In this document: positions 1 to 64,000 of the stretch, piece after piece | Numbering within the stretch: the first letter of the stretch is position 1 | Layout: every line of letters begins with the position of its first letter | NCBI RefSeq assembly: GCF_014873535.1 | Contig: NZ_JADBEF010000001.1 | Span: 2,294,001 to 2,358,000 of the forward strand | Reading direction: 5' to 3' | DNA: 64,000 bases | DNA from: Nonomuraea africana | GTDB lineage: Bacteria > Actinomycetota > Actinomycetes > Streptosporangiales > Streptosporangiaceae | Made by a program: the position numbers and the translations under genes | The notes under the pieces: model-generated | What the model was told of the DNA's origin: nothing | The model's input: only the letters and a program-made list of their open reading frames with translations | Database searches by the model: none

Positions 1-2
1 GG

Positions 3-5030
<5,028 letters not shown>

Positions 5031-5148
5031 CCTGGCGCTGAAGCCGGACGCCTGTGCCTTGTCGGGCGGGCGTCCGGCTGCTCGCGTTCCCGCGCAGGCA
5101 GCCGGTGAACGCGAATCACTCGCCGCACCTGGATGGGGGAGGCGCGAG

Positions 5149-5388
5149 CGCTACCACGTGGCGATCGCCGCGGCCGTCACGGGCACGTTCACCTGGACGG
5201 GCGCGGTGGGCGAGCTGGTGCTGTCGGGTGTGGTGGCGGTCGCGATCGGCGTGGCGGTGGGCTGGGCGGCCGACAAGCTGATGGGCTTCGTCGCCGACGC
5301 GACCCTGCAGATCGGGCTGTCGCTGCTGCCGTTCGTGAGCTACGCGCTGGCCGACGATCTGAGGGTTCAAGTTAGGAAGGTTTCCTAA
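5149..5388 (+). pseudogene. Na+/H+ antiporter (CPA1/NhaP type) internal fragment
   Basis: One frame encodes about 72 residues resembling an internal membrane part of CPA1 Na+/H+ antiporters: RYHVAIAAAVTGTF, a hydrophobic stretch with GVAVGWAADKL, then LSLLPFVSYALADDL, which in the family leads to a V-x-G-V-L motif. Similarity stops after the codons for DDLRV (about position 5367) and the frame ends at TAA 5386-5388. Neither the N-terminal helices nor the C-terminal half is present. I read it as a remnant trapped between the carboxylase and the phosphoesterase promoter. Family assignment is from memory of conserved segments, without an alignment. Confidence 0.6.
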
Positions 5389-5389
5389 C
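5371..5389. promoter_or_regulatory. Perfect palindrome upstream of the phosphoesterase promoter
   Basis: GTTAGGAA-GGT-TTCCTAAC is an exact 8+8 inverted repeat with a 3-base centre. It ends four bases before a TTGACA -35 hexamer, so it is placed to act as an operator for the gene at 5529. I cannot name the binding protein. Confidence 0.65.
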
Positions 5390-5393
5390 TTCC

Positions 5394-5423
5394 TTGACAG
5401 TCGCCCGAACCGCTTGCCAGGAT
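5394..5423 (+). promoter_or_regulatory. Promoter of the metallophosphoesterase operon
   Basis: TTGACA at 5394-5399 and CAGGAT at 5418-5423 are separated by 18 bases and fit a housekeeping actinobacterial promoter. The transcript would have a leader of about 100 bases before the ATG at 5529. Confidence 0.55.
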
Positions 5424-5528
5424 GCCGATTAAGCGGCTTGGCGCGGCGTCGGCGACGACGTGACGCGCTCAGTGATCTCTGCCCCGGCCGTGCGTCGTGT
5501 GTAGTTCCCCTATGCCTTGGAGCTCTCG

Positions 5529-7232
5529 ATGCCGCGTGTGCTGCTGTTATCCCTCCTCCTCGTGGCTGGGCTGCTCGTCGGCCCCGCCACCTCCTCCACC
5601 GCCTCCTCCTCCGCGTCCGCCACTGCCGCCGAATCCCTGCTCTCGCAGGGCCGACCGGCGACCGCCTCCTCCGTCGAGGACGCCACCCTGGGCGCCGCGA
5701 ACGCCTTCGACGGCGACCTCACCGCCACCCGATGGGCCTCGGCCGAGGGCCATGACCCCGAATGGCTCCAGGTGGACCTCGGCGCCGTCACCCCGCTCAC
5801 CCGGATCAAGCTGACCTGGGAGGCCGCGTACGGCAGGGCCTACCAGATCCAGGCCTCCAGTGACGGCGCCGCCTGGACCACCCTCTACTCCACCTCCAGC
5901 GGCGACGGCGGCACCGACGATCTGACCGTGTCGGGCTCGGGCCGCTACGTCCGCGTGTACGGCACCGCCCGCGGCACCTCCTACGGCTACTCCCTGTACG
6001 AGATGCAGGTCTACGGCGAGGGCGGGGGCGGCAACCCCGGCGGCCCCGACTACCAGGCCGAGGACGCCACGCTCTCCCAGGCGAGCGTCGCGAGCAACCA
6101 CGCCGGGTTCACCGGCAGCGGCTTCGTCGACTACGTCAACACCGTGGGCGGCTACGTCGAGTGGACGGTCACCGCCGCCACCGCGGGCGCCCACACCCTG
6201 ACCTTCCGCTACGCCAACGGCACCACGGCCAACCGGCCGCTGGCCGTCGCGGTGAACGGCGCCGCCGCCGTCAGCCGCGACTTCCCCGGCACCGGCGCCT
6301 GGAGCACCTGGGCGGACGTCTCGCTCACGGCGACGCTGAACGCCGGCGCCAACACCGTGCGGGCCACCGCCACGGCCGCGAGCGGCGGCCCCAACCTGGA
6401 CCGGCTCACGGTCGGCCCCGCCTCGGGCGGCGGCTCGTTCGTGGTGGCGGCGGCCGGCGACATCGCCGAGCAGTGCACCGCGAGCTCCAGCTCGTGCATG
6501 CATCCCAAGACCGCCAACCTGGTCAAGACGATGAACCCCGAGTTCGTCATCACGATGGGCGACAACCAGTACGACGACGCCAGGCTGCAGGACTTCACCG
6601 CCTACTACGACAAGACGTGGGGCGCGTTCAAGAGCAAGACCCGTCCGGTGCCCGGCAACCACGAGACCTACGACCCCGCGGGCTCGCTGGCCGGCTACAA
6701 GTCGTACTTCGGGTCGATCGCCTACCCCAACGGCAAGAGCTACTACAGCTACGACCACGGCAACTGGCACTTCGTCGCCCTCGACTCCAACGCCTTCGAC
6801 CAGAGCGCGCAGATCACCTGGCTCAAGGCGGACCTGGCCGCGAACACCAAGCGCTGCGTGGCCGCCTACTGGCACCACCCGCTGTTCAGCTCGGGCGAGC
6901 ACGGCAACGACCCCGTCAGCAGGCCGGTCTGGCAGATCCTCTACGACAAGCGGGCCGACCTCGTGCTCAACGGCCACGACCACCACTACGAGCGCTTCGG
7001 GCCGCAGAACCCGAGCGCCCAGGCCGACCCGAACGGCATCGTCGAGATCCTCGGCGGCATGGGCGGCGCGCCGCCGTACAACATCGAGAACGTGCAGCCC
7101 AACAGCCAGAAGCGGCTGTCGGGGACCTTCGGCGTGGTGAAGCTCAGCCTCGGCGAGAGCACCTTCTCCTGGCAGCTGGTCGGCGTCGACGGCGCGGTCA
7201 AGGACACCAGCCCGACCTACACCTGCCACTGA
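5529..7232 (+). CDS. Secreted metallophosphoesterase with discoidin-like and CBM6/35-like domains
   Basis: A 567-residue exported protein. An N-terminal signal peptide (PRVLLLSLLLVAGLL) is followed by an F5/8 type C (discoidin) domain at about 37-165, a CBM6/CBM35-like carbohydrate-binding domain at about 175-300, and a calcineurin-like phosphoesterase domain from about 304 to the end. Metal-site motifs are visible: AAGDI, MGDNQYDD (~344), GNHE (~376), YWHH (~452) and GHDHHYER (~482). It probably hydrolyses phosphoesters outside the cell while bound to glycans. ATG 5529 is chosen over TTG 5517 because GGAG at 5519-5522 lies six bases before it. A TTGACA promoter with a palindrome precedes it, and the MFS gene starts three bases after its stop. 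Confidence 0.88.
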   Translation: MPRVLLLSLLLVAGLLVGPATSSTASSSASATAAESLLSQGRPATASSVEDATLGAANAFDGDLTATRWASAEGHDPEWLQVDLGAVTPLTRIKLTWEAAYGRAYQIQASSDGAAWTTLYSTSSGDGGTDDLTVSGSGRYVRVYGTARGTSYGYSLYEMQVYGEGGGGNPGGPDYQAEDATLSQASVASNHAGFTGSGFVDYVNTVGGYVEWTVTAATAGAHTLTFRYANGTTANRPLAVAVNGAAAVSRDFPGTGAWSTWADVSLTATLNAGANTVRATATAASGGPNLDRLTVGPASGGGSFVVAAAGDIAEQCTASSSSCMHPKTANLVKTMNPEFVITMGDNQYDDARLQDFTAYYDKTWGAFKSKTRPVPGNHETYDPAGSLAGYKSYFGSIAYPNGKSYYSYDHGNWHFVALDSNAFDQSAQITWLKADLAANTKRCVAAYWHHPLFSSGEHGNDPVSRPVWQILYDKRADLVLNGHDHHYERFGPQNPSAQADPNGIVEILGGMGGAPPYNIENVQPNSQKRLSGTFGVVKLSLGESTFSWQLVGVDGAVKDTSPTYTCH

Positions 7233-7235
7233 TCG

Positions 7236-8417
7236 ATGTACATCGCAGGATTCCGTTATCGCGGGCTGACCATGGCCGTGCCGGCGAACGTGCTGGCGCT
7301 GGGCATGGTCAGCCTGGTGACCGACGTCTCCTCCGAGATGGTGACCGCGGTCCTGCCGTACTACGCGGTCCTCGTGCTGGGGCTGAGCCCGCTGGCCTAC
7401 GGGCTGCTGGACGGGCTCTACTTCGGGGTGACCGCGGTGGTACGGCTGGCCGCCGGGCACGCCGCCGACCGGTGGCAGCGCCGCAAGCTGGTCGCGGGGC
7501 TCGGCTACGCGCTGTCGGCGGTGTGCAAGCTCGGCCTGATGGCGGCGGGCGGCTCGGTGGGGCTGCTCGGCGCCGTCGTGGCCGCCGACCGGACCGGGAA
7601 GGGCCTGCGCACCGCGCCCCGCGACGCGCTGATCTCGCTCAGCGCCGCGCCCGAGACGCAGGGCCAGGCCTTCGGCGTCCACCGGGCGATGGACACCGTC
7701 GGCGCCTTCCTCGGTCCGCTGGCCGCCTTCGCGGTGCTCGGCGCGACGGGCGCCTACGACGTGGTGTTCGTGGTCAGCTTCGCGATCGCCGTCTTCGGCG
7801 TCGTGCTGCTGGTGCTCTACGTCAGGGAGCAGCCGTCCGCCGTGACGCCGGTGCCGCGGGTGCGGCCGAGGGTCGGCCTGGCGCTCCTGCGCGAGCCGCG
7901 CTTCCGCCGGATCTGCCTGCTGGCCGCCGCGCTCGGGCTGGTGACGGTCAGCGACCCGTTCGTCTACCTGCTCCTGCAGAAGGGCACCGGCATCGCGCCC
8001 GAGCACTTCCCGCTGCTGCCGCTCGGCACGGCCGCCGTCTACCTGCTGCTGGCCGTGCCCGTAGGGCGGCTGGCCGACAGGTGGGGGCGCATCCCCGTCT
8101 TCATGCTCGGCCACCTCGCGCTGGTCGGCGTCTACGCGCTGCTCGGCGGCGGCGCGCCGTACTGGCTGGTCCTGGCGATGTTCGGGCTCTTCTACGCGGC
8201 CACCGACGGCGTCCTGATGGCCGCCGCGGGCCCGCTGCTCCCCGCCCACCTGCGCACCAGCGGGCTGGCGCTGCTGCAGACGGGACAGGCCGTCGCCCGC
8301 ATGCTCTCCTCGATCATGTACGGCGCCGCGTGGACGTTCTTCGGGCCCGTTCCCGGGCTGGTCGTGATGGGCGCGGGCATCGTGGCCTGCCTGGGGTTCT
8401 GGAAGGTGGTCCGATGA
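7236..8417 (+). CDS. MFS transporter
   Basis: A 393-residue membrane protein with about twelve hydrophobic segments and the family loop DRTGKGLRTAPRDALIS, in a subgroup of major facilitator permeases of unknown substrate. A second conserved loop, GRLADRWGRIP, lies in the C-terminal half. It starts three bases after the phosphoesterase stop codon with no clear Shine-Dalgarno, consistent with translational coupling, and its stop overlaps the next start (ATGA). The operon context suggests export or uptake related to the secreted phosphoesterase, but the substrate cannot be predicted. Confidence 0.85.
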   Translation: MYIAGFRYRGLTMAVPANVLALGMVSLVTDVSSEMVTAVLPYYAVLVLGLSPLAYGLLDGLYFGVTAVVRLAAGHAADRWQRRKLVAGLGYALSAVCKLGLMAAGGSVGLLGAVVAADRTGKGLRTAPRDALISLSAAPETQGQAFGVHRAMDTVGAFLGPLAAFAVLGATGAYDVVFVVSFAIAVFGVVLLVLYVREQPSAVTPVPRVRPRVGLALLREPRFRRICLLAAALGLVTVSDPFVYLLLQKGTGIAPEHFPLLPLGTAAVYLLLAVPVGRLADRWGRIPVFMLGHLALVGVYALLGGGAPYWLVLAMFGLFYAATDGVLMAAAGPLLPAHLRTSGLALLQTGQAVARMLSSIMYGAAWTFFGPVPGLVVMGAGIVACLGFWKVVR

Positions 8418-9307
8418 GGAAGGCGCTGATCCTCGCCGTGACGCTGCTCGTGCTCGGCGGCGGCGCGCTGTTCTACGCGGTGCGCGCCGCCAGGGTCGCC
8501 CCCGCGCAGGAGGCGGCCTTCGACCTCGCCAAGCCCGGTCAGATCGTGGTGCGCGACCACGCGAGCGGCCTCGTGCGCGGCAGCCGTACCAGGTGCGAAC
8601 GGTTCGCCACCGCCTCGGGGACGGGGGTCTGCCTGGTCACCGAGGTCGCCAAGACCTACGCCGTCGTGGTGGACAGGACCATGAAGGAGATCAGGCGGCT
8701 GCACATCGCGGGGATCCCGAGCCGCGCCAGGGTGTCGCCCTCCGGGCGGATGATCTCCTGGACGGTCTTCGTCACAGGTGACTCCTACAACAAGGGCGGC
8801 TTCTCCACCTGGACCGGGATCCTCGACAACCGCACCGGCTACGCGATCACCAACATGGAGGAGATCCCGCTGACCAAGGACGGCCGCCGCTACTTCTCCG
8901 CCGACGTCAACTACTGGGGCGTCACCTTCGCCCGCGACGACAACCGCTTCTACGCCACCGTCTCCACCCGCGGCAGGACCTACCTCGTGGAGGGCGACTA
9001 CGGCAGGTGGCAGGCGCGCGTGCTGCGAGAGAACGCCGAGTGCCCCTCGCTGTCGCCGGACGGCAGGCGCCTGGTGTTCAAGAAGCTCATGCCGGGAGGC
9101 GCCTGGCGGCTGCACGGCCTCGACCTGGCGACGATGGAGGAGACGCCGCTGGCCGAGCGCGCCGCCATCGACGACCAGGCCGCCTGGCTCGACGACCGCA
9201 CCGTCATGTACGCCAAGGGACCCGATGTGTGGGCCGTGCCCGCCGACGGCACCGGCTCCCCCCGCCTGCTGGTCGCCAACGCCTCCTCGCCCTCCGCCGT
9301 CCGCTGA
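8414..9307 (+). CDS. Membrane-anchored beta-propeller (TolB-like) protein
   Basis: A 297-residue protein with one N-terminal membrane anchor or signal (residues about 4-25), then blade-like repeats of the WD40/TolB type: RVSPSGRMISWTVF, LSPDGRRLVFKKL and the closing VWAVPADGTGSPRLL. It overlaps the MFS gene by four bases (ATGA) and is the third gene of the operon. Propellers of this kind usually serve as extracytoplasmic interaction platforms; no catalytic residues were recognised. The last 15 bases, including the stop codon, are duplicated just downstream. Confidence 0.75.
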   Translation: MRKALILAVTLLVLGGGALFYAVRAARVAPAQEAAFDLAKPGQIVVRDHASGLVRGSRTRCERFATASGTGVCLVTEVAKTYAVVVDRTMKEIRRLHIAGIPSRARVSPSGRMISWTVFVTGDSYNKGGFSTWTGILDNRTGYAITNMEEIPLTKDGRRYFSADVNYWGVTFARDDNRFYATVSTRGRTYLVEGDYGRWQARVLRENAECPSLSPDGRRLVFKKLMPGGAWRLHGLDLATMEETPLAERAAIDDQAAWLDDRTVMYAKGPDVWAVPADGTGSPRLLVANASSPSAVR

Positions 9308-9326
9308 GCCGTCCGCCGTCCGCTGA
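9293..9326. repeat. 15-bp direct duplication at a gene 3' end
   Basis: TCCGCCGTCCGCTGA occurs at 9293-9307 (the last codons and stop of the propeller gene) and again at 9312-9326, a 19-base period. The second copy lies outside the gene. Confidence 0.8.
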
Positions 9327-9459
9327 TCGGAGTACATTCGCGGCATGCGCTCAGTGCTCGTGCTCCTGGCGGTCGCGATGGTTGCGGAGTGGCCGAGTCC
9401 GCGCTGCTGGGCAGGCTCGACGCGTGGCTCGGCGGCTGAGGCCGAGGCTGAAGAGGAGG

Positions 9460-10209
9460 CTAGGCCACCAGTCCGCTCAGGACTTTCTGGTAGTTGGCGA
9501 TCCGGTCCTCGCGGGTGTCCAGGCAGCAGCTGGCGCAGAGGGTCTTCTCGGCCGAGGTGTAGTAGAGGCAGCAGGTGTCGCGCAGATAGAACAGGCCCTC
9601 GCGCCCGCCCTCACGCAGCCGCACCATCCTGCCGAGCCGGTCGAGCCCGCCGCCCGCCGCCGCCATGAACCGGTGGTAGGCCGCCTCCAGCAGGTCGGCG
9701 TCGCCGCCGCGCAGGCTGGCCGAGCAGAACGCCGCCGCGCAGCCGTACGCGATGCCGCCGTGGAGCTGCCGCACCCCCGCTCTGGTGCGCGTGTGCAGGG
9801 CGTCCGCCAGCGGCAGCAGGTGCTCGTCGAGCACCCAGGAGACCAGCGTCTCGACCGGGCCCTCGACCACGGACGGCTCCCGCAGGCCCACCGCCTCGAA
9901 CCCGTGGTGCTCCGACAGGCGGAGGGCGACGTTCGAGGGGCGCACGTCCACCAGCACGCCCTCCAGCGCCCAGGCCAGCAGCGCGGCCGTGGTGACGCGG
10001 CTCGCGTAGACCGCGATGACGGTCAGCGCGGTGGCGTGCTCGGAGACCTGGCCGCTGGCGTGCCGCTCCGCCTCCAGGACGCGGGCCAGCTCGGGCGAGC
10101 CGGGGTCGAGCAGGCGCGAGCAGGCGATCCAGTCGTCGTCGGGAACCAGGGCGCGTTCGAGTCGGTAACGCTCGCCGTAGGCGTCGAGCCTGGCGAACAC
10201 ATCGTGCAT
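9460..10209 (-). CDS. FhuF-like (2Fe-2S) ferric iron reductase-type protein
   Basis: A 249-residue cytosolic protein with the C-terminal cysteine signature of FhuF-type ferric-siderophore reductases: Cys213-Cys214-x10-Cys225-x2-Cys228, in CCLYYTSAEKTLCASC. The family uses this atypical [2Fe-2S] cluster to reduce ferric siderophores and release iron. A good Shine-Dalgarno (GGAGG read from 10220 to 10216) precedes ATG 10209. It is downstream of blaI and the M56 gene on the same strand; a palindrome with BlaI-type half-sites lies 25-43 bases upstream of its start, so it may belong to the BlaI regulon. Additional clustered Cys residues (SCCLD) adjoin the motif. Confidence 0.75.
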   Translation of the reverse strand: MHDVFARLDAYGERYRLERALVPDDDWIACSRLLDPGSPELARVLEAERHASGQVSEHATALTVIAVYASRVTTAALLAWALEGVLVDVRPSNVALRLSEHHGFEAVGLREPSVVEGPVETLVSWVLDEHLLPLADALHTRTRAGVRQLHGGIAYGCAAAFCSASLRGGDADLLEAAYHRFMAAAGGGLDRLGRMVRLREGGREGLFYLRDTCCLYYTSAEKTLCASCCLDTREDRIANYQKVLSGLVA

Positions 10210-10233
10210 GGGAATCCTCCGTCGAGACCAGAG

Positions 10234-10252
10234 CTACGACGAGGAATCGTAG
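10234..10252. promoter_or_regulatory. Inverted repeat with BlaI-type half-sites before the FhuF-like gene
   Basis: CTACGA-N7-TCGTAG is a perfect 6+6 inverted repeat lying in the 44-base gap between the M56 stop and the FhuF-like start. The same TCGTAG half-site occurs before blaI at 11580-11591. Regulation by BlaI is inference. Confidence 0.5.
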
Positions 10253-10253
10253 T

Positions 10254-11195
10254 TCATCGCCCCATGAGCGCGTGGCAGTGGTGAGCGACGAACGCGCTCA
10301 CCGCGGGCGCCGCGGCCACCACGGCGGGCCCGCCCAGCAACAGGGCCACGGCGGCCAGGCCCGCCACCCGCTCGCCTCTGGCCAGCGGCGCCGCGGGGCT
10401 CAGCATGCGGCGCACCCTGGTCAGCGCGCTCTGTCCGCCCGCGCCCATCACGAACGCGGGCACCCGTCCGGTGGCCAGGCCCACCAGCGCGGCGGCGATC
10501 TGGGCGCGCGGGTGGCGGCTGGCGGCCACGTCGTCGGCGCGCAGCTCGACCAGGCGCGCCACCTCCCGCCGCGCCGAGGCGAACAGCGGTACGAAGGGGA
10601 AGGCGCGGGCGAACGCCTCGCCGGCCGCCAGCACCAGATGGTGCCTGCCGCGGACGTGCGCCCGCTCGTGCGCCAGCACCGCGGCCACCTGCGGCCCGCT
10701 CAGCGAGCGGAGCGCCGCGGTGGTGATCACGGTCTTGGCGCCGCGCCCGGGCAGGCAGTAGACCAGCGGCTCGGCGTAGTCGACGACGACGGCGCCGAGC
10801 GCCCGGTCGGGACGGCCCAGCAACGCCAGCATCGCGGCATGCCGGCCGCGCTCCCGCTTGGCCCGCATCAGCACCGCCGCCAGGCAGGCCGCCAGCCGTA
10901 CCGCCACGAGCCCGCAGACGCCGAGCGCCGCCCACGCGCCGGCGCCCGGGCCCTCGGTCAGGATCATGGTGCAGATCTCCAGCAGGTCGGCCAGACCGTG
11001 CCCGATGGCGTCGGCCGGCACGGCCGCGGTCAGCACCGCCAGCGACGCGGAACCCGCGACCGAGACGCAGGCCGCCAGCCACATGGCGATCGCCAGCCGC
11101 GGCGCCCGCTCGGCCCAGCGCGCCGCCGACAGCGGCCTGGCCAGCACCAGGGCGGCGACGACGGCGTAGCCGGCCAGGAGGGCGGCGTCGGTCAT
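10254..11195 (-). CDS. M56 family (BlaR1-like) membrane metallopeptidase
   Basis: A 313-residue protein with several membrane segments (about 5-20, 34-58, 85-110 and one near the C terminus) around a zinc protease core: HERAH at residues 176-180 and the downstream ELRADD that supplies the third ligand. It lacks the large extracellular penicillin-binding domain of true BlaR1, as usual for actinobacterial M56 proteins. The start overlaps the end of blaI by four bases (ATGA), the classic repressor/protease pair in which the membrane protease inactivates the repressor on an unknown signal. Confidence 0.88.
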   Translation of the reverse strand: MTDAALLAGYAVVAALVLARPLSAARWAERAPRLAIAMWLAACVSVAGSASLAVLTAAVPADAIGHGLADLLEICTMILTEGPGAGAWAALGVCGLVAVRLAACLAAVLMRAKRERGRHAAMLALLGRPDRALGAVVVDYAEPLVYCLPGRGAKTVITTAALRSLSGPQVAAVLAHERAHVRGRHHLVLAAGEAFARAFPFVPLFASARREVARLVELRADDVAASRHPRAQIAAALVGLATGRVPAFVMGAGGQSALTRVRRMLSPAAPLARGERVAGLAAVALLLGGPAVVAAAPAVSAFVAHHCHALMGR

Positions 11196-11566
11196 GCCTG
11201 ACGGCCCTTCGGCGGGTAGACGCGCAGCGCCGACTCGAGGGCGGCGGCCTCCTCGGGGGTCAGCCGCTCGAGGAAGTGGACGAGCGTGGCCGCCTGGTTG
11301 CCGCCGCTGGCGAGGGTCTCGCGCATGAGGCCCGCGGTGTAGGCCTCCTTGCTGCTGACGGTCTCGTAGACGTACGCCTTGCCGACGGGGTGGCGGCGCA
11401 GCAGGCCCTTCTTGTGGAGCTTGTCCATCACGGTCATGACCGTGGTGTAGGCGATCTCGCGCTCGCGCCTCAGGTCTTCGAGCACGTCACGCACGGAGGC
11501 GGGGCGGCGGTACGACCACATCCTGTCCATGATCGTGGATTCGAGATCACCCAGTGCGCGCACCAT
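11192..11566 (-). CDS. blaI: BlaI/MecI/CopY family repressor
   Basis: A 124-residue winged-helix repressor. LGDLESTIMDRMW opens the DNA-binding domain, followed by TTVMTVMDKLHKKGLL as recognition helix and wing, and a C-terminal dimerisation helix ending in LTPEEAAALESAL. A perfect TAGCAT -10 lies six bases before the ATG, so translation is probably leaderless, and a 12-bp near-palindrome (11580-11591) covers the core promoter, consistent with autorepression. Co-transcribed with the M56 protease. Confidence 0.9.
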   Translation of the reverse strand: MVRALGDLESTIMDRMWSYRRPASVRDVLEDLRREREIAYTTVMTVMDKLHKKGLLRRHPVGKAYVYETVSSKEAYTAGLMRETLASGGNQAATLVHFLERLTPEEAAALESALRVYPPKGRQA

Positions 11567-11572
11567 GGGCTC

Positions 11573-11591
11573 ATGCTACCTGCGATCGTAG
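11573..11591 (-). promoter_or_regulatory. blaI promoter with overlapping operator
   Basis: Read on the minus strand: the near-palindrome CTACGATCGCAG (11591-11580, one mismatch pair), then TAGCAT (11578-11573) as the -10, six bases from the blaI ATG. The half-site CTACGA recurs at 10234-10252. Confidence 0.5.
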
Positions 11592-11626
11592 GAGAATCGA
11601 GGGCTGAAGGCGGGCCGGGCCCGGGG

Positions 11627-12316
11627 TTAGGTGAGCCGGGCCAGGCGGTTGCGGACCCCCTCGAAGTGGGCGTGGACGGCCGCGACCGCCGCGGCCCTGT
11701 CGCGCGCCGCGACCGCGGTGTAGATGTCGCGGTGGCGCCTGGCCAGATCGGCGGGCGACTCGTCCGGCGTGCCCAGATGGTCGCGGAGCTGGTGGTAGAC
11801 CTCCCAGAACGCGCCGAGGAGCTGGCCGACCAGCGGGTTGCCGAGCGGCCGGTAGAGCACGTCGTGGAAGAGCCGGTCGGTCTCAGGGGAGATGACGCCC
11901 ACCTCCGCCTCGGCGCTCATCCGCGCCATCACCTCGGCCACCGGCGAGAGGTCGGCCGCGTCACCCAGGTCGATGAGGCGCTCGACCAGCCCGGCCTCGA
12001 GCACCTCGCGGATCTCGACGAGGTGACCGAGCTGGCGCGGACCGTCGTCGTGCATCCTGATGCGGCTGTGGAAGGCGAGCTCGTCGACCAGCCCGTTGAG
12101 CGACATGCGGCCGACGAACATGCCGAAGCCGTGGCGGATGTCGACGATGCCGACCGCCTGCAGCGCCTTGAGCGCCTCTCGCACGGAGTTGCGGCTGGCG
12201 CCCAGCTCCTCCATGAGCTCCGTCTCGGTGGGCAGCGGATCGCCCGCCGCGAGCCTGCGGCTCACGATGAGCTCCTTGACGGCCTGCTGGACCTCGACCG
12301 CGCGGCTCAGTCTCAC
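11627..12316 (-). CDS. GntR family (FadR/FCD) regulator of the adjacent ABC operon
   Basis: A 229-residue regulator with an N-terminal winged helix-turn-helix (TETELMEELGASRNSVREALKAL, about 28-52) and a C-terminal all-helical FCD effector domain (about 85-220; candidate metal or ligand residues in FHDVLY and RRHRDIY). It is divergent from the peptide-type ABC operon at 12432, with a perfect palindrome with GT-N3-AC core in the shared gap, so it most likely represses that operon. The effector is probably the transported compound or a catabolite. Confidence 0.85.
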   Translation of the reverse strand: MRLSRAVEVQQAVKELIVSRRLAAGDPLPTETELMEELGASRNSVREALKALQAVGIVDIRHGFGMFVGRMSLNGLVDELAFHSRIRMHDDGPRQLGHLVEIREVLEAGLVERLIDLGDAADLSPVAEVMARMSAEAEVGVISPETDRLFHDVLYRPLGNPLVGQLLGAFWEVYHQLRDHLGTPDESPADLARRHRDIYTAVAARDRAAAVAAVHAHFEGVRNRLARLT

Positions 12317-12351
12317 GCGTGCATCCTAGGAAACATTGCCGAAACCTTCTC

Positions 12352-12381
12352 TTGACCGGAACCTTCATGGAGCCTAACCTC
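12352..12381 (+). promoter_or_regulatory. Promoter of ABC operon 1
   Basis: TTGACC at 12352-12357 and TAACCT at 12376-12381 are 18 bases apart. The sequence TTGACCGGAA also opens the promoter of the second ABC operon at 21705. Confidence 0.5.
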
Positions 12382-12398
12382 CACTTTACCTTATTGGT

Positions 12399-12417
12399 AG
12401 GACGTCCCACGTCCTAG
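12399..12417. promoter_or_regulatory. GntR (FadR-type) operator of ABC operon 1
   Basis: TAGGACGT-CCC-ACGTCCTA is a perfect inverted repeat. Its centre, GT-N3-AC, is the conserved core of FadR-subfamily operators (known family rule TNGTNNNACNA). It lies downstream of the predicted start of transcription and 14 bases before the ATG of the binding-protein gene, where a repressor would block elongation. Confidence 0.7.
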
Positions 12418-12431
12418 GAGAGGAGACGCCC

Positions 12432-14036
12432 ATGTCCAGGTTGAGCCGTCGCGACTTTCTTCGCTACAGCGGGGCGACCGGCGCCGCGGCGTTCATCGCG
12501 ACCACGGTCGCGGCCTGCTCCGGCGGCCCCGCCTCGACGGGATCGGTGGGCGCGGGCTCCGACACCGACCTGATCACCGCTGTCATCGGCTACGGCAACG
12601 ACGGCAGCTGGGACCCCACGCAGACGGCCTCCGCCTTCGCCATGGCCGCCAACAACCACATCTACGAGGGCCTGCTGGAGACCGATCCGATCACGCGCGA
12701 GCCGTACGCCGCGCTGGCGACCGCGCTGCCGTCCGACGTGAACGCCACGAACTGGACCTTCACCCTCAGACAGGGCGCCACCTGGCACGACGGGCAGCCG
12801 GTCACGGCCGACGACGTGGTCTTCACCTTCCAGCGCATCCTCGACCCCGAGGCCAACGTGCTGACGGGATCGTTCTTCCGGCCGTTCCTGCAGGAGGTCA
12901 AGAAGGTCGACGACCGCACGGTCGAGCTGGTCTTCAAGTTCCCCTTCCCCGACGCCGCGCCCAGGCTGTCGATCGCCAAGATCATGCCCAAGCACGTCTT
13001 CTCCCAGCCGGGCGCCTGGGACGCGGCCAAGGGCGGCAAGGCGGTCGGCTCCGGTCCCTACAAGCAGACCGCGCACAACCCGAAGTCGAACACCACCTTC
13101 GAGGCCTACGCCGGATACAACGGGCCGCGCCCCGCCACGGCCAAGAAGATGAACTGGCTGACCATCGTCGATGCCTCGGCCAGGGTCGCCAAGATCTCCG
13201 GCGCCTCGGCGGAGGCGCAGATCGCCGACAACGTGCCCTACGCCAACATCGAGCAGCTCAGGCAGCAGGGCCTGACCGTCGAGGGCGGCAAGGGCATGAA
13301 CCACATGTTCCTGATGTTCAACACCGCCACCGAACCCTTCGACGACGTCCGCGTACGGCAGGCGCTCCACTACGCCATCGACAAGCCGAAGATGATCGAG
13401 GTGGCGCTCAAGGGCCACGGCAGCGCGTCCAGCTCCTTCCTCAACGAGCAGCACCCCGACCACCGGCGGGCCGCCACGGTCTACGACCACGACCCCGAGA
13501 AGGCCAGGGCGCTGCTGGCCGAGGCGGGTGTGAAGGACCTGTCGATCAACCTGATGTCGGTCAACGTGAGCTGGATCGTCGACTGCCTGCCGACCATCGC
13601 CGCCTCGTGGGAGGCGATCGGCGTCAAGACCACCCTGGAGCCGCAGGAGACCACGGCCGTCTTCACCAAGATGGACCAGTCGCAGGACTACCAGGTGGTG
13701 GCCGCCGCCTCGAACCCCAACCAGTTCGGCATGGACGCCGACCTGATCCTGCACTACAACTACGTGCCCGGCGGCGTCTGGATGAAGTACACCAAGTGGG
13801 CCGAGAGCGACGACGCCAAGAAGCTGTTCGCGCTCATGGACAAGGCGACGCGGGAGCTCGACCAGGCCAAGCGGCGAGAGCTGATCCACTCCTACCTCGA
13901 CGTCATCGCCGAGCAGGCCGTGCTCTACCCGGTCGTGCACACCGAGCTCATGACCGCGTGGGACCCGAAGAAGCTGTCGGGCATCAGGGCGCAGGCATAC
14001 CCCGGCATCAACCTCCTGCAGGCCAGGCGGGCATGA
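12432..14036 (+). CDS. Peptide-type ABC transporter substrate-binding lipoprotein (operon 1)
   Basis: A 534-residue family 5 solute-binding protein (DppA/OppA type). It carries a Tat signal (twin Arg at 6-7 in SRRDFL) combined with a lipobox ending at Cys29, so it is exported folded and lipid-anchored. The family segments WTFTLRQGATWHDGQPVTADDVVF and RQALHYAIDKP are present. A GGAGAGGAG Shine-Dalgarno precedes the ATG. It is the first gene of a five-gene operon in which every junction overlaps. Family 5 proteins bind oligopeptides but also nickel, glycosides or opines, so the ligand is open. Confidence 0.9.
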   Translation: MSRLSRRDFLRYSGATGAAAFIATTVAACSGGPASTGSVGAGSDTDLITAVIGYGNDGSWDPTQTASAFAMAANNHIYEGLLETDPITREPYAALATALPSDVNATNWTFTLRQGATWHDGQPVTADDVVFTFQRILDPEANVLTGSFFRPFLQEVKKVDDRTVELVFKFPFPDAAPRLSIAKIMPKHVFSQPGAWDAAKGGKAVGSGPYKQTAHNPKSNTTFEAYAGYNGPRPATAKKMNWLTIVDASARVAKISGASAEAQIADNVPYANIEQLRQQGLTVEGGKGMNHMFLMFNTATEPFDDVRVRQALHYAIDKPKMIEVALKGHGSASSSFLNEQHPDHRRAATVYDHDPEKARALLAEAGVKDLSINLMSVNVSWIVDCLPTIAASWEAIGVKTTLEPQETTAVFTKMDQSQDYQVVAAASNPNQFGMDADLILHYNYVPGGVWMKYTKWAESDDAKKLFALMDKATRELDQAKRRELIHSYLDVIAEQAVLYPVVHTELMTAWDPKKLSGIRAQAYPGINLLQARRA

Positions 14037-14991
14037 TCGTCGTCCTGCGGATGCTGCTGCGGCGCGTCCTCATCCTGATCCCGCTGCTGCTCGGCGTGAT
14101 CGCGTTCGTCTTCGTCGTGATGCGCTTCTCCAACAACAAGCCGGAGTACGCCTACTTCCAGGGCGCCAACCCGACCGCTGAGCAGATCCGCCAGTTCCAG
14201 CTGGAGAACGGCCTGCTCGACCCGCTGCCGCTGCGCTACGTGCGCTTCGTCGGCGACCTGCTCCAGGGCGACCTCGGCACCAGCGTGCTGACCAAGAAGC
14301 CGGTGTTGGAGTCCGTCGTTACCGCGCTGCCGCTCACCCTGCAGCTCACCTTCCTCGGCCTCGGCGTCGCGATCGTGCTCGCGCTGGTCTTCGGCGTCAC
14401 CGGCGCGCTGTTCCGCGACCGCTGGCCCGACCAGGTGATCCGCATGGTGTCGCTGGTCGGCGTGGCCGCTCCCGCCTTCTGGCTGGCGCTGCTGATGATC
14501 CAGTGGCTGTCGGTGGGGGAGGGGCTCTTCCCGACCGGCGGTTACATCAACCCCGCTGACTCGCTCTCGGGATGGCTGCGCTCGATGACGCTGCCCGCCC
14601 TGTCGCTGTCGCTGCCGGTGGCCGCCCAGCTCACCAGGATCATCCGCACCTCGATGGTGGAGGAGCTCGACCGCGACTACGTGCGCACCGCGATCGGCAG
14701 CGGCCTGCCGCCGGTCGTGGTCGTCGGCCGCAACGTGCTGCGCAACGCGCTGATCAACCCGCTGACCGTGCTCGGCCTGCGCATCGGCTACCTGATCGGC
14801 GGCGCGGTGGTCATCGAGCAGATCTACGGCCTGCCGGGCATGGGCCAGCTCATGATCAACGCGGTGCGTGACGGCGACCCCGCGGTCGTCCAGGGCGTCG
14901 TGCTGACCATCGCGGTCGGCTTCATGATCGTCAACCTCGCCGTGGACGTCCTCTACCTGCTGATCAACCCCAGGCTCAGGAGCGCGGGCTG

Positions 14992-14992
<1 letters not shown>
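14033..14992 (+). CDS. ABC transporter permease, DppB type (operon 1)
   Basis: A 319-residue inner-membrane permease: an N-terminal TM segment (VLILIPLLLGVIAFVFVV), the periplasmic loop containing GDLGTSVLTKKPV, and further TM segments with the EAA-type loop DYVRTAIGSGLPPVVVVGRNVLRNALIN that contacts the ATPases. It ends in the usual INPRLR. The ATG overlaps the binding-protein stop (ATGA), and its own stop overlaps the next ATG by one base. With the permease half of the next gene it forms the channel. Confidence 0.92.
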
Positions 14993-16883
<1,891 letters not shown>

Positions 16884-16887
<4 letters not shown>

Positions 16888-17873
16888 TCTCCCTGACCGA
16901 CGTGCACGTGGTGCACAGGGCCCGCACGGGCGGGCTGTTCTCCCGCGACCGCGTCCACGCGCTCACCGCCGCCGACCTGACCGTGTCGGCGGGAGAGACG
17001 GTCGGCGTGGTGGGGGAGTCGGGGTGCGGCAAGTCCACGCTGGCCAAGGTGCTGGTCGGCCTGCAGCGGCCGACCTCGGGCACGCTCTCCTTCCACGGGC
17101 AGGACGTGTGGTCCATGCCGGAGTCGCGCCGCCGTCCCCTGCTCGGCGCCAGCGTCGGCATGGTCTTCCAGGATCCGTCGACGGCGCTGAACAGGCGGCT
17201 GCCGATCAGGCAGATCCTGCGCGACCCGCTCACCGTGCACGGACGGCCGAACAGGGACGCCCGCGTGGCCGAGCTGCTCGACCTGGTCGGCCTGCCCGCC
17301 TCCAGCGCCGACCTGCTGCCCGGGCAGCTGTCGGGAGGGCAGCGCCAGCGCGTGGCCATCGCCAGGGCGCTCGCCCTCGAGCCGGCCCTCCTGATCGCCG
17401 ACGAGCCGACCAGCGCGCTCGACGTCTCGGTCCGCGCCCAGATCCTCAACCTGCTGCTGGACCTGAAGGAAAGGCTCGGCCTGGCGATGGTCTTCGTCTC
17501 GCACGACATCCAGACCGTCAGGCGGATGAGCGACAGGGTCGTCACCATGTACCTCGGGCGGATCGTCGAGGAGACGCCCGCACTGGCCGTCCCTCATCGG
17601 GCCCGGCATCCCTACACGCGCGCGCTGTTCTCGGCGACGCCGGGGCTGCTGTCGCCGATCAACCCGATCCCGCTCGGCGGGGCGGTGCCCTCGGCCACCC
17701 GCCCGCCCAGCGGCTGCCCCTTCCGCACCCGCTGCTGGAAGGCCGACGCCCAGTGCGCGTCGTCGATGCCCGAGCCGACCGGCGCCGAGGGGCACCTGTT
17801 CCGCTGTCACCACCCCGTGCCCGCGGGGGCCACGGATGTCGAACTGATCAACCAGGCTATGGAGAATTCGTGA
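16884..17873 (+). CDS. ABC transporter ATPase, DppF type (operon 1)
   Basis: A 329-residue cytosolic ATPase with Walker A GESGCGKST (about 44), Q-loop VFQDPSTALNRR, signature LSGGQRQR, Walker B LLIADEPTSALD and H-loop VSHD, followed by the family C-terminal domain with CPFRTRCWKADAQC. ATG 16884 overlaps the preceding stop (ATGA). It pairs with the ATPase half of the fused protein to power uptake. Its end overlaps the GTG start of the aldolase gene. Confidence 0.92.
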
Positions 17874-18775
17874 AGCTGACCGGCGTGATCCCTCCGGTGT
17901 GCACCCCGCTGACCCCGTCGTTCGACGTGGACCGGCCGTCGCTGACGCGCCTGGTCGACCACCTGATGGACGGCGGCGTCGACGGGCTGTTCGTGCTCGG
18001 CTCCTCGTCGGAGGCCGCCTACCTCCCGGACGGGCATCGCAGGGCCGTGCTCGACACGGTGGTCGGACACGTGGCGGGACAGGTGCCGGTGCTGGCCGGG
18101 GTGATCGACATGACCACGCTCAGGGTGCTCGACCACGTGCGCGCGGCGGTCGCCGCGGGGGTGGACGGCATCGTGGCCACCGCGCCGTTCTATGCTCGCA
18201 CCCATCCTGTGGAGATAGCCCTCCATTTCCGGACAATTGCTGATACGGCGGGGTTGCCGGTCTATGCCTACGACCTTCCGGTCTCCGTGCACACCAAGCT
18301 CGGCTGCGACCTGCTGCTCGAGCTGGCCGCGGCGGGTGTGCTGGCGGGGCTGAAGGACTCCAGCGGCGACGACGGAGGGCTGCGCTCGGTCATCCTCGCG
18401 CGGCCCGCGTCCTTCAGCGTGCTGACGGGATCGGAGGTCACCGTGGACTCGGCGCTGTGGATGGGCGCGGACGGGGTCGTCCCCGGGCTCGGCAACGTGG
18501 ACCCGCACGGCTACGCCCGCCTGTTCGCCGCGGCGAGGGCGGGGGACTGGGCGGCGGCGCGGTCGGAACAGGAGCGGCTGGTGCGGCTGTTCTCCCTGGT
18601 GGCGGTGGGACTGCCCAGGATGGGCGGGGGCTCGTCCGCGCTCGGGGCCTTCAAGGCGGCGCTGCACCTGCGCGGGGTGATCGACCACCCGACCACGGCT
18701 CTGCCGCAGGTCCCGCTGAACGAGGACGAGGTCAGGCGGGTCGGCAAACACCTCGCCGACGCCGGCCTCCTCTGA
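17870..18775 (+). CDS. DapA/NanA family (class I aldolase-type) lyase
   Basis: A 301-residue TIM-barrel protein of the dihydrodipicolinate synthase/N-acetylneuraminate lyase superfamily. The Schiff-base lysine is Lys162 (GLKDSSGD), the conserved tyrosine Tyr134 (YDLP), and the GSSSEA loop matches the carboxylate-binding GTTGE position of DapA. It starts with GTG 17870 after GGAG, overlapping the ATPase stop by four bases. Because it is the last gene of an uptake operon, it is more likely a catabolic 2-keto acid lyase or dehydratase than the lysine-biosynthesis enzyme; the substrate is not predictable. Confidence 0.85.
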   Translation: MKLTGVIPPVCTPLTPSFDVDRPSLTRLVDHLMDGGVDGLFVLGSSSEAAYLPDGHRRAVLDTVVGHVAGQVPVLAGVIDMTTLRVLDHVRAAVAAGVDGIVATAPFYARTHPVEIALHFRTIADTAGLPVYAYDLPVSVHTKLGCDLLLELAAAGVLAGLKDSSGDDGGLRSVILARPASFSVLTGSEVTVDSALWMGADGVVPGLGNVDPHGYARLFAAARAGDWAAARSEQERLVRLFSLVAVGLPRMGGGSSALGAFKAALHLRGVIDHPTTALPQVPLNEDEVRRVGKHLADAGLL

Positions 18776-18789
18776 CCCGCCCGGTCTCT

Positions 18790-18925
18790 CGAGCCCTCCG
18801 GAGCTCCCGCCTTCCGGAATTCCTCCCAGGAACCGGTCTTCCGAAACTCCAGCCTTCTGGAATCCGGCCCCGAACTCCGGCCTCTGGGCAGGTCCCTCGA
18901 CATTCGAGAGGGCACGCGGCCGCAT
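18790..18925. repeat. Degenerate TCCGGA-rich repeats after the aldolase gene
   Basis: The gap holds imperfect copies of a CTTCCGGAAT-like unit (near 18797, 18813, 18840 and 18856; spacings 16, 27, 16), that is, a roughly 43-base block present twice. Function unknown; no gene is seen. Confidence 0.35.
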
Positions 18926-18949
18926 CCAGGGCCGGCCCGGGTCGGCGAT

Positions 18950-20014
18950 TCAGTCGGCCAGGGGTGGGAGGGAGGCGGCGGCGTGCTCGCGGTCCGAGCC
19001 CGTGGCCTGGAGCAGGTCCACGATGATCGAGCGGAGCTGCGCCGTCATCACGTCGGCCGAGAAACCCGTCCTGGCGCCGGTCTGCGCGGCGGCCACCGCG
19101 GCGATCGCCTCCCTCGCACCGGCGGGCTCCCGTCCCGCGGCCAGTTCGTCACGCAGCAGCAGGACCGCCGCCGACAGCTGCCGAAGGGCGGGCGCCAGCC
19201 CGTCCGGGACGCTCGCGCCCTGGTCCAGGGCGACCAGCGCACGGCGGGCCAGCACCCTGGCGTTGCGCAGCGCGTGGTCGACGGGCGTGGCCGCGTTCTC
19301 GTACCTCAGCAGCAGCAGGCGGCGGTGCCGGCGGCGCACCGGCGAGATGGTGGCGAGCTCCTTGCCCGTCTCCAGCGCCCCGGAGAACTGCTCGATCATC
19401 CCCTGCGTGCCCCTTGCCTCCTCCAGTGTCTCGGCGGCCAGCTCGGGGTCGGCGCGCTCGACGGCCAGCGCCGTGCCGTCGAGCGCCGCGGCGAGCGCCT
19501 CGAACACCGCGGAGGCGTGGCGGCGCACGATGGCGGCCGGGCTGGCCGGCATGAGCGCGCAGGCGGCGAGGCCGAGGACACCCCCGAGCAGGGCGTCCAC
19601 CATGCGGTCGAGGCCGCCGGTGCCTGAAGGCGGCAGCAGGGTGGCCACCAGCACCGCCGACGAGCCGGCCTGCAGCACGATCAGCGACCCGCTGTCCAGG
19701 AGCACCGCCACGACCATGGCCAGCGCGACGACGAGCGCGAGCTGCCACGGGCCCGAGCCGATACTGGAGATCAGCAGGTCGCCCACCCCGATGCCGAGGC
19801 CGACGCCGACCACCAGCTCGGCCACCCTGCGCAGCCGCGCACCCAGTCCCACGCCGATGCTCAGCAGCACCGCGATCGGCGCGAAGAACGGGCGGGGGTG
19901 GCCGAGCAGGTCCTTGGCCACCAGCCATGCCAGCGCCGCGGCCACCGCGCACTGTCCGATCGAGGGCGCCATGAGGGCGAGGCGGTCCAGCCGTCCTCGC
20001 AGGTCAAGAGTCAC
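18950..20014 (-). CDS. FUSC/aromatic acid exporter-like membrane protein
   Basis: A 354-residue protein with about six hydrophobic segments in its first 160 residues (for example FFAPIAVLLSIGVGLG and GVLGLAACALMPASPAAIV) and a long helical cytoplasmic C-terminal half. This is the pattern of FUSC/YccS/ArAE-type putative exporters. It uses a GTG start at 20014. The neighbour downstream of the short gap is a truncated efflux adaptor on the same strand; whether they once worked together cannot be decided. The solute is unknown. Confidence 0.75.
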   Translation of the reverse strand: MTLDLRGRLDRLALMAPSIGQCAVAAALAWLVAKDLLGHPRPFFAPIAVLLSIGVGLGARLRRVAELVVGVGLGIGVGDLLISSIGSGPWQLALVVALAMVVAVLLDSGSLIVLQAGSSAVLVATLLPPSGTGGLDRMVDALLGGVLGLAACALMPASPAAIVRRHASAVFEALAAALDGTALAVERADPELAAETLEEARGTQGMIEQFSGALETGKELATISPVRRRHRRLLLLRYENAATPVDHALRNARVLARRALVALDQGASVPDGLAPALRQLSAAVLLLRDELAAGREPAGAREAIAAVAAAQTGARTGFSADVMTAQLRSIIVDLLQATGSDREHAAASLPPLAD

Positions 20015-20088
20015 GCCGTCAGCATGCCCAGAAAATATGACAAACCAGTTACCGGGGCGGAAGCTGGCAGCGAGCTGAGCGTTGGATG

Positions 20089-20839
20089 TCAGCCCTCGGG
20101 CCAGCTGCCGTCGGGGAACTCGCCGCCGCCGGACTGCCCGACCACGACCTTGTCACCGGCCCGAAGGCCGTCCTTGATCTGGACGTACTGGTCGCCGCGC
20201 ACCCCTGTCGTGACCTGCCGCTCGCTCTCACCCCCGGCGGTCCGTACGGTCACCGTCGCGGTGCCGTCCTTCCCGGTCCGGACGGCCCGCGCGGGAACGT
20301 AGAGCGCGTCGTCGGCCTCGCCCGTCGTCACGGTGACGGTCGCGGTCTGCCCGAGCAGGAGGTCCTTGGGCGGCTCGTCGAAGGCGATGGTCACGGCGTA
20401 GCGGACCAGACGTCCCGTGGTGGTGGCGGTGGGCGCGATGTGCGTGACGGTTCCCGTGTAGCGCTCGCCCTGGCGGCTGGCCAGCGTGACGGCGGCCTGC
20501 TGGCCGAGGCGGAAACTGTTGACGTCCGACTCGGTGAACAGCGCCTGAACCTGCAGCTCGTCCAGGTCGCCGAGGGTGATGAAGGCGCCGGTGCCCGCGG
20601 TGGCGCCCTTCGCACCCGCGACCGACAGCACGGTGCCCGAGGCGGGGGCGACGATCCTTGTGCCCCTGACGGCGTCGGCGGCCCGCTCCATGGCGGCCCG
20701 GGCTTTGGCGAGACCCGACTCGGCCTGCTCCTCGCTCATGCCGCAGGGCGTGTTCGACTGGTCGCCGCGCCGGGAGTCGGCCTGCGCTCCGGGCGTGGTC
20801 TTGCCGCTGGGGCCGCGCTCGGCTTGCCGCTGGGCCGTG
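20089..20839 (-). pseudogene. 5'-truncated HlyD/MacA-type efflux adaptor protein
   Basis: The frame encodes the C-terminal part of a periplasmic adaptor: end of the coiled-coil/hairpin (ARAAMERAADAV), second lipoyl half (IVAPASGTVLSVAGAKGATAG), beta-barrel (LGQQAAVTLASR, YTGTVTHIAP) and membrane-proximal domain (VPARAVRTGKDG, ending in GDKVVVGQSGG). The signal peptide, first lipoyl half and most of the hairpin are absent. At about 20840 the sequence turns into the tail of a histidine kinase on the other strand, marking a recombination junction. The remaining protein could be translated but would lack an export signal. Confidence 0.7.
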
Positions 20840-20943
20840 TCGATCGCCGCCGCGCTGGTCGAGGCGCACGGCGGCACGATCGGCGCCGCCTCGCCCCAGG
20901 GCGGAGGCGCGGTCTTCGTGGTCAGGCTGCCCGCCTACGCGCC
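20840..20943 (+). pseudogene. C-terminal tail of a sensor histidine kinase
   Basis: About 34 codons encode SIAAALVEAHGGTIGAAS followed by GGGAVFVVRLPAY. This is the last part of the HATPase domain (helix after the G2 box, then the final strands) of a two-component sensor kinase. Nothing upstream in the frame continues the kinase, because the truncated adaptor gene begins there on the other strand. It also overlaps the last bases of the GntR gene. A remnant. Confidence 0.65.
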
Positions 20944-21693
20944 GCCGGCCGCCTCCTCGCCTGCTGCCTCCTCGAGGAGCACGCCGAGCGCGCCCTCGGG
21001 CAGGTAGGGGGAGTAGAAGTCGCTGAGCGCCTGGCGGGCCAGCCGCGCGGCCAGCGGGCCGTCGCCGGCCCTGACCGCGGCCAGCGCCTCCTCGTGGTGG
21101 GCGATGCTGCGGGCGCGCAGCTCGGGCGCCCTGATCTTGTCGGCGATCAGGTTCACCACGATGGAGCGCACCACGTCGCTGCAGATCTGGATGAGCTTGT
21201 TGCCGCTGGCCCGCGCCACCGCGTCGTGGAAGTCCACGTCGGCCGCGCCGAACTCCTCCTCGCCCTCGGCGGCCCGCATCCGCGCGATCGCCGCGTCCAT
21301 CTCCGCCAGCTGCGAAGGGGTGTGGAGCCTGGCCGCCAGCAGGTAGGCGGCGCCCTCCAGCACCATCCTGAACTGCACCAGCTCGGCGAGTGACAGCTCG
21401 TCCACCCTGGCCAGCGTGGTCATCGACTTGTGCAGCGCGGCGGGCGTGAACGGCAGCACCTCCGCGCCGTGCGGATCGCCGGGCCGCGACCTCACCATCC
21501 CGCGCGCCTGGAGCACCCGCAGCGCCTCGCGCACCGTGGAACGGCTCACCGAGAACTGCACCATCAGGTCGCGCTCGCTCGGCAGCCGCTCGCCGGGGCG
21601 CAGCTCACCGCTCTCGACGGCGTGCTCGATCTGCTCGACGATGCGCTCGTAGGCGCGGACAGTCCGTACAGGTTGGAACCGAGGTCCGCTCAT
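20935..21693 (-). CDS. GntR family (FadR/FCD) regulator of ABC/peptidase operon 2
   Basis: A 252-residue regulator: winged helix-turn-helix with SERDLMVQFSVSRSTVREALRVLQARGMV (about 39-67) and an FCD domain (about 95-230) with FHDAVARASGN and SIAHHEEALAAV, the usual ligand/metal-binding positions. ATG 21693 is preferred over GTG 21696 because GAGG lies seven bases before it. It is divergent from the binding-protein gene at 21781 and faces a perfect TGGTC-N-GACCA operator that is repeated upstream of the SDR gene at 31220. Likely a repressor relieved by a pathway intermediate. Confidence 0.87.
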   Translation of the reverse strand: MSGPRFQPVRTVRAYERIVEQIEHAVESGELRPGERLPSERDLMVQFSVSRSTVREALRVLQARGMVRSRPGDPHGAEVLPFTPAALHKSMTTLARVDELSLAELVQFRMVLEGAAYLLAARLHTPSQLAEMDAAIARMRAAEGEEEFGAADVDFHDAVARASGNKLIQICSDVVRSIVVNLIADKIRAPELRARSIAHHEEALAAVRAGDGPLAARLARQALSDFYSPYLPEGALGVLLEEAAGEEAAGGA

Positions 21694-21704
21694 CACGCCC
21701 CCTC

Positions 21705-21733
21705 TTGACCGGAAAGTCCTGGGCTGGCAGTGT
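21705..21733 (+). promoter_or_regulatory. Promoter of operon 2
   Basis: TTGACC at 21705-21710 and CAGTGT at 21728-21733, 17 bases apart, lie just upstream of the operator at 21743. The -10 is a weak match. Confidence 0.4.
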
Positions 21734-21740
21734 GCGTAGC

Positions 21741-21764
21741 CTACTGGTCAGACCAGTGCACTAG
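21741..21764. promoter_or_regulatory. GntR operator, copy 1 (before operon 2)
   Basis: ACTGGTC-A-GACCAGT (21743-21757) is a perfect palindrome that fits the FadR-subfamily rule TNGTNNNACNA exactly. It is followed by an overlapping AGTGCACT palindrome (21755-21762). The whole 24-bp stretch is repeated with one change at 31234-31257. It ends two bases before the AGGAGG of the binding-protein gene. Confidence 0.8.
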
Positions 21765-21780
21765 CCAGGAGGCTTAAGGC

Positions 21781-23265
21781 ATGAGGCGCTTCGGCATCTG
21801 GATGGCCCTCGGCGGCCTCCTTCTCAGCGCGGCCTGCGGTGGCGGCTCCGCGGGGACCCCCGCGACCGCGGCCAAGCCGCTCGCGGTGGGCTTCGTCGCC
21901 GAGCCCGCCAACCTCGACTTCACCGCCACCGAGGGCGCGGCGATCCCGCAGGCGTTGCTGGTCAACGTCTACGAGGGCCTGGTCAAGCTCGACCAGGACG
22001 GCAAGATTCAGCCCCTGCTGGCGGAGAAGTGGGAGGTCTCGCCCGACAACAAGACCTACACCTTCACCCTGCGCAAGGGCGTCACCTTCACCAACGGCGC
22101 GCCGTTCACCGCCGACGACGTCGTCTTCTCCGTCGACAGGGTGAAGTCCGACTGGAAGCTGAAGATCAAGACCCAGATGGACGTCGTCGACAAGGTGGAG
22201 AAGAAGGACGACCACACCGCCGTCGTGACGCTGAAGCGGCCGAGCAACGGCTGGCTCTACTCGATGGCCACCAGGTTGGGCGCGATGTTCAGCCGCACCG
22301 GGGTCGCCGACCTGGCCAACAAGCCCGTCGGCACCGGCCCCTACCAGCTCGGCTCGTGGAAGCGCGGCGACTCCATCCAGCTCACCGCCAACGAGAAGTA
22401 CTGGGGGACCAAGCCGCAGGTCCCGCGGATCACGCTGAAGTACTTCAAGGACGCCACGGCGATGAACAACGCGCTGCTCACCGGCGGCATCGACATCATC
22501 TCCGCGGTCCAGGCGCCCGAGTCGCTCGCGCAGTTCGCCGACCCCAACCGCTTCCAGGTCGTCGAGGGCACCACCAACGGCGAGGTGGTGCTGTCGATGA
22601 ACAACGCCCGCCCGCCCTTCAACGACAAGAAGGTACGGCAGGCCGTCCGCCACGCCATCGACCACAGGGCGCTGCTCGACACCGCCTGGGCGGGGCGCGG
22701 CCAGCTCATCGGCAGCATGGTGCCGCCCACCGACCCCTGGTACGAGGACCGCACCGGCGACTACCCCTACGACGTCGCCAAGGCCAAGGAGCTGCTCGGC
22801 GGCAAGACCCACAACGTGAAGATGCGCATCCCCAACCTGCCCTACGCGGTCGCGGCGGCGCAGGTGGTCAAGTCGCAGCTGGCCCAGGTCGGCATCAACG
22901 CGGAGATCGACCCGCTGGAGTTCCCCGCCAGGTGGCTGGACGTGGTGTTCAAGCAGGGCGACTACGACCTGTCGATCATCAACCACGTCGAGCCCCGCGA
23001 CATGGGCATCTTCGCCGACAAGTCGTACTACTTCCACTACGACAATCCCGAGTTCGGCAAGCTGCTCGCCTCCGCCGACTCCGGCACCGAGGAGGAGCAG
23101 GCCGCCGACCTGAAGGCCGCCGCCAAGCTCCTGTCCGACGACGCCGCCGCCGACTGGCTGTTCCTCTTCCCCAACCTCATCGTGGCCAGGAAGGACGTCA
23201 CGGGCGGGCTGCCGAAGAACGGCATCTCCGAGGCCTTCGACTTCACGGCCCTCACCAAGCAGTGA
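21781..23265 (+). CDS. Peptide-type ABC transporter substrate-binding lipoprotein (operon 2)
   Basis: A 494-residue family 5 solute-binding lipoprotein; the lipobox LSAAC gives Cys19. Typical segments are PANLDFTATEGAAIPQALLVNVYEGL, FTLRKGVTFTNGAPFTADDVVF (family signature) and RQAVRHAIDHR. AGGAGG at 21767-21772 stands eight bases before the ATG, and the GntR operator immediately precedes it. It is the first gene of an eight-gene operon. The downstream peptidases make a peptide or other amide the likely ligand, which is inference. Confidence 0.9.
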   Translation: MRRFGIWMALGGLLLSAACGGGSAGTPATAAKPLAVGFVAEPANLDFTATEGAAIPQALLVNVYEGLVKLDQDGKIQPLLAEKWEVSPDNKTYTFTLRKGVTFTNGAPFTADDVVFSVDRVKSDWKLKIKTQMDVVDKVEKKDDHTAVVTLKRPSNGWLYSMATRLGAMFSRTGVADLANKPVGTGPYQLGSWKRGDSIQLTANEKYWGTKPQVPRITLKYFKDATAMNNALLTGGIDIISAVQAPESLAQFADPNRFQVVEGTTNGEVVLSMNNARPPFNDKKVRQAVRHAIDHRALLDTAWAGRGQLIGSMVPPTDPWYEDRTGDYPYDVAKAKELLGGKTHNVKMRIPNLPYAVAAAQVVKSQLAQVGINAEIDPLEFPARWLDVVFKQGDYDLSIINHVEPRDMGIFADKSYYFHYDNPEFGKLLASADSGTEEEQAADLKAAAKLLSDDAAADWLFLFPNLIVARKDVTGGLPKNGISEAFDFTALTKQ

Positions 23266-24200
23266 TCGCGTATCTGGCCAAGCGGGTCGCGGTGCTCCTG
23301 GCGAGCACCGCGACCGCGGGTGTGGTCGTCTTCGCCTTCATGGCGCTGCTGCCGGGCGATCCCGCCGAGGTCGCGCTGGGCGTCAACGCCACGCCGGAGG
23401 CGGTCGAGGCGCTGCGCGGGCAGTGGGGCACCGACCGGCCGCCGCTGACGCAGTTCCTCGACTGGATCGGCGGGCTGGCCACCGGCGACTTCGGCGTCTC
23501 CTACGTCACCAGCTCGCCCATCGGCCAGCAGATCGGCGAGCGCCTCGGCGTCACGCTCACCCTGGTGCTCGGCGGGATGGTGATCGCCCTGATCGTCGCG
23601 GTCCCCGCCGGCACCTTCGCCGCGGTCCACCACCGCAACCCGCTCGGGGCGCTCATCAGCGCGTTCAGCCAGGTCGGCATCGCCGTCCCGGCCTTCCTCG
23701 CGGGCATCCTGCTGGTGTTCGTCTTCGCGGTGCAGGCCCAGGCGCTGCCGTCGGGCGGCTACGTGCCGCCGGCCGAGAACCCGTCGATGTGGTTCCAGTC
23801 GCTGCTGCTGCCGTGGCTGTCGCTCGGGCTGGTCCAGGGCGCGGTCCTCACCAGGTACGTGCGCAGCGCCGTGCTCGAGGTGATGCGCGAGGACTACCTG
23901 CGCACCGCCCGCGCCAAGGGCAGGGGCCGCATGGGCGCGCTGTGGCGGCACGGCCTGCGCAACGCGGCCATCCCCGTCGTCACCGTGCTCGGGCTCCAGC
24001 TGGCCACGCTGCTGATCGGCGCGGTCGTCGTCGAGCGGGTCTTCGTCATCCCCGGGCTCGGCGACCTGCTGCTGAACGGCGTCGCCCAGCGCGACCTGCT
24101 GCTCGTCCAGGGAGTGGTCATGCTGCTCGTGGTGGCCGTCCTGCTGGTGAACTTCGTGGTGGACGTCGCCTACGCCGTCCTCGATCCGAGGTTGCGATGA
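23262..24200 (+). CDS. ABC transporter permease, DppB type (operon 2)
   Basis: A 312-residue permease: TM1 (VAVLLASTATAGVVVFAFMALL) followed by the family segment PGDPAEVALG, periplasmic loop with GDFGVSYVTSSPIGQQI, and EAA loop EDYLRTARAKGRGRMGALWRHGLRNAAIP. It ends YAVLDPRLR. The start is GTG 23262, overlapping the binding-protein stop (GTGA). It forms the channel with the next gene product. Confidence 0.92.
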   Translation: MIAYLAKRVAVLLASTATAGVVVFAFMALLPGDPAEVALGVNATPEAVEALRGQWGTDRPPLTQFLDWIGGLATGDFGVSYVTSSPIGQQIGERLGVTLTLVLGGMVIALIVAVPAGTFAAVHHRNPLGALISAFSQVGIAVPAFLAGILLVFVFAVQAQALPSGGYVPPAENPSMWFQSLLLPWLSLGLVQGAVLTRYVRSAVLEVMREDYLRTARAKGRGRMGALWRHGLRNAAIPVVTVLGLQLATLLIGAVVVERVFVIPGLGDLLLNGVAQRDLLLVQGVVMLLVVAVLLVNFVVDVAYAVLDPRLR

Positions 24201-25018
24201 GAGGGAACCTGGTCATCGGCGCCGTCCTGGTCGGCCTCACGGTGCTGGCCGCGCTGGTGTCGTTCGTCTGGACGCCGCACGACCCCACGCTCGTGGACGC
24301 CGCTCATCGGCTCGCCGCTCCCGGCGGCGACTACCTGCTCGGCACCGACAAGTTCGGCCGCGACACGCTCAGCCAGCTCATGGTCGGCGCGCGCACCACA
24401 CTGTACGTCGGCATCGTCGCGGTCGGCATCGCCGCCGTGATCGGCACGCCGCTCGGCATGGTCGCGGGCATGACGCCGCACGGCTGGCTCTCCGAGCTGA
24501 TCATGCGGGTCAACGACCTGGTGTTCGCCTTCCCCGCCCTGCTGCTCGCGGTCATGCTCGGCGCCGTCTACGGGGCCGGCACGCTCACCGCCATGGTCGC
24601 GATCGGCGTGGCCACGGTGCCCGCCTTCGCCCGCATCGCCCGCGCGGCGACCATGCAGGTCATGGTGACCGACTACATCATGGCCGCCCGCGCCGCCGGA
24701 CGGCGCGGCTTCGCCATCGCGCTGCGGCACGTCCTGCCCAACATCGGCTCCATGCTCATCGTGCAGGCGTCGGTCTCCTTCGCCATCGCCATCCTCGCCG
24801 AGGCCGCTCTGTCCTTCCTCGGCTTCGGCACCAGGCCGCCGACCCCCTCGTGGGGCCGGATGCTGCAGGAGGCGCAGGAGCTGCTGTTCTCCACGCCGCG
24901 CCTGGCCCTGTGGCCGGGGCTCGCGATCGCGCTGGCCGTCCTCGGCTTCAACCTGCTCGGCGACGGCCTGCGCGACCACCTCGACCCGAAGCTCAGGAGG
25001 ATCCGTGCTGAGCGTTGA
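24197..25018 (+). CDS. ABC transporter permease, DppC type (operon 2)
   Basis: A 273-residue permease with the DppC landmarks LGTDKFGRDTLSQLMVGART near the N terminus, EAA loop TDYIMAARAAGRRGFAIALRHVLPN and the end GFNLLGDGLRDHLDPKLR. ATG 24197 overlaps the previous stop (ATGA). Its last 14 bases overlap the next ATPase gene, whose Shine-Dalgarno lies inside it. Confidence 0.92.
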   Translation: MRGNLVIGAVLVGLTVLAALVSFVWTPHDPTLVDAAHRLAAPGGDYLLGTDKFGRDTLSQLMVGARTTLYVGIVAVGIAAVIGTPLGMVAGMTPHGWLSELIMRVNDLVFAFPALLLAVMLGAVYGAGTLTAMVAIGVATVPAFARIARAATMQVMVTDYIMAARAAGRRGFAIALRHVLPNIGSMLIVQASVSFAIAILAEAALSFLGFGTRPPTPSWGRMLQEAQELLFSTPRLALWPGLAIALAVLGFNLLGDGLRDHLDPKLRRIRAER

Positions 25019-25901
25019 GGGACTCACCGTCCGGGCCGACGACGTGGAGTTGGTGCGCGACGTGTCGTTCGGCATCGCGCCCGGTGAGCGCGTCGGCCTG
25101 ATCGGCGAGTCGGGCTCGGGCAAGTCGCTCACCGCGCTCTCGCTGATGGGACTGCTGCCCGAGGGGGTCAGCGCCACGGGCTCGGCGACCCTCAAGGACC
25201 AGCCGCTGCTCGGCGTGCCGGAGAAGCGGGTGAAGAGCCTGCGCGGCAGGGTCGTGTCGATGGTGTTCCAGGAGCCGATGACCGCGCTCAACCCGACCAT
25301 GCGCGTCGGCGCCCAGGTGGCCGAGGTCATGACGCTGCACGGCGTGCCGCGCGCCGAGGCGAGGGAGCGCTCCCTCGACCTGCTGCGGCGGGTCGGCGTC
25401 GAGGCCCCCCGCGCCTACCCGCACCAGCTGTCCGGCGGGCAGCGGCAGCGGGTGATGCTGGCCATCGCCCTGGCCAACGAGCCGTCGCTGCTCATCTGCG
25501 ACGAGCCCACCACCGCGCTCGACGTGACCGTGCAGAAGCAGATGCTGGAGTTGATCGTCGAGCTCGCGCCCGCGGTGCTGTTCATCACCCACGACCTCGC
25601 CGTCGTCGCCTCCGTCTGCTCCCGCGTGCTCGTGATGTACGGCGGGCGCGTCGTGGAGAGCGGCCCGCTGCGCGAGGTGTTCGCCAACCCCCGCCACCGC
25701 TACACCGAGGGACTGCTCGCCGCCTCCAGGCTCACCCCGCGCGGCACCCGCCTGCCCACCATCCCCGGCGCCGTCCCCTCCAGGTTCCCCTCGGGCTGCC
25801 CGTTCAGGGACAGATGCGCCCACGCCTCGCCGACGTGCGAGGACGCCCCAGCGTTGACAGGAGAGGGCCATGCCTACGCCTGCTGGCACCCCCGTGATTG
25901 A
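25005..25901 (+). CDS. ABC transporter ATPase, DppD type (operon 2)
   Basis: A 298-residue ATPase: Walker A GESGSGKS (about 34-41), Q-loop VFQEPMTALNPTM, signature LSGGQRQRV, Walker B LLICDEPTTALD, H-loop THD, and a C-terminal oligopeptide-transporter domain with CPFRDRC. GTG 25005 is preceded by AGGAGG at 24996-25001, which decides the start despite the 14-base overlap. Unlike operon 1, permease and ATPase are separate genes here. Confidence 0.92.
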   Translation: MLSVEGLTVRADDVELVRDVSFGIAPGERVGLIGESGSGKSLTALSLMGLLPEGVSATGSATLKDQPLLGVPEKRVKSLRGRVVSMVFQEPMTALNPTMRVGAQVAEVMTLHGVPRAEARERSLDLLRRVGVEAPRAYPHQLSGGQRQRVMLAIALANEPSLLICDEPTTALDVTVQKQMLELIVELAPAVLFITHDLAVVASVCSRVLVMYGGRVVESGPLREVFANPRHRYTEGLLAASRLTPRGTRLPTIPGAVPSRFPSGCPFRDRCAHASPTCEDAPALTGEGHAYACWHPRD

Positions 25902-26655
25902 GGCCCGCGACCTCACCCGCGTCTACCGCTCCTCACGCTTCAAACCCGGCGTCGAGGCGCTGCGCGGCGTGTCGCTCGAGATCGGGCGCGGTGAGCGGTT
26001 CGGCATCGTCGGCGAGTCAGGCTCGGGCAAGTCCACGCTGCTGCGCCTGCTGTGCGGCCTCGACCGGCCGACCAGCGGCTCGGTCCGCTTCGAGGGCAGG
26101 GAGATCACCGGGCTCGGCGAGCGGCAGCTGCGCTTCCTGCGCGACGACCTGCAGATCGTCTTCCAGGACCCGATGAGCTCGCTCGACCCGCGGATGAGGG
26201 TCCGCGACATCGTCGCCGAGCCCCTCGTCGCCCTCGGCAGGCCGGTCGGCGACCGCGTGGCCCAGCTCCTGACCGAGGTCGGGCTGCCCGCTTCGGCGGC
26301 CGACCGCTACCCGCACCAGTTCTCCGGCGGGCAGCGCCAGCGCATCGCCATCGCCCGCGCTCTCGCGCCGAACCCGAAGGTGCTGGTCGCCGACGAGCCC
26401 GTCAGCGCGCTCGACGTCTCCGTGCGCGGCCAGATACTCAACCTGCTGGCCGACCTCATCGACACGCACGGGCTCACCCTGGTCTTCGTCTCGCACGACC
26501 TGTCCGTCGTGCGGCACGTGTGCGAGTCCGTCGCGGTCATGCACCGCGGCGTCGTCGTCGAGCGCGGCCTCGTCGACGACGTGTGGTCGGCTCCCCAGCA
26601 CGACTACACGCGGACGCTGCTGCAGGCCGTACCCACTCTGGAGGGACTGCTGTGA
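25870..26655 (+). CDS. ABC transporter ATPase, DppF type (operon 2)
   Basis: A 261-residue ATPase with Walker A GESGSGKST (about 47-55), Q-loop VFQDPMSSLDPRMRV, signature FSGGQRQRI, Walker B VLVADEPVSALD and H-loop VSHD. It lacks the cysteine-containing C-terminal domain that its partner has. ATG 25870 follows GACAGGAGAGGG and overlaps the DppD-type gene by 32 bases. The stop overlaps the M20 start by four bases. Confidence 0.9.
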   Translation: MPTPAGTPVIEARDLTRVYRSSRFKPGVEALRGVSLEIGRGERFGIVGESGSGKSTLLRLLCGLDRPTSGSVRFEGREITGLGERQLRFLRDDLQIVFQDPMSSLDPRMRVRDIVAEPLVALGRPVGDRVAQLLTEVGLPASAADRYPHQFSGGQRQRIAIARALAPNPKVLVADEPVSALDVSVRGQILNLLADLIDTHGLTLVFVSHDLSVVRHVCESVAVMHRGVVVERGLVDDVWSAPQHDYTRTLLQAVPTLEGLL

Positions 26656-27833
26656 TCGAGATCGATGCCCAGGGAGTCGTGGAGTTCACCCAGGAACTGG
26701 TCCGCGTCCCCAGCACCAACGACCCCGCCCGCGGGCGCAGCGAGCAACCGGCCGCCGACCTGGTCGCGGCGAAGATGCGTTCGTGGGGCTGGGACGTCGT
26801 GGTCGAGGAGGCCGCCCCCGGCAGGCCGAACGTCGTCGCCGTGGTCGAGGGCGGCGGGGGCGAGGGCCCCACGCTGATGTTCGAGGGCCACACCGACGTG
26901 GTGACCGAGGGCGACCTGTCGGAGTGGACCGTCGACCCGTTCGGCGGCGAGATCCGCGACGGCAGGCTGTGGGGCCGCGGCAGCGCCGACATGAAGTCCG
27001 GCCTGGCCGCCGTCCTGTACGCCACCAGGGCGCTGCAGCTGGCCGGGCCCTTCCCCGGCCGGATCAAGGTGTGCGCGCTGGCCGACGAGGAGGGCCTGAT
27101 GATCGGCGCCCACCACTTCGTCAACTCCGCCCTGTCGGAGGGCGTCGACGCGGCCATCGTGGCCGAGCCGGAGGCGGGCGAGATCTGCGCCGTCGCCAAG
27201 GGGGCGCTGCGGCTGCGCGTCGACTTCACCGGCAAGATGGCGCACGGCGCGATGCCGCAGCACGGGCGCAACCCGATCCAGGCGGTGGGCGCCCTGCTCG
27301 TCGCCCTGCGCGCCTACCAGGAGGAGCTGCAGGCCGCCCATCCCGCGCACGAGCACCTCGGCGAGGTGTACGTCACGCCGACGGTCGTTCAGGCGGGCAG
27401 CCAGGAGCAGGTCAACGTCATCCCCGCGGTGGCCGCCGTCTTCGTCGACGTGCGCACCGTTCCCGGCGTCGCGCACAAGGAGGTCGCCGACAGGGTCGAG
27501 GAGCTGGCCGCCTTCGACGGGATCGAGTCGCGGGTCGCCATCCTGGTGGACCGGCCGCCCGTCGAGGTGCCCGTCACCCACCCGGTCGTCACCGCCCTCG
27601 CCGCCGCGCACACCGCCGTGACCGGCGACGAGCCGGTGTACGGCGGCGTGCCGGGCTCCACCGACGGGACCGTGCTGACGCACTGGGGCGGGATCCCCTC
27701 CGTGGTGTACGGGCCCGGCGGCAAGTGGATCGCGCACCAGGCCGACGAGTTCGTGGAGGTCGAGGAGATCGTCCGCTGCACCCGCGTCTTCGCCGAGGCC
27801 GCGCGGCGCTTCCTCACCGGCGCCGGCCAATGA
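26652..27833 (+). CDS. M20 family peptidase/deacylase (ArgE/DapE type)
   Basis: A 393-residue cytosolic zinc amidohydrolase. Conserved metal and catalytic segments are in order: EGHTDVV (His and catalytic Asp), GRGSADMKSG (bridging Asp), ADEEG (general base Glu), AEPE, and the C-terminal AHQADEF with the last His. A dimerisation insert sits between about 175 and 300 (GKMAHGAMPQHGRNPI). The family removes acyl groups or cleaves C-terminal amides of small peptides. GTG 26652 overlaps the ATPase stop. In this operon it should act on the imported compound. Confidence 0.88.
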   Translation: MIEIDAQGVVEFTQELVRVPSTNDPARGRSEQPAADLVAAKMRSWGWDVVVEEAAPGRPNVVAVVEGGGGEGPTLMFEGHTDVVTEGDLSEWTVDPFGGEIRDGRLWGRGSADMKSGLAAVLYATRALQLAGPFPGRIKVCALADEEGLMIGAHHFVNSALSEGVDAAIVAEPEAGEICAVAKGALRLRVDFTGKMAHGAMPQHGRNPIQAVGALLVALRAYQEELQAAHPAHEHLGEVYVTPTVVQAGSQEQVNVIPAVAAVFVDVRTVPGVAHKEVADRVEELAAFDGIESRVAILVDRPPVEVPVTHPVVTALAAAHTAVTGDEPVYGGVPGSTDGTVLTHWGGIPSVVYGPGGKWIAHQADEFVEVEEIVRCTRVFAEAARRFLTGAGQ

Positions 27834-28900
27834 GGCGGGGAGCGACCAACTCGCTGGCCGACGTCGAAGGGCTCAGGGTCGGCCACGCCCAGCGGGTCGG
27901 CGACGGCTACCGGACCGGCGTGAGCGTGGTGCTGGCCCCGCCCGGCGGCGCGGTCGCGGGCGTGGACGTGCGCGGCGCGGCCCCCGGCACCCGCGAGACG
28001 GAGCTCCTCGACCCGCGCAACCTCGTCGAGCGCGTCCACGCGATCGTGCTGACCGGCGGCAGCGCCTACGGGCTGAGCGCCGCGTGCGGCGTCATGGCGC
28101 GCCTGGCCGACGCGGGGACCGGCTTTCCCGTCGCCGGTGGCGTGGTTCCCATCGTGCCCAGCGCCGTCATCTACGACCTGGGCAGGGGCGGCGCCTTCCG
28201 CGCCACGCCCGACGCGGCGATGGGCGCCGCCGCGTACGACGCGGCCATCGCCCCCGCAGGCGGCCCACCCGGCCTCGCCCAGGCCGGTTCCGTGGGTTTC
28301 TCGCCGGACGGGGCCGGGCCCGGTCATGCGGCCAACGGGTCGGTGGGCGCGGGCACCGGCGCGGTGGCCGGAGGGCTGGCCGGCGGCGTCGGGACGGCGA
28401 GCGCGGTCCTGCCCTCGGGGATCACCGTCGCCGCGCTGGCCGTCGTCAACGCCGCGGGCTCGGTCCTGGACCCGGGCAGCGGCCTGCTCTCGGGCACCCG
28501 GTACGGCCTGCCGGGCGAGTTCGACCACATCGTCGAGCCCGACGCCGGCGAGTACGAGCGGTGGCGCCCGGAGAAGGCGCCCTCGTTCAACACCACGATC
28601 GGCGTCGTCGCCACCGACCTCACCCTGTCCAAGGCCCAGTGCGGCAAGCTCGCGGGCGTCGCGCACGACGGGCTGGCCAGGGCGATCAGGCCCGCGCACA
28701 CGATGGTCGACGGTGACACCATCTTCGCGCTGTCGACCTGCGGCCTGCCGGGCCCCGAGGACACGGACCTGCACGACGTGCTGGCCGCGGCGGCCGACGT
28801 CTTCAGCAGGGCCGTGGCGCACGCCGTCCTGCATGCAACGGGCAGGGCCGGCGCCCCCGCGTACCTGGATGTGTTCTCTAGCGCACGGAGCGGACGATGA
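27830..28900 (+). CDS. P1 (S58, DmpA-type) self-processing aminopeptidase
   Basis: A 356-residue P1 family peptidase. Family landmarks are TNSLADVEGLRVGHAQ at the N terminus, VLTGGSAYGL, the glycine-rich GSVGAGTGAVAGG, and SFNTTIGVVATD, where self-cleavage before a Thr (Thr255 by my count) frees the catalytic N-terminal residue of the beta chain. Characterised members remove N-terminal D-, beta- or L-amino acids or hydrolyse amino-acid amides. The ATG overlaps the M20 stop (ATGA). With the M20 gene it suggests an unusual amide or peptide substrate. Confidence 0.85.
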   Translation: MRRGATNSLADVEGLRVGHAQRVGDGYRTGVSVVLAPPGGAVAGVDVRGAAPGTRETELLDPRNLVERVHAIVLTGGSAYGLSAACGVMARLADAGTGFPVAGGVVPIVPSAVIYDLGRGGAFRATPDAAMGAAAYDAAIAPAGGPPGLAQAGSVGFSPDGAGPGHAANGSVGAGTGAVAGGLAGGVGTASAVLPSGITVAALAVVNAAGSVLDPGSGLLSGTRYGLPGEFDHIVEPDAGEYERWRPEKAPSFNTTIGVVATDLTLSKAQCGKLAGVAHDGLARAIRPAHTMVDGDTIFALSTCGLPGPEDTDLHDVLAAAADVFSRAVAHAVLHATGRAGAPAYLDVFSSARSGR

Positions 28901-30318
28901 GAGAAGGGCTGCCGATCGGTGCAGGCTGGCTGCCGGTCGAGGAGACGGCCGAGGTGGTCTTCCCCTACGACGGGAGCACGGTGGGGCGGGCCCCCGTCGG
29001 AACCGTCGAGCTGGCCAGGAGAGCCGTCGACGAGGCGCTCGCGGTGGCGGGCGAGATGGCCAGGACGCCGTCGCACGCCCGCCGCGCCGCGCTGATGGGC
29101 GCGCACGACGCGTTGCGGGCGCGCACGGAGGACTTCGAGCGGCTGCTCGTGCTGGAGACCGGCAAGCCGCTGGTCGACTGCAGGGTCGAGGTCGCCAGAA
29201 CCCTGGTCACGCTGGCCACGGCCGCCGAGGAGGTGGCCAGGCTGCACGGGGAGACCGTGCCGCTCGACCTGCTGCCCGCGGGCGAGGGCCTGGTCGGGTT
29301 CTGGACCAGGCGGCCGATCGGCGTGGTCGTCGGGATCACCGGGTTCAACTACCCGCTGCTGCTGGCCGCCCACAAGATCGCTCCGGCACTGGCGGCGGGC
29401 TGCCCGGTGATCGTGAAGCCCGCTCCGGCCACCCCGCTGGCGACGCTGCTTCTGGTGGAGCTGCTGCGCGAGGTCGGCGCCGTGCCCGCCGCGGCCGTCC
29501 AGCTCGTCACGGGCGACGTGGAGGTGGGCAGGGCGCTGGTGGAGGACCGGCGGATCGGCGCCGTCTCGTTCACCGGCTCAGCCGCCGCGGGCCACGCCAT
29601 CGCCCGCAACGCCGCCCCCACCAAGGTGGTGCTGGAGCTGGGGTCGAACGCCGCGCTGGTGGTCGCGGCCGACGCCGACCTCGAGGCCGCGGCCGACGCC
29701 GTGGTGCGCGGCGGGTACTACGCGTCGGGTCAGGCGTGCATCTCGGTGCAGCGGGTGGTGGTCGAGGAGGCGGTGCGGGCCGACTTCCTCGACCTGCTGG
29801 CCGCCCGGATGAAGGACGTGGTCGTGGGCGACCCCCGCCTGCCGGAGACGAGGGTGGCGCCGCTGATCGACCAGACCGCCACGCGACGCGTGCTCGGCTG
29901 GGTCGAGTCCGCGGTGGAGGCGGGCGCCCGGCTGGTGACCCCGCCCACGTCGCCGGATGCGGGCGTGATCACGCCGACCGTGCTGGCCGACGTGCCCGAC
30001 GGCGTGGCCGTGTGGGACGAGGAGATCTTCGGGCCGGTGGTGTGCGTGCGCGCCGTGGCCGACCTGGACGAGGCCTTCGAGACCGTCAACCGCTCCAGGT
30101 ACGGCCTGCACGTCTCCGTCTTCACCCGATCGCTGGCCACGGCGTTCGCCGCCATCGAGCGGCTGGAGGCGGGCGGCGTGGTGGTGAACGAGGTGCCGGG
30201 CTTCCGCGCCGACAACATGCCCTATGGCGGCGTCAAGGATTCGGGCATCGGCAGGGAGGGCCCGCGCTTCGCCATCGAGGAGTTCACGGTGACCAGAATG
30301 GCGATCATCCGCCCCTGA
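28897..30318 (+). CDS. NAD(P)-dependent aldehyde dehydrogenase
   Basis: A 473-residue ALDH. The active site is complete: Asn in GFNYPLL, general base Glu247 (LELGSNAALVV, where many relatives have ELGGN) and nucleophile Cys281 (GQACISVQRV), with the usual 34-residue distance; EEIFGPVVCV follows. It oxidises an aldehyde to the acid. ATG 28897 overlaps the P1 peptidase stop (ATGA); it is the last gene of the operon and converges on the SDR gene, which could supply the aldehyde. Confidence 0.9.
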   Translation: MREGLPIGAGWLPVEETAEVVFPYDGSTVGRAPVGTVELARRAVDEALAVAGEMARTPSHARRAALMGAHDALRARTEDFERLLVLETGKPLVDCRVEVARTLVTLATAAEEVARLHGETVPLDLLPAGEGLVGFWTRRPIGVVVGITGFNYPLLLAAHKIAPALAAGCPVIVKPAPATPLATLLLVELLREVGAVPAAAVQLVTGDVEVGRALVEDRRIGAVSFTGSAAAGHAIARNAAPTKVVLELGSNAALVVAADADLEAAADAVVRGGYYASGQACISVQRVVVEEAVRADFLDLLAARMKDVVVGDPRLPETRVAPLIDQTATRRVLGWVESAVEAGARLVTPPTSPDAGVITPTVLADVPDGVAVWDEEIFGPVVCVRAVADLDEAFETVNRSRYGLHVSVFTRSLATAFAAIERLEAGGVVVNEVPGFRADNMPYGGVKDSGIGREGPRFAIEEFTVTRMAIIRP

Positions 30319-30455
30319 CCCGCCATGGCCGAAGCAGCGCTCTTGGCCTCCGCTCGCGGCTCGGCGACGACCAGGCGTGGCGCCCTGGTCACCCCGCGGA
30401 TCACCGGCGGCAGGACGGCGCTGGAGTTCGGGACCACCCACGGCGCGGGTGCGGG

Positions 30456-31220
30456 TCAGTTCGGCGGGTTGAACCTGCCGTCCACCGCGGTCCAGCCGCC
30501 GTCCACGTAGAGGACCGAGCCCGTGACGAAGGTGGCCGCGTCGGAGGCCAGGTAGACCACGGCGCCGGCCATCTCCTCCGGACGCGCCCACCTGCCGAGC
30601 GCGGACTTGGCGGCGTAGGCGTCGTACCAGGCGGGCTCGTCCTTGATCTGGCGGGTGAGCGGCGTCTCGACCACGCCGGGCGCGATCGCGTTGACCCGCA
30701 CGCCCGACGGGCCGAACTCGGCGGCAGCGGTCCGCAGCAGCTGGACCAGGCCCGCCTTGGTGGCGGAGTAAACCCCCTGCCCAGGCTCGGTCACCGCTGC
30801 CCTGATGGAGGCGAAGCCGATGATCGAGCCCGTGCCACGCTCCACCATGCCGGCGCCGAAGGCCCGCACCACCTCGAAGGAGGCGCGCAGATTCAGGTCG
30901 ACGACCCGCTGGAACTCCTCGCCGGAGTAGTCGAGCAGCCGCTTGCGGACGTTGGTGGCGGCGGTGAACACCAGCACGTCGACGGCCCCGAGCGCGCCGG
31001 CCGTCTTCCGCACCGCCGCGGTGTCGAGCACGTCGAGAGACAGGGCCGAGCCGCCGCACGCCGCCGCGGTCTCCTCGGCGGCGGGCAGGTCGCGGTCGGC
31101 GCAGATCACCTCCGCGCCCTGGGCGGCCAGCGCCAGGGCGGCCTGCCTGCCGATGCCGCTGCCCGAACCGATGACAACCGCCCGACGCCCGTCAAGGCGG
31201 AACAACCGCTCGTAGTCCAT
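30456..31220 (-). CDS. Short-chain dehydrogenase/reductase under the same GntR-type operator
   Basis: A 254-residue classical SDR: cofactor loop GSGSGIG (about 18-24; Ser instead of the usual Thr at the motif start), acidic D42 region in CADRD, catalytic Ser138, Tyr151 and Lys155 (YSATKAG), and the C-terminal LYVDGGW. It faces the ALDH gene. A TAGGGT -10 lies six bases before the ATG, suggesting a leaderless transcript, and the ACTGGTC-N-GACCAGT operator sits immediately upstream of it. The near-identity with the operator of operon 2 places it in the same regulon. Probably an alcohol dehydrogenase step. Confidence 0.87.
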   Translation of the reverse strand: MDYERLFRLDGRRAVVIGSGSGIGRQAALALAAQGAEVICADRDLPAAEETAAACGGSALSLDVLDTAAVRKTAGALGAVDVLVFTAATNVRKRLLDYSGEEFQRVVDLNLRASFEVVRAFGAGMVERGTGSIIGFASIRAAVTEPGQGVYSATKAGLVQLLRTAAAEFGPSGVRVNAIAPGVVETPLTRQIKDEPAWYDAYAAKSALGRWARPEEMAGAVVYLASDAATFVTGSVLYVDGGWTAVDGRFNPPN

Positions 31221-31233
31221 GGCCGAACCCTAT

Positions 31234-31257
31234 CTACTGGTCGGACCAGTGCACTAG
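31234..31257. promoter_or_regulatory. GntR operator, copy 2 (before the SDR gene)
   Basis: ACTGGTC-G-GACCAGT at 31236-31250, followed by GCACTAG. The 24-bp stretch matches 21741-21764 at 23 positions; the only difference is the central base of the palindrome. On the minus strand it is three bases upstream of the SDR -10 (TAGGGT, 31232-31227). The acetyltransferase gene starts 25 bases away on the other strand. Confidence 0.85.
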
Positions 31258-31282
31258 GTGCGCTGCTGTGTAGAGTTCCCGG

Positions 31283-31720
31283 GTGCTCATCGAGGAACGC
31301 CCGCTCGCCGACCCCGAGCTCCAGACCCTGCTCGAGGCGGCCTTCGCGGAGCTCGTCGCCCGCTACGGCCCCGAGGGGCGCTCGGGCGTGGACCCCGCCG
31401 CCCGCTTCCTGGTCGCGGTGTCCGACGGGCGGGCGGTCGCGTGCGCCGCCCTCCAGCCGGTGGACGGCCGGACGGGCGAGGTCAAGCGGATGTACGTCCT
31501 GCCGTCGCACAGGGGACGGGGCGCGGCCAGGGCGCTGCTGAAGGCGTTGGAGACGCTCGGCGCCGAACTCGGCCACACGCGCCTCAGACTGACCACGGGA
31601 ATCCGCCAGCCCGAGGCGATCGCGCTGTACGAGAGCTCGGGATACACGCGGATCCCCGCGTACGGCAAGTACGTCGACGAGCCGACGAGCCGGTCCTACG
31701 GGAAGGCGCTCGGGGGGTAG
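31283..31720 (+). CDS. GNAT family N-acetyltransferase (small)
   Basis: A 145-residue acetyltransferase with the acetyl-CoA loop VLPSHRGRGAARALL (motif A, Q/RxxGxG/A) and the C-terminal ALYESSGYTRIPAYGKY of motif B. The GTG start has no Shine-Dalgarno, but TAGAGT at 31271-31276 ends six bases before it, so a leaderless mRNA is plausible. It is divergent from the SDR gene and shares its operator region; whether it belongs to that regulon is unknown. Substrate unknown. Confidence 0.8.
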   Translation: MLIEERPLADPELQTLLEAAFAELVARYGPEGRSGVDPAARFLVAVSDGRAVACAALQPVDGRTGEVKRMYVLPSHRGRGAARALLKALETLGAELGHTRLRLTTGIRQPEAIALYESSGYTRIPAYGKYVDEPTSRSYGKALGG

Positions 31721-31733
31721 GGCAGAGCTCGCG

Positions 31734-32195
31734 TCAGGTCGCGTCAGGCCAGACACAGGTGGAGGTGACCCCGATCCCCAGCACGTCCCCCTGTGTCCAG
31801 GACAGCGAAAGAATGAAGTCATCGGGCCGGCTCCTTCCGGAGATGTCTGGCTCTCCGGCCTGGAGCCCGTTGACACCGGTGATGACGTGCCCCTCCTTCT
31901 GCCAGTGGGCTTTCACCTGATGGGCCACTTCAACGAAACGGTCTTTCGGGATCCCCCGGAGGTAATAGCGGCGATTGACGACGACCCGCTCCTCCGAGCC
32001 GCCGTCTGCGGGGTCGACGCAATAGCGGCGGTTGAGACTAGGAAGAAAGGCGTCAAGTCGTGGTCGCGGCTCGATGACCCTCACCGTGTCGCGGATCAGC
32101 TGCTCAACCCGAGTTGTTGCTTGCTGTTCGTTCACGGTGGGCTTCTCCGCACATCCGGTGAGAATAAGGATCAGAAGGACAATCGTCCGCGTCAT
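31734..32195 (-). CDS. Small lipoprotein of unknown function
   Basis: A 153-residue protein with a lipoprotein signal (MTRTIVLLILILTGC, Cys about residue 15). The mature part has an acidic/basic helical start and the segments RRYCVDPADGGSEERVVVNRRYYLRGI, DRFVEVAHQVKAHWQKEGHVI and FILSLSWTQGDVLGIGVTSTCVWP, with two Cys that could pair. I do not recognise a family. ATG 32195 overlaps the stop of the DUF1023 hydrolase (ATGA), so the two are co-translated and may work together at the cell surface. AT content is higher than in the neighbours. Confidence 0.7.
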   Translation of the reverse strand: MTRTIVLLILILTGCAEKPTVNEQQATTRVEQLIRDTVRVIEPRPRLDAFLPSLNRRYCVDPADGGSEERVVVNRRYYLRGIPKDRFVEVAHQVKAHWQKEGHVITGVNGLQAGEPDISGRSRPDDFILSLSWTQGDVLGIGVTSTCVWPDAT

Positions 32196-33820
32196 CGAGA
32201 GACCTTGTGATAGTTGCCGTTGACAATGTTGGCGAGGTTCTTGAGCGATTGTGAATCGTCGTCCCAGTAGCTGGAATGCGCCCCGAAGACGGAACCTCCC
32301 CGCGTGCCGAAACGACGGGCGCCGAAGCTCGTGTCGCAGGGGTCGTTGCCGAAGCGGGCCAGATCGGCGACGAAGTCTCCCGGCGCCTCTCCAGCCCACA
32401 CCCTGCCAGGCCCGACCCCCAGTTCCTCCGCCGACCTGACGCCCACCCCCGGACTCCCCACGAACACCAGCTCGTCCGCGAATCCCCCAGATCGCAGCGT
32501 CGCCGCCTTCCCCGTCACCAAGGACCCGTAGCTGTGTCCCAGCACCGTCAGCTTCGCCGATCGGGATGGGTCGTGGCTCGCCCGCAGTCCGTCCGCGAGC
32601 GACACCAGTGACCGCGCCCCCACCTCCGCCGCCCCGTCCGCCGCCACGCTCCGGCCCGGCACGTTCAGCTGCCAGTCGATCTGCGGCGCCCGGTACCCCA
32701 GCCACGCGATCGAGGCGATCCGCTGCCCCGGGGCGAAGTAGTGGGCCTGGTCCCAGAGGACCGCGGCCCTGTTCAGATCGCCGCCGAAGGAGGCCAGCCT
32801 GGTGTTGAGCCCGGGGACATAGGCCACCACCCGGTCCGCCGCGTCGGGGTCGCCGAAGGAGATGACGGCCTGGCCGAGCGCCCTGGTGTCGAAGGACAGC
32901 AGCAGCGCGGGCGGCCGCCCGTTCCTGCCGCCCGCCGCCAGGCCGTCCTCGATCGCCTGGACGTGCCGCAGCTCGTGCAGCACGCGGTCCAGGAAGCCCG
33001 GCCAGGTCAGCCGCAGGTGGGGGTCGGCAGGGACCGTGGTGAGCAGCACCGCGAGCCTCGTCTTCTCGCGGGCCAGCAGCGCCCGGTTGGCGCGGTCCCT
33101 GACGGCTGCGGGCAGGCCGTCCAGCAGGCCGAGGCCCGGCAGCGACGTGAGCGCCCGGTCGCGGGAGGAGGGGTCGAGCAGCCGCCACCAGGCGTTGACC
33201 CGGGCGGCGAGCGTGGGGTCGGCGGCCCGGCGCTGCAGATCGAGCAGGCGGGCGAGCGCGCCGGTGTCGCCCGCCGCGGCCCGCGTGAGGAGGTCGGCGG
33301 CGGGGGAGGGGGCGTGCCCGCCGTACAGGCCGAAGGCGACCAGGGGCGCGGGGGCCAGGGCGGCGTCGTCGCGCTGGATGAGGGCCAGGCGGCGGCGGAG
33401 GTCGTCGGACCGGTCGGCCGACCACACGCCGATCGCGGCCACGCCGGGCGCGCCGAGGCTGTGGGCCGCGCGCGGCAGCTCGTCCGCGGCGGCGGCCAGG
33501 CCGTTGACGAGGCGGTGCAGCTGGGCGGGCTCGACCCCGGCGAAGACGCCCCTGGCAGCGCCCAGGTAGGTGGCCGGTCCGGCGAGCGACGGGACGGCGT
33601 CGCCCTCATCGGCGAGCCTGGCCAGCGCCGCCTCCAGCGCGGCGGCCAGCGCCCTGCGCCGCCGGTCGAGCTCGGCGGCGAACGCGGGCGCGCCGCCGCC
33701 GACCCAGGCCTGCGCCGCCATCGCCCGCGCCGGGTCGTCGAGCGCGCGGGCGGCCTCGGAGGCCAGCCGTACGGCCAGCTGGAAGCCGGACATGACGACG
33801 AAGCGTAGCCAGTCGCGCAC
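32192..33820 (-). CDS. DUF1023-type alpha/beta hydrolase
   Basis: A 542-residue protein. The N-terminal 150 residues are alanine-rich helices with a W-x-G-like turn (AWVGGGAPAF) as in WXG100-like fusions. The C-terminal half is the DUF1023 alpha/beta hydrolase with GDPDAADRVVAYVPGLNT, nucleophile elbow GHSYGS, and a late His in FGAHSSYW. Actinobacterial members often occur beside small secreted or lipid-anchored proteins, as here. The start is uncertain: GTG 33820 or ATG 33793; neither has a good Shine-Dalgarno. Substrate unknown. Confidence 0.78.
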   Translation of the reverse strand: MRDWLRFVVMSGFQLAVRLASEAARALDDPARAMAAQAWVGGGAPAFAAELDRRRRALAAALEAALARLADEGDAVPSLAGPATYLGAARGVFAGVEPAQLHRLVNGLAAAADELPRAAHSLGAPGVAAIGVWSADRSDDLRRRLALIQRDDAALAPAPLVAFGLYGGHAPSPAADLLTRAAAGDTGALARLLDLQRRAADPTLAARVNAWWRLLDPSSRDRALTSLPGLGLLDGLPAAVRDRANRALLAREKTRLAVLLTTVPADPHLRLTWPGFLDRVLHELRHVQAIEDGLAAGGRNGRPPALLLSFDTRALGQAVISFGDPDAADRVVAYVPGLNTRLASFGGDLNRAAVLWDQAHYFAPGQRIASIAWLGYRAPQIDWQLNVPGRSVAADGAAEVGARSLVSLADGLRASHDPSRSAKLTVLGHSYGSLVTGKAATLRSGGFADELVFVGSPGVGVRSAEELGVGPGRVWAGEAPGDFVADLARFGNDPCDTSFGARRFGTRGGSVFGAHSSYWDDDSQSLKNLANIVNGNYHKVSR

Positions 33821-33850
33821 GCACCGCGCTGGGATCCGCGAGAAGAACCC

Positions 33851-36800
33851 CTACACGGCGAGCAGGGCGGCGGCGCGGGCCCGGTAGTCGGCTACCCCGC
33901 GCAGCTTGACGTGCTCGTAGCCGCGGATCACCTCGGGCAGCTCCACCAGCTCCATGACCGTCTCCTCGGGAAGCCCCGACGACAGGGCGCGCAGCACGTC
34001 GCGGGTGTACTCCTCGGGCAGCGACCGCTCGGTCCTGCGCACCTCGCCGAGGCCGAAGACGTCGAGCCGGGTGCCGCGCAGCGTGCGCAGGCCGTACAGG
34101 GCCTTGAAGGCGGGGTCGAACCACGGGCCCAGGCTCAGCTTGCGCTTCATCCCGAGCGCGCGCAGCACCGGCGGGTGCAGGTTGTAGGCGACGCGGGCGC
34201 CGTGGCCGAACTCGGCGGCGATCCTGGCCCGCTCGACCGGGTCGAGATGGAGCCTGGCCACCTCGTACTCGTCCTTGTAGGCCATCAGCCGGTGCAGCTG
34301 CTTCGCGTACGCCTCGGCGATCGGGCCGGGCGCGCGCGAGTGAACCTCGCGGACCGCCTCGAGGTAGCGCAGCGCGTAGCGCGGGTTCTGGTAGGCGACC
34401 AGGTCGGGCACCCGTACGGCGAGCAGCCGGTGCAGCTCGCCGTCGGCGAAGGCGATCTGCCGCAGCACCTCCGCCGAGGGCTCGGCGGGCTCGGGCACGG
34501 TGAAGAGCGCCTCCACCGCCGCGGGAGCGGAGATCACCGCGCGGCCCCAGTGGAAGGCGGTGGCGGACTTGCCCAGCGCCTTCTCCATCGACGCGAGCGA
34601 CAGCGGGATCAGCCCCCGCTGCCACGCCGCGCCCAGCACGATCGTGTTGGCCTGCATATGGTCGCCGAACAGCGCCTGCGCCAGGCGCTCGGCGTTCAGC
34701 GCGACCACCGAGCGGGTGCGCGACTCCAGGGCGGCCAGCTGCGGGCCGAGGTCGGTGACGTGCTGCGAGGGGTCGAGCACCATCGCCCCCGTGGGCGACA
34801 GGTGGGTGGAGACCACGGCCACCGTGCGCTCGGGGGAGGCGGTGCGCAGGTGCTTCGGGTCGGTGCCGCCGATGACGTCGAGGGCGAGGTAGGCGTCCAC
34901 GGAGCCGGCGGAGGCCTGGGCCGAGCGGTCCTCGTCGCCGTCGAAGAGCCGCAGGTCGGAGACGACCGTGCCGCCCTTCTGGGCGAGCCCGGTCTGGTCG
35001 AGGCCGCGCGACTGGCGGCCGTCCAGCATCGCCGCCTTGCCGAGCAGCCTGGCCACCGATACCACGCCGGTGCCGCCGATGCCGACGAGCCTGATCGTGG
35101 TGTCCCTGACCGTGATGTCGGGCTCGGGCAGCGCGGGGGGCGTGGGGACGGCCGAGCGCCTGCGCGAGCCGGGAACGATCGTCAGGAACGACGGGCAGTC
35201 GCCGTCGACGCAGGAGTAGTCCTTGTTGCACGAGGACTGGTGGATCTCGGTCTTGCGGCCGAACTCGGTCTCGACCGGCAGCACCGACAGGCACTCGGAC
35301 TTCTGCCCGCAGTCGCCGCAGCCCTCGCACACCCGCTGGTTGATCGCCACGCGCTGCACCGGGTCGGGCAGGTCGCCCTTCTTGCGCAGCCGCCGCTTCT
35401 CCGCCGCGCACTGCTGGTCGTGGATGAGCACCGTGACGCCCTCGATCGCGGCCAGCTCCCGCTGCGCCGCCTCCAGGTGGGCGCGGTCGCGGACGGTGGC
35501 GATGCGCGAGAGCCGTACGCCCTTGTACCGGGAGGGCTCGTCGGTGGTGACGATCACCTTGCGCACGCCCTCCAGCTCGAGCCAGCCGGTCAATGCCGCC
35601 ACCGACAGCGCGGGAGTGATCGTCTGGCCGCCGGTCATGGCGATGGCGCTGTTGTAGAGGAGCTTGTAGGTGATGTTCACCCCCGCCCCGACCGCCGCCC
35701 TGATGGCCAGCGAGCCGGAGTGGTGGAAGGTGCCGTCGCCGAGGTTCTGGAAGATGTGCCTGGTGCCGGTGAAGGGCGCCTGGCCGATCCACTGCGCGCC
35801 CTCGCCGCCCATCTGGGTGAGCCCGGTCAGCTCGCCCTTGCCCTCGGGGTTGAGCACGACCATGGTGTGGCAGCCGATGCCCGCCGCCACGACCGAGCCC
35901 TCGGGGACGGCGGTGGAGCGGTTGTGGGGGCAGCCCGAGCAGAAGAACGGCGTGCGCGAGGGGCCGAGCAGCTTCAGCGGCTCGCGCGGGCGGGGCAGGT
36001 CGAGGGAGAGCCGGTCGGCCAGCACCCTGGCGACCAGGTCGGCGTCGACGCCGCCGTGCTGCGGGATGACCGCCTTGCCGGTGACGGCGGGCGCGTCGGG
36101 CGTGCCGTACAGCACGTCCTTGATCAGGCCCTCCAGCAGCGGCGCCTTCTCCTCGACCACGATGATCTCCGAGAGGCCGCGCGCGAACTCCGTGACGACC
36201 GTGGGCTCCAGCGGCCACAGCATGCCGATCTTCAGCAGCCGGATCTCGTCGGTGAGCCCGAGCTTCCGCAGCGCCTCGCGCACGTCGTAGTAGGCGGTGC
36301 CCGCCGCGACGACGCCGAGCCGCGCCTCCGGCGCGGGGCAGGTGATCTGGTTGAGGCCGTTCTCGCGGGCGTAGGCGCGGGCCAGCTCCAGCCGCGGCCC
36401 GACCAGGGTGCGCTCCATCTCCAGTGAGTACGGCGTGAGCAGCGTCGCGTCGGGCGTGTGCCGGTACGGCGTGCCCTGCCACATCACCTCGGGCATGACC
36501 GGCTTGACCCGATCGGGGTCGACGTCCACGGTCGCGGTGGCGTCGACCACGTTGGCCACCGCCTTGATCGCCACCCAGAGGCCGCTGGCCCGCGAGGCGG
36601 CGATCGCGTGCCTGCCCAGGTCGAGCAGCTCCTGCACGGTGCCGGGGTAGACCACGGGCATGCCGAGCGCGACGAGCGTGCTCTCGGTGGCGCTCGGCAG
36701 GGTGGAGGACTTGCAGGTGGGGTCGTCGCCGCAGAGCGCGATCAGCCCGCCCTCGGGGTGCGCGCCGACGAAGTTGCCGTGCCTGAACGCGTCGGCGGCC

Positions 36801-37108
36801 CTGTCGACGCCGGGGGCCTTGCCGTACCAGACGCCGAGGACGCCCGCCTTGCGGGGATCGGGCAGCGAGGGGACGAGCTGGCTGCCCCACACCGCGGTCG
36901 CGCCCAGCTCCTCGTTCTGGCCGGGGCGGTGCACCACGCCCTCGGGCGTCGACCTGGCCAGCTCCTGGTCGAAGCCGCCCAGCGGAGAGCCGGGATAGCC
37001 GGAGACCATCGCGCCGGTGTCCAGTCCCGCCCTGCGGTCCGCGGCGAGCTGGTCCTTGATGAGGCGCACCAATGCCTGGGTGCCGCTCATGAACGCGTCG
37101 GTCGTCAT
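33851..37108 (-). CDS. Fused indolepyruvate ferredoxin oxidoreductase family protein
   Basis: A 1085-residue fusion of IorA- and IorB-like parts. The N-terminal pyrimidine-binding portion has SGYPGSPLGGFDQEL; the TPP portion follows (FCSGCPHNRST, GDGTFHHSGSLAIRAAV, IAMTGGQ); a cysteine-rich cluster region at about 590-640 (CEGCGDCGQKSEC, then CNKDYSCVDGDC) supplies Fe-S clusters; the gamma-type domain starts VGIGGTGVVSVARLLG; a C-terminal DUF6537-like domain ends the protein. It converts aryl- or branched-chain 2-oxo acids to acyl-CoA with ferredoxin reduction. A TAATCT -10 lies six bases before the ATG (leaderless). It is divergent from an Lrp regulator. Confidence 0.9.
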   Translation of the reverse strand: MTTDAFMSGTQALVRLIKDQLAADRRAGLDTGAMVSGYPGSPLGGFDQELARSTPEGVVHRPGQNEELGATAVWGSQLVPSLPDPRKAGVLGVWYGKAPGVDRAADAFRHGNFVGAHPEGGLIALCGDDPTCKSSTLPSATESTLVALGMPVVYPGTVQELLDLGRHAIAASRASGLWVAIKAVANVVDATATVDVDPDRVKPVMPEVMWQGTPYRHTPDATLLTPYSLEMERTLVGPRLELARAYARENGLNQITCPAPEARLGVVAAGTAYYDVREALRKLGLTDEIRLLKIGMLWPLEPTVVTEFARGLSEIIVVEEKAPLLEGLIKDVLYGTPDAPAVTGKAVIPQHGGVDADLVARVLADRLSLDLPRPREPLKLLGPSRTPFFCSGCPHNRSTAVPEGSVVAAGIGCHTMVVLNPEGKGELTGLTQMGGEGAQWIGQAPFTGTRHIFQNLGDGTFHHSGSLAIRAAVGAGVNITYKLLYNSAIAMTGGQTITPALSVAALTGWLELEGVRKVIVTTDEPSRYKGVRLSRIATVRDRAHLEAAQRELAAIEGVTVLIHDQQCAAEKRRLRKKGDLPDPVQRVAINQRVCEGCGDCGQKSECLSVLPVETEFGRKTEIHQSSCNKDYSCVDGDCPSFLTIVPGSRRRSAVPTPPALPEPDITVRDTTIRLVGIGGTGVVSVARLLGKAAMLDGRQSRGLDQTGLAQKGGTVVSDLRLFDGDEDRSAQASAGSVDAYLALDVIGGTDPKHLRTASPERTVAVVSTHLSPTGAMVLDPSQHVTDLGPQLAALESRTRSVVALNAERLAQALFGDHMQANTIVLGAAWQRGLIPLSLASMEKALGKSATAFHWGRAVISAPAAVEALFTVPEPAEPSAEVLRQIAFADGELHRLLAVRVPDLVAYQNPRYALRYLEAVREVHSRAPGPIAEAYAKQLHRLMAYKDEYEVARLHLDPVERARIAAEFGHGARVAYNLHPPVLRALGMKRKLSLGPWFDPAFKALYGLRTLRGTRLDVFGLGEVRRTERSLPEEYTRDVLRALSSGLPEETVMELVELPEVIRGYEHVKLRGVADYRARAAALLAV

Positions 37109-37112
37109 GTCG

Positions 37113-37179
37113 AGAGATTATTTCAGGGGTCGGGATATCCGATGTCAATACTTGCGGTGTTTTCCGTAGTGGTTAGCAT
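37113..37179. promoter_or_regulatory. Divergent promoter region between oxidoreductase and lrp-like gene
   Basis: Minus strand: TAATCT (37120-37115) six bases before the oxidoreductase ATG, with TTGACA at 37148-37143 further up (22 bases, long for this pair). Plus strand: TTGCGG 37152-37157 and TAGCAT 37174-37179, spacing 16, eight bases before the Lrp ATG. GGATATCC (37133-37140) is a perfect palindrome between them and a possible Lrp contact. Confidence 0.4.
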
Positions 37180-37187
37180 CTATTGCC

Positions 37188-37640
37188 ATGGACGCCACGG
37201 ATCGCGCAATTCTCCGCCTTCTGCAGGAGGACGGGCGGCTCAGCAACATCGACTTGGCCGAGCGGGTGCGGCTGACGCCGTCGCCATGTCTGCGCAGGGT
37301 GCGCAACCTGGAGGAGACGGGGGTGATCTCCGGCTACCGCGCGGTCGTGGACGCGGGCGCGGTGGGGCGCGGGTTCCAGGTGCTGGCCTTCGTGGAGCTG
37401 GAAGGTCAGGACGCCGAGACGGTGACGGCCTTCGAGGCGGCGGTGATGCAGGTCGAGGACGTCATCGAGTGCCTGCGCATGTTCGGCCGCCCCGACTACG
37501 TGCTCAGGGTGGCGGTGGCGGACATGGAGGCCTACAGCCGCCTGTGCCTGGAGAAGCTGGGCCGCCTTCCCGGCCTGGACAAGCTCACCTCGCAGATCGC
37601 GATGAAGGCGCTGAAGCCAGGCGGCTCACTGCCGCTGTGA
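37188..37640 (+). CDS. Lrp/AsnC family regulator
   Basis: A 150-residue regulator: N-terminal helix-turn-helix (DRAILRLLQEDGRLSNIDLAERVRLTPSPCLRRVRNLEE form) followed by the RAM/AsnC ligand-binding domain (VLAFVELEGQDAETV, FGRPDYVLRVAVADMEAY). Divergent from the indolepyruvate oxidoreductase gene 79 bases away; such pairs usually mean the regulator senses an amino acid and controls its catabolic enzyme. Its end overlaps the CadD-like gene on the other strand by 15 bases. Confidence 0.9.
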   Translation: MDATDRAILRLLQEDGRLSNIDLAERVRLTPSPCLRRVRNLEETGVISGYRAVVDAGAVGRGFQVLAFVELEGQDAETVTAFEAAVMQVEDVIECLRMFGRPDYVLRVAVADMEAYSRLCLEKLGRLPGLDKLTSQIAMKALKPGGSLPL

Positions 37641-38222
37641 GTTCAGCCCGGCCTCGGTGAGGATGAGCAGGCCGAGGCCGATGAGGACGACGGGCAGCAC
37701 GACGTGTCCCCAGCGCGCCAGGGTCGTGGCGACGAGGGGCCTGGTGGCGAGGAAGCGGCCCGCGGCGCACCAGACGGCGACCAAGGCCAGGAAGACGAGC
37801 ACGTAGACGAACATCGCTCCGGCGCTCGCCGTCGCGAAGACCGGCACGTAGACGCCGATGTTGTCACCGCCGTTGGCGAAGGTGACGGCGGCCACCGCCA
37901 GCGGCCCCGTAGCGCTCGTGACCTCGGCCCGCGCCGCCTCCCCCCGCTCTCGCCAGGCGCGCCACGCGGCCCTGAGCCCGAGGGCCAGCGGCAGCAGGCC
38001 GAGGAAGGGGAGGACCGCGGGCGGCAGCAGGGTGGCGCCGAAGGCGGCGGCCACGGCGACGGCGAGGATGGCCACGAAGCCGAGGTACTGCCCCGCGACG
38101 ATCCACGCGCCGGAGCCGGGACGCCCGGCGGCCCTGGCGAAGAACAACGCCAGGATGACCAGGTCGTCGACGTTGGTGACGGCGAACAGCCCGGCGGCTG
38201 GTCCGACGAGTCCGAGGTCCAC
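37626..38222 (-). CDS. CadD-like cadmium resistance/cation transporter
   Basis: A 198-residue membrane protein. The first segment, GLFAVTNVDDLVILALFF, is the hallmark of the CadD family, with a second acidic membrane motif FANGGDNIGVYVPVF; about five to six TM helices. The start is GTG 38222, by comparison with family N-termini; a GAGAGG lies eleven to twelve bases upstream. Its role in metal efflux is by family analogy. Convergent with, and overlapping, the Lrp gene. Confidence 0.8.
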   Translation of the reverse strand: MDLGLVGPAAGLFAVTNVDDLVILALFFARAAGRPGSGAWIVAGQYLGFVAILAVAVAAAFGATLLPPAVLPFLGLLPLALGLRAAWRAWRERGEAARAEVTSATGPLAVAAVTFANGGDNIGVYVPVFATASAGAMFVYVLVFLALVAVWCAAGRFLATRPLVATTLARWGHVVLPVVLIGLGLLILTEAGLNSQRQ

Positions 38223-38284
38223 GGGCGCGAGGATCCTCTCGGGCTGGCGGCAGCGGTCGAGGTTCGACGATAGCGGGAGCGGGG

Positions 38285-39163
38285 TCAGAAGTAGTCGGCG
38301 CCCCAGTGGATCGCCGACGGCGCGGTGAGAGTGGCGGACGGGTCGACGGCGAGCGGACGGGCCATGCCGCTGGTGTCGGCGACCGTCTCGTACTCGGCGA
38401 ACAGCAGGGGCAGCGCCGGCTCGCCGGGCGTGAGACGGGCGCGGCCCTGGGTGACCCCGCGGGCGGCGGCCTCGGCGGCCACCCACGGCAGCAGCTCCGA
38501 CAGCTCGCCCGCCGCCTCGAGCAGCTCCACGGAGTCGGGGCTCCAGCGCAGGACCACGTAGCCCGAGCCCTCGACTAGACGCAGGTCGATCGAGTCGTTG
38601 TAGTAGGCGGGCACCCGGTGCCGCCAGTCGTCGGCGGTGCGGACCGTGGTGAGGGGGCGGCGGGCGTTGTGCCGGTCGTACAGCTCCGCCAGCAGCGGCC
38701 ACTCGGCCGCGGAGGCCTGCCGTACGGCTGAGGCCGACGGACGCGTCGCGGCGGCGAGGGTTCCGCGCGTCAGCGACTGGGAGAAGACCTTGAAGCCCGA
38801 GCTCTCGTAGACGCCGGGGCTGCCGGTGAACAGCAGCGACCAGTCGCAGCCCGCCGCGGACATGTCCGCGATGGCGAGCGCCAGCAGGCTCCTGATGTGG
38901 CCGCGACGGCGCGCGTCGGGGCGGGTGGCGACGTTGGCGACCCCGCCCACGAGGTCGACCCCGCCGTCGGCATTGCGCAGGCGGCGCGGCAGCCAGTAGA
39001 CGACCGCCTCGACGCCGTCCGCCCCTGCGGCCACCAGGGTGCGGGGCAGGCGGCCCGGGTCGCTCTCGTAGAGGGGCAGGAGGTGCGGAGCGGTGAAGCT
39101 GGCGGCCCACAGAGCGTGCAGGCCCGCCTCGTCGGCAGGGGTGGCGGCGCGGTAGGTGGTCAT
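38285..39163 (-). CDS. GNAT family acetyltransferase (two-domain, Eis-like size)
   Basis: A 292-residue acetyltransferase. The N-terminal domain has the acetyl-CoA-binding segment VATRPDARRRGHIRSLLALAIADM, followed by the pair SPGVYESSGFKVFSQ; a second domain with LRLVEGSGYVVLRW follows, a layout like Eis-type enzymes but shorter. The ATG directly follows the TAG stop of a gene remnant on the same strand. It runs in the direction of the CadD-like gene after a 62-base gap. Substrate unknown. Confidence 0.78.
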   Translation of the reverse strand: MTTYRAATPADEAGLHALWAASFTAPHLLPLYESDPGRLPRTLVAAGADGVEAVVYWLPRRLRNADGGVDLVGGVANVATRPDARRRGHIRSLLALAIADMSAAGCDWSLLFTGSPGVYESSGFKVFSQSLTRGTLAAATRPSASAVRQASAAEWPLLAELYDRHNARRPLTTVRTADDWRHRVPAYYNDSIDLRLVEGSGYVVLRWSPDSVELLEAAGELSELLPWVAAEAAARGVTQGRARLTPGEPALPLLFAEYETVADTSGMARPLAVDPSATLTAPSAIHWGADYF

Positions 39164-39433
39164 CTATCCCATCCGGTCGAGGAGCGTGGGGGTGATCGCG
39201 TGCTCGAGCAGCCGCACCTCACCGAGCGACCGCAGGGTGGCGGGGTCCGGGTGGCGTCGGTCAGCGCCTCGGCTCTCCCTGCCCACAATTCGGGATCTTT
39301 CGCCAGCCCCGCGACCATGTCAACGGCCGCCGCCACACCGCCCAGTGACCGAGCGGCCCGCCGGAGAACCAGAGCCTCCCGGCAGGCCGGCGAGCGGATC
39401 CCGCCGCACGGAGGGTACGGCGGGCCCGCCCGC
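39164..39433 (-). pseudogene. C-terminal remnant of an unidentified gene, frameshifted
   Basis: Protein-like sequence continues through this gap on the minus strand in two frames: SLGGVAAAVDMVAGLAKDPELW followed by AGRAEALTDA in one, then ATLRSLGEVRLLEHAITPTL and LDRMG ending at TAG 39166-39164 in another. A single frameshift near 39230 would join them. There is no start codon with a Shine-Dalgarno. I do not recognise the family. Confidence 0.35.
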
Positions 39434-40249
39434 TCAGCCGCGCAGCACCTCGGCGAGCTTCGCCGCGAACGCCTCGGGGGCGTCGGCGAAGCCGCCGTGG
39501 CCGCCGGGGAAGACCACGGTCTCGAGACCCGCCTGCTCGGCCAGCGCGATCGCCGAGCGGCGGGCCAGCTGCCCCTCGGTGCTCTCGCCGATGCCGACCA
39601 CGATCCGTGGCGTGCCCGTCCGCAGCGCCTCGACCTCGGGCCGGTAGCCGCTGATCGGGCGCACGCCCTTGCCGAGGAAGTAGTCGAGGTTGCCCATGAG
39701 GCGGCCGAACATCTCCTGCTGCTCGGGGCTCGGCGGCCCCTGTGGGGCATCCTGCTCGGTCATGCCGATGAGCTCGTTGAACTTCTGCATGCCGGCCGGA
39801 ACGCCCTCGCGCTCGTAGGTGGCGGCCACCTCCTCCATGCCCGCGACGACCTGGTCGGCGTCGGGCAGCAGCCGCACGCACGGCGGCTCGTGCGCCACCA
39901 GGACGCGGACGAGCGCGGGGTGCCTGGCGGCCAGATTCAGCCCGATCTGGGCGCCGCCGCTGCTGCCGAACACGTGGGCGGGCCCGTCGCCGAGCTCGGC
40001 GATCAGGCGGGCCGCGTCGTCGCCGTGGACGTCGATGTCCTGCTCGAGCGTGGGGTCGTCGGGGACGCTGCGCGAGTTCCCGCGAGGGTCGTACGGCACG
40101 ACGGTGAAGTGCTCGGCCAGCAGCGGGGTCACGGCGGCGAAGATGCCCGCGTCCGTGGGGCCGCCGGGGATCATCAGCAGGACCGGGCCCGAGCCCTGGA
40201 CCTCGTAGTAGAGCCGCGCGCCTGGCACCTGCAGGGTTTCTGTCTTCAT
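39434..40249 (-). CDS. Alpha/beta fold hydrolase
   Basis: A 271-residue hydrolase with the oxyanion-hole segment MIPGGPTDAG, strand VVPYDPRGNSRS, nucleophile elbow GSSGGAQ (Ser), and a C-terminal FPGGHGGF carrying the catalytic His. The pattern is that of epoxide hydrolase/esterase-like proteins; the substrate is open. The ATG has no Shine-Dalgarno. It is divergent from the methyltransferase gene, with a GACAA/TTGTC dyad between them. Confidence 0.85.
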   Translation of the reverse strand: MKTETLQVPGARLYYEVQGSGPVLLMIPGGPTDAGIFAAVTPLLAEHFTVVPYDPRGNSRSVPDDPTLEQDIDVHGDDAARLIAELGDGPAHVFGSSGGAQIGLNLAARHPALVRVLVAHEPPCVRLLPDADQVVAGMEEVAATYEREGVPAGMQKFNELIGMTEQDAPQGPPSPEQQEMFGRLMGNLDYFLGKGVRPISGYRPEVEALRTGTPRIVVGIGESTEGQLARRSAIALAEQAGLETVVFPGGHGGFADAPEAFAAKLAEVLRG

Positions 40250-40266
40250 GGGAGGAGCATTTCACC

Positions 40267-40282
40267 GACAACTTTTTTTGTC
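40267..40282. promoter_or_regulatory. GACAA-N6-TTGTC dyad between divergent genes
   Basis: An inverted repeat with a T-rich centre lies in the 56-base gap between the hydrolase and the methyltransferase. TACAGT at 40294-40299 is six bases before the methyltransferase ATG, a leaderless arrangement, so a protein bound to the dyad would cover the -35 region. Confidence 0.5.
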
Positions 40283-40305
40283 AACAAGGGGCGTACAGTC
40301 GAAGT

Positions 40306-40908
40306 ATGGAGAGCACTCCGTGGGCTTTCGACCGGCCGATCACCTCGCCGTTCGCGCAGCCGCGCGGTCTGGCGGGGCGCCTGGCGGGTCGCTTCATGCT
40401 GCTGACCAACGAGCAGCGCGAGCTGGTCGGCCTCATCGACGTCCGCGAGGGCGACCACGTGCTCGAGGTCGGCTACGGGCCGGGAGGGCTGGTCCGGATA
40501 CTCGCGAAGGGGCCCGCCGCGCGCATCTGCGGCGCCGACCCCTCGCCGGACATGCGTGACCTCGCCAGTCGCCCGCACCGCGCCGACAGCCGGGTCGACC
40601 TGCGGCTCGGCACTGCCGACGCGACCGGCTTCGAGGACGGCTCCTTCGACAGGGTCGTGTCGGTCAACAACGTCGCGCTCTGGCCCGACCTCGGCGCGGG
40701 GCTGCGGGAGTTCCGCAGGGTGCTCAGACCGGGCGGGCGGGTGGTGATCGCCTGGCACGGCGGCTCGCTGCCTGGACGCATCGCCAGGACGCTCACCCTG
40801 CCGGAGGACAAGCTGGCGATGATCTCGGCGGGGCTCGAGGAGCTCTTCGCGCAGGTGACCCGGCATGAGTTGCGGACCCTCACCGCATTTACCGGGATAG
40901 CCGTGTAA
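40306..40908 (+). CDS. SAM-dependent methyltransferase, class I
   Basis: A 200-residue methyltransferase: motif I VLEVGYGPGGL, acidic loop GADPSPDM, motif II region GTADATGFEDGSFDRVVSVNN and motif III LRPGGRVVIAW are all visible. It is shorter than many relatives but has the full Rossmann core. No Shine-Dalgarno; a TACAGT -10 six bases before the ATG suggests a leaderless mRNA. The acceptor substrate is unknown. Confidence 0.85.
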   Translation: MESTPWAFDRPITSPFAQPRGLAGRLAGRFMLLTNEQRELVGLIDVREGDHVLEVGYGPGGLVRILAKGPAARICGADPSPDMRDLASRPHRADSRVDLRLGTADATGFEDGSFDRVVSVNNVALWPDLGAGLREFRRVLRPGGRVVIAWHGGSLPGRIARTLTLPEDKLAMISAGLEELFAQVTRHELRTLTAFTGIAV

Positions 40909-40993
40909 ATCCGGGCTTGACGCGCTGTGGAGAGTTGTGGTCGGCTCTTACCTTTCGTAATTGCGCAACCACATTCCCGGGGGAATGCCCGTC

Positions 40994-43900
40994 ATGTCGC
41001 GGCTGTCCTGCGTCCTGCTCGCCTGCGCGTTGGTCTTCGGCGTGCCCACTGTGGCTCATGCCGTACCAAAGGGGGGCAAGCCACAGATCGAGCCGGTGGC
41101 GCGGGTGGAGGTGCCGGGCGCGGCCCCCGCGGCCCCGGCGGGCGGGCCGTCGCTCGCGTCCCAGGTCGGACAGGACACGCCCAAGGGGCCGGGCGAGCTG
41201 CAGGTCACCGTGCCCGCGGGCCCCGAGCTGGCCGGCAAGGTCGCGGCGGAGGCGAAGCGGCGGATGGGCGCCGACAGCCCGTCCGCGGAGGCGATCCTGC
41301 CCGCGGACGCGCGCGACGGCCTCGGCCTGCTGCCGGTGAAGGGCACGCGCGCGCTGACGGGCGAGCGGGAGGGGGTGCCGCTGGTCACCTTCAGGCTGTG
41401 CGCGGCCGCCGAACGGCTGCCCGCGGCGTGCTCGTCGGCGCGGCCGGTGGCCACACCCGTGCAGGCCGACGTCACGGGCGACGGCCTGCCGGACCTGACC
41501 GCGACGCTGGTGCCGCGCAAGGCGGAGGGTGGCAGCGTGGGGATCGGCCTGGGTGTCGTCCAGCTGGGAGAGCCGGTCAGCGCGCAGGTGTGGGCCGAGT
41601 ACGGCGTCGGCGAGGGACGCGTGGTGAAGGTCGGCTTCGACGGCTACCGGCGGGGCACAGCCCTGTCGGGCCGTGACTGGGGCCTGTTCACCGTCGACCT
41701 GGCCGCCCTCGCCGAAGGCAAGATCGACGTACGGGCCACCGTACGGCGCAGCGACCCGGGCGCCTCCGTCGCGACCATCGCGGGACTGGAGGGCAAGGCG
41801 ATGCTCAGCCTCGGGCAGACGCCCGCGACCGAGCGTTTCGCCGCCCACGCCGCCTTCGACGGGGACAAGAGCACGCTGAGCGCCACCGCCTCCTCGCCCG
41901 CCCGCCTCGACGCGCTCGCCGTCGCAGGGGGGCGCCGGTTCACGCAGGTCACCGTCGACAGGATGGGCGCGGAGTTGACCGCCGAGCTGACCAGGCCGGG
42001 GGACGTCCGCTTCGCCAGCGCCGCGCCGATCGCCTCGGCCACCTTCCACGACTACCTCTTCCAGGAGGGCAGGCTGACGAGAGCCGCGGGGCTGTCGATC
42101 AAGCGGCTGCCCCGGGAGTTCCGCGCCACGGCGCGTTCCGGCGGGCTGTCGGTCACGGCCGGCGCGCCCCGGCCCAAGGCCGCGGAGCTCACCTTCTACG
42201 ACGCCGCACGCGACCAGACGCTCGTCCAGGCGAGCCTCACCGGCCTGCCGGCCAGGATGACGATCGAGCACGACGCCGCGGCCAACCGCGTCGTCCACAC
42301 CGCAAGCTCCGCGCTCGGCGGCTGCACCCTGCTGCTCCAGCGGGGCGGCGGCGCGATCGCGGGACTCGACGGCGACCACGTCACCATGATCAAGGATGGG
42401 CCGCGGCTCGGCGTCTCCGCCAGGCTGGCGCGGGTCGCGGGCTTCGACGTGACGTACGGCGCCGCACCGCGCGTCAAGCTCAGGCTCGGCTCGGGCGGCG
42501 GGCCGTTCGTCGGCGCGGCCGGTATCGACGGCAGGCACCTGGCCAGACTGGAGCTCTCCAACACACCCGCCACGCTCGAAGCCGAGCTGGACCCGGCCGC
42601 CCGCAGGGCCGTCTACGCCGCGGACGGCGCCATCGAGCGCCTGCGCGCCGCCTACGCCGACCCGGCTTCGGGCCTGAGCGTGGACGCGAGCGTGCGCGGG
42701 GTGCGGGACAGCGTGCGCGCCTCGTGGGAGCTCGGGCCCAGGACCAGCCTGGAGGTGCGCAGCCCCGCCAGGCTGGCGCGCGTCGACCTGCACGCGGCGT
42801 CGGGGCAGGGAACGCTGCGGGCCGGAGTGCGAGGCGTGCGCGGGCGGGTGTCGGTCGTGGCCGACAGCGTGGCCAGGCGGCTGGACTGGACGGCCGACGC
42901 CCCGGTGACCTCGGTGACCGCCTCGGCCAGGGCGGGCGACCTACGCGCGGCCGTCAGCGCCACTGGCGTCCCGGCCCGCTGGCAGGCCACCTGGGGCGCC
43001 CCCGCGCAGGGCACGACGCCCACCCAGAGCACGACACCCGCCCAGAGCACGACGCCCACGCAGAGCGCGACGCCGACGCCCACGCAGAGCGCGACGCCCG
43101 CGCAGGGCGCGGCCGGGGAGGCGGTGAGCTTCCGCGGGCTGTCCGGTCCGATCGGGTCGGCGACGATCGCGGTGGCCAACCACGCGGACGCCACCGCGCC
43201 CAAGGGCCCGCACCTGGCCGCCCACCACGACACGACCACCGGCAGGTTCGACGCCAGCGCCCGCCTCGACGAGCTGCGCACCGCCGACCTCGCGATGAAC
43301 CCGGCCCGCACGGGCTTCCACGCCGACGTGCGAGCCGCCCGCCGTCCGGTCACGCTCGACGCGGACCTGCGCACCGCGGGCGGTCAGCGCTGGGGCGCCC
43401 TGGCCACCGTCGGCCCCGCCCCTGGTCGCGTCGCCGTCTCGACAGAGGGCGGCCGACTCACCTACGAGGGGAGCGAGGTGGCGCTCAAGGGCCGGGTCTG
43501 GCTCGGCGACTCCGCCGCCATCGCCGACCCCCCGCACGTGCCTGGCGGGCTCTCCCTCGTCGACGGCGGCACCCGCGACCGGCCGGGCCTCAAGGGCTAC
43601 GTCGACGTGCGCGGACTGCCCGGCACGGTGCGGGTCGACCTGGCCAGAAAGACCTTCACCTTCGCCGGATTCCGTCCGGAGGGCCGCCGGCTGGCGCTCT
43701 ACCTCGACAGCTCGGTGCTGGCCCCGGTGCCGATCAGGGCCAGCGCCACCCTCACCGGCCTGCCGTCCGCGATCACCAGCATGACGGTCGGCCCCATCGG
43801 CGTCGAGGGTAGATCCGTGACCGCCGCCTACACCATCCTGCCGCCCGCCACGCTGGGCACCCTCGACGTCCGCGCCGAGGCCGACGGGGGCGGGCTGCGC

Positions 43901-44995
43901 GGGCGCGTGCTCGTCGACCCCGTTCCCGCCACCGTCTCGATCACCGGCCGGTACGGCGGGCAGACCCGCGTCAGGGTCCGCAACTCCGCCCCCGTCAAGC
44001 GCATGGAAGCGGCCGTGACCATGGACGGGGCCACCGGCCTGCTCCGCTTCACGGACGTCCCCGCGGTGTTCGGCATCGACGCCGACACCAACCCCAACGG
44101 CCTGCAGGTGCCTCAGCTGACCTACAAGGCGGACGCAGGCACCCTCGACGGCCTGCTCGCCGTCCAGGCCGCGCTGGTCGAGAAGGCGTACCAGCCGCCG
44201 CAGGGCCGCCTGCTCGACACCGTCCTCGAGGTCGGGGACCTGGCCCAGGAGACCACGGCCAGGCTCAACCCCGACCTGTCCATCGACCTGGTGTCCAAGC
44301 CGACGCCGACCAGGCTGCTGCGGGCCCGCACCGGCCTGGACCTCGCCCCCGTCGCCGCGCGGAAGGTCGCGGCCCGCAAGGACGTGCCCTACGCGGGCGG
44401 GTTCCTCGCCTACCAGCTCGACGGCAGCTTCGGCCTGGGCCGCAGCAGGATCGAGGACGTCACGCTTGCCGTCCACGGGATGTCGTGGCTGCGGGTCCGC
44501 CCCGGCAAGGTGCCCTTCGGCGGGTCCGCGCCGGCCGCGGCGGGCTTCGTCTCGCCCGGGTTCGAGGGCGGCTACGACCGGCTCGACCTGCGCACCGCGG
44601 GCGTCGACCTGCGGCCGGACGTCAAGCTGGACGTGAAGGTCACCAGGAGCGTCGGCCCCGACGTCTTCGACGAGAGCGTGCGGATCGGGCCCGCGACGTC
44701 GCTGCGGCTGCGCCGCTACGACCAGCGGATGCGGCCGATCAGCTCCAGGCAGGCGGTGAAGGCGGGCAGCGTGCCGCTGGCGTGCGTGACCGTCGACACC
44801 AAGCCCGGCCTGGTGCCGGCCCGCCGCGGGGGCTCGCTGACGCTGCGCGGCGCGGACGGGCCGCAGGTCGTCTCGCTCCTCGACGCGGGAGGCCAGACCC
44901 CGGGCTACGCGGTCGACCTGCTGGCCTCCTTCATGTCGCCCTTTCCCGGGGCCGACTGGAAGGTGGCCTCCGTCGACCCGGGCGGCTGCCGCTAG
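40994..44995 (+). CDS. Large secreted repeat protein of unknown function (1333 residues)
   Basis: I do not recognise this family. An N-terminal signal peptide (LSCVLLACALVFGVPTVAHA) marks it as exported. The body is built of beta-rich segments that alternate a 'GLPA/GVPA/NTPA + basic strand' turn (TGLPARMTIEHD, NTPATLEAELD, TGVPARWQATW, RGLPGTVRVDL, TGLPSAITSMTV, DPVPATVSITG) with short strands, suggesting a long repeat fold. At about residues 674-706 a Thr/Pro/Gln/Ser linker encoded by a minisatellite splits it. No catalytic motif was found. ATG 40994 is preferred over ATG 40985 because GGGGGA lies nine bases before it. No operon partner: the next gene is more than 200 bases away. Confidence 0.72.
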   Translation: MSRLSCVLLACALVFGVPTVAHAVPKGGKPQIEPVARVEVPGAAPAAPAGGPSLASQVGQDTPKGPGELQVTVPAGPELAGKVAAEAKRRMGADSPSAEAILPADARDGLGLLPVKGTRALTGEREGVPLVTFRLCAAAERLPAACSSARPVATPVQADVTGDGLPDLTATLVPRKAEGGSVGIGLGVVQLGEPVSAQVWAEYGVGEGRVVKVGFDGYRRGTALSGRDWGLFTVDLAALAEGKIDVRATVRRSDPGASVATIAGLEGKAMLSLGQTPATERFAAHAAFDGDKSTLSATASSPARLDALAVAGGRRFTQVTVDRMGAELTAELTRPGDVRFASAAPIASATFHDYLFQEGRLTRAAGLSIKRLPREFRATARSGGLSVTAGAPRPKAAELTFYDAARDQTLVQASLTGLPARMTIEHDAAANRVVHTASSALGGCTLLLQRGGGAIAGLDGDHVTMIKDGPRLGVSARLARVAGFDVTYGAAPRVKLRLGSGGGPFVGAAGIDGRHLARLELSNTPATLEAELDPAARRAVYAADGAIERLRAAYADPASGLSVDASVRGVRDSVRASWELGPRTSLEVRSPARLARVDLHAASGQGTLRAGVRGVRGRVSVVADSVARRLDWTADAPVTSVTASARAGDLRAAVSATGVPARWQATWGAPAQGTTPTQSTTPAQSTTPTQSATPTPTQSATPAQGAAGEAVSFRGLSGPIGSATIAVANHADATAPKGPHLAAHHDTTTGRFDASARLDELRTADLAMNPARTGFHADVRAARRPVTLDADLRTAGGQRWGALATVGPAPGRVAVSTEGGRLTYEGSEVALKGRVWLGDSAAIADPPHVPGGLSLVDGGTRDRPGLKGYVDVRGLPGTVRVDLARKTFTFAGFRPEGRRLALYLDSSVLAPVPIRASATLTGLPSAITSMTVGPIGVEGRSVTAAYTILPPATLGTLDVRAEADGGGLRGRVLVDPVPATVSITGRYGGQTRVRVRNSAPVKRMEAAVTMDGATGLLRFTDVPAVFGIDADTNPNGLQVPQLTYKADAGTLDGLLAVQAALVEKAYQPPQGRLLDTVLEVGDLAQETTARLNPDLSIDLVSKPTPTRLLRARTGLDLAPVAARKVAARKDVPYAGGFLAYQLDGSFGLGRSRIEDVTLAVHGMSWLRVRPGKVPFGGSAPAAAGFVSPGFEGGYDRLDLRTAGVDLRPDVKLDVKVTRSVGPDVFDESVRIGPATSLRLRRYDQRMRPISSRQAVKAGSVPLACVTVDTKPGLVPARRGGSLTLRGADGPQVVSLLDAGGQTPGYAVDLLASFMSPFPGADWKVASVDPGGCR
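43013..43110 (+). repeat. 18-bp coding minisatellite (TTPTQS linker)
   Basis: Five variants of an 18-base unit such as ACGACGCCCACCCAGAGC, one with a 6-base insertion, encode TTPTQS, TTPAQS, TTPTQS, ATPTPTQS and ATPAQG in the linker of the large secreted protein. Being in multiples of three bases, copy-number change would keep the frame. Confidence 0.85.
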
Positions 44996-45211
44996 GACGC
45001 GCGACCGCCGACCTTGGCGAAGAACAGCAGACGCCCGTCGGCACCACGTCCTGGGTCGATTCATTCCGCGTCAGCAGGGAGAAGCGTCGAAAGGTTGCGG
45101 GGTCAGGCTCACAAGCGTTCACGACGCTTGGGGACCCGGGGTCGCTGTCGCCACCATTCGGCGAGTGCGGCACGATCGACCCCTGCCACCTGACCCTCCG
45201 GAGGTAACGAA

Positions 45212-46147
45212 GTGATCCGCCCGCCTGCCCTGCGTCCCGGCGACCGCGTGGCGGTGATCGCCGCCAGCGGCCCGCCCAACCAGGCCAACCTCGAACGCGG
45301 CCTGCTCGCCATGGAGAGCGTGGGGCTCAAGCCCGAGGTCTTCAGCGCCGTGCGCGCGGGCGGCACCGAGTACGACTACCTGGCCGGCGACGACGCCACC
45401 CGGGCCGCCGAGCTCACCGCCGCGCTGGCCGATCCCGCCTTCGCCGCCGTCTTCTGCGCCGGCGGCGGGTACGGCATGCAGCGCACGCTCGAGCTCGTCG
45501 ACTGGAGCGTCATCGACCCGGCCAGGCCCAAGGTCGTCGTGGGCTACTCCGACGTGACCGCGTTGCTGGAGGCGATCGCGGTCAAGCTCGGCTGGGTGTC
45601 GCTGTTCGGCCCGATGGTCGCCTGCGACGGCTTCTACCAGGGGCCCGGCCAGTACGACTTCGACCAGCTGATGCGGCTGATCTTCACCCCCGCGGAGGTC
45701 AAGGAGCTGACGTTTCCCGACTTCAGGACGGTCGTCCCCGGGGTCGCCGAGGGCATCACGCTCGGCGGGACCGTCACCCTGCTGGCCGCCTCCCTCGGTA
45801 CCGACACCAGCCTTCCCGCCCGCGGCGCCATCCTCTTCCTCGAGGACGTGGACGAGGAGCTGTTCCGCCTCGACCGCTACGTCACCCAGCTGCGGCGCGC
45901 CACCTACAGCGACGGCGTCGCGGGCATCGTCCTCGGCACCTTCACCGACTGCGGCGACCCGCGCGACGTCGAGCGCATGCTGGTCGACCGCCTCAGCGAC
46001 CTCGGTGTCCCGGTCATGGCGGGCGCCGACATCGGCCACAACGTCGCCATGCAGACGTACCCGATCGGCGTGCGCGCCCGCCTCGACACCGTGAAGGGCA
46101 CGCTCACCTTCCTGGAGCCCGTGCTGACCGAACCCGAGGAGATGTAG
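45212..46147 (+). CDS. LD-carboxypeptidase (S66 family)
   Basis: A 311-residue S66 serine peptidase. Nucleophile Ser113 lies in GYSDVTALL, the catalytic Glu in FLEDVDEELFRLDR, and the His in GADIGHN; the N-terminal GDRVAVIAASGP is typical. The family cleaves the L,D bond of murein tetrapeptides or related peptides during wall recycling; no signal peptide is seen, so cytosolic. GTG 45212 follows CGGAGGTAACGAA, a strong Shine-Dalgarno. Convergent with the cyclase-domain gene. Confidence 0.88.
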   Translation: MIRPPALRPGDRVAVIAASGPPNQANLERGLLAMESVGLKPEVFSAVRAGGTEYDYLAGDDATRAAELTAALADPAFAAVFCAGGGYGMQRTLELVDWSVIDPARPKVVVGYSDVTALLEAIAVKLGWVSLFGPMVACDGFYQGPGQYDFDQLMRLIFTPAEVKELTFPDFRTVVPGVAEGITLGGTVTLLAASLGTDTSLPARGAILFLEDVDEELFRLDRYVTQLRRATYSDGVAGIVLGTFTDCGDPRDVERMLVDRLSDLGVPVMAGADIGHNVAMQTYPIGVRARLDTVKGTLTFLEPVLTEPEEM

Positions 46148-46155
46148 CGAGGCGG

Positions 46156-47127
46156 CTACTGGCGGGGCGCCCTGGTCAGGAGGGAGGGGCGCAGTTCGCC
46201 CAGGCCCTTGGCCGTCATCGGTTCGGCGGGGGTCAGGGCGAAGCCCGCCGTCCCCGTCAGTCCGCCGGCCAGCTCGGGATCCACCAGCACCCCGCCAGCG
46301 GGCGCCAGCGAGGTCAGCCTGCTGGCCAGGTTGACGGTCGTGCCGAACACGTCGCCCATCCTGCTGATCACCAGGCCGAGCGCGAGACCGACCCGCAGGT
46401 CGGGCATCGCCCGGTCGGGCGCGTGCACCTGGATCAGGCGCAGCGCGATCTCGGCGGCCACGGCCGCGGAGTCGGCGACGAACAGCACCGAGTCGCCCAG
46501 GGTCTTGACCACCCTGCCGCCCGAGGAGGTGACCACGTCGGCCGATCGGCCCTCGAACCGCTCGACCAGGCCCGCCAGCTCCTTCTCCGGGATCTGGCGG
46601 CTCATCCTGGTGAACCCCACCATGTCGGCGAAGCCGACGGCCAGCCGTACGGTGCCGACCTCCTGGTCCACGATGCGCCCAGCGGCGGAGGCGAGCTGGC
46701 GCCGCCAGGTGTAGACCAGCAGCTGCTCCAGCGAGGGCACCACGCGGTCGGCGCGCGCCCGCCACGCCGTCGACCGCTCGGCCAGCGGCACGCCCGCCTG
46801 GTCGAGCGTCTCGGCGCCCAGCTCGGCCTGCGACTCGGCCAGCGCGGCCGTCGCCCTGCCGAGCGCCCTGGTGACCAGCAGCATGTGCTCCTCGTCGTAA
46901 CTCCCGTCGCCGACCAGGCTCACCAGGGTCCTGAGCGCCTCCACGTCGGCGTCGGTGAAGACCACCGCATCGTCGGCGACGTTCGCGAACCCGAGCGCCC
47001 GCCAGTAGCGGCGCGCGCGGTAGACCGGCACGCCCGCCATCGCCGCCACCTGATGACTGGTGTAGCGCGCGGGCTGGCGGAGAAAGGCCTCCGTCAGGAG
47101 GTCGATCTCAGGGTCATCGACCGTCAT
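46156..47127 (-). CDS. Adenylate/guanylate cyclase domain protein (class III)
   Basis: A 323-residue cytosolic protein. The N-terminal part (about 15-65) resembles a MerR-like winged helix (TSHQVAAMAGVPVYRARRYWRALGF), and the C-terminal class III cyclase domain starts at VGFADMVGFTRMSRQ (first metal Asp) and contains GGRVVKTLGDSVLFV (second Asp) and GDVFGTTVNLASRL. Such proteins make cAMP or act as regulators. ATG 47127 is chosen over ATG 47154 because CAATGT, a -10-like hexamer, sits four bases before it and the upstream codons form the shared promoter gap. Confidence 0.82.
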   Translation of the reverse strand: MTVDDPEIDLLTEAFLRQPARYTSHQVAAMAGVPVYRARRYWRALGFANVADDAVVFTDADVEALRTLVSLVGDGSYDEEHMLLVTRALGRATAALAESQAELGAETLDQAGVPLAERSTAWRARADRVVPSLEQLLVYTWRRQLASAAGRIVDQEVGTVRLAVGFADMVGFTRMSRQIPEKELAGLVERFEGRSADVVTSSGGRVVKTLGDSVLFVADSAAVAAEIALRLIQVHAPDRAMPDLRVGLALGLVISRMGDVFGTTVNLASRLTSLAPAGGVLVDPELAGGLTGTAGFALTPAEPMTAKGLGELRPSLLTRAPRQ

Positions 47128-47134
47128 GGGGACA

Positions 47135-47163
47135 TTGCACCACACACCCGGCATAGTTAGCGT
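47135..47163 (+). promoter_or_regulatory. Promoter of the isomerase/oxidoreductase pair
   Basis: TTGCAC 47135-47140 and TAGCGT 47158-47163, 17 bases apart; the ATG at 47172 follows after eight bases, so the mRNA is probably leaderless. It overlaps the promoter of the divergent cyclase-domain gene. Confidence 0.5.
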
Positions 47164-47171
47164 TCATCATC

Positions 47172-47861
47172 ATGAGGTCTTATGCCGTGCAGCTCTACAC
47201 CCTCAGAGACCACCTGGCCGCCGACCCCACCGCAACCCTCACCAGGCTCGCCGCACTCGGTTACGAGGCGGTCGAACCGTTCGACCTGACCCCTGTCGAG
47301 GGGTTCGAGGTCCCTTCCGCCCATGCCCCGCTGCTCGGCCCGAACAGGGACGACTACCTCAAGGTCGCGGACACCCTCATCGTGCCGATGGTGCGGCCCG
47401 AGGAGTTCACGACCGAGGAGGGGATCAGGCGGACCGCCGACGCGCTGAACGCCGCCTCCGCGTGGGGAGCGGGCCACGGCGTCACGGTCGGCTACCACAA
47501 CCACCACTGGGAGCTGGCCTCGCGGGTCGGCGGGCGGCCCGCCCTGGAGGTCCTGGCCGACCTGCTCGACCCCGCCGTGGTGCTCGAAGTGGACGTCTAC
47601 TGGGCCGCCGTCGGCGGCGCCGACGTGCCCGCGCTGCTCGGCAGGCTCGGCGAGCGGGTCCGGTTCCTGCACGTCAAGGACGGCCCGGCCACGCTAGGCG
47701 AACCGATGACCGCGGTCGGCTCGGGCACGCTGCCCATCCCCGACATCCTCGCCGCCGCCCCGCAGGCCAGGCGCGTGGTCGAGCTCGACAGCTGCGCCAC
47801 CGACATCTTCGACGCGCTGGCCGACTCCCTCGCCTACCTGCGCGAGGTGGAGGGCCGGTGA
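47172..47861 (+). CDS. Sugar phosphate isomerase/epimerase family protein
   Basis: A 229-residue TIM barrel of the xylose isomerase-like/IolE-type family: SYAVQLYTLRDHL start, GYHNHHWEL (metal and substrate His), LEVDVYWA (Glu/Asp), FLHVKDG (His) and VVELDSC (Glu). It is shorter than typical members (about 270) but keeps the metal ligands. The stop overlaps the GTG of the Gfo/Idh gene. The pair probably acts on a keto-inositol or 3-keto-sugar; substrate unknown. Confidence 0.83.
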   Translation: MRSYAVQLYTLRDHLAADPTATLTRLAALGYEAVEPFDLTPVEGFEVPSAHAPLLGPNRDDYLKVADTLIVPMVRPEEFTTEEGIRRTADALNAASAWGAGHGVTVGYHNHHWELASRVGGRPALEVLADLLDPAVVLEVDVYWAAVGGADVPALLGRLGERVRFLHVKDGPATLGEPMTAVGSGTLPIPDILAAAPQARRVVELDSCATDIFDALADSLAYLREVEGR

Positions 47862-48928
47862 CCGGGATCGCCATCGTCGGCTGCGGCAACATCAGCCAGC
47901 AGTACCTCACCAACCTGACCTCCTTCCCCGAGCTGAACGTGATCGCCTGCGCCGACCTCGACGTGGACCGCGCGCGGGCCGTCGCCAAGGAGTACGGCGT
48001 GCCCGTCGCGGGGGAGGTCGCGCAGGTCGTCAACCACCCCGACGTCGAGATCGTGGTCAACCTGACGGTGCCGGCCGCGCACGCCGAGGTCGCCGCGGAG
48101 GTCGTCGCCACGGGACGGCACGTCTACAACGAGAAACCGCTGACCCTGGACCCCGCCTCCGCCCGTGACCTGCTGGAGGCGGCCCAGGCGGCGGGGGTCA
48201 GGGTCGGCTGCGCGCCCGACACCTTCCTGGGCGCGGGGCTCCAGACCGTCGCCCGCAGCCTCGCCGCCGGCGACATCGGCACCCCGTTATCGGCGATCAC
48301 GCTCCTGCAGGGCCCGGGACCCGACCGCTGGCACCCGAGCCCCGAATTCTTCTTCAAACCGGGCGCGGGACCGCTGTTCGACATGGGCCCCTACTACCTG
48401 ACCGCGCTCGCCGTCCTCTTCGGGCCGGTGACGAGAGTGGCCGCCAACGGCAGCAGGGCGCACGCGCGGCGGCGCGTCGGCTCGGGCCCGCTGGCCGGCA
48501 CCGTCTTCGACGTGGAGGTGCTCACGCACGTCAACGCCCTGCTGGAGTTCGCCGGCGGACAGCGGGCCACCACCGTGTTCTCCTTCGACTCGCCGCTGTC
48601 GCGCGGCGACTTCCTCGAGCTCACCGGCACCGAAGCCACCCTGGCCGCGCCCAACCCGAACAACTTCGACGGCCCCGTACGGCTGCGCCGCACCGGCGCC
48701 CCCGACTGGACCGACCTGCCGGTGCGCGGCAGCACCGCGGGACGGGGCATCGGGGTGCTGGAAATGGCCCGCGCCATCGCCGAGGGACGGCCGCACCGGG
48801 CGTCGGGCGAGCTGGCGCTGCACGTCGTGGAGGTCATGACCGCGATCCTGACCTCGGCCGAGGAGTCCCGCTTCGTCCCCGTCACCTCCACCTTCACCCC
48901 GCCCGAACCGTGGGAGGCCGCCATCTGA
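47858..48928 (+). CDS. Gfo/Idh/MocA family oxidoreductase
   Basis: A 356-residue NAD(P)-dependent sugar/inositol oxidoreductase. Cofactor loop GIAIVGCGNIS, the EKP motif with catalytic Lys (YNEKPLT), and the later GPLFDMGPYYL with the conserved Asp-x3-Tyr region are present. GTG 47858 overlaps the isomerase stop (GTGA). Gfo/Idh proteins beside IolE-like isomerases commonly interconvert keto-sugars. The 1717-residue protein at 52196 carries a DUF1080 (3-keto-disaccharide hydrolase) domain, a possible functional link, which is inference. Confidence 0.87.
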   Translation: MTGIAIVGCGNISQQYLTNLTSFPELNVIACADLDVDRARAVAKEYGVPVAGEVAQVVNHPDVEIVVNLTVPAAHAEVAAEVVATGRHVYNEKPLTLDPASARDLLEAAQAAGVRVGCAPDTFLGAGLQTVARSLAAGDIGTPLSAITLLQGPGPDRWHPSPEFFFKPGAGPLFDMGPYYLTALAVLFGPVTRVAANGSRAHARRRVGSGPLAGTVFDVEVLTHVNALLEFAGGQRATTVFSFDSPLSRGDFLELTGTEATLAAPNPNNFDGPVRLRRTGAPDWTDLPVRGSTAGRGIGVLEMARAIAEGRPHRASGELALHVVEVMTAILTSAEESRFVPVTSTFTPPEPWEAAI

Positions 48929-48940
48929 GGTCGTGACCGC

Positions 48941-49440
48941 CTACGAGATCCGCCGGCTGTGCTCCTCGATGACCCGCGCCACCAGGCCGGGAGCGCGCAG
49001 GTGGCGGCCGTGGCCCTGCTTCGGGAGGGTCACCCGCTCGCTCGCGGGCAGCACCCCGGCCAGGGCGTTGGACGGCGGCGATCATCCCGACCAGCCGGGC
49101 CTGGGACGGCGGTAGCCGTACGACGCCGCGCAGGAAGATCCTGAGCGCCTCGCCCGTACGCCCGCGCGCGAGGGCGGCCCGGGCCGCCGCCGTCGCCGCG
49201 CCGCCCAGCGACGTCCCGACCACGACGGGCGGCTCGTAGAGGACCAGCCCGGTGAAGGCGGCGCCAGACACCCACGAGGACGACCCGCTCCAGCCATAGC
49301 TGGCGGTACTCGACCTCGGTGACGTCCTGAAGCTCCGTGGAAAAGGCCCGCCACACGGCGGAGCGCATGGCGCTCTTCCAGATCCAGCTCGCCGAGCTCG
49401 ACCGTTCGGACGTCCCAGAATCATCCCCGACATATGGGCC
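48941..49440 (-). pseudogene. Alpha/beta hydrolase pseudogene
   Basis: Minus-strand fragments in different frames belong to one hydrolase: DVTEVEYRQLWLERVVLVGV near the start, then FTGLVLYEPPVVVGTSLGGA and GEALRIFLRGVVRLPPSQARL, and finally ASERVTLPKQGHGRHLRAPG ending at TAG 48943-48941, where GHGRHL would be the catalytic His region. The segment with the nucleophile is missing and at least two frame changes are needed. It lies head-on against the Gfo/Idh gene. Confidence 0.6.
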
Positions 49441-49453
49441 GTCAGTCACCTGG

Positions 49454-50146
49454 TTAACCGGGCAGTACCTTCACGTTGCCCGCGCCCGAGCGAATGATGA
49501 TCTTGCGCGGCGAGCCGGGGTCGTCGGTCACCTTCACCTCGGCGTCGCCCGCACCGACCTCGGCGGTGACGTCGTAGGAACCCCGCGGGAGGTGGAGCGT
49601 AGCATCGCCCGAGCCGACCGTCACCTCGACGTCGTCGGGTGCGCCGGCGAACTTCAGCTCGAGGCTGCCGGAGCCGGACTCCGCGACGACGCGCTTGGCG
49701 CCGAGGCCGTTTCCGTCGATCGTGCCCGCGCCCGCCTTGGCCTCGACCTCCCCGGTCAGCGAGCGCAGCGTGAGGTCGCCCGAGCCGGTGTCACTCTTGA
49801 CGCGAAGACCCTTGGGAACCTCGATCGTGTAGTCGACCCAGCAGCTGTCGCCGCTTTCGCAGCTGTAGGCGAGCTCGAGCGTGTCGCCCTTCACCTCATG
49901 CGAGGTCTTGGGCTCGCGGTCGCGCCAGTGCCGCTTCTCCGTGACCTTGATCCCGGTCCTGTCGACCTCGTTGACCACGACGTCGCCGGCACCGCTCATG
50001 ACGTCCAGGCCCGCGACCTTGTCCGACACCTCGTAGGTCTCGGTCTTCTCGTCCGATGCCCTGCCCATACCGACAAAACCGCAACCCGTCAGCGCCGTGC
50101 CGGACAGCACCAGCGCACCCAGGGCGATCACGCCTTTTCGCTTCAT
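49454..50146 (-). CDS. DUF4097-type beta-strand repeat lipoprotein
   Basis: A 230-residue lipoprotein: signal MKRKGVIALGALVLSGTALTG with Cys about residue 22. The mature part is a repetitive beta structure with recurring S/T-G-x-G-D/N motifs (SGAGDVVV, DTGSGDLTL, KAGAGTIDG, ESGSGSLEL, TVGSGDATL, EVGAGDAEV, RSGAGNVKV), as in DUF4097 adhesin-like domains. Two Cys (SCESGDSCW) may pair. ATG 50146 is chosen because it opens the signal peptide. Function unknown; cell-surface exposed. Confidence 0.8.
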   Translation of the reverse strand: MKRKGVIALGALVLSGTALTGCGFVGMGRASDEKTETYEVSDKVAGLDVMSGAGDVVVNEVDRTGIKVTEKRHWRDREPKTSHEVKGDTLELAYSCESGDSCWVDYTIEVPKGLRVKSDTGSGDLTLRSLTGEVEAKAGAGTIDGNGLGAKRVVAESGSGSLELKFAGAPDDVEVTVGSGDATLHLPRGSYDVTAEVGAGDAEVKVTDDPGSPRKIIIRSGAGNVKVLPG

Positions 50147-50458
50147 GTCTCCATGCTCTCCCGGGGAAGGAAAAGGCGGCATCGGGGATCGCCCTTGCCT
50201 TGTCCTGGACCAACCCCGTGAAGTAGCGTCCCATGATCCAGAACTAAGTTTCCATGATGCGGAAAGAGGCTCCAATGGAGATCGCCGGCCCCATGCTCGA
50301 CCGGTCCTCCAGGAGCAGGCCGCCCGTCCGCCCGGCGCCACGTCACTCGACCCTCTGATCGCGCTCCTGGACGGTGACGCCGAGGCACCGCTGATCGTGG
50401 CGTTGAGGGAAGGATACTCAGCGCACGGCGACGCGGCCTTCGAACGGGCTCCAGGCCA
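50147..50458. other. Gap without a supported gene
   Basis: No reading frame here shows family similarity or a good start. The gap contains two ATCATGG repeats on the minus strand about 20 bases apart (near 50230 and 50250). It presumably carries the promoter of the DUF4097 lipoprotein gene; no clear -35/-10 pair was found. Confidence 0.3.
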
Positions 50459-50640
50459 TCATCGCCGGAACGTTCGCGGCGGGCTCGCGTGCGTGAACCC
50501 TACGAGCCTCGGCCCGGATCCCGTCACGACGTCCTCGGGGCGCAGGTCGTACCACTTGAGGTCGGGCCCTGGCAGGCTGAGCCGCTCCCGGGCGTGAGCA
50601 GCTTCCTGATGTGCTCGTATCCGGGATCCACGCTGATCAT
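50459..50640 (-). pseudogene. Short frameshifted remnant of an unknown gene
   Basis: Read on the minus strand from ATG 50640: ISVDPGYEHIRKLLTPG, then after a one-base shift ERLSLPGPDLKWYDLRPEDV, ending at TGA 50461-50459. The two pieces read naturally as one protein of about 60 residues. No family recognised; it may be a decayed small gene behind the membrane hydrolase. Confidence 0.35.
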
Positions 50641-50714
50641 GGGCCGACCGTAGGGCTCGCCGCCGGACGGTGGAAGAGCCACTTGCGGCGGGTTGCCGGG
50701 GACCACCGTACGGC

Positions 50715-52049
50715 TCAGGGCGGCCCCTCGAAATCGGGCGGAGGGAGGTCGCCGGTGTACGGTTCGAGCGGGCGTCCGGCGAGGAAGGCGCGCACCGCCG
50801 CCAGGTAGGGCCCCGGCCTGTCGCGGTAGGCGTCGTGCCCCGCCTGGCGCAGGTAGACCAGCCGGGCGCCGGGCAGCAGCGTCCGGTAATCGGCGGCCGA
50901 CGACCAGCTCTGGTAGTCGCAGGACCCCTTGATGATCAGCGCGGGGACCTGGCTGCCGGTGATGCCCTCCCGGATCCACGGAGGAATGGGACGGCGCACC
51001 AGGTTGGCGTACGCGCCGGTGGAGGTGGCGGGTGCGGCGCCTCCCGCGCAGCGCAGGGCGGGCAGCAGCAGCCGGTGGTAGGCGTCGAGCCGCGCGTCGA
51101 GTTCCGCGTCGCCGACGACGGAGCGCGCGGTGGCGGGGTTCACCTGGAGCAGCGTGGAGGCGGTCAGGACGCGCGGATGCAGCAGGGACAGCGCCAGCCG
51201 CCGGTTCTGGGCGGCGTCGAGGCGGGTCAGCACCGCCCCCGTGGGCGGGGCATGGAGTCCTGCCGGTGACGACAGGACGAGCCTGTCCACCCTGTCGGGG
51301 TGGCGGGCCAGGTACGCGGACGCCAGCAGGGCGCCTTCCGCGTGGCCGACCAGGACGAGCCGGTCGGCCCGCAGCCGCAGGCGGATCGCTTCGAGGTCGT
51401 CGAGGTCCCTGGTCAGGCCGTACTCTCCGGGGTCGGACAGCCGGGCCGAGCGGCCCGCGCCGAGCTGGTCGTAGACGTAGACGGGGTGGCCGTCGGCGGC
51501 CAGCGCGCCGAAGAACGCCGAGTCGCCGTCCAGGTCCGCCCGGCCGGGGCCGCCGTGCAGGACCACCACGGGCGGCAGCCCGCGCGGCCGCTTCGGCGTC
51601 GTGGCGACGTAGGCGAGCCTGGAGCCGGTGGGCAGGTCCCACATCCGCTGGCCCGCGACGGGCGGTAGCGGCGGCGGGCTCTCGAGCGGGCCGAGAGTGG
51701 CCGCCGCGACCTGCCAGACGACCAGGGTCTCGACGCCGAGGACGACGACGGCGCGCAGCCAGCGGGGGAGCCGCGCGGCGGGACGCGGCAGGATCAGCAG
51801 GAGGCCGAGGAAGAGGATCGCGGCGAAGACGCCCAGAGCGGCGCCGAGCAGGACGGCGGGCGTGGTGATCAGGGTGGCCAGGCCGCCGAGGGTGGCCAGG
51901 GCCAGCACGGGAGCGAGCCCGACGACGACCGCGCCGGCCAGTACGCGGCCCAGCAGGCGCAGGCCGCGCCGGGCGAGAGGACGCCACAGGGGCCACGGCA
52001 CACGCCCGAACCTACTCGAAGACCCACGTATGTGACCAGTTGTGCTCAT
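50715..52049 (-). CDS. Membrane-anchored alpha/beta hydrolase homologue lacking the nucleophile serine
   Basis: A 444-residue protein: three or four N-terminal TM segments (about 30-120; GAVVVGLAPVLALATLGG, LLGAALGVFAAILFLGLLLIL, AVVVLGVETLVVWQVA), then an outward-facing proline iminopeptidase-like hydrolase domain with VVLHGGPGRAD (oxyanion) and VYDQLGAGRS. The nucleophile elbow reads GHAEG: Ala237 stands where Ser is expected (codon GCG at 51341-51339). The Asp (GSCDY) and His (AGHDAY) regions are kept. It is therefore either inactive (a binding protein) or uses another residue. Next to the large sugar-dehydrogenase/ThuA gene, divergently. Confidence 0.8.
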   Translation of the reverse strand: MSTTGHIRGSSSRFGRVPWPLWRPLARRGLRLLGRVLAGAVVVGLAPVLALATLGGLATLITTPAVLLGAALGVFAAILFLGLLLILPRPAARLPRWLRAVVVLGVETLVVWQVAAATLGPLESPPPLPPVAGQRMWDLPTGSRLAYVATTPKRPRGLPPVVVLHGGPGRADLDGDSAFFGALAADGHPVYVYDQLGAGRSARLSDPGEYGLTRDLDDLEAIRLRLRADRLVLVGHAEGALLASAYLARHPDRVDRLVLSSPAGLHAPPTGAVLTRLDAAQNRRLALSLLHPRVLTASTLLQVNPATARSVVGDAELDARLDAYHRLLLPALRCAGGAAPATSTGAYANLVRRPIPPWIREGITGSQVPALIIKGSCDYQSWSSAADYRTLLPGARLVYLRQAGHDAYRDRPGPYLAAVRAFLAGRPLEPYTGDLPPPDFEGPP

Positions 52050-52107
52050 GTCACTTCATGTGGCGACATCAGCCAGGCTTTGGGCGCTCACCATCAAACT
52101 TCTGATG

Positions 52108-52120
52108 ATTTGCGGCAAAT
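52108..52120. promoter_or_regulatory. Palindrome ATTTGC-G-GCAAAT before the giant secreted protein
   Basis: A perfect 6+6 inverted repeat in the AT-richer 146-base gap between the divergent membrane hydrolase and the 1717-residue protein. A possible operator; no regulator identified. Confidence 0.45.
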
Positions 52121-52195
52121 ATCTGGACGTAGTTCGCCAGAGATCTTACGGTTACGGCGAAACGTGACGGAAATCCGCCGAAGGGACGCACTGCC

Positions 52196-55100
52196 ATGTC
52201 CGTTCGCACCCCCCGATGGCTGGCGCAGACCTGCGCCTTACTCCTGGCCTTATCCGGCACCGTGACCTTCACCGTGGCAGGGGCCGCGCCGGCCCAGGCG
52301 CACGCCGTGATCGATCCCGCCGACTACCAGCGGGTCGAGCTGGCCAAGGGCGTCGCCGAGATGGGCGAGCCCATGACCATGGCCGTCCTGCCCGACCTCT
52401 CGGTCCTGCACACCTCGCGGGACGGCACGCTGCGCCGTACCGACGCGAGGGGGGAGACCGCGGTGGCGGGGACGCTGCCGGTCTACACCCACGACGAGGA
52501 GGGTCTGCAGGGGATCGCCGTGGACCCGCAGTTCGCGACGAACCGGACGATCTACCTGTACTACGCGCCCAAGCTGAGCACCCCCGCCGGTGACGCGCCC
52601 GCGACCGGCACCGACTGGAGCGCGTGGCAGGGCGTCAACCGCCTGTCGAGGTTCACGCTGAAGCCGGACTGGAGCCTCGACCGGGCCAGCGAGAAGACCG
52701 TCCTCGAGGTGCCCGCCGACCGCGGCCTGTGCTGCCACGTCGGCGGCGACATGGACTTCGACGCGCAGGGCAACCTCTACCTGAGCACCGGGGACGACAC
52801 CAACCCGTTCGACTCGGCGGGCTTCGCGCCGATCGACGAGCGGACGAACCGCAACCCCGCCTACGACGCCCAGCGCACCTCGGCCAACACCAACGACCTG
52901 CGCGGCAAGATCCTGCGGATCAAGGTGAACCCCGCCGACGGCACCTACACCGTCCCTGCGGGCAATCTGTTCCCGCCCGGCACCGAGAAGGCCAGGCCCG
53001 AGATCTACGCCATGGGCTTCCGCAACCCGTTCAGGATGAGCGTCGACCGGGCGACGGGCGTCGTCTACGTCGGCGACTACGGGCCCGACGCGGGCAGCAC
53101 CGACCCCAACCGCGGCCCGAGCGGCCAGGTGGAGTTCAACAAGGTCGACAAGCCGGGCAACTACGGCTGGCCGTACTGCACGGGGACGAACACCCCCGTC
53201 GAGACCTACAACGAGTACACCTTCCCCAGCGGGCCCTCGGGCGCGACGTACGACTGCGCGGGCGGCCCGGCCAACAACAGCTTCCGCAACACGGGACTGC
53301 CGAAGCTGCCTGCCGCGCTGCCGGCCTGGATCAGGTACGGCGGAGACGCGGGCAGCCCGCCCGAGTTCGGCAGCGGCTCGGAGTCGCCGATGGGCGGCCC
53401 GGTCTACCGCTACGACGCCGGCCTGAACTCTGCGGTCAAGTTCCCGCAGGAGCTCGACGGGAACTTCTTCGCGGGCGAGTTCGGCCGCAGGTGGATCAAG
53501 GCCATCCACGTGGCCGACGGAGCGATCGCGAACTTCCCCTGGACCGGCACCCAGGTCATGGACCTGACCTTCGGCCCAGACGGCGCCCTGTACGTGCTCG
53601 ACTACGGCTCGGGCTACTTCGGCGGCGACGCCAACTCGGCGCTGTACCGCTACGAGTACATCAAGGGCAGGGACCGCTCCCCGATCGCGGTGGCCAAGGC
53701 CGACAGGACCTCGGGCAAGGCCCCGCTGACGGTCGCCTTCTCCTCGGCGGGCTCGACCGACCCCGAGGGCCAGGCGATCACGTACGCGTGGGACTTCGGC
53801 GACGGCGGCTCCTCCACCGAGGCCAACCCCACCCACACCTACACGGCCGAGGGCACGTTCTCCGCGACCCTGACCGTGCGCGACCCCGGCGGCAACACCG
53901 GTACGGCCAGCGTCGTCATCACCTCCGGCAACACCGCGCCCACCGTGACGATCGACCTGCCGGACGAGGGCACCCTGTTCGACTGGGGCGACAGCGTGCC
54001 GTACGACGTCAGGGTCACCGACCCCGAGGACGGCACGGCCGACTGCGCCAAGGTCAGGATGACCTACGTGCTCGGCCACGACAGCCACGGCCACGAGATC
54101 ACCGCCAAGGACGGCTGCGAGGGCGAGCTGACCATCCCGGTCGACGGCGAGCACGACGACGCGGCCAACATCTTCGCCGTCTTCGACGCCGCCTACACCG
54201 ACAAGGGCGGCCTCACCACCCATACGCAGCACATCCTGCAGCCCAGGCACCGCCAGGCCGAGCACTACGCGACGATGCAGGGCGTCTCGCAGATCAACAA
54301 GGCCACCGCGCACGGCGGCAAGACCGTCGGCAACGTCCACAACGGCGACTGGATCTCCTTCAGGCCCTACCGCCTCGACGGCGCCAAGTCGATCAGGGCG
54401 AGGGTGTCGTCGGGCGGCGTCGGCGGCTTCCTCGAGGTGCGCACCGGCTCGGCCACGGGCCCGCTGCTCGGCAGGGCGGCCGTGCCGGTGACCGGCGGCT
54501 GGGAGACCTTCGTCGAGGTCTCGGCGCCGCTGGAGAACGCCCCCGCCGCCTCGGGCGCCCTCTACCTGGTCTTCACCGGCGGCTCGGGCGCGCTGTTCGA
54601 CCTGGACGACTTCACGCTGTCGAAGGAGCCCGCCACCGGGGGCCCCGTCATCGGCGCGATCAGAGGGCCGGGCGGCGCCTGCGTCGACGTCGCGGGCGGG
54701 AACAGCGCCGACGGCACCAAGGTGCAGCTCTACGCCTGCAACGGCACCGCCGCCCAGACCTGGCAGTTCGACGGCGCGACGATCAAGGCGCTCGGCAAGT
54801 GCCTGGACGTCGCGGGCGGCGTCAACGCCGACGGCACCAAGGTCCAGCTCTACACCTGCAACGGCACCCCGGCGCAGAGCTGGACCGTGGCGGGGGAGCA
54901 GATCAAGGTGTACGGCACCAGGTGCCTCGACGGCGCCGACCCCGCGCAGCTGGTCATCAGAGCCTGCGACGGCAGCGCGAACCAGCGGTTCGCGACCCCC
55001 GCGCCGCCGCAGGCGGGCGACCTGATGATCTTCTCCCGTACGGCAGGCTTCAGGCACGACTCGATCGACGCCGGGATCCAGGCCGTCAAGGACCTCGGCT

Positions 55101-57349
55101 TCAAGGTGACCGCCACCGAGGACCCCGCCGCCTTCACCGCCGACAACCTGGCCAGGTTCAAGGCCGTCGTCTTCCTCAACACCACGGGAGACGTGCTCGA
55201 CGCCGCCCAGCAGGCGGCCTTCGAGGCCTACATCAAGGGCGGCGGAGGTTACGCGGGCATCCACGCCGCGGCCGACACCGAGTACGACTGGCCGTTCTAC
55301 GGCGACCTCGTCGGCGCGTGGTTCGCCTCGCATCCCGCGATCCAGAAGGCGAAGGTCAAGGTGACGGACAGGGCGCACCCCTCCACCGCGCACCTGTCGC
55401 CCGTCTGGGAGCGGACCGACGAGTGGTACAACTACCGGACCAACGCGCGGACCCACGCCCACGTGCTGGCCACCCTCGACGAGACCTCGTACTCGGGCGG
55501 CAGCATGGGCGGCGACCACCCGATCGCCTGGTGCAAGCCGTATGAGAAGGGCAGGTCCTTCTACACCGGCGGCGGCCACACGAAGGAGTCCTTCGCCGAG
55601 CCCGACTTCAGGAAGCACCTGAAGGGCGGACTCGACTACGCGATGGGCGCCGCGCACGCCGACTGCCGCCCCGAGAGCGGGTACACGCCGCTGACCACCG
55701 GGTGGGAGCAGGCCGGGCCCGGCCGCTTCGTCCAGGCCCCCGACGGCACCCTCACCTCAGAGGGCGGCATGGGCCTGTACTGGTACAAGGCCCAGCAGTT
55801 CACCCAGGGCTACTCGCTCAAGCTCGACTGGAAGATGGCGGGAGACGACAACTCGGGCGTCTTCATCGGCTTCCCCGCTTCCACGGACCCGTGGTCGGCC
55901 GTCAATAACGGCTACGAGATCCAGATCGACGCCACCGACGCCCCGGAGAAGACCACGGGCGCGGTCTACGGCTTCAAGTCCGCCGACCTGGCCGCCCGCG
56001 ACAAGGCGCTGAACCCGCCCGGACAGTGGAACACCTTCGAGATCCGCGTCGAGGGCGAACGGGTGCGGGTCTTCCTCAACGGTGTCCAGGTCAACGACTA
56101 CACCAACACCGACCCCAACCGCTCGCTCAAGGACGGGCACATCGGCCTCCAGAACCACGGCGCGGGCGACGAGGTCTCCTTCCGTGACATCAGGGTGAAG
56201 GAGCTCGGCCCGCCGACCGGCGACACCGTCGTCCAGGCGGAGAACTGGTCGCAGGCCGGCGGCGTGCAGACCTACCCGCACGGGCCGGCCCACGGTGGCA
56301 CCGTGCTCGGCTTCGTCAATCCCGGCGACTGGGCCGCCTACGACGGCGTGGACCTGACCGGCGTCACCGCCTTCAAGGCCCGGGTCGCCGCGCCCAGTCC
56401 GACGGGCGGCTTCGAGATCCGCACCGGCTCGCCCTCAGGGCCCGTGCTGGGCAGCGTCACCGTCCCCGCCACCGGCGGGTGGGAGTCGTACGCCGACGTC
56501 TCCACCGCCCTGACGGGCGTTCCCAGCGGTACGGCGAAGCTGTATCTGACGTTCAACGGCGCCGACTTCGACGTCGACGACTTCACCCTCGTCCGCGGCC
56601 CGAAGGACACCGCGGCCCCGGTCACCACGGCGAAGCTGTCGTCGGCGGCGGGGCCGTCGGGCTGGCACACCGGCCCGGTCACGCTCACCCTGACCGCCGC
56701 CGACGAAGGCTCGGGCGTGGCGGGGACCGAGTACCGGCTGGGGGAGGAATGGCGGCCCTACACCGCGCCCGTCGAGGTGAAGGCCGACGGAGCCCACACC
56801 GTGGCGTTCCGCTCGCAGGACAAGGCGGGCAACAAGGAGGAGGCCAAGGAGATCGCGTTCAGGATCGACGCCACCGCGCCCACGCTGACCGTGGGCGAGC
56901 TGGCCGCCGCGTACGGCGACAGCGCCCAGATCACGCCGACCGCCACGGCCGAGGACGCCGGGTCGGGCCTGGACGGCGCGGCGCAGGCCACGCTCGACGG
57001 CGAGCGGGTGGACCTCGGGGAGCCGATCGACCTGCATCCGCTGGCGCTCGGCGAGCACACGGTCCGCGTCACCGCCAAGGACAAGGCGGGCAACACCGGC
57101 GAGAAGGTCGTGACGTTCACCGTCACGACCTCCTATGCCGATGTGCGGGCGCTGATCGAGCGGTTCGAGCTGGAGCAGGGCGAGCGCGCCCCGCTGCTGG
57201 CGCTGCTGAAGGCGGCCGAGCAGACGCCTTCCGTGGCCTCGGTCACGATCCTCGAGCAGTTCAGGAAGAAGGCGGAGAGCGTGGCGGACGCGGCCGCCCG
57301 CGCCGTGCTCCAGCGTGACGCCGACGCACTGATCGCCGACCGGCGCTGA
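52196..57349 (+). CDS. Giant secreted sugar dehydrogenase/ThuA/DUF1080 multidomain protein
   Basis: A 1717-residue exported protein. Domains in order: signal peptide (ends near AQAHA, about 36); PQQ-type glucose/sorbosone dehydrogenase beta-propeller (about 45-490; GLCCHVGGDMDF, YAMGFRNPFR); PKD (495-580; WDFGDGGSS); Ig-like; CBM6-like (687-815); ricin-type lectin with QxW repeats (819-935; AQTWQF, AQSWTV); ThuA trehalose-utilisation domain (941-1155; GGGGYAGIHAAADTEYDW); DUF1080, 3-keto-disaccharide hydrolase type (1163-1340; LDWKMAGDDNSGVFIGFP); second CBM6-like (1345-1465); two Ig-like 'damaged-sugar' beta domains and a helical tail. GAAGGGA precedes the ATG. It probably binds glycans and oxidises or hydrolyses 3-keto sugars outside the cell. 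A strong terminator follows. Confidence 0.9.
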   Translation: MSVRTPRWLAQTCALLLALSGTVTFTVAGAAPAQAHAVIDPADYQRVELAKGVAEMGEPMTMAVLPDLSVLHTSRDGTLRRTDARGETAVAGTLPVYTHDEEGLQGIAVDPQFATNRTIYLYYAPKLSTPAGDAPATGTDWSAWQGVNRLSRFTLKPDWSLDRASEKTVLEVPADRGLCCHVGGDMDFDAQGNLYLSTGDDTNPFDSAGFAPIDERTNRNPAYDAQRTSANTNDLRGKILRIKVNPADGTYTVPAGNLFPPGTEKARPEIYAMGFRNPFRMSVDRATGVVYVGDYGPDAGSTDPNRGPSGQVEFNKVDKPGNYGWPYCTGTNTPVETYNEYTFPSGPSGATYDCAGGPANNSFRNTGLPKLPAALPAWIRYGGDAGSPPEFGSGSESPMGGPVYRYDAGLNSAVKFPQELDGNFFAGEFGRRWIKAIHVADGAIANFPWTGTQVMDLTFGPDGALYVLDYGSGYFGGDANSALYRYEYIKGRDRSPIAVAKADRTSGKAPLTVAFSSAGSTDPEGQAITYAWDFGDGGSSTEANPTHTYTAEGTFSATLTVRDPGGNTGTASVVITSGNTAPTVTIDLPDEGTLFDWGDSVPYDVRVTDPEDGTADCAKVRMTYVLGHDSHGHEITAKDGCEGELTIPVDGEHDDAANIFAVFDAAYTDKGGLTTHTQHILQPRHRQAEHYATMQGVSQINKATAHGGKTVGNVHNGDWISFRPYRLDGAKSIRARVSSGGVGGFLEVRTGSATGPLLGRAAVPVTGGWETFVEVSAPLENAPAASGALYLVFTGGSGALFDLDDFTLSKEPATGGPVIGAIRGPGGACVDVAGGNSADGTKVQLYACNGTAAQTWQFDGATIKALGKCLDVAGGVNADGTKVQLYTCNGTPAQSWTVAGEQIKVYGTRCLDGADPAQLVIRACDGSANQRFATPAPPQAGDLMIFSRTAGFRHDSIDAGIQAVKDLGFKVTATEDPAAFTADNLARFKAVVFLNTTGDVLDAAQQAAFEAYIKGGGGYAGIHAAADTEYDWPFYGDLVGAWFASHPAIQKAKVKVTDRAHPSTAHLSPVWERTDEWYNYRTNARTHAHVLATLDETSYSGGSMGGDHPIAWCKPYEKGRSFYTGGGHTKESFAEPDFRKHLKGGLDYAMGAAHADCRPESGYTPLTTGWEQAGPGRFVQAPDGTLTSEGGMGLYWYKAQQFTQGYSLKLDWKMAGDDNSGVFIGFPASTDPWSAVNNGYEIQIDATDAPEKTTGAVYGFKSADLAARDKALNPPGQWNTFEIRVEGERVRVFLNGVQVNDYTNTDPNRSLKDGHIGLQNHGAGDEVSFRDIRVKELGPPTGDTVVQAENWSQAGGVQTYPHGPAHGGTVLGFVNPGDWAAYDGVDLTGVTAFKARVAAPSPTGGFEIRTGSPSGPVLGSVTVPATGGWESYADVSTALTGVPSGTAKLYLTFNGADFDVDDFTLVRGPKDTAAPVTTAKLSSAAGPSGWHTGPVTLTLTAADEGSGVAGTEYRLGEEWRPYTAPVEVKADGAHTVAFRSQDKAGNKEEAKEIAFRIDATAPTLTVGELAAAYGDSAQITPTATAEDAGSGLDGAAQATLDGERVDLGEPIDLHPLALGEHTVRVTAKDKAGNTGEKVVTFTVTTSYADVRALIERFELEQGERAPLLALLKAAEQTPSVASVTILEQFRKKAESVADAAARAVLQRDADALIADRR

Positions 57350-57355
57350 GCTGCG

Positions 57356-57399
57356 ACCGAGGATGCCCCTTCCTGATGATGGGAAGGGGCATCCTCGGT
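57356..57399 (+). terminator. Strong hairpin terminator after the giant gene
   Basis: A perfect 18-bp stem (ACCGAGGATGCCCCTTCC pairing with its complement) around an 8-base loop TGATGATG, seven bases after the stop codon. There is no long T-run, as usual in actinobacteria. Being symmetric, it may also serve the converging aldo/keto reductase gene. Confidence 0.85.
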
Positions 57400-57530
57400 T
57401 GGAGCGGCGCCCGCCTGTTCGCGCAGCGCCCGCCTGTTGGAGCAGCGCGCGCCTGTTAGAGCGGTGCCCCTTCTCTAGAGCAATGCCCTGCCTGGAGAGC
57501 AGTGCCCCGCCTCTAGAGCAGCGTGCCGCC
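57398..57530. repeat. Seven-copy degenerate 19-bp tandem repeat reaching into the reductase gene
   Basis: Units begin at 57398, 57417, 57436, 57455, 57475, 57494 and 57513 (spacing 19, once 20), for example GTTGGAGCAGCGCGCGCCT and CTAGAGCAGCGTGCCGCC. The last unit is the stop codon and final codons of the aldo/keto reductase gene, so the array looks like repeated duplication of that gene end. Confidence 0.8.
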
Positions 57531-58487
57531 GACCACCTGGAAGGAGGCGAGTGCCTCATCCAGCCGCTTCAGCGTGTCGGCGTGCAGCGCGATGCCCGCC
57601 GTCTGCAGGTTCTCGCTGATGTGCGCCGGCGTCCTGCTGCCGGGGATCGGCACCACGTGCTCGTCCTGGTGCAGCAGCCAGGCCAGCGCCAGTTGGGCGG
57701 GCGTGATGCCGAGCTCGGTGGCCAGGTGCCGGATCGGCGCGTACCTGTCGTTGTTCGTGGCGAGGTTGGCGGCCTCGAAGCGCGGCGCGTTGTGCCGGAA
57801 GTCGCCCTCCTCCAGCTTCGAGACGCCGCCCGTCAGGAAGCCCGAGCCCAGCGGGCTCCACGCCACCACACCGACGCCGAGCTGCCTCGCCGTGGCCAGT
57901 AGGTCGGGCTCGATCGGCCGCCACATCGACCACTCCACCTGGACCGCCGCGATCGGCACGACGGCATGGGCCCGGCGCAACTGGTCGGCGGTCACGTTCG
58001 ACAGGCCCGCGTGCCGTACCAGACCGGCCTTCACCAGCTCCGCCACCGCGCCCATGGTGTCCTCGACGGGCACGCCGGGGTCGGGGTAGTGCAGGTAGTA
58101 AAGGTCGATCACGTCGGTGTCAAGGTTGCGCAGGCTGCGCTCGGCGTAGCCGCGGACCAGGGCGGGATCGGCGTTGCCGCGCAGCTCGCCGAAGGCGTAG
58201 CCGACGGGGATGGACCTGGTCTCCACCCCCTCGGGGACGGCCAGGCCGAACTTGGTCGCCACCACGACCTCGTCCCTCCTGCCCTTGATCGCCCGGCCGA
58301 CCAGCCGCTCGTTGTGCCCGTCGGGCCCGTAGGCGTCGCTGGTGTCGATGTGCGTGCCGCCCTCGTCGAGCGCGTGACGCAGCGCGGTCATGGCCCTGTC
58401 GTCGTCGATCTCGCCGTAGATGCCGGGTGACAGGACCATCGCCCCGAAACCGATCGGGGGAACGGTGAGCTTCCCAAGAGTTCTCAT
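57513..58487 (-). CDS. Aldo/keto reductase
   Basis: A 324-residue (beta/alpha)8 NADPH-dependent reductase: HIDTSDAYG with catalytic Tyr53, ATKFG with Lys79, YYLHYPD with His, and PIPGSRTPAHI for cofactor binding. The promoter on the minus strand is TTGGAC-N19-CAGGAT, seven bases before the ATG, so the mRNA is probably leaderless. A perfect LysR-type box (58537-58551) lies just upstream of the -35, and a LysR gene stands divergently 400 bases away. Substrate unknown; typically sugars, aldehydes or quinones. Confidence 0.9.
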   Translation of the reverse strand: MRTLGKLTVPPIGFGAMVLSPGIYGEIDDDRAMTALRHALDEGGTHIDTSDAYGPDGHNERLVGRAIKGRRDEVVVATKFGLAVPEGVETRSIPVGYAFGELRGNADPALVRGYAERSLRNLDTDVIDLYYLHYPDPGVPVEDTMGAVAELVKAGLVRHAGLSNVTADQLRRAHAVVPIAAVQVEWSMWRPIEPDLLATARQLGVGVVAWSPLGSGFLTGGVSKLEEGDFRHNAPRFEAANLATNNDRYAPIRHLATELGITPAQLALAWLLHQDEHVVPIPGSRTPAHISENLQTAGIALHADTLKRLDEALASFQVVGGTLL

Positions 58488-58536
58488 GCCCCCGATCCTG
58501 CAGGCCGGCTTCTGGCCGTGTCCAAGACATCCCGGT

Positions 58537-58551
58537 ATAACCGATGGTTAT
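58537..58551. promoter_or_regulatory. LysR-type box before the aldo/keto reductase
   Basis: ATAACC-GAT-GGTTAT is a perfect palindrome with the LysR-family T-N11-A layout, centred about 57 bases before the reductase start and directly upstream of its -35, a position used for activation. Confidence 0.7.
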
Positions 58552-58844
58552 GGAGATGCACCTGCGTGAGAGGCGGTACTCCTGGCATGGGCCCCTCAGG
58601 ACGCAGGGAGGACGGCCCGACGCACTCGTATGGATCTTGTTAGCCAAGGAGTCCGCAAACCGGCCCGACCAGATCACCCGCCAGTTCGCTGATCTCGAGG
58701 CAGGGCGCTGCTTCACGTCCCCGTTGCCCATGGCCGCGTCAACATGCGGGAGATTCGCGCACGAGCAGGAGTCGGGAGGCGGGTGCATGTTTCCGTCCAC
58801 GTAGAGTGGCCGTCTCCGAGTCCACCTGATCGAGGATCGCGCGG

Positions 58845-58882
58845 TTGGTCAAAATGATCTTCTTGCAACATAACCCCTGGTA
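58845..58882 (+). promoter_or_regulatory. lysR promoter with a second, degenerate box
   Basis: TTGGTC (58845-58850) and CATAAC (58869-58874), 18 bases apart. ATAACC-CCT-GGTA (58870-58882) repeats the box of 58537 with a partly decayed right half and overlaps the -10, so binding there would repress lysR. Confidence 0.5.
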
Positions 58883-58887
58883 GCGGC

Positions 58888-59730
58888 ATGGATCTCAGGT
58901 TGCTTAAGAGCTTTGTGGTCGCCGCCGAGGAGCTGAACGTCACCAGGGCCGCCGAGCGGCTCTTCGTGTCGCAGCCCGCGCTGTCCAAACAGCTGAGGAC
59001 GCTGGAACGGCAGCTCGGGTTCACCCTCTTCGACCGCGTGCCGAGCGGCCTGGTGCTCACCCGCCAGGGCACGGCGCTGCTGCCGGTCGCCCGCGACCTG
59101 CTGGCCCGCTGGGACGAGGGCCTCGACCTGGTACGGCAGGCCGCCCCCACCGGCACGCTGGTGATCGGCCTGCAGACCGCCGTGGGGCGGGGCATCCAGG
59201 CCGAGGCGCTGCGGCGGTTCAGGGAGCGGATGCCGGGCTGGATGGTGTCGCTGCGCGTGGTCGGGTGGGAGGACCCGAGCGCCGGGCTGTCGGACGGCGG
59301 CTCCGACGTCGCCTTCGTGTGGCTGCCCGCCCCCGAGGGCCTGGCCACCAAGGTGCTGGCGACCGAGCGGCGGTTCGTCGCGATGCCCGAGGGACACCGG
59401 CTGGCCGGGCGGGAGGAGATCGACTTCGCCGAGCTGCGCGAGGAGCCCTTCGTGGCGCTGCCCGAGGCGGCCGGGCCGCTGCGGGAGTTCTGGCTCGGCG
59501 GCCCAGGGACGATCGTCGGGGGCGAGGCGTCCTCGCCCGACGGCGTCTTCGAGGCGGTCATGGCGGGGCTCGGGCTCGTGCTGCTCGCGGAGGGGAACGC
59601 CGAGCTGTACCGGCGTCCTGGCCTGGTCGCCCGGCCGGTCACCGGGCTGTCGCCGGCCCGGCTGGCCGTCGCCTGGCGCGCCGCCGACCACCGCCCGGCC
59701 GTCACGGCGTTCCTGCGGAGCTTCGCCTAG
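58888..59730 (+). CDS. LysR family regulator
   Basis: A 280-residue LysR protein: N-terminal winged HTH (AAERLFVSQPALSKQLRTLERQLGFTLFDRV) and a C-terminal periplasmic-binding-protein-like effector domain (LRVVGWEDPSAGLSDGGSDVAFVWLP). No Shine-Dalgarno is seen; the start is fixed by the conserved MDLRLL opening. It probably controls the divergent aldo/keto reductase and itself through the ATAACC-N3-GGTTAT boxes in the gap. Confidence 0.9.
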   Translation: MDLRLLKSFVVAAEELNVTRAAERLFVSQPALSKQLRTLERQLGFTLFDRVPSGLVLTRQGTALLPVARDLLARWDEGLDLVRQAAPTGTLVIGLQTAVGRGIQAEALRRFRERMPGWMVSLRVVGWEDPSAGLSDGGSDVAFVWLPAPEGLATKVLATERRFVAMPEGHRLAGREEIDFAELREEPFVALPEAAGPLREFWLGGPGTIVGGEASSPDGVFEAVMAGLGLVLLAEGNAELYRRPGLVARPVTGLSPARLAVAWRAADHRPAVTAFLRSFA

Positions 59731-59773
59731 CTCGGGCCCGGCAGCGGGCGGGCGAAGGTCGAGACGGCACCGA

Positions 59774-59779
59774 TAGCAT
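59774..59779 (+). promoter_or_regulatory. -10 element of the methyltransferase gene
   Basis: TAGCAT at 59774-59779. It overlaps the ATG at 59778, so that ATG cannot be the start on this transcript and the TTG at 59814 is favoured. No good -35 is seen. Confidence 0.4.
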
Positions 59780-59813
59780 GGCGATCACGTTGAATGAGGT
59801 GAAGGAGACACTC

Positions 59814-60644
59814 TTGAGCGAGCTGGAGCGGGTTCCTCCAGGTGTTGATCCCAGCGTGCCGAGTTCCGCCCGCGTGTACGACTATCTGCTCGGCGGCAAG
59901 GACCACCTCGCCGTCGACAGGGCGGTCGCCGACCGGCTGCTGTCCGTCGCCCCCGACACCAGGCTGGTGGCGCGGGCCAACCGGCTCTTCATGGTCAGGG
60001 CGGTGCGCCACCTGGCCGAGCAGGGCGTGCGGCAGTTCATCGACCTCGGGACCGGCATTCCCACCTCGCCCAGCGTGCACGAGACCGCCCGTGAGGTGAG
60101 CCCCGCGTGCCGGGTGGTCTACGTGGACTACGACCCCATGGTGCGGATGCACGCCGACGTGCTGCTGGCCACGACCCCCGGCGTGGCCAGCATCCAGGCC
60201 GACGTGCGCAAGCCGGGTGAGATCCTCAGCGATCCGCACATCACCGGTTTGATCGACTTCGACCAGCCGGTCGGCGTGCTGATGGTGGGGGTGCTGCACT
60301 TCATCATGGACAGCGAGGACCCGGGCGGCATCGTGGCGGCGTTCAGGGAGCGGATGGCGCCCGGCAGCCACCTGGTGCTGTCCCACACGATGGCGGAGAG
60401 CTCGCCTGAGGCGATCGCCCAGCTCACCATGGCCACGGCGAACTCGCCCGCGCAGGCCACCTTCCGTACGCGGGAGCAGGTGGAGCGGTTCTTCGAGGGG
60501 TTCGACCTCATCGGCCCAGGTCTCGTGCCGGTGCAGGAGTGGCGCCTCGGCCACGAGGACGAGGCGCAGATCCCGCTGCTGGACGAGGCGCCGCGGCTGC
60601 GCGTCGACGGCGGCGTCGGGCGGGTGTCGTCCGACCTGACGTGA
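59814..60644 (+). CDS. DUF574-type SAM-dependent methyltransferase
   Basis: A 276-residue methyltransferase of the actinobacterial DUF574 family: SVPSSARVYDYLLGGKDHLAVDR N-terminal hallmark, IDLGTGIPTSPSVHE (motif I), VYVDYDPMV, and later GVLHFIMDSEDPGGIV. The start is taken as TTG 59814 because AAGGAG lies seven bases before it and a TAGCAT -10 overlaps the alternative ATG 59778. The family is expanded in filamentous actinobacteria and linked to secondary metabolism or development, but the substrate is unknown. Followed by a decayed SulP fragment. Confidence 0.82.
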   Translation: MSELERVPPGVDPSVPSSARVYDYLLGGKDHLAVDRAVADRLLSVAPDTRLVARANRLFMVRAVRHLAEQGVRQFIDLGTGIPTSPSVHETAREVSPACRVVYVDYDPMVRMHADVLLATTPGVASIQADVRKPGEILSDPHITGLIDFDQPVGVLMVGVLHFIMDSEDPGGIVAAFRERMAPGSHLVLSHTMAESSPEAIAQLTMATANSPAQATFRTREQVERFFEGFDLIGPGLVPVQEWRLGHEDEAQIPLLDEAPRLRVDGGVGRVSSDLT

Positions 60645-60779
60645 CGGAGGCCGTCGCCGAGCGGACCGCCGGCGGCTTCCCTCTCTACAGCGAGACTGAC
60701 ATCCGCCGGCCAAGCGGATGAAGCCGCTGGGATTCAGCCCGGAGGAGAGGCGCGACCTGCCGGGCGACACGATCCTGAT

Positions 60780-60953
60780 GACGTGCGCATCGACCTGACG
60801 AACGCCCACATCTGGGACGCCTCGTCGGTGGCGGCGCTGGACGCGGTGGAGACGAAGTACGCGGCGCGGGGCAAGATGGTGACGGTCGTGGGACTCAATG
60901 AGCGCAGCGCCGAACTCCACAAATCTCTCGCCGGCCGGCTCGCCAGCCACTGA
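60780..60953 (+). pseudogene. STAS domain remnant of a SulP-family anion transporter
   Basis: The 57-codon frame (VRIDLTNAHIWDASSVAALD, then AVETKYAARGKMVTVVGLNE and a short tail to TGA 60951-60953) matches the end of the C-terminal STAS domain of SulP sulfate permeases. The membrane part and first half of the STAS domain are gone. The preceding 60 bases from ATG 60720 (MKPLGFSPEERRDLPGDTIL) are another orphan fragment in a different frame. Confidence 0.65.
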
Positions 60954-61289
60954 CCCACCCTGCCCAAGAGGCCGAAGCTCCCGGCTGACCGGTCACCCAC
61001 GACGGACCTTCAGGCGTGTCACTCTCCCCGTGACGGTCTCCAGGCGCGCCGTTTCTCCGGCGAGTCTGAAGGGCGTGACAGGCCTGCTGGTGGGCCGCGC
61101 GTGTGGCGGGCCTTTGCGATGGAGTTTTTGTGCGCGACGTCCTCTGGGCGGGCCCTTCGCAGGCGACCGGTCATAGTAGAACGCTCGTGCCTGTCTCGCT
61201 CGGCGGGAACCGGCGGGTAGGGATAGCGCTTTCACAGGTGGATGGGGTGGAATGTCAGGGCCCGTTGAACGACCCCTTGGGAGACCCCT
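60954..61289. other. Intergenic region before the esterase
   Basis: No gene seen. It holds two imperfect copies of a GCGGGCC-TTT/CTT-GC element (near 61105 and 61149) and a LacI-type operator candidate at 61222. Confidence 0.35.
61222..61233. promoter_or_regulatory. LacI-family operator candidate before the esterase
   Basis: GATAGCGCTTTC is close to the perfect palindrome GAAAGCGCTTTC, the usual form of LacI-family carbohydrate operators with a central CG. It lies 57 bases before the esterase start. No LacI gene is in the window. Confidence 0.45.
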
Positions 61290-62264
61290 GTGCCCCTGTT
61301 CGACCTCCCCCTCGACCAGCTGCGCGAGTACCGCCCCGAGCGGGACGAGCCCGCCGACTTCGACGCCTTCTGGAGCCGCACGCTGGCCGCGGCCGCCGAG
61401 CACGACCTCGCCCCCGCGTTCACTCCCTACGACCTCCCGCTGACCACCGTGGACGCCTACGACATCTCCTTCGCCGGATGGGGTGGCGACCGGATCAACG
61501 GATGGCTCGTGGTGCCGCGCGGCGCCGAGGGGCCCGTGCCGTGCGTCGTGCAGTACATCGGCTACTCGGGCGGCAGGGGCTTCGTCCACGACCACCTGGC
61601 CTGGCCGTCCGCGGGTCTTGCGGTGCTGGTCGTCGACACGCGCGGCCAGGGCGGGCACAGCCTCAACAGTCCCGGCGCCACCGCCGACCCCCACGGCGGA
61701 CAGTCGCCGCAGGCGCCCGGCATGATGACGAGGGGCATCCTCGACCCCGACGACTACTACTACCGCCGGGTCTTCACCGACGCCGTCAGGGCGGTGGAGG
61801 TGGCCGTGGGGCACCCCGCCGTCGACGGCGACAGGATCGTGGTCTCGGGCGGCAGCCAGGGCGGCGGCATCGCCCAGGCGGTGGCCGCGCTGTCCCCCTC
61901 GGTGAAGGGCGCGCTGATCGACGTGCCGTTCCTCACCCACTTCCGCAGGGCGGTCGAGATCACCGGACGCGACCCCTACCAGGAGATCGTCCGCTTCCTC
62001 GCCAGCCAGCGGCCGAGTGCCGAGACCGTGTTCCGCACGCTGTCGTACTTCGACGGCCTGAACTTCGCCGCCAGGGGCCAGGCGTCCGCGCTGTACTCGG
62101 TGGCGCTGATGGACGACGTGTGCCCGCCCTCCACTGTCTTCGCCGCCTACAACCACTGGCAGGGGCCGAAGGAGATCACCGTCTGGCCGTGGAACAACCA
62201 CGAGGGCGGCGGCGGGTTCCAGCGTGAGGAGCAGCTCCGTTACGTGAGCAAGCTGTTCAGCTGA
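61290..62264 (+). CDS. Acetylxylan esterase/cephalosporin-C deacetylase (CE7 type)
   Basis: A 324-residue alpha/beta hydrolase of carbohydrate esterase family 7: [21 protein letters not shown] opening, DTRGQGGHS, nucleophile elbow GGSQGG (Ser), catalytic Asp in MDDVCPPST and His in NNHEGGG. There is no signal peptide, as usual in this family: it removes acetyl groups from imported xylo-oligosaccharides in the cytosol. GTG start after GGGAG. The candidate LacI operator upstream fits sugar control. A hairpin follows the stop. Confidence 0.9.
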
Positions 62265-62273
62265 CATCCCAAC

Positions 62274-62301
62274 GGGCCGGTACGGCACGCCGCACCGGCC
62301 C
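62274..62301 (+). terminator. GC-rich hairpin after the esterase gene
   Basis: GGGCCGGT (62274-62281) pairs with ACCGGCCC (62294-62301); the inner CGGC/GCCG can extend the stem with one mismatch. It lies ten bases after the stop codon and has no T-run. Confidence 0.6.
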
Positions 62302-62452
62302 CGGCTCCCACCGCCGACCCGACGGACGGTCGCAGAAAGGCCGACTCGGCCGGACGCGCACGCGGCCCCCGCGGCGCCTCCTGACGAGTGGGCCAGGCAG
62401 GGTGTCTCGTGGATCGCCTGGCTAAGGGTCCGGCAGACAGGTCGCGTCGCGG

Positions 62453-63079
62453 TCAGCCGAGGTTTTTGACTGAGTCCAGCAGGGCGCGCACGCGGGGCTC
62501 CGTGTCCTCGGGTTCGCCTCTGGTGAGCTCGCCGCCCATCCCGACGGCCACCGCTCCGGCCGCGATCCACTCGGCCGCGGTGGCCGAGGTGATGCCGCCC
62601 GTGGGCACGATCGGGGCATGGGGCAGCGCCTGCAGCAGGTCTCGCAGCGCCTTGGGAGAGCTCTGCGAGGCGGGGAAGAGCTTCACGAGGTCGGCGCCCG
62701 CCTCCAGAGCGGCGACGATCTCAGTCGGTGTAGAAGCCCCCGCCACCACCGGGACGCCGTGACGGTTGCCCGTGCGGATCACCTCGGTGCTGAGCGTGGG
62801 GCACACCAGGAACCGCGCGCCCGCCTCGATCGCCAGCACGGCCTGGTGCGGGTCGATCACCGTGCCCGCGCCGACCAGCGCGTCGCGCTCCTGGGCGACG
62901 AGCGTTCCGATGGCGTCCAGCGCGTCGGGCGTCGAGAGGGAGACCTCGATGGCGCCGAGTCCGGCGGCGGCGAGCCGCGTGCCGTACGAGACGGCCAGGT
63001 CCGCCGAGGACGCGCGGATGATGCCGATCACCCTGTCCGCCACCATCCGCTCGGCCAACCGCCATCTGAAATCCCGCAC
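62453..63079 (-). CDS. 2-keto-3-deoxy-phosphogluconate (KDPG)/KHG-type aldolase
   Basis: A 208-residue class I aldolase: IGIIRA start strand, GLGAIEVSLSTPDAL with catalytic Glu45, VGAGTVIDPHQ, and the Schiff-base Lys133 in VKLFPAS, then PTGGI for phosphate binding. It cleaves KDPG to pyruvate and glyceraldehyde 3-phosphate, or a related keto-deoxy acid. GTG 63079 is chosen because GGAGG lies six bases before it. Divergent from a PfkB sugar kinase, together an Entner-Doudoroff-like or uronate/galactonate pair. Confidence 0.9.
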   Translation of the reverse strand: MRDFRWRLAERMVADRVIGIIRASSADLAVSYGTRLAAAGLGAIEVSLSTPDALDAIGTLVAQERDALVGAGTVIDPHQAVLAIEAGARFLVCPTLSTEVIRTGNRHGVPVVAGASTPTEIVAALEAGADLVKLFPASQSSPKALRDLLQALPHAPIVPTGGITSATAAEWIAAGAVAVGMGGELTRGEPEDTEPRVRALLDSVKNLG

Positions 63080-63101
63080 GATGTGCCTCCGTGGAAATGG
63101 A

Positions 63102-63136
63102 TTGCGATATATGGGATGCTTTCGCACATATTGCAA
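63102..63136. promoter_or_regulatory. Inverted repeat between aldolase and kinase genes
   Basis: TTGCGATATATG (63102-63113) and CATATTGCAA (63127-63136) form an imperfect inverted repeat with a 13-base centre in the AT-rich divergent gap. A likely operator shared by both genes; the regulator is not in the window. Confidence 0.45.
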
Positions 63137-63212
63137 GACTGTCAATTGCTCTGCATGGTAGCCCCAGCCTGTATCGTCACCGATCAAGTGTGCGCGAACC
63201 TAGGAGAACGTG

Positions 63213-64000
63213 GTGATTCGTCCGGACGTGGTCGGGGTCGGCGAGGCGATGGTCCTGCTCCAGCCCGCGCAGGGTGCCGATCTGGCGACCGCCGAACGGA
63301 TGGACGTGCACGTCGGCGGCGCCGAGTTGAACGTGTGCGCGGCCGTCGCCAGGCTCGGCGGCACCGCCTGGTTCGCCTCCCGCGTCGGCGCCGACCCCTT
63401 CGGCGAGCGCGTGCTGAACGCCGCCCGCGCCCTCGGCGTCGGCACCTCTCTGGTGGGCCGCGACTCCGCGCGGCCCACGGGCGTGTTCTTCAAGGAGGTA
63501 CGGCCGGACGGTGCGAGGCGCGTCCACTACTACAGAAGCGGTTCGGCCGCTTCGGGCATGGACGAGGGAGACGCGCCCGCCATCCTGGCCACCAGGCCGA
63601 GGGCGATCGTGGTCAGCGGCATCACCATCGCGCTGGGCGAGGGCCCCGAACGCCTGGTGCGGGCGCTGGCGGACGGGGCACGCGAGGCGGGCGCGCTGCT
63701 GGTCCTCGACCCGAACCTCCGCCCGAGTCTGGGACGGCAGGACCGGGTGCTGGCGACGGTCCGAGAGCTGCTGCCGCTGACCGACCTGCTGGTGCTGGGC
63801 CAGGACGAGGCCGAGCCCCTCTTCGGCACCACCGACCCGGCCGCCGTCTTCGCCGCCGCCTCGACCGCCTGGGCCGCCGCCGGGCGAAACCTCGATGGTT
63901 CGACCGAGGGACCGGACTTCGCCGGAAATGCCGTCAGCGGGGGAGAGACCGCGCGAGGTGTCGTCGGCGACTTCGCCCAGGAGATCGGGCGAGGTGATGA
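63213..64000 (+). CDS. PfkB family sugar kinase (2-keto-3-deoxygluconate kinase type), 3' end outside the window
   Basis: 262 codons are present and the frame is open at the window end. N-terminal GVGEAMVLLQP and HVGGAELNVCAAVARLG are the PfkB substrate-lid and glycine motifs; VGADPFGERVL and LDPNLRPSLG follow as in KDG kinases. GTG 63213 is six bases after AGGAG. The context (divergent KDPG-type aldolase) supports phosphorylation of a keto-deoxy sugar acid. From about residue 220 the protein reads SGGETARGVVGDFAQEIG, unlike the VVVKxGxxG strand expected next, so there is an insertion or the gene is damaged here. Confidence 0.8.
   Translation, partial: MIRPDVVGVGEAMVLLQPAQGADLATAERMDVHVGGAELNVCAAVARLGGTAWFASRVGADPFGERVLNAARALGVGTSLVGRDSARPTGVFFKEVRPDGARRVHYYRSGSAASGMDEGDAPAILATRPRAIVVSGITIALGEGPERLVRALADGAREAGALLVLDPNLRPSLGRQDRVLATVRELLPLTDLLVLGQDEAEPLFGTTDPAAVFAAASTAWAAAGRNLDGSTEGPDFAGNAVSGGETARGVVGDFAQEIGRGD

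Follow-up and report, generated by a model that had tools for sequence, protein, structure and literature searches.

In a 64,000-nt stretch (the window) of the 9.69-Mb genome of the soil actinobacterium Nonomuraea africana, two nearly identical 24-bp elements appear to be GntR operators of a gene cluster for the import and degradation of pantetheine and pantothenate (vitamin B5), a joint reading to which we assign a probability of roughly two in three. The elements are almost certainly operators of a small, old regulon, and the repressor that reads both is very probably the product of the adjacent GntR gene. Pantetheine/pantothenate is favoured as the substrate at somewhat better than even odds. 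Of the two, the gene set is more interesting than the switch.

Two operator elements and an adjacent FadR-type regulator

The first-pass annotation described two 24-mers that agree at 23 of 24 positions and differ solely at the palindrome centre, and this description was reproduced (Table 1). A search of the window gave ACTGGTCNGACCAGT as the core of both elements. The proposed fit to the FadR-subfamily operator rule also held: TGGTCNGACCA at both sites conforms to TNGTNNNACNA, the rule as quoted in PMC2230225. The regulator gene can start at ATG 21693 or GTG 21696, and its protein belongs to the FadR subfamily (FCD type), with PF00392 and PF07729 both above cut-off.

Table 1. Positions, strands and supporting matches of the features discussed (window coordinates)
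Feature	Position	Strand	Evidence or context
FadR-subfamily GntR regulator (GntR + FCD domains), presumed repressor	20935..21696	-	PF00392 74.6 bits; PF07729 83.1 bits
Operator 1	21741..21764 (core 21743-21757)	+	Divergent promoter region between GntR gene and ABC operon
ABC transporter substrate-binding protein, family 5 (dipeptide type)	21781..23265	+	PF00496 286.9 bits
ABC permease 1 (start approximate)	23250..24200	+	PF00528 123.2 bits
ABC permease 2 (start approximate)	24170..25018	+	PF00528 109 bits
ABC ATPase 1	25005..25901	+	PF00005, PF08352
ABC ATPase 2	25870..26655	+	PF00005
M20 ArgE/DapE-type deacylase, candidate pantothenase	26652..27833	+	PF01546 118.1 bits; TIGR01910 258.6 (cut-off 217.6)
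S58 hydrolase, ThnT-like, candidate pantetheine hydrolase	27830..28900	+	PF03576 191.2 bits
Aldehyde dehydrogenase, candidate 4-dehydropantoate dehydrogenase (predicted activity)	28897..30318	+	PF00171 451.5 bits
Short-chain dehydrogenase (SDR), candidate pantoate 4-dehydrogenase (predicted activity)	30456..31220	-	PF13561 204.9 bits; orthologue alignment
-10-like hexamer TAGGGT	31227..31232	-	6 nt from SDR ATG; putative near-leaderless promoter
Operator 2	31234..31257 (core 31236-31250)	+	15 bp upstream of SDR start codon (- strand)
GNAT acetyltransferase facing operator 2	31283..31720	+	PF00583 66.8 bits

Exact copies of ACTGGTCNGACCAGT occur at two places only in the 9.69-Mb genome, both of them those already reported, and the same sequence read backwards has 0 exact matches. 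Of the 43 places that match with up to 2 mismatches, 2 are exact, 1 has a single mismatch and 40 have two; the backwards-read control gave 202, so the near-matches carry no signal. The one-mismatch site was rejected as a further target; it lies within the reading frame of a gene resembling ferredoxin reductase. Within the window, a search at up to 3 mismatches returned 6 matches, a weak excess over shuffled sequence (mean 2.55; 6 reached in 5 of 100 shuffles).

The SDR gene (start 31220, - strand) and the GNAT gene (start 31283, + strand) are separated by 62 bp, and operator 2 lies between them, 25 bp upstream of the GNAT start, and so faces two genes. Among the genomes compared, this site stands 15-17 bp upstream of the SDR gene, and 40 of 42 sequences from the genus show a -10-like hexamer 6-8 nt ahead of the SDR start codon; the -10 and -35 readings were taken from aligned flanks. 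The GNAT gene is unsupported as a conserved target, adjoining the site in one annotated relative only (G034), and is probably a bystander.

Proposed regulation and pathway

In the mechanism that we propose, GntR would bind both elements. Operator 1 would cover the place where transcription of the ABC operon is presumed to start and overlap a -10-like hexamer of the GntR gene itself, and operator 2 would lie within the SDR gene promoter. Without inducer the repressor would block these three promoters; a catabolic carboxylate would serve as the inducer that lifts this block. The family-5 importer would take up pantetheine/pantothenate, after which the S58 hydrolase may split pantetheine into pantothenate and cysteamine, and the M20 deacylase may split pantothenate into pantoate and beta-alanine. 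Pantoate would then be oxidised by the SDR to 4-dehydropantoate and by the aldehyde dehydrogenase to 3,3-dimethylmalate, which in several relatives an Iso_dh-family enzyme is predicted to convert to 2-oxoisovalerate by oxidative decarboxylation.

Judged by sequence, a common operator sequence does precede genes for an amide hydrolase (M20), an alcohol dehydrogenase (SDR) and an aldehyde dehydrogenase. All three belong to broad families, and none of the listed models assigns them to pantothenate.

The S58 hydrolase is closest to ThnT

Among solved structures the best relative of the operon S58 protein is ThnT, the pantetheine hydrolase of thienamycin biosynthesis (305 bits; next family 155 bits, with DmpA, BapA and NylC compared). 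Its Asn-Thr-Thr motif aligned with that of ThnT, and its Asn-Thr we take to be the self-cleavage site. The other S58 protein of the genome, which served as a control, is DmpA/BapA-like (299 bits vs 30 for ThnT). In three species (G003, G026 and G048) a third operator site lies upstream of another S58 gene, and for this further S58 protein the closest solved relative is likewise ThnT.

This comparison bears on the best-surviving alternative, which keeps the same GntR regulon and makes the substrate a peptide, beta-peptide or nylon-like amide, with S58 and M20 acting as peptidases and the two dehydrogenases oxidising a side product. The dipeptide type of the importer would suit such a substrate, as would the breadth of the S58 family, which includes DmpA-type enzymes, beta-peptidyl aminopeptidases and nylon hydrolases. 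However, ThnT is a far nearer relative of the operon protein than DmpA/BapA is, the opposite of what holds for the second S58 protein of the genome, and a general peptide or nylon role was judged less likely after this comparison and control. Nor are peptides known to need a set of SDR, aldehyde dehydrogenase and malate-type decarboxylating dehydrogenase, and an aminotransferase adjoins a single cluster (L232) among those whose neighbours were scanned. We consider this alternative unlikely.

For a pantetheine substrate, PMC6097109 reports that ThnT converts the pantetheinyl group to cysteamine and does so only once that group is attached to the carbapenem core. Given this restriction, action of the operon S58 enzyme on free pantetheine would be a further extrapolation.

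The putative amide-cleaving enzyme and the last dehydrogenase vary among relatives

We surveyed 61 named loci that show importer and SDR together. M20 was present in 10, an amidase in 48, both in 0 and neither in 3, counts that refer to loci of related species and not to independent events. The amidase replaces the M20 deacylase in other genera, and the counts suggest one common amide-cleaving step. S58 was present in 12 of the 61 loci, with one further locus carrying a secreted type, and an aldehyde dehydrogenase was not found in 10 of the 61 at the score used. PanF-like import was unsupported for L173 and L174, where an SSF symporter stands with no ABC importer (MctP 158.6 bits vs PanF 72.1 bits).

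Several relatives carry an isopropylmalate/tartrate-type dehydrogenase (Iso_dh) within the cluster or next to it. Of 10 genomes checked, 5 have an Iso_dh gene in the cluster that is separate from the genome's remaining Iso_dh-family genes. The Iso_dh gene beside the Cryobacterium cluster (L240) scores 442 against a 3-isopropylmalate dehydrogenase cut-off of 393 and may be LeuB itself. The window's cluster has no Iso_dh gene; a search of its genome gave one match, 43% identical and outside the cluster, which is probably LeuB. Since the genome thus has no co-regulated Iso_dh, we describe the window's cluster as working like the pathway and not as a complete member of it.

The same exchange of amidase and M20, with SDR, aldehyde dehydrogenase and Iso_dh, would fit any hydroxymethyl hydroxy-acid amide, for example a hydroxyacyl ethanolamide or an amino-alcohol conjugate, broken down under the same regulon by amide cleavage, oxidation of alcohol to aldehyde to acid, and oxidative decarboxylation. 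The minority of loci with S58 would be in keeping with such a substrate, as would the report in PMC6097109 that free pantetheine is no ThnT substrate. Kinship to ThnT and the further S58 gene under a third operator point instead to pantetheine, and we hold this alternative to be slightly less likely still than a peptide substrate.

Site and regulator are conserved together

Within the genus Nonomuraea, the GntR gene and an exact site were each present in 50 of 54 genomes; the remaining four (G006, G032, G037 and G040) had neither. Site 1 adjoins GntR in all 50 genomes with the gene, the window's included, and 48 of these 50 hold at least two exact sites. The second site was upstream of the SDR gene in all 45 examined of the 48 (G044, G050 and G053 being left out), and where the SDR gene is inverted (G038 and G014) site 2 moves along with it. 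The first-pass proposal that the oppositely oriented SDR gene is tied into the regulon is thereby supported. Both sites adjoin homologous genes in related genomes, so that their absence there, named beforehand as the observation that would speak against operators, was not encountered.

Across 250 genomes of the family, all 24 that carry GntR have an exact site; among the 226 that lack it, 4 do, including G229, which has a 43%-identical GntR beside its site. Eight genomes of the class outside the genus have a 41-64% identical GntR, and their sites are exact in 6, with one mismatch in 1 and with two mismatches in 1 (in the cluster). In named genomes, 48 GntR genes have 250 or more bases of DNA upstream; for these, the best site no more than 1800 bases away had 0 mismatches in 25, 1 in 18, 2 in 4 and 4 in 1; none of 124 coding control stretches reached 2 or fewer. 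Among distant genomes picked for having the site, 17 of 18 were without another exact one. In three loci with an inverted SDR gene (Planosporangium, Dactylosporangium and Micromonospora) no operator was found, the best sites having 5-6 mismatches.

In principle, the sites could be those of a different FadR-type regulator encoded elsewhere, for instance one of fatty-acid or lactate metabolism that shares the consensus, and the FadR consensus and the E. coli LldR box do share the core, as quoted in PMC3626644 and PMC10272880. Site presence, however, tracks the adjacent GntR genome by genome, and the genome holds no further exact site; we regard a different regulator as very improbable.

The first-pass annotation also suggested a recent duplication of the element, and this did not survive. 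Identity over the full 7-nt flank is confined to the window and one relative (G034). Elsewhere the flanks differ between the sites, site 2 reading CTGGTGC/T in 39 of 42 genomes and site 1 reading CTAGTGC/T in 47 of 50. The other first-pass suggestion, a longer recognition site, may apply inside the genus; at the distant loci inspected, the flank beyond the core is not kept. The 23 shared bases might point to a recently duplicated element or a repeat with no regulatory role, but we regard this as practically negligible: both sites persist throughout the genus, their flanks differ in almost every other species, and they track their genes through inversions.

Comparison with known systems

As a switch, the proposed operator is of a familiar kind. 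Its 15-bp core is identical to the middle of the FadR operator consensus AACTGGTCNGACCAGTT quoted in PMC3626644; unlike at FadR operators, the regulator here is of FCD type, the exact sites are local, the target genes are different, and conservation does not extend to the outermost A and T. An 11-bp core is shared with the E. coli LldR box, given as AAnTGGTCnGACCAnTT in PMC10272880. The GntR protein nevertheless scores far below the curated NCBIfam cut-offs for LldR (75.9 vs 311 bits) and NanR (114.6 vs 260 bits), and no lactate or sialate genes were seen. GntR1/2 of the C. glutamicum gluconate regulon are likewise actinobacterial FadR/FCD regulators; according to PMC2230225, their 15-bp sites fit the subfamily rule with 1-2 mismatches, and their role is wider, at gluconate and glucose uptake genes. 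Here, by contrast, the exact sites serve a single cluster and, in three genomes, a separate S58 gene as well. The switch is a textbook FadR-type operator and the regulon one of a known kind, in which, in one genus, a gene outside the operon has its own copy of the operator.

Bacterial degradation of pantothenate proceeds through a pantothenase, followed by oxidation of pantoate to 2-oxoisovalerate. In relatives with Iso_dh, the predicted enzyme classes match each of these steps; the window's cluster is without the last enzyme. A 2023 paper (PMC10393543) describes the pantothenase protein as unknown, and no genes for pantothenate degradation were named in the titles and abstract openings of the literature searched, a search that left most subscription papers out of reach and is no proof that such genes are unpublished. 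The cluster is a testable candidate for enzymes that have lacked genes.

At about even odds, we propose that Actinomycetota possess a pantetheine/pantothenate catabolic set under a FadR-type repressor, in which M20 and an unrelated amidase would be two pantothenases; SDR, aldehyde dehydrogenase and Iso_dh would be pantoate 4-dehydrogenase, dehydropantoate dehydrogenase and dimethylmalate dehydrogenase; and ThnT would have been recruited from a catabolic S58 family. If true, this would suggest the origin of that thienamycin enzyme. ThnT acts on a carbapenem-bound group in the biosynthesis of an antibiotic, as described in PMC6097109, whereas the S58 gene here stands in a putative catabolic operon.

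Operator sequences in the window and its genome

The two 24-mers that the first-pass annotation had described as differing only at the palindrome centre were confirmed at their positions (table), and they are very probably operators of a local regulon under a FadR-type regulator. In the 9,694,534-base genome the core ACTGGTCNGACCAGT has no exact match besides these two; a single site, within the coding frame of a ferredoxin-reductase-like gene, matches with one mismatch. In all, 43 places were found, 40 of them with two mismatches, and the backwards-read control was commoner (202). At three mismatches the window alone gave an unimpressive 6 hits against 2.55 expected; it is the exact matches, together with the comparison of other genomes, that give the operator evidence its weight. 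Overlaps of a few bases join the frames of M20, S58 and aldehyde dehydrogenase (ALDH).

Positions of operators and genes in the window and in related loci
Feature	Stretch	Position	Strand	Placement
GntR with FCD domain	window	20935-21693	-	leftmost in cluster
Operator 1	window	21741-21764		gap between GntR and ABC operon
ABC importer (family-5 substrate-binding protein, two permeases, two ATPases)	window			right of GntR
M20 ArgE/DapE-type deacylase	window			after ATPases
S58 hydrolase	window			after M20
Aldehyde dehydrogenase	window			after S58
SDR	window		-	after aldehyde dehydrogenase
SDR -10-like hexamer TAGGGT	window	31227-31232
Operator 2	window	31234-31257		before SDR
GNAT gene	window			start 25 bp past operator 2
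Other S58 gene of the genome	L153	G000:C1:3314798-3315766
Third site, G003	L124	1989-2003		before further S58 gene
Third site, G026	L130	2938-2952		before further S58 gene
Third site, G048	L149	2238-2252		before further S58 gene
Class III aminotransferase gene	L232	5773-7209		adjoins cluster's Iso_dh gene

Conservation of regulator and site

Across 54 Nonomuraea genomes, GntR and the exact site were each found in 50 and both were missing from the same four (G006, G032, G037 and G040; the G032 genome is 63% complete); the backwards-read control pattern occurred 0-2 times per genome. Surroundings were compared for all 49 GntR-bearing relatives and the window. Site 1 lay between GntR and the substrate-binding protein gene in all 50 genomes, and at least two exact sites were present in 48. 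The second site was directly upstream of the SDR in all 45 looked at (of 48), 15-17 bases from its start codon in all 42 counted, and was still upstream where the SDR is reversed (G038 and G014). Both single-site genomes show changes in the cluster: the G002 stretch yielded no S58, its ALDH match is split in two and its SDR shares the operon strand; the G052 stretch yielded neither S58 nor ALDH, and its SDR is preceded by a one-mismatch site. Nonomuraea candida (L189) has a reduced cluster with a one-mismatch site before the importer, and GntR, S58 and ALDH were not found in that stretch.

At the family level, GntR was detected at E 1e-50 in 24 of 250 genomes (22 Nonomuraea and 2 from outside it), and the exact site occurred in all 24, versus 4 of the remaining 226. 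In one of these four (G229, locus L157) the exact site adjoins genes for a GntR of 43% identity and a substrate-binding protein of 44%. Its permease is 49% identical; the locus is a diverged cousin of the cluster that may serve another substrate. At the class level (E 1e-45), GntR was found in 11 of 394 genomes, 8 outside the genus, whose clusters hold the site exactly (6), with one mismatch (1) or with two (1).

Named genomes were scanned by SDR alignment, and the best 80 of 563 confirmed stretches were used; these include Nonomuraea, Amycolatopsis, Kribbella, Kibdelosporangium, Streptomyces, Micromonospora, Cryobacterium, Arthrobacter and others. For the 48 GntR genes among these 80 with at least 250 bases of upstream DNA, the best site had 0 mismatches in 25, 1 in 18, 2 in 4 and 4 in 1 (L249); none of 124 control stretches of coding DNA (permease/ATPase genes, 1800 bases each) reached two mismatches. 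Among 18 distant genomes, all picked for showing the site, 17 had a single exact site; Kribbella pratensis (G642) had five, perhaps a larger regulon. Two loci (L173 and L174) have the order GntR-site-M20-ALDH-SDR with an SSF symporter nearby; the ABC importer and S58 were not found there.

Operator placement and predicted promoters

Among the best 80 of 563, the SDR lay on the same strand, at most 1.8 kb downstream of ALDH, importer or hydrolase genes, in 56 loci (55 non-Nonomuraea), and an operator was within 300 bases of it in only one, N. endophytica. The SDR was detached or inverted in 24 loci, and 19 of these, all Nonomuraea, had the operator; thus the Nonomuraea SDR stands apart with an operator of its own. 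The remaining five were L189 (N. candida), L201 (near a contig end) and three counter-examples with an inverted SDR and no recognisable operator (best 5-6 mismatches): L196 (Planosporangium), L197 (Dactylosporangium) and L211 (Micromonospora).

Promoters were read from aligned flanks. Upstream of the ABC operon, TTGAC and CA[AG]TGT at 17-18 bp spacing were present in 45 of 50 genomes, a position that would put the transcription start at the operator. On the GntR side, the hexamer TAGGCT overlaps the operator and is kept in 49 of 50 (column counts). On the SDR side, 40 of 42 sequences have a -10-like hexamer after the operator, its end 6-8 nt from the start codon, so that the transcript looks leaderless. 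All three predicted arrangements would suit repression. The operator flank reads CTAGTGC/T at site 1 (47 of 50) and CTGGTGC/T at site 2 (39 of 42); the full flank match noted in the first-pass annotation was seen in the window and G034 only, and the flank is not conserved in the distant loci displayed.

Enzymes of the cluster

The best solved relative of the operon S58 was ThnT (305 bits; next family 155 bits), which is named a pantetheine hydrolase in the part of PMC13062082 consulted. For the genome's other S58 (L153), DmpA/BapA-type aminopeptidases came first (299 bits; ThnT 30), and its surrounding stretch held no site at up to one mismatch. G003, G026 and G048 each carry a third exact site ~60-90 bases ahead of an additional S58 gene (measured to its frame or match start), which independently hints that the role of the regulator has to do with S58 chemistry. 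ThnT was again first among solved structures for the L130 protein (246 vs 175 bits), and both translations inspected, those of L124 and L130, have a signal-like stretch at their start.

Importer and SDR occur together in 61 named loci, from related species and hence representing few events. These carry M20 (10), an amidase-signature protein (48), both (0) or neither (3); the exchange of these unrelated hydrolases suggests one amide-cleaving step. S58 was present in 12 of the 61, with a secreted type in 1 more, and ALDH was not found, at the score used, in 10.

In several relatives, a gene of the isopropylmalate/tartrate-type dehydrogenase family (Iso_dh) is first in the operon or lies next to it; the top NCBIfam score of the protein was tartrate dehydrogenase, under cut-off. 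Of 10 genomes compared, 5 had a cluster copy 66-100% identical to the query, versus 42-50% for their other family copies; in the remaining five (three Cryobacterium, strain 31B and an Arthrobacter) every copy was at 42-45%. The Iso_dh gene of Cryobacterium L240 is divergent from ALDH-SDR with an exact site in between; its score exceeds the cut-off for 3-isopropylmalate dehydrogenase, and it may be LeuB. The L232 aminotransferase could serve beta-alanine.

Proposed pathway assignment

Bacterial pantothenate degradation begins with hydrolysis to pantoate and beta-alanine, and pantoate is then converted through 4-dehydropantoate to 3,3-dimethylmalate, which loses CO2 to give 2-oxoisovalerate. The enzyme class needed by each step is, as predicted from sequence, a class found in the clusters, relatives included. 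Isobutyryl-CoA is common to pantothenate and valine degradation in pseudomonads (PMC6027186, in part), and an excerpt of PMC10393543 gives the protein identity of pantothenase as currently unknown.

Four weak points bear on this reading: no Iso_dh was found in the window's cluster, S58 and ALDH are not universal among loci, the L173/L174 symporter is nearer MctP than PanF, and ThnT is described, in the portion of PMC6097109 consulted, as releasing cysteamine from the pantetheinyl group only after attachment to the carbapenem core. We consider pantetheine/pantothenate catabolism a fairly likely role for the regulon, and give the combined statement, FadR-type operators governing such catabolism, a probability of roughly two in three, slightly lower than before the ThnT restriction was taken into account. 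What matters, provided that it is right, is the proposed assignment of these genes to the pathway; the regulator and its operator are of a known kind.
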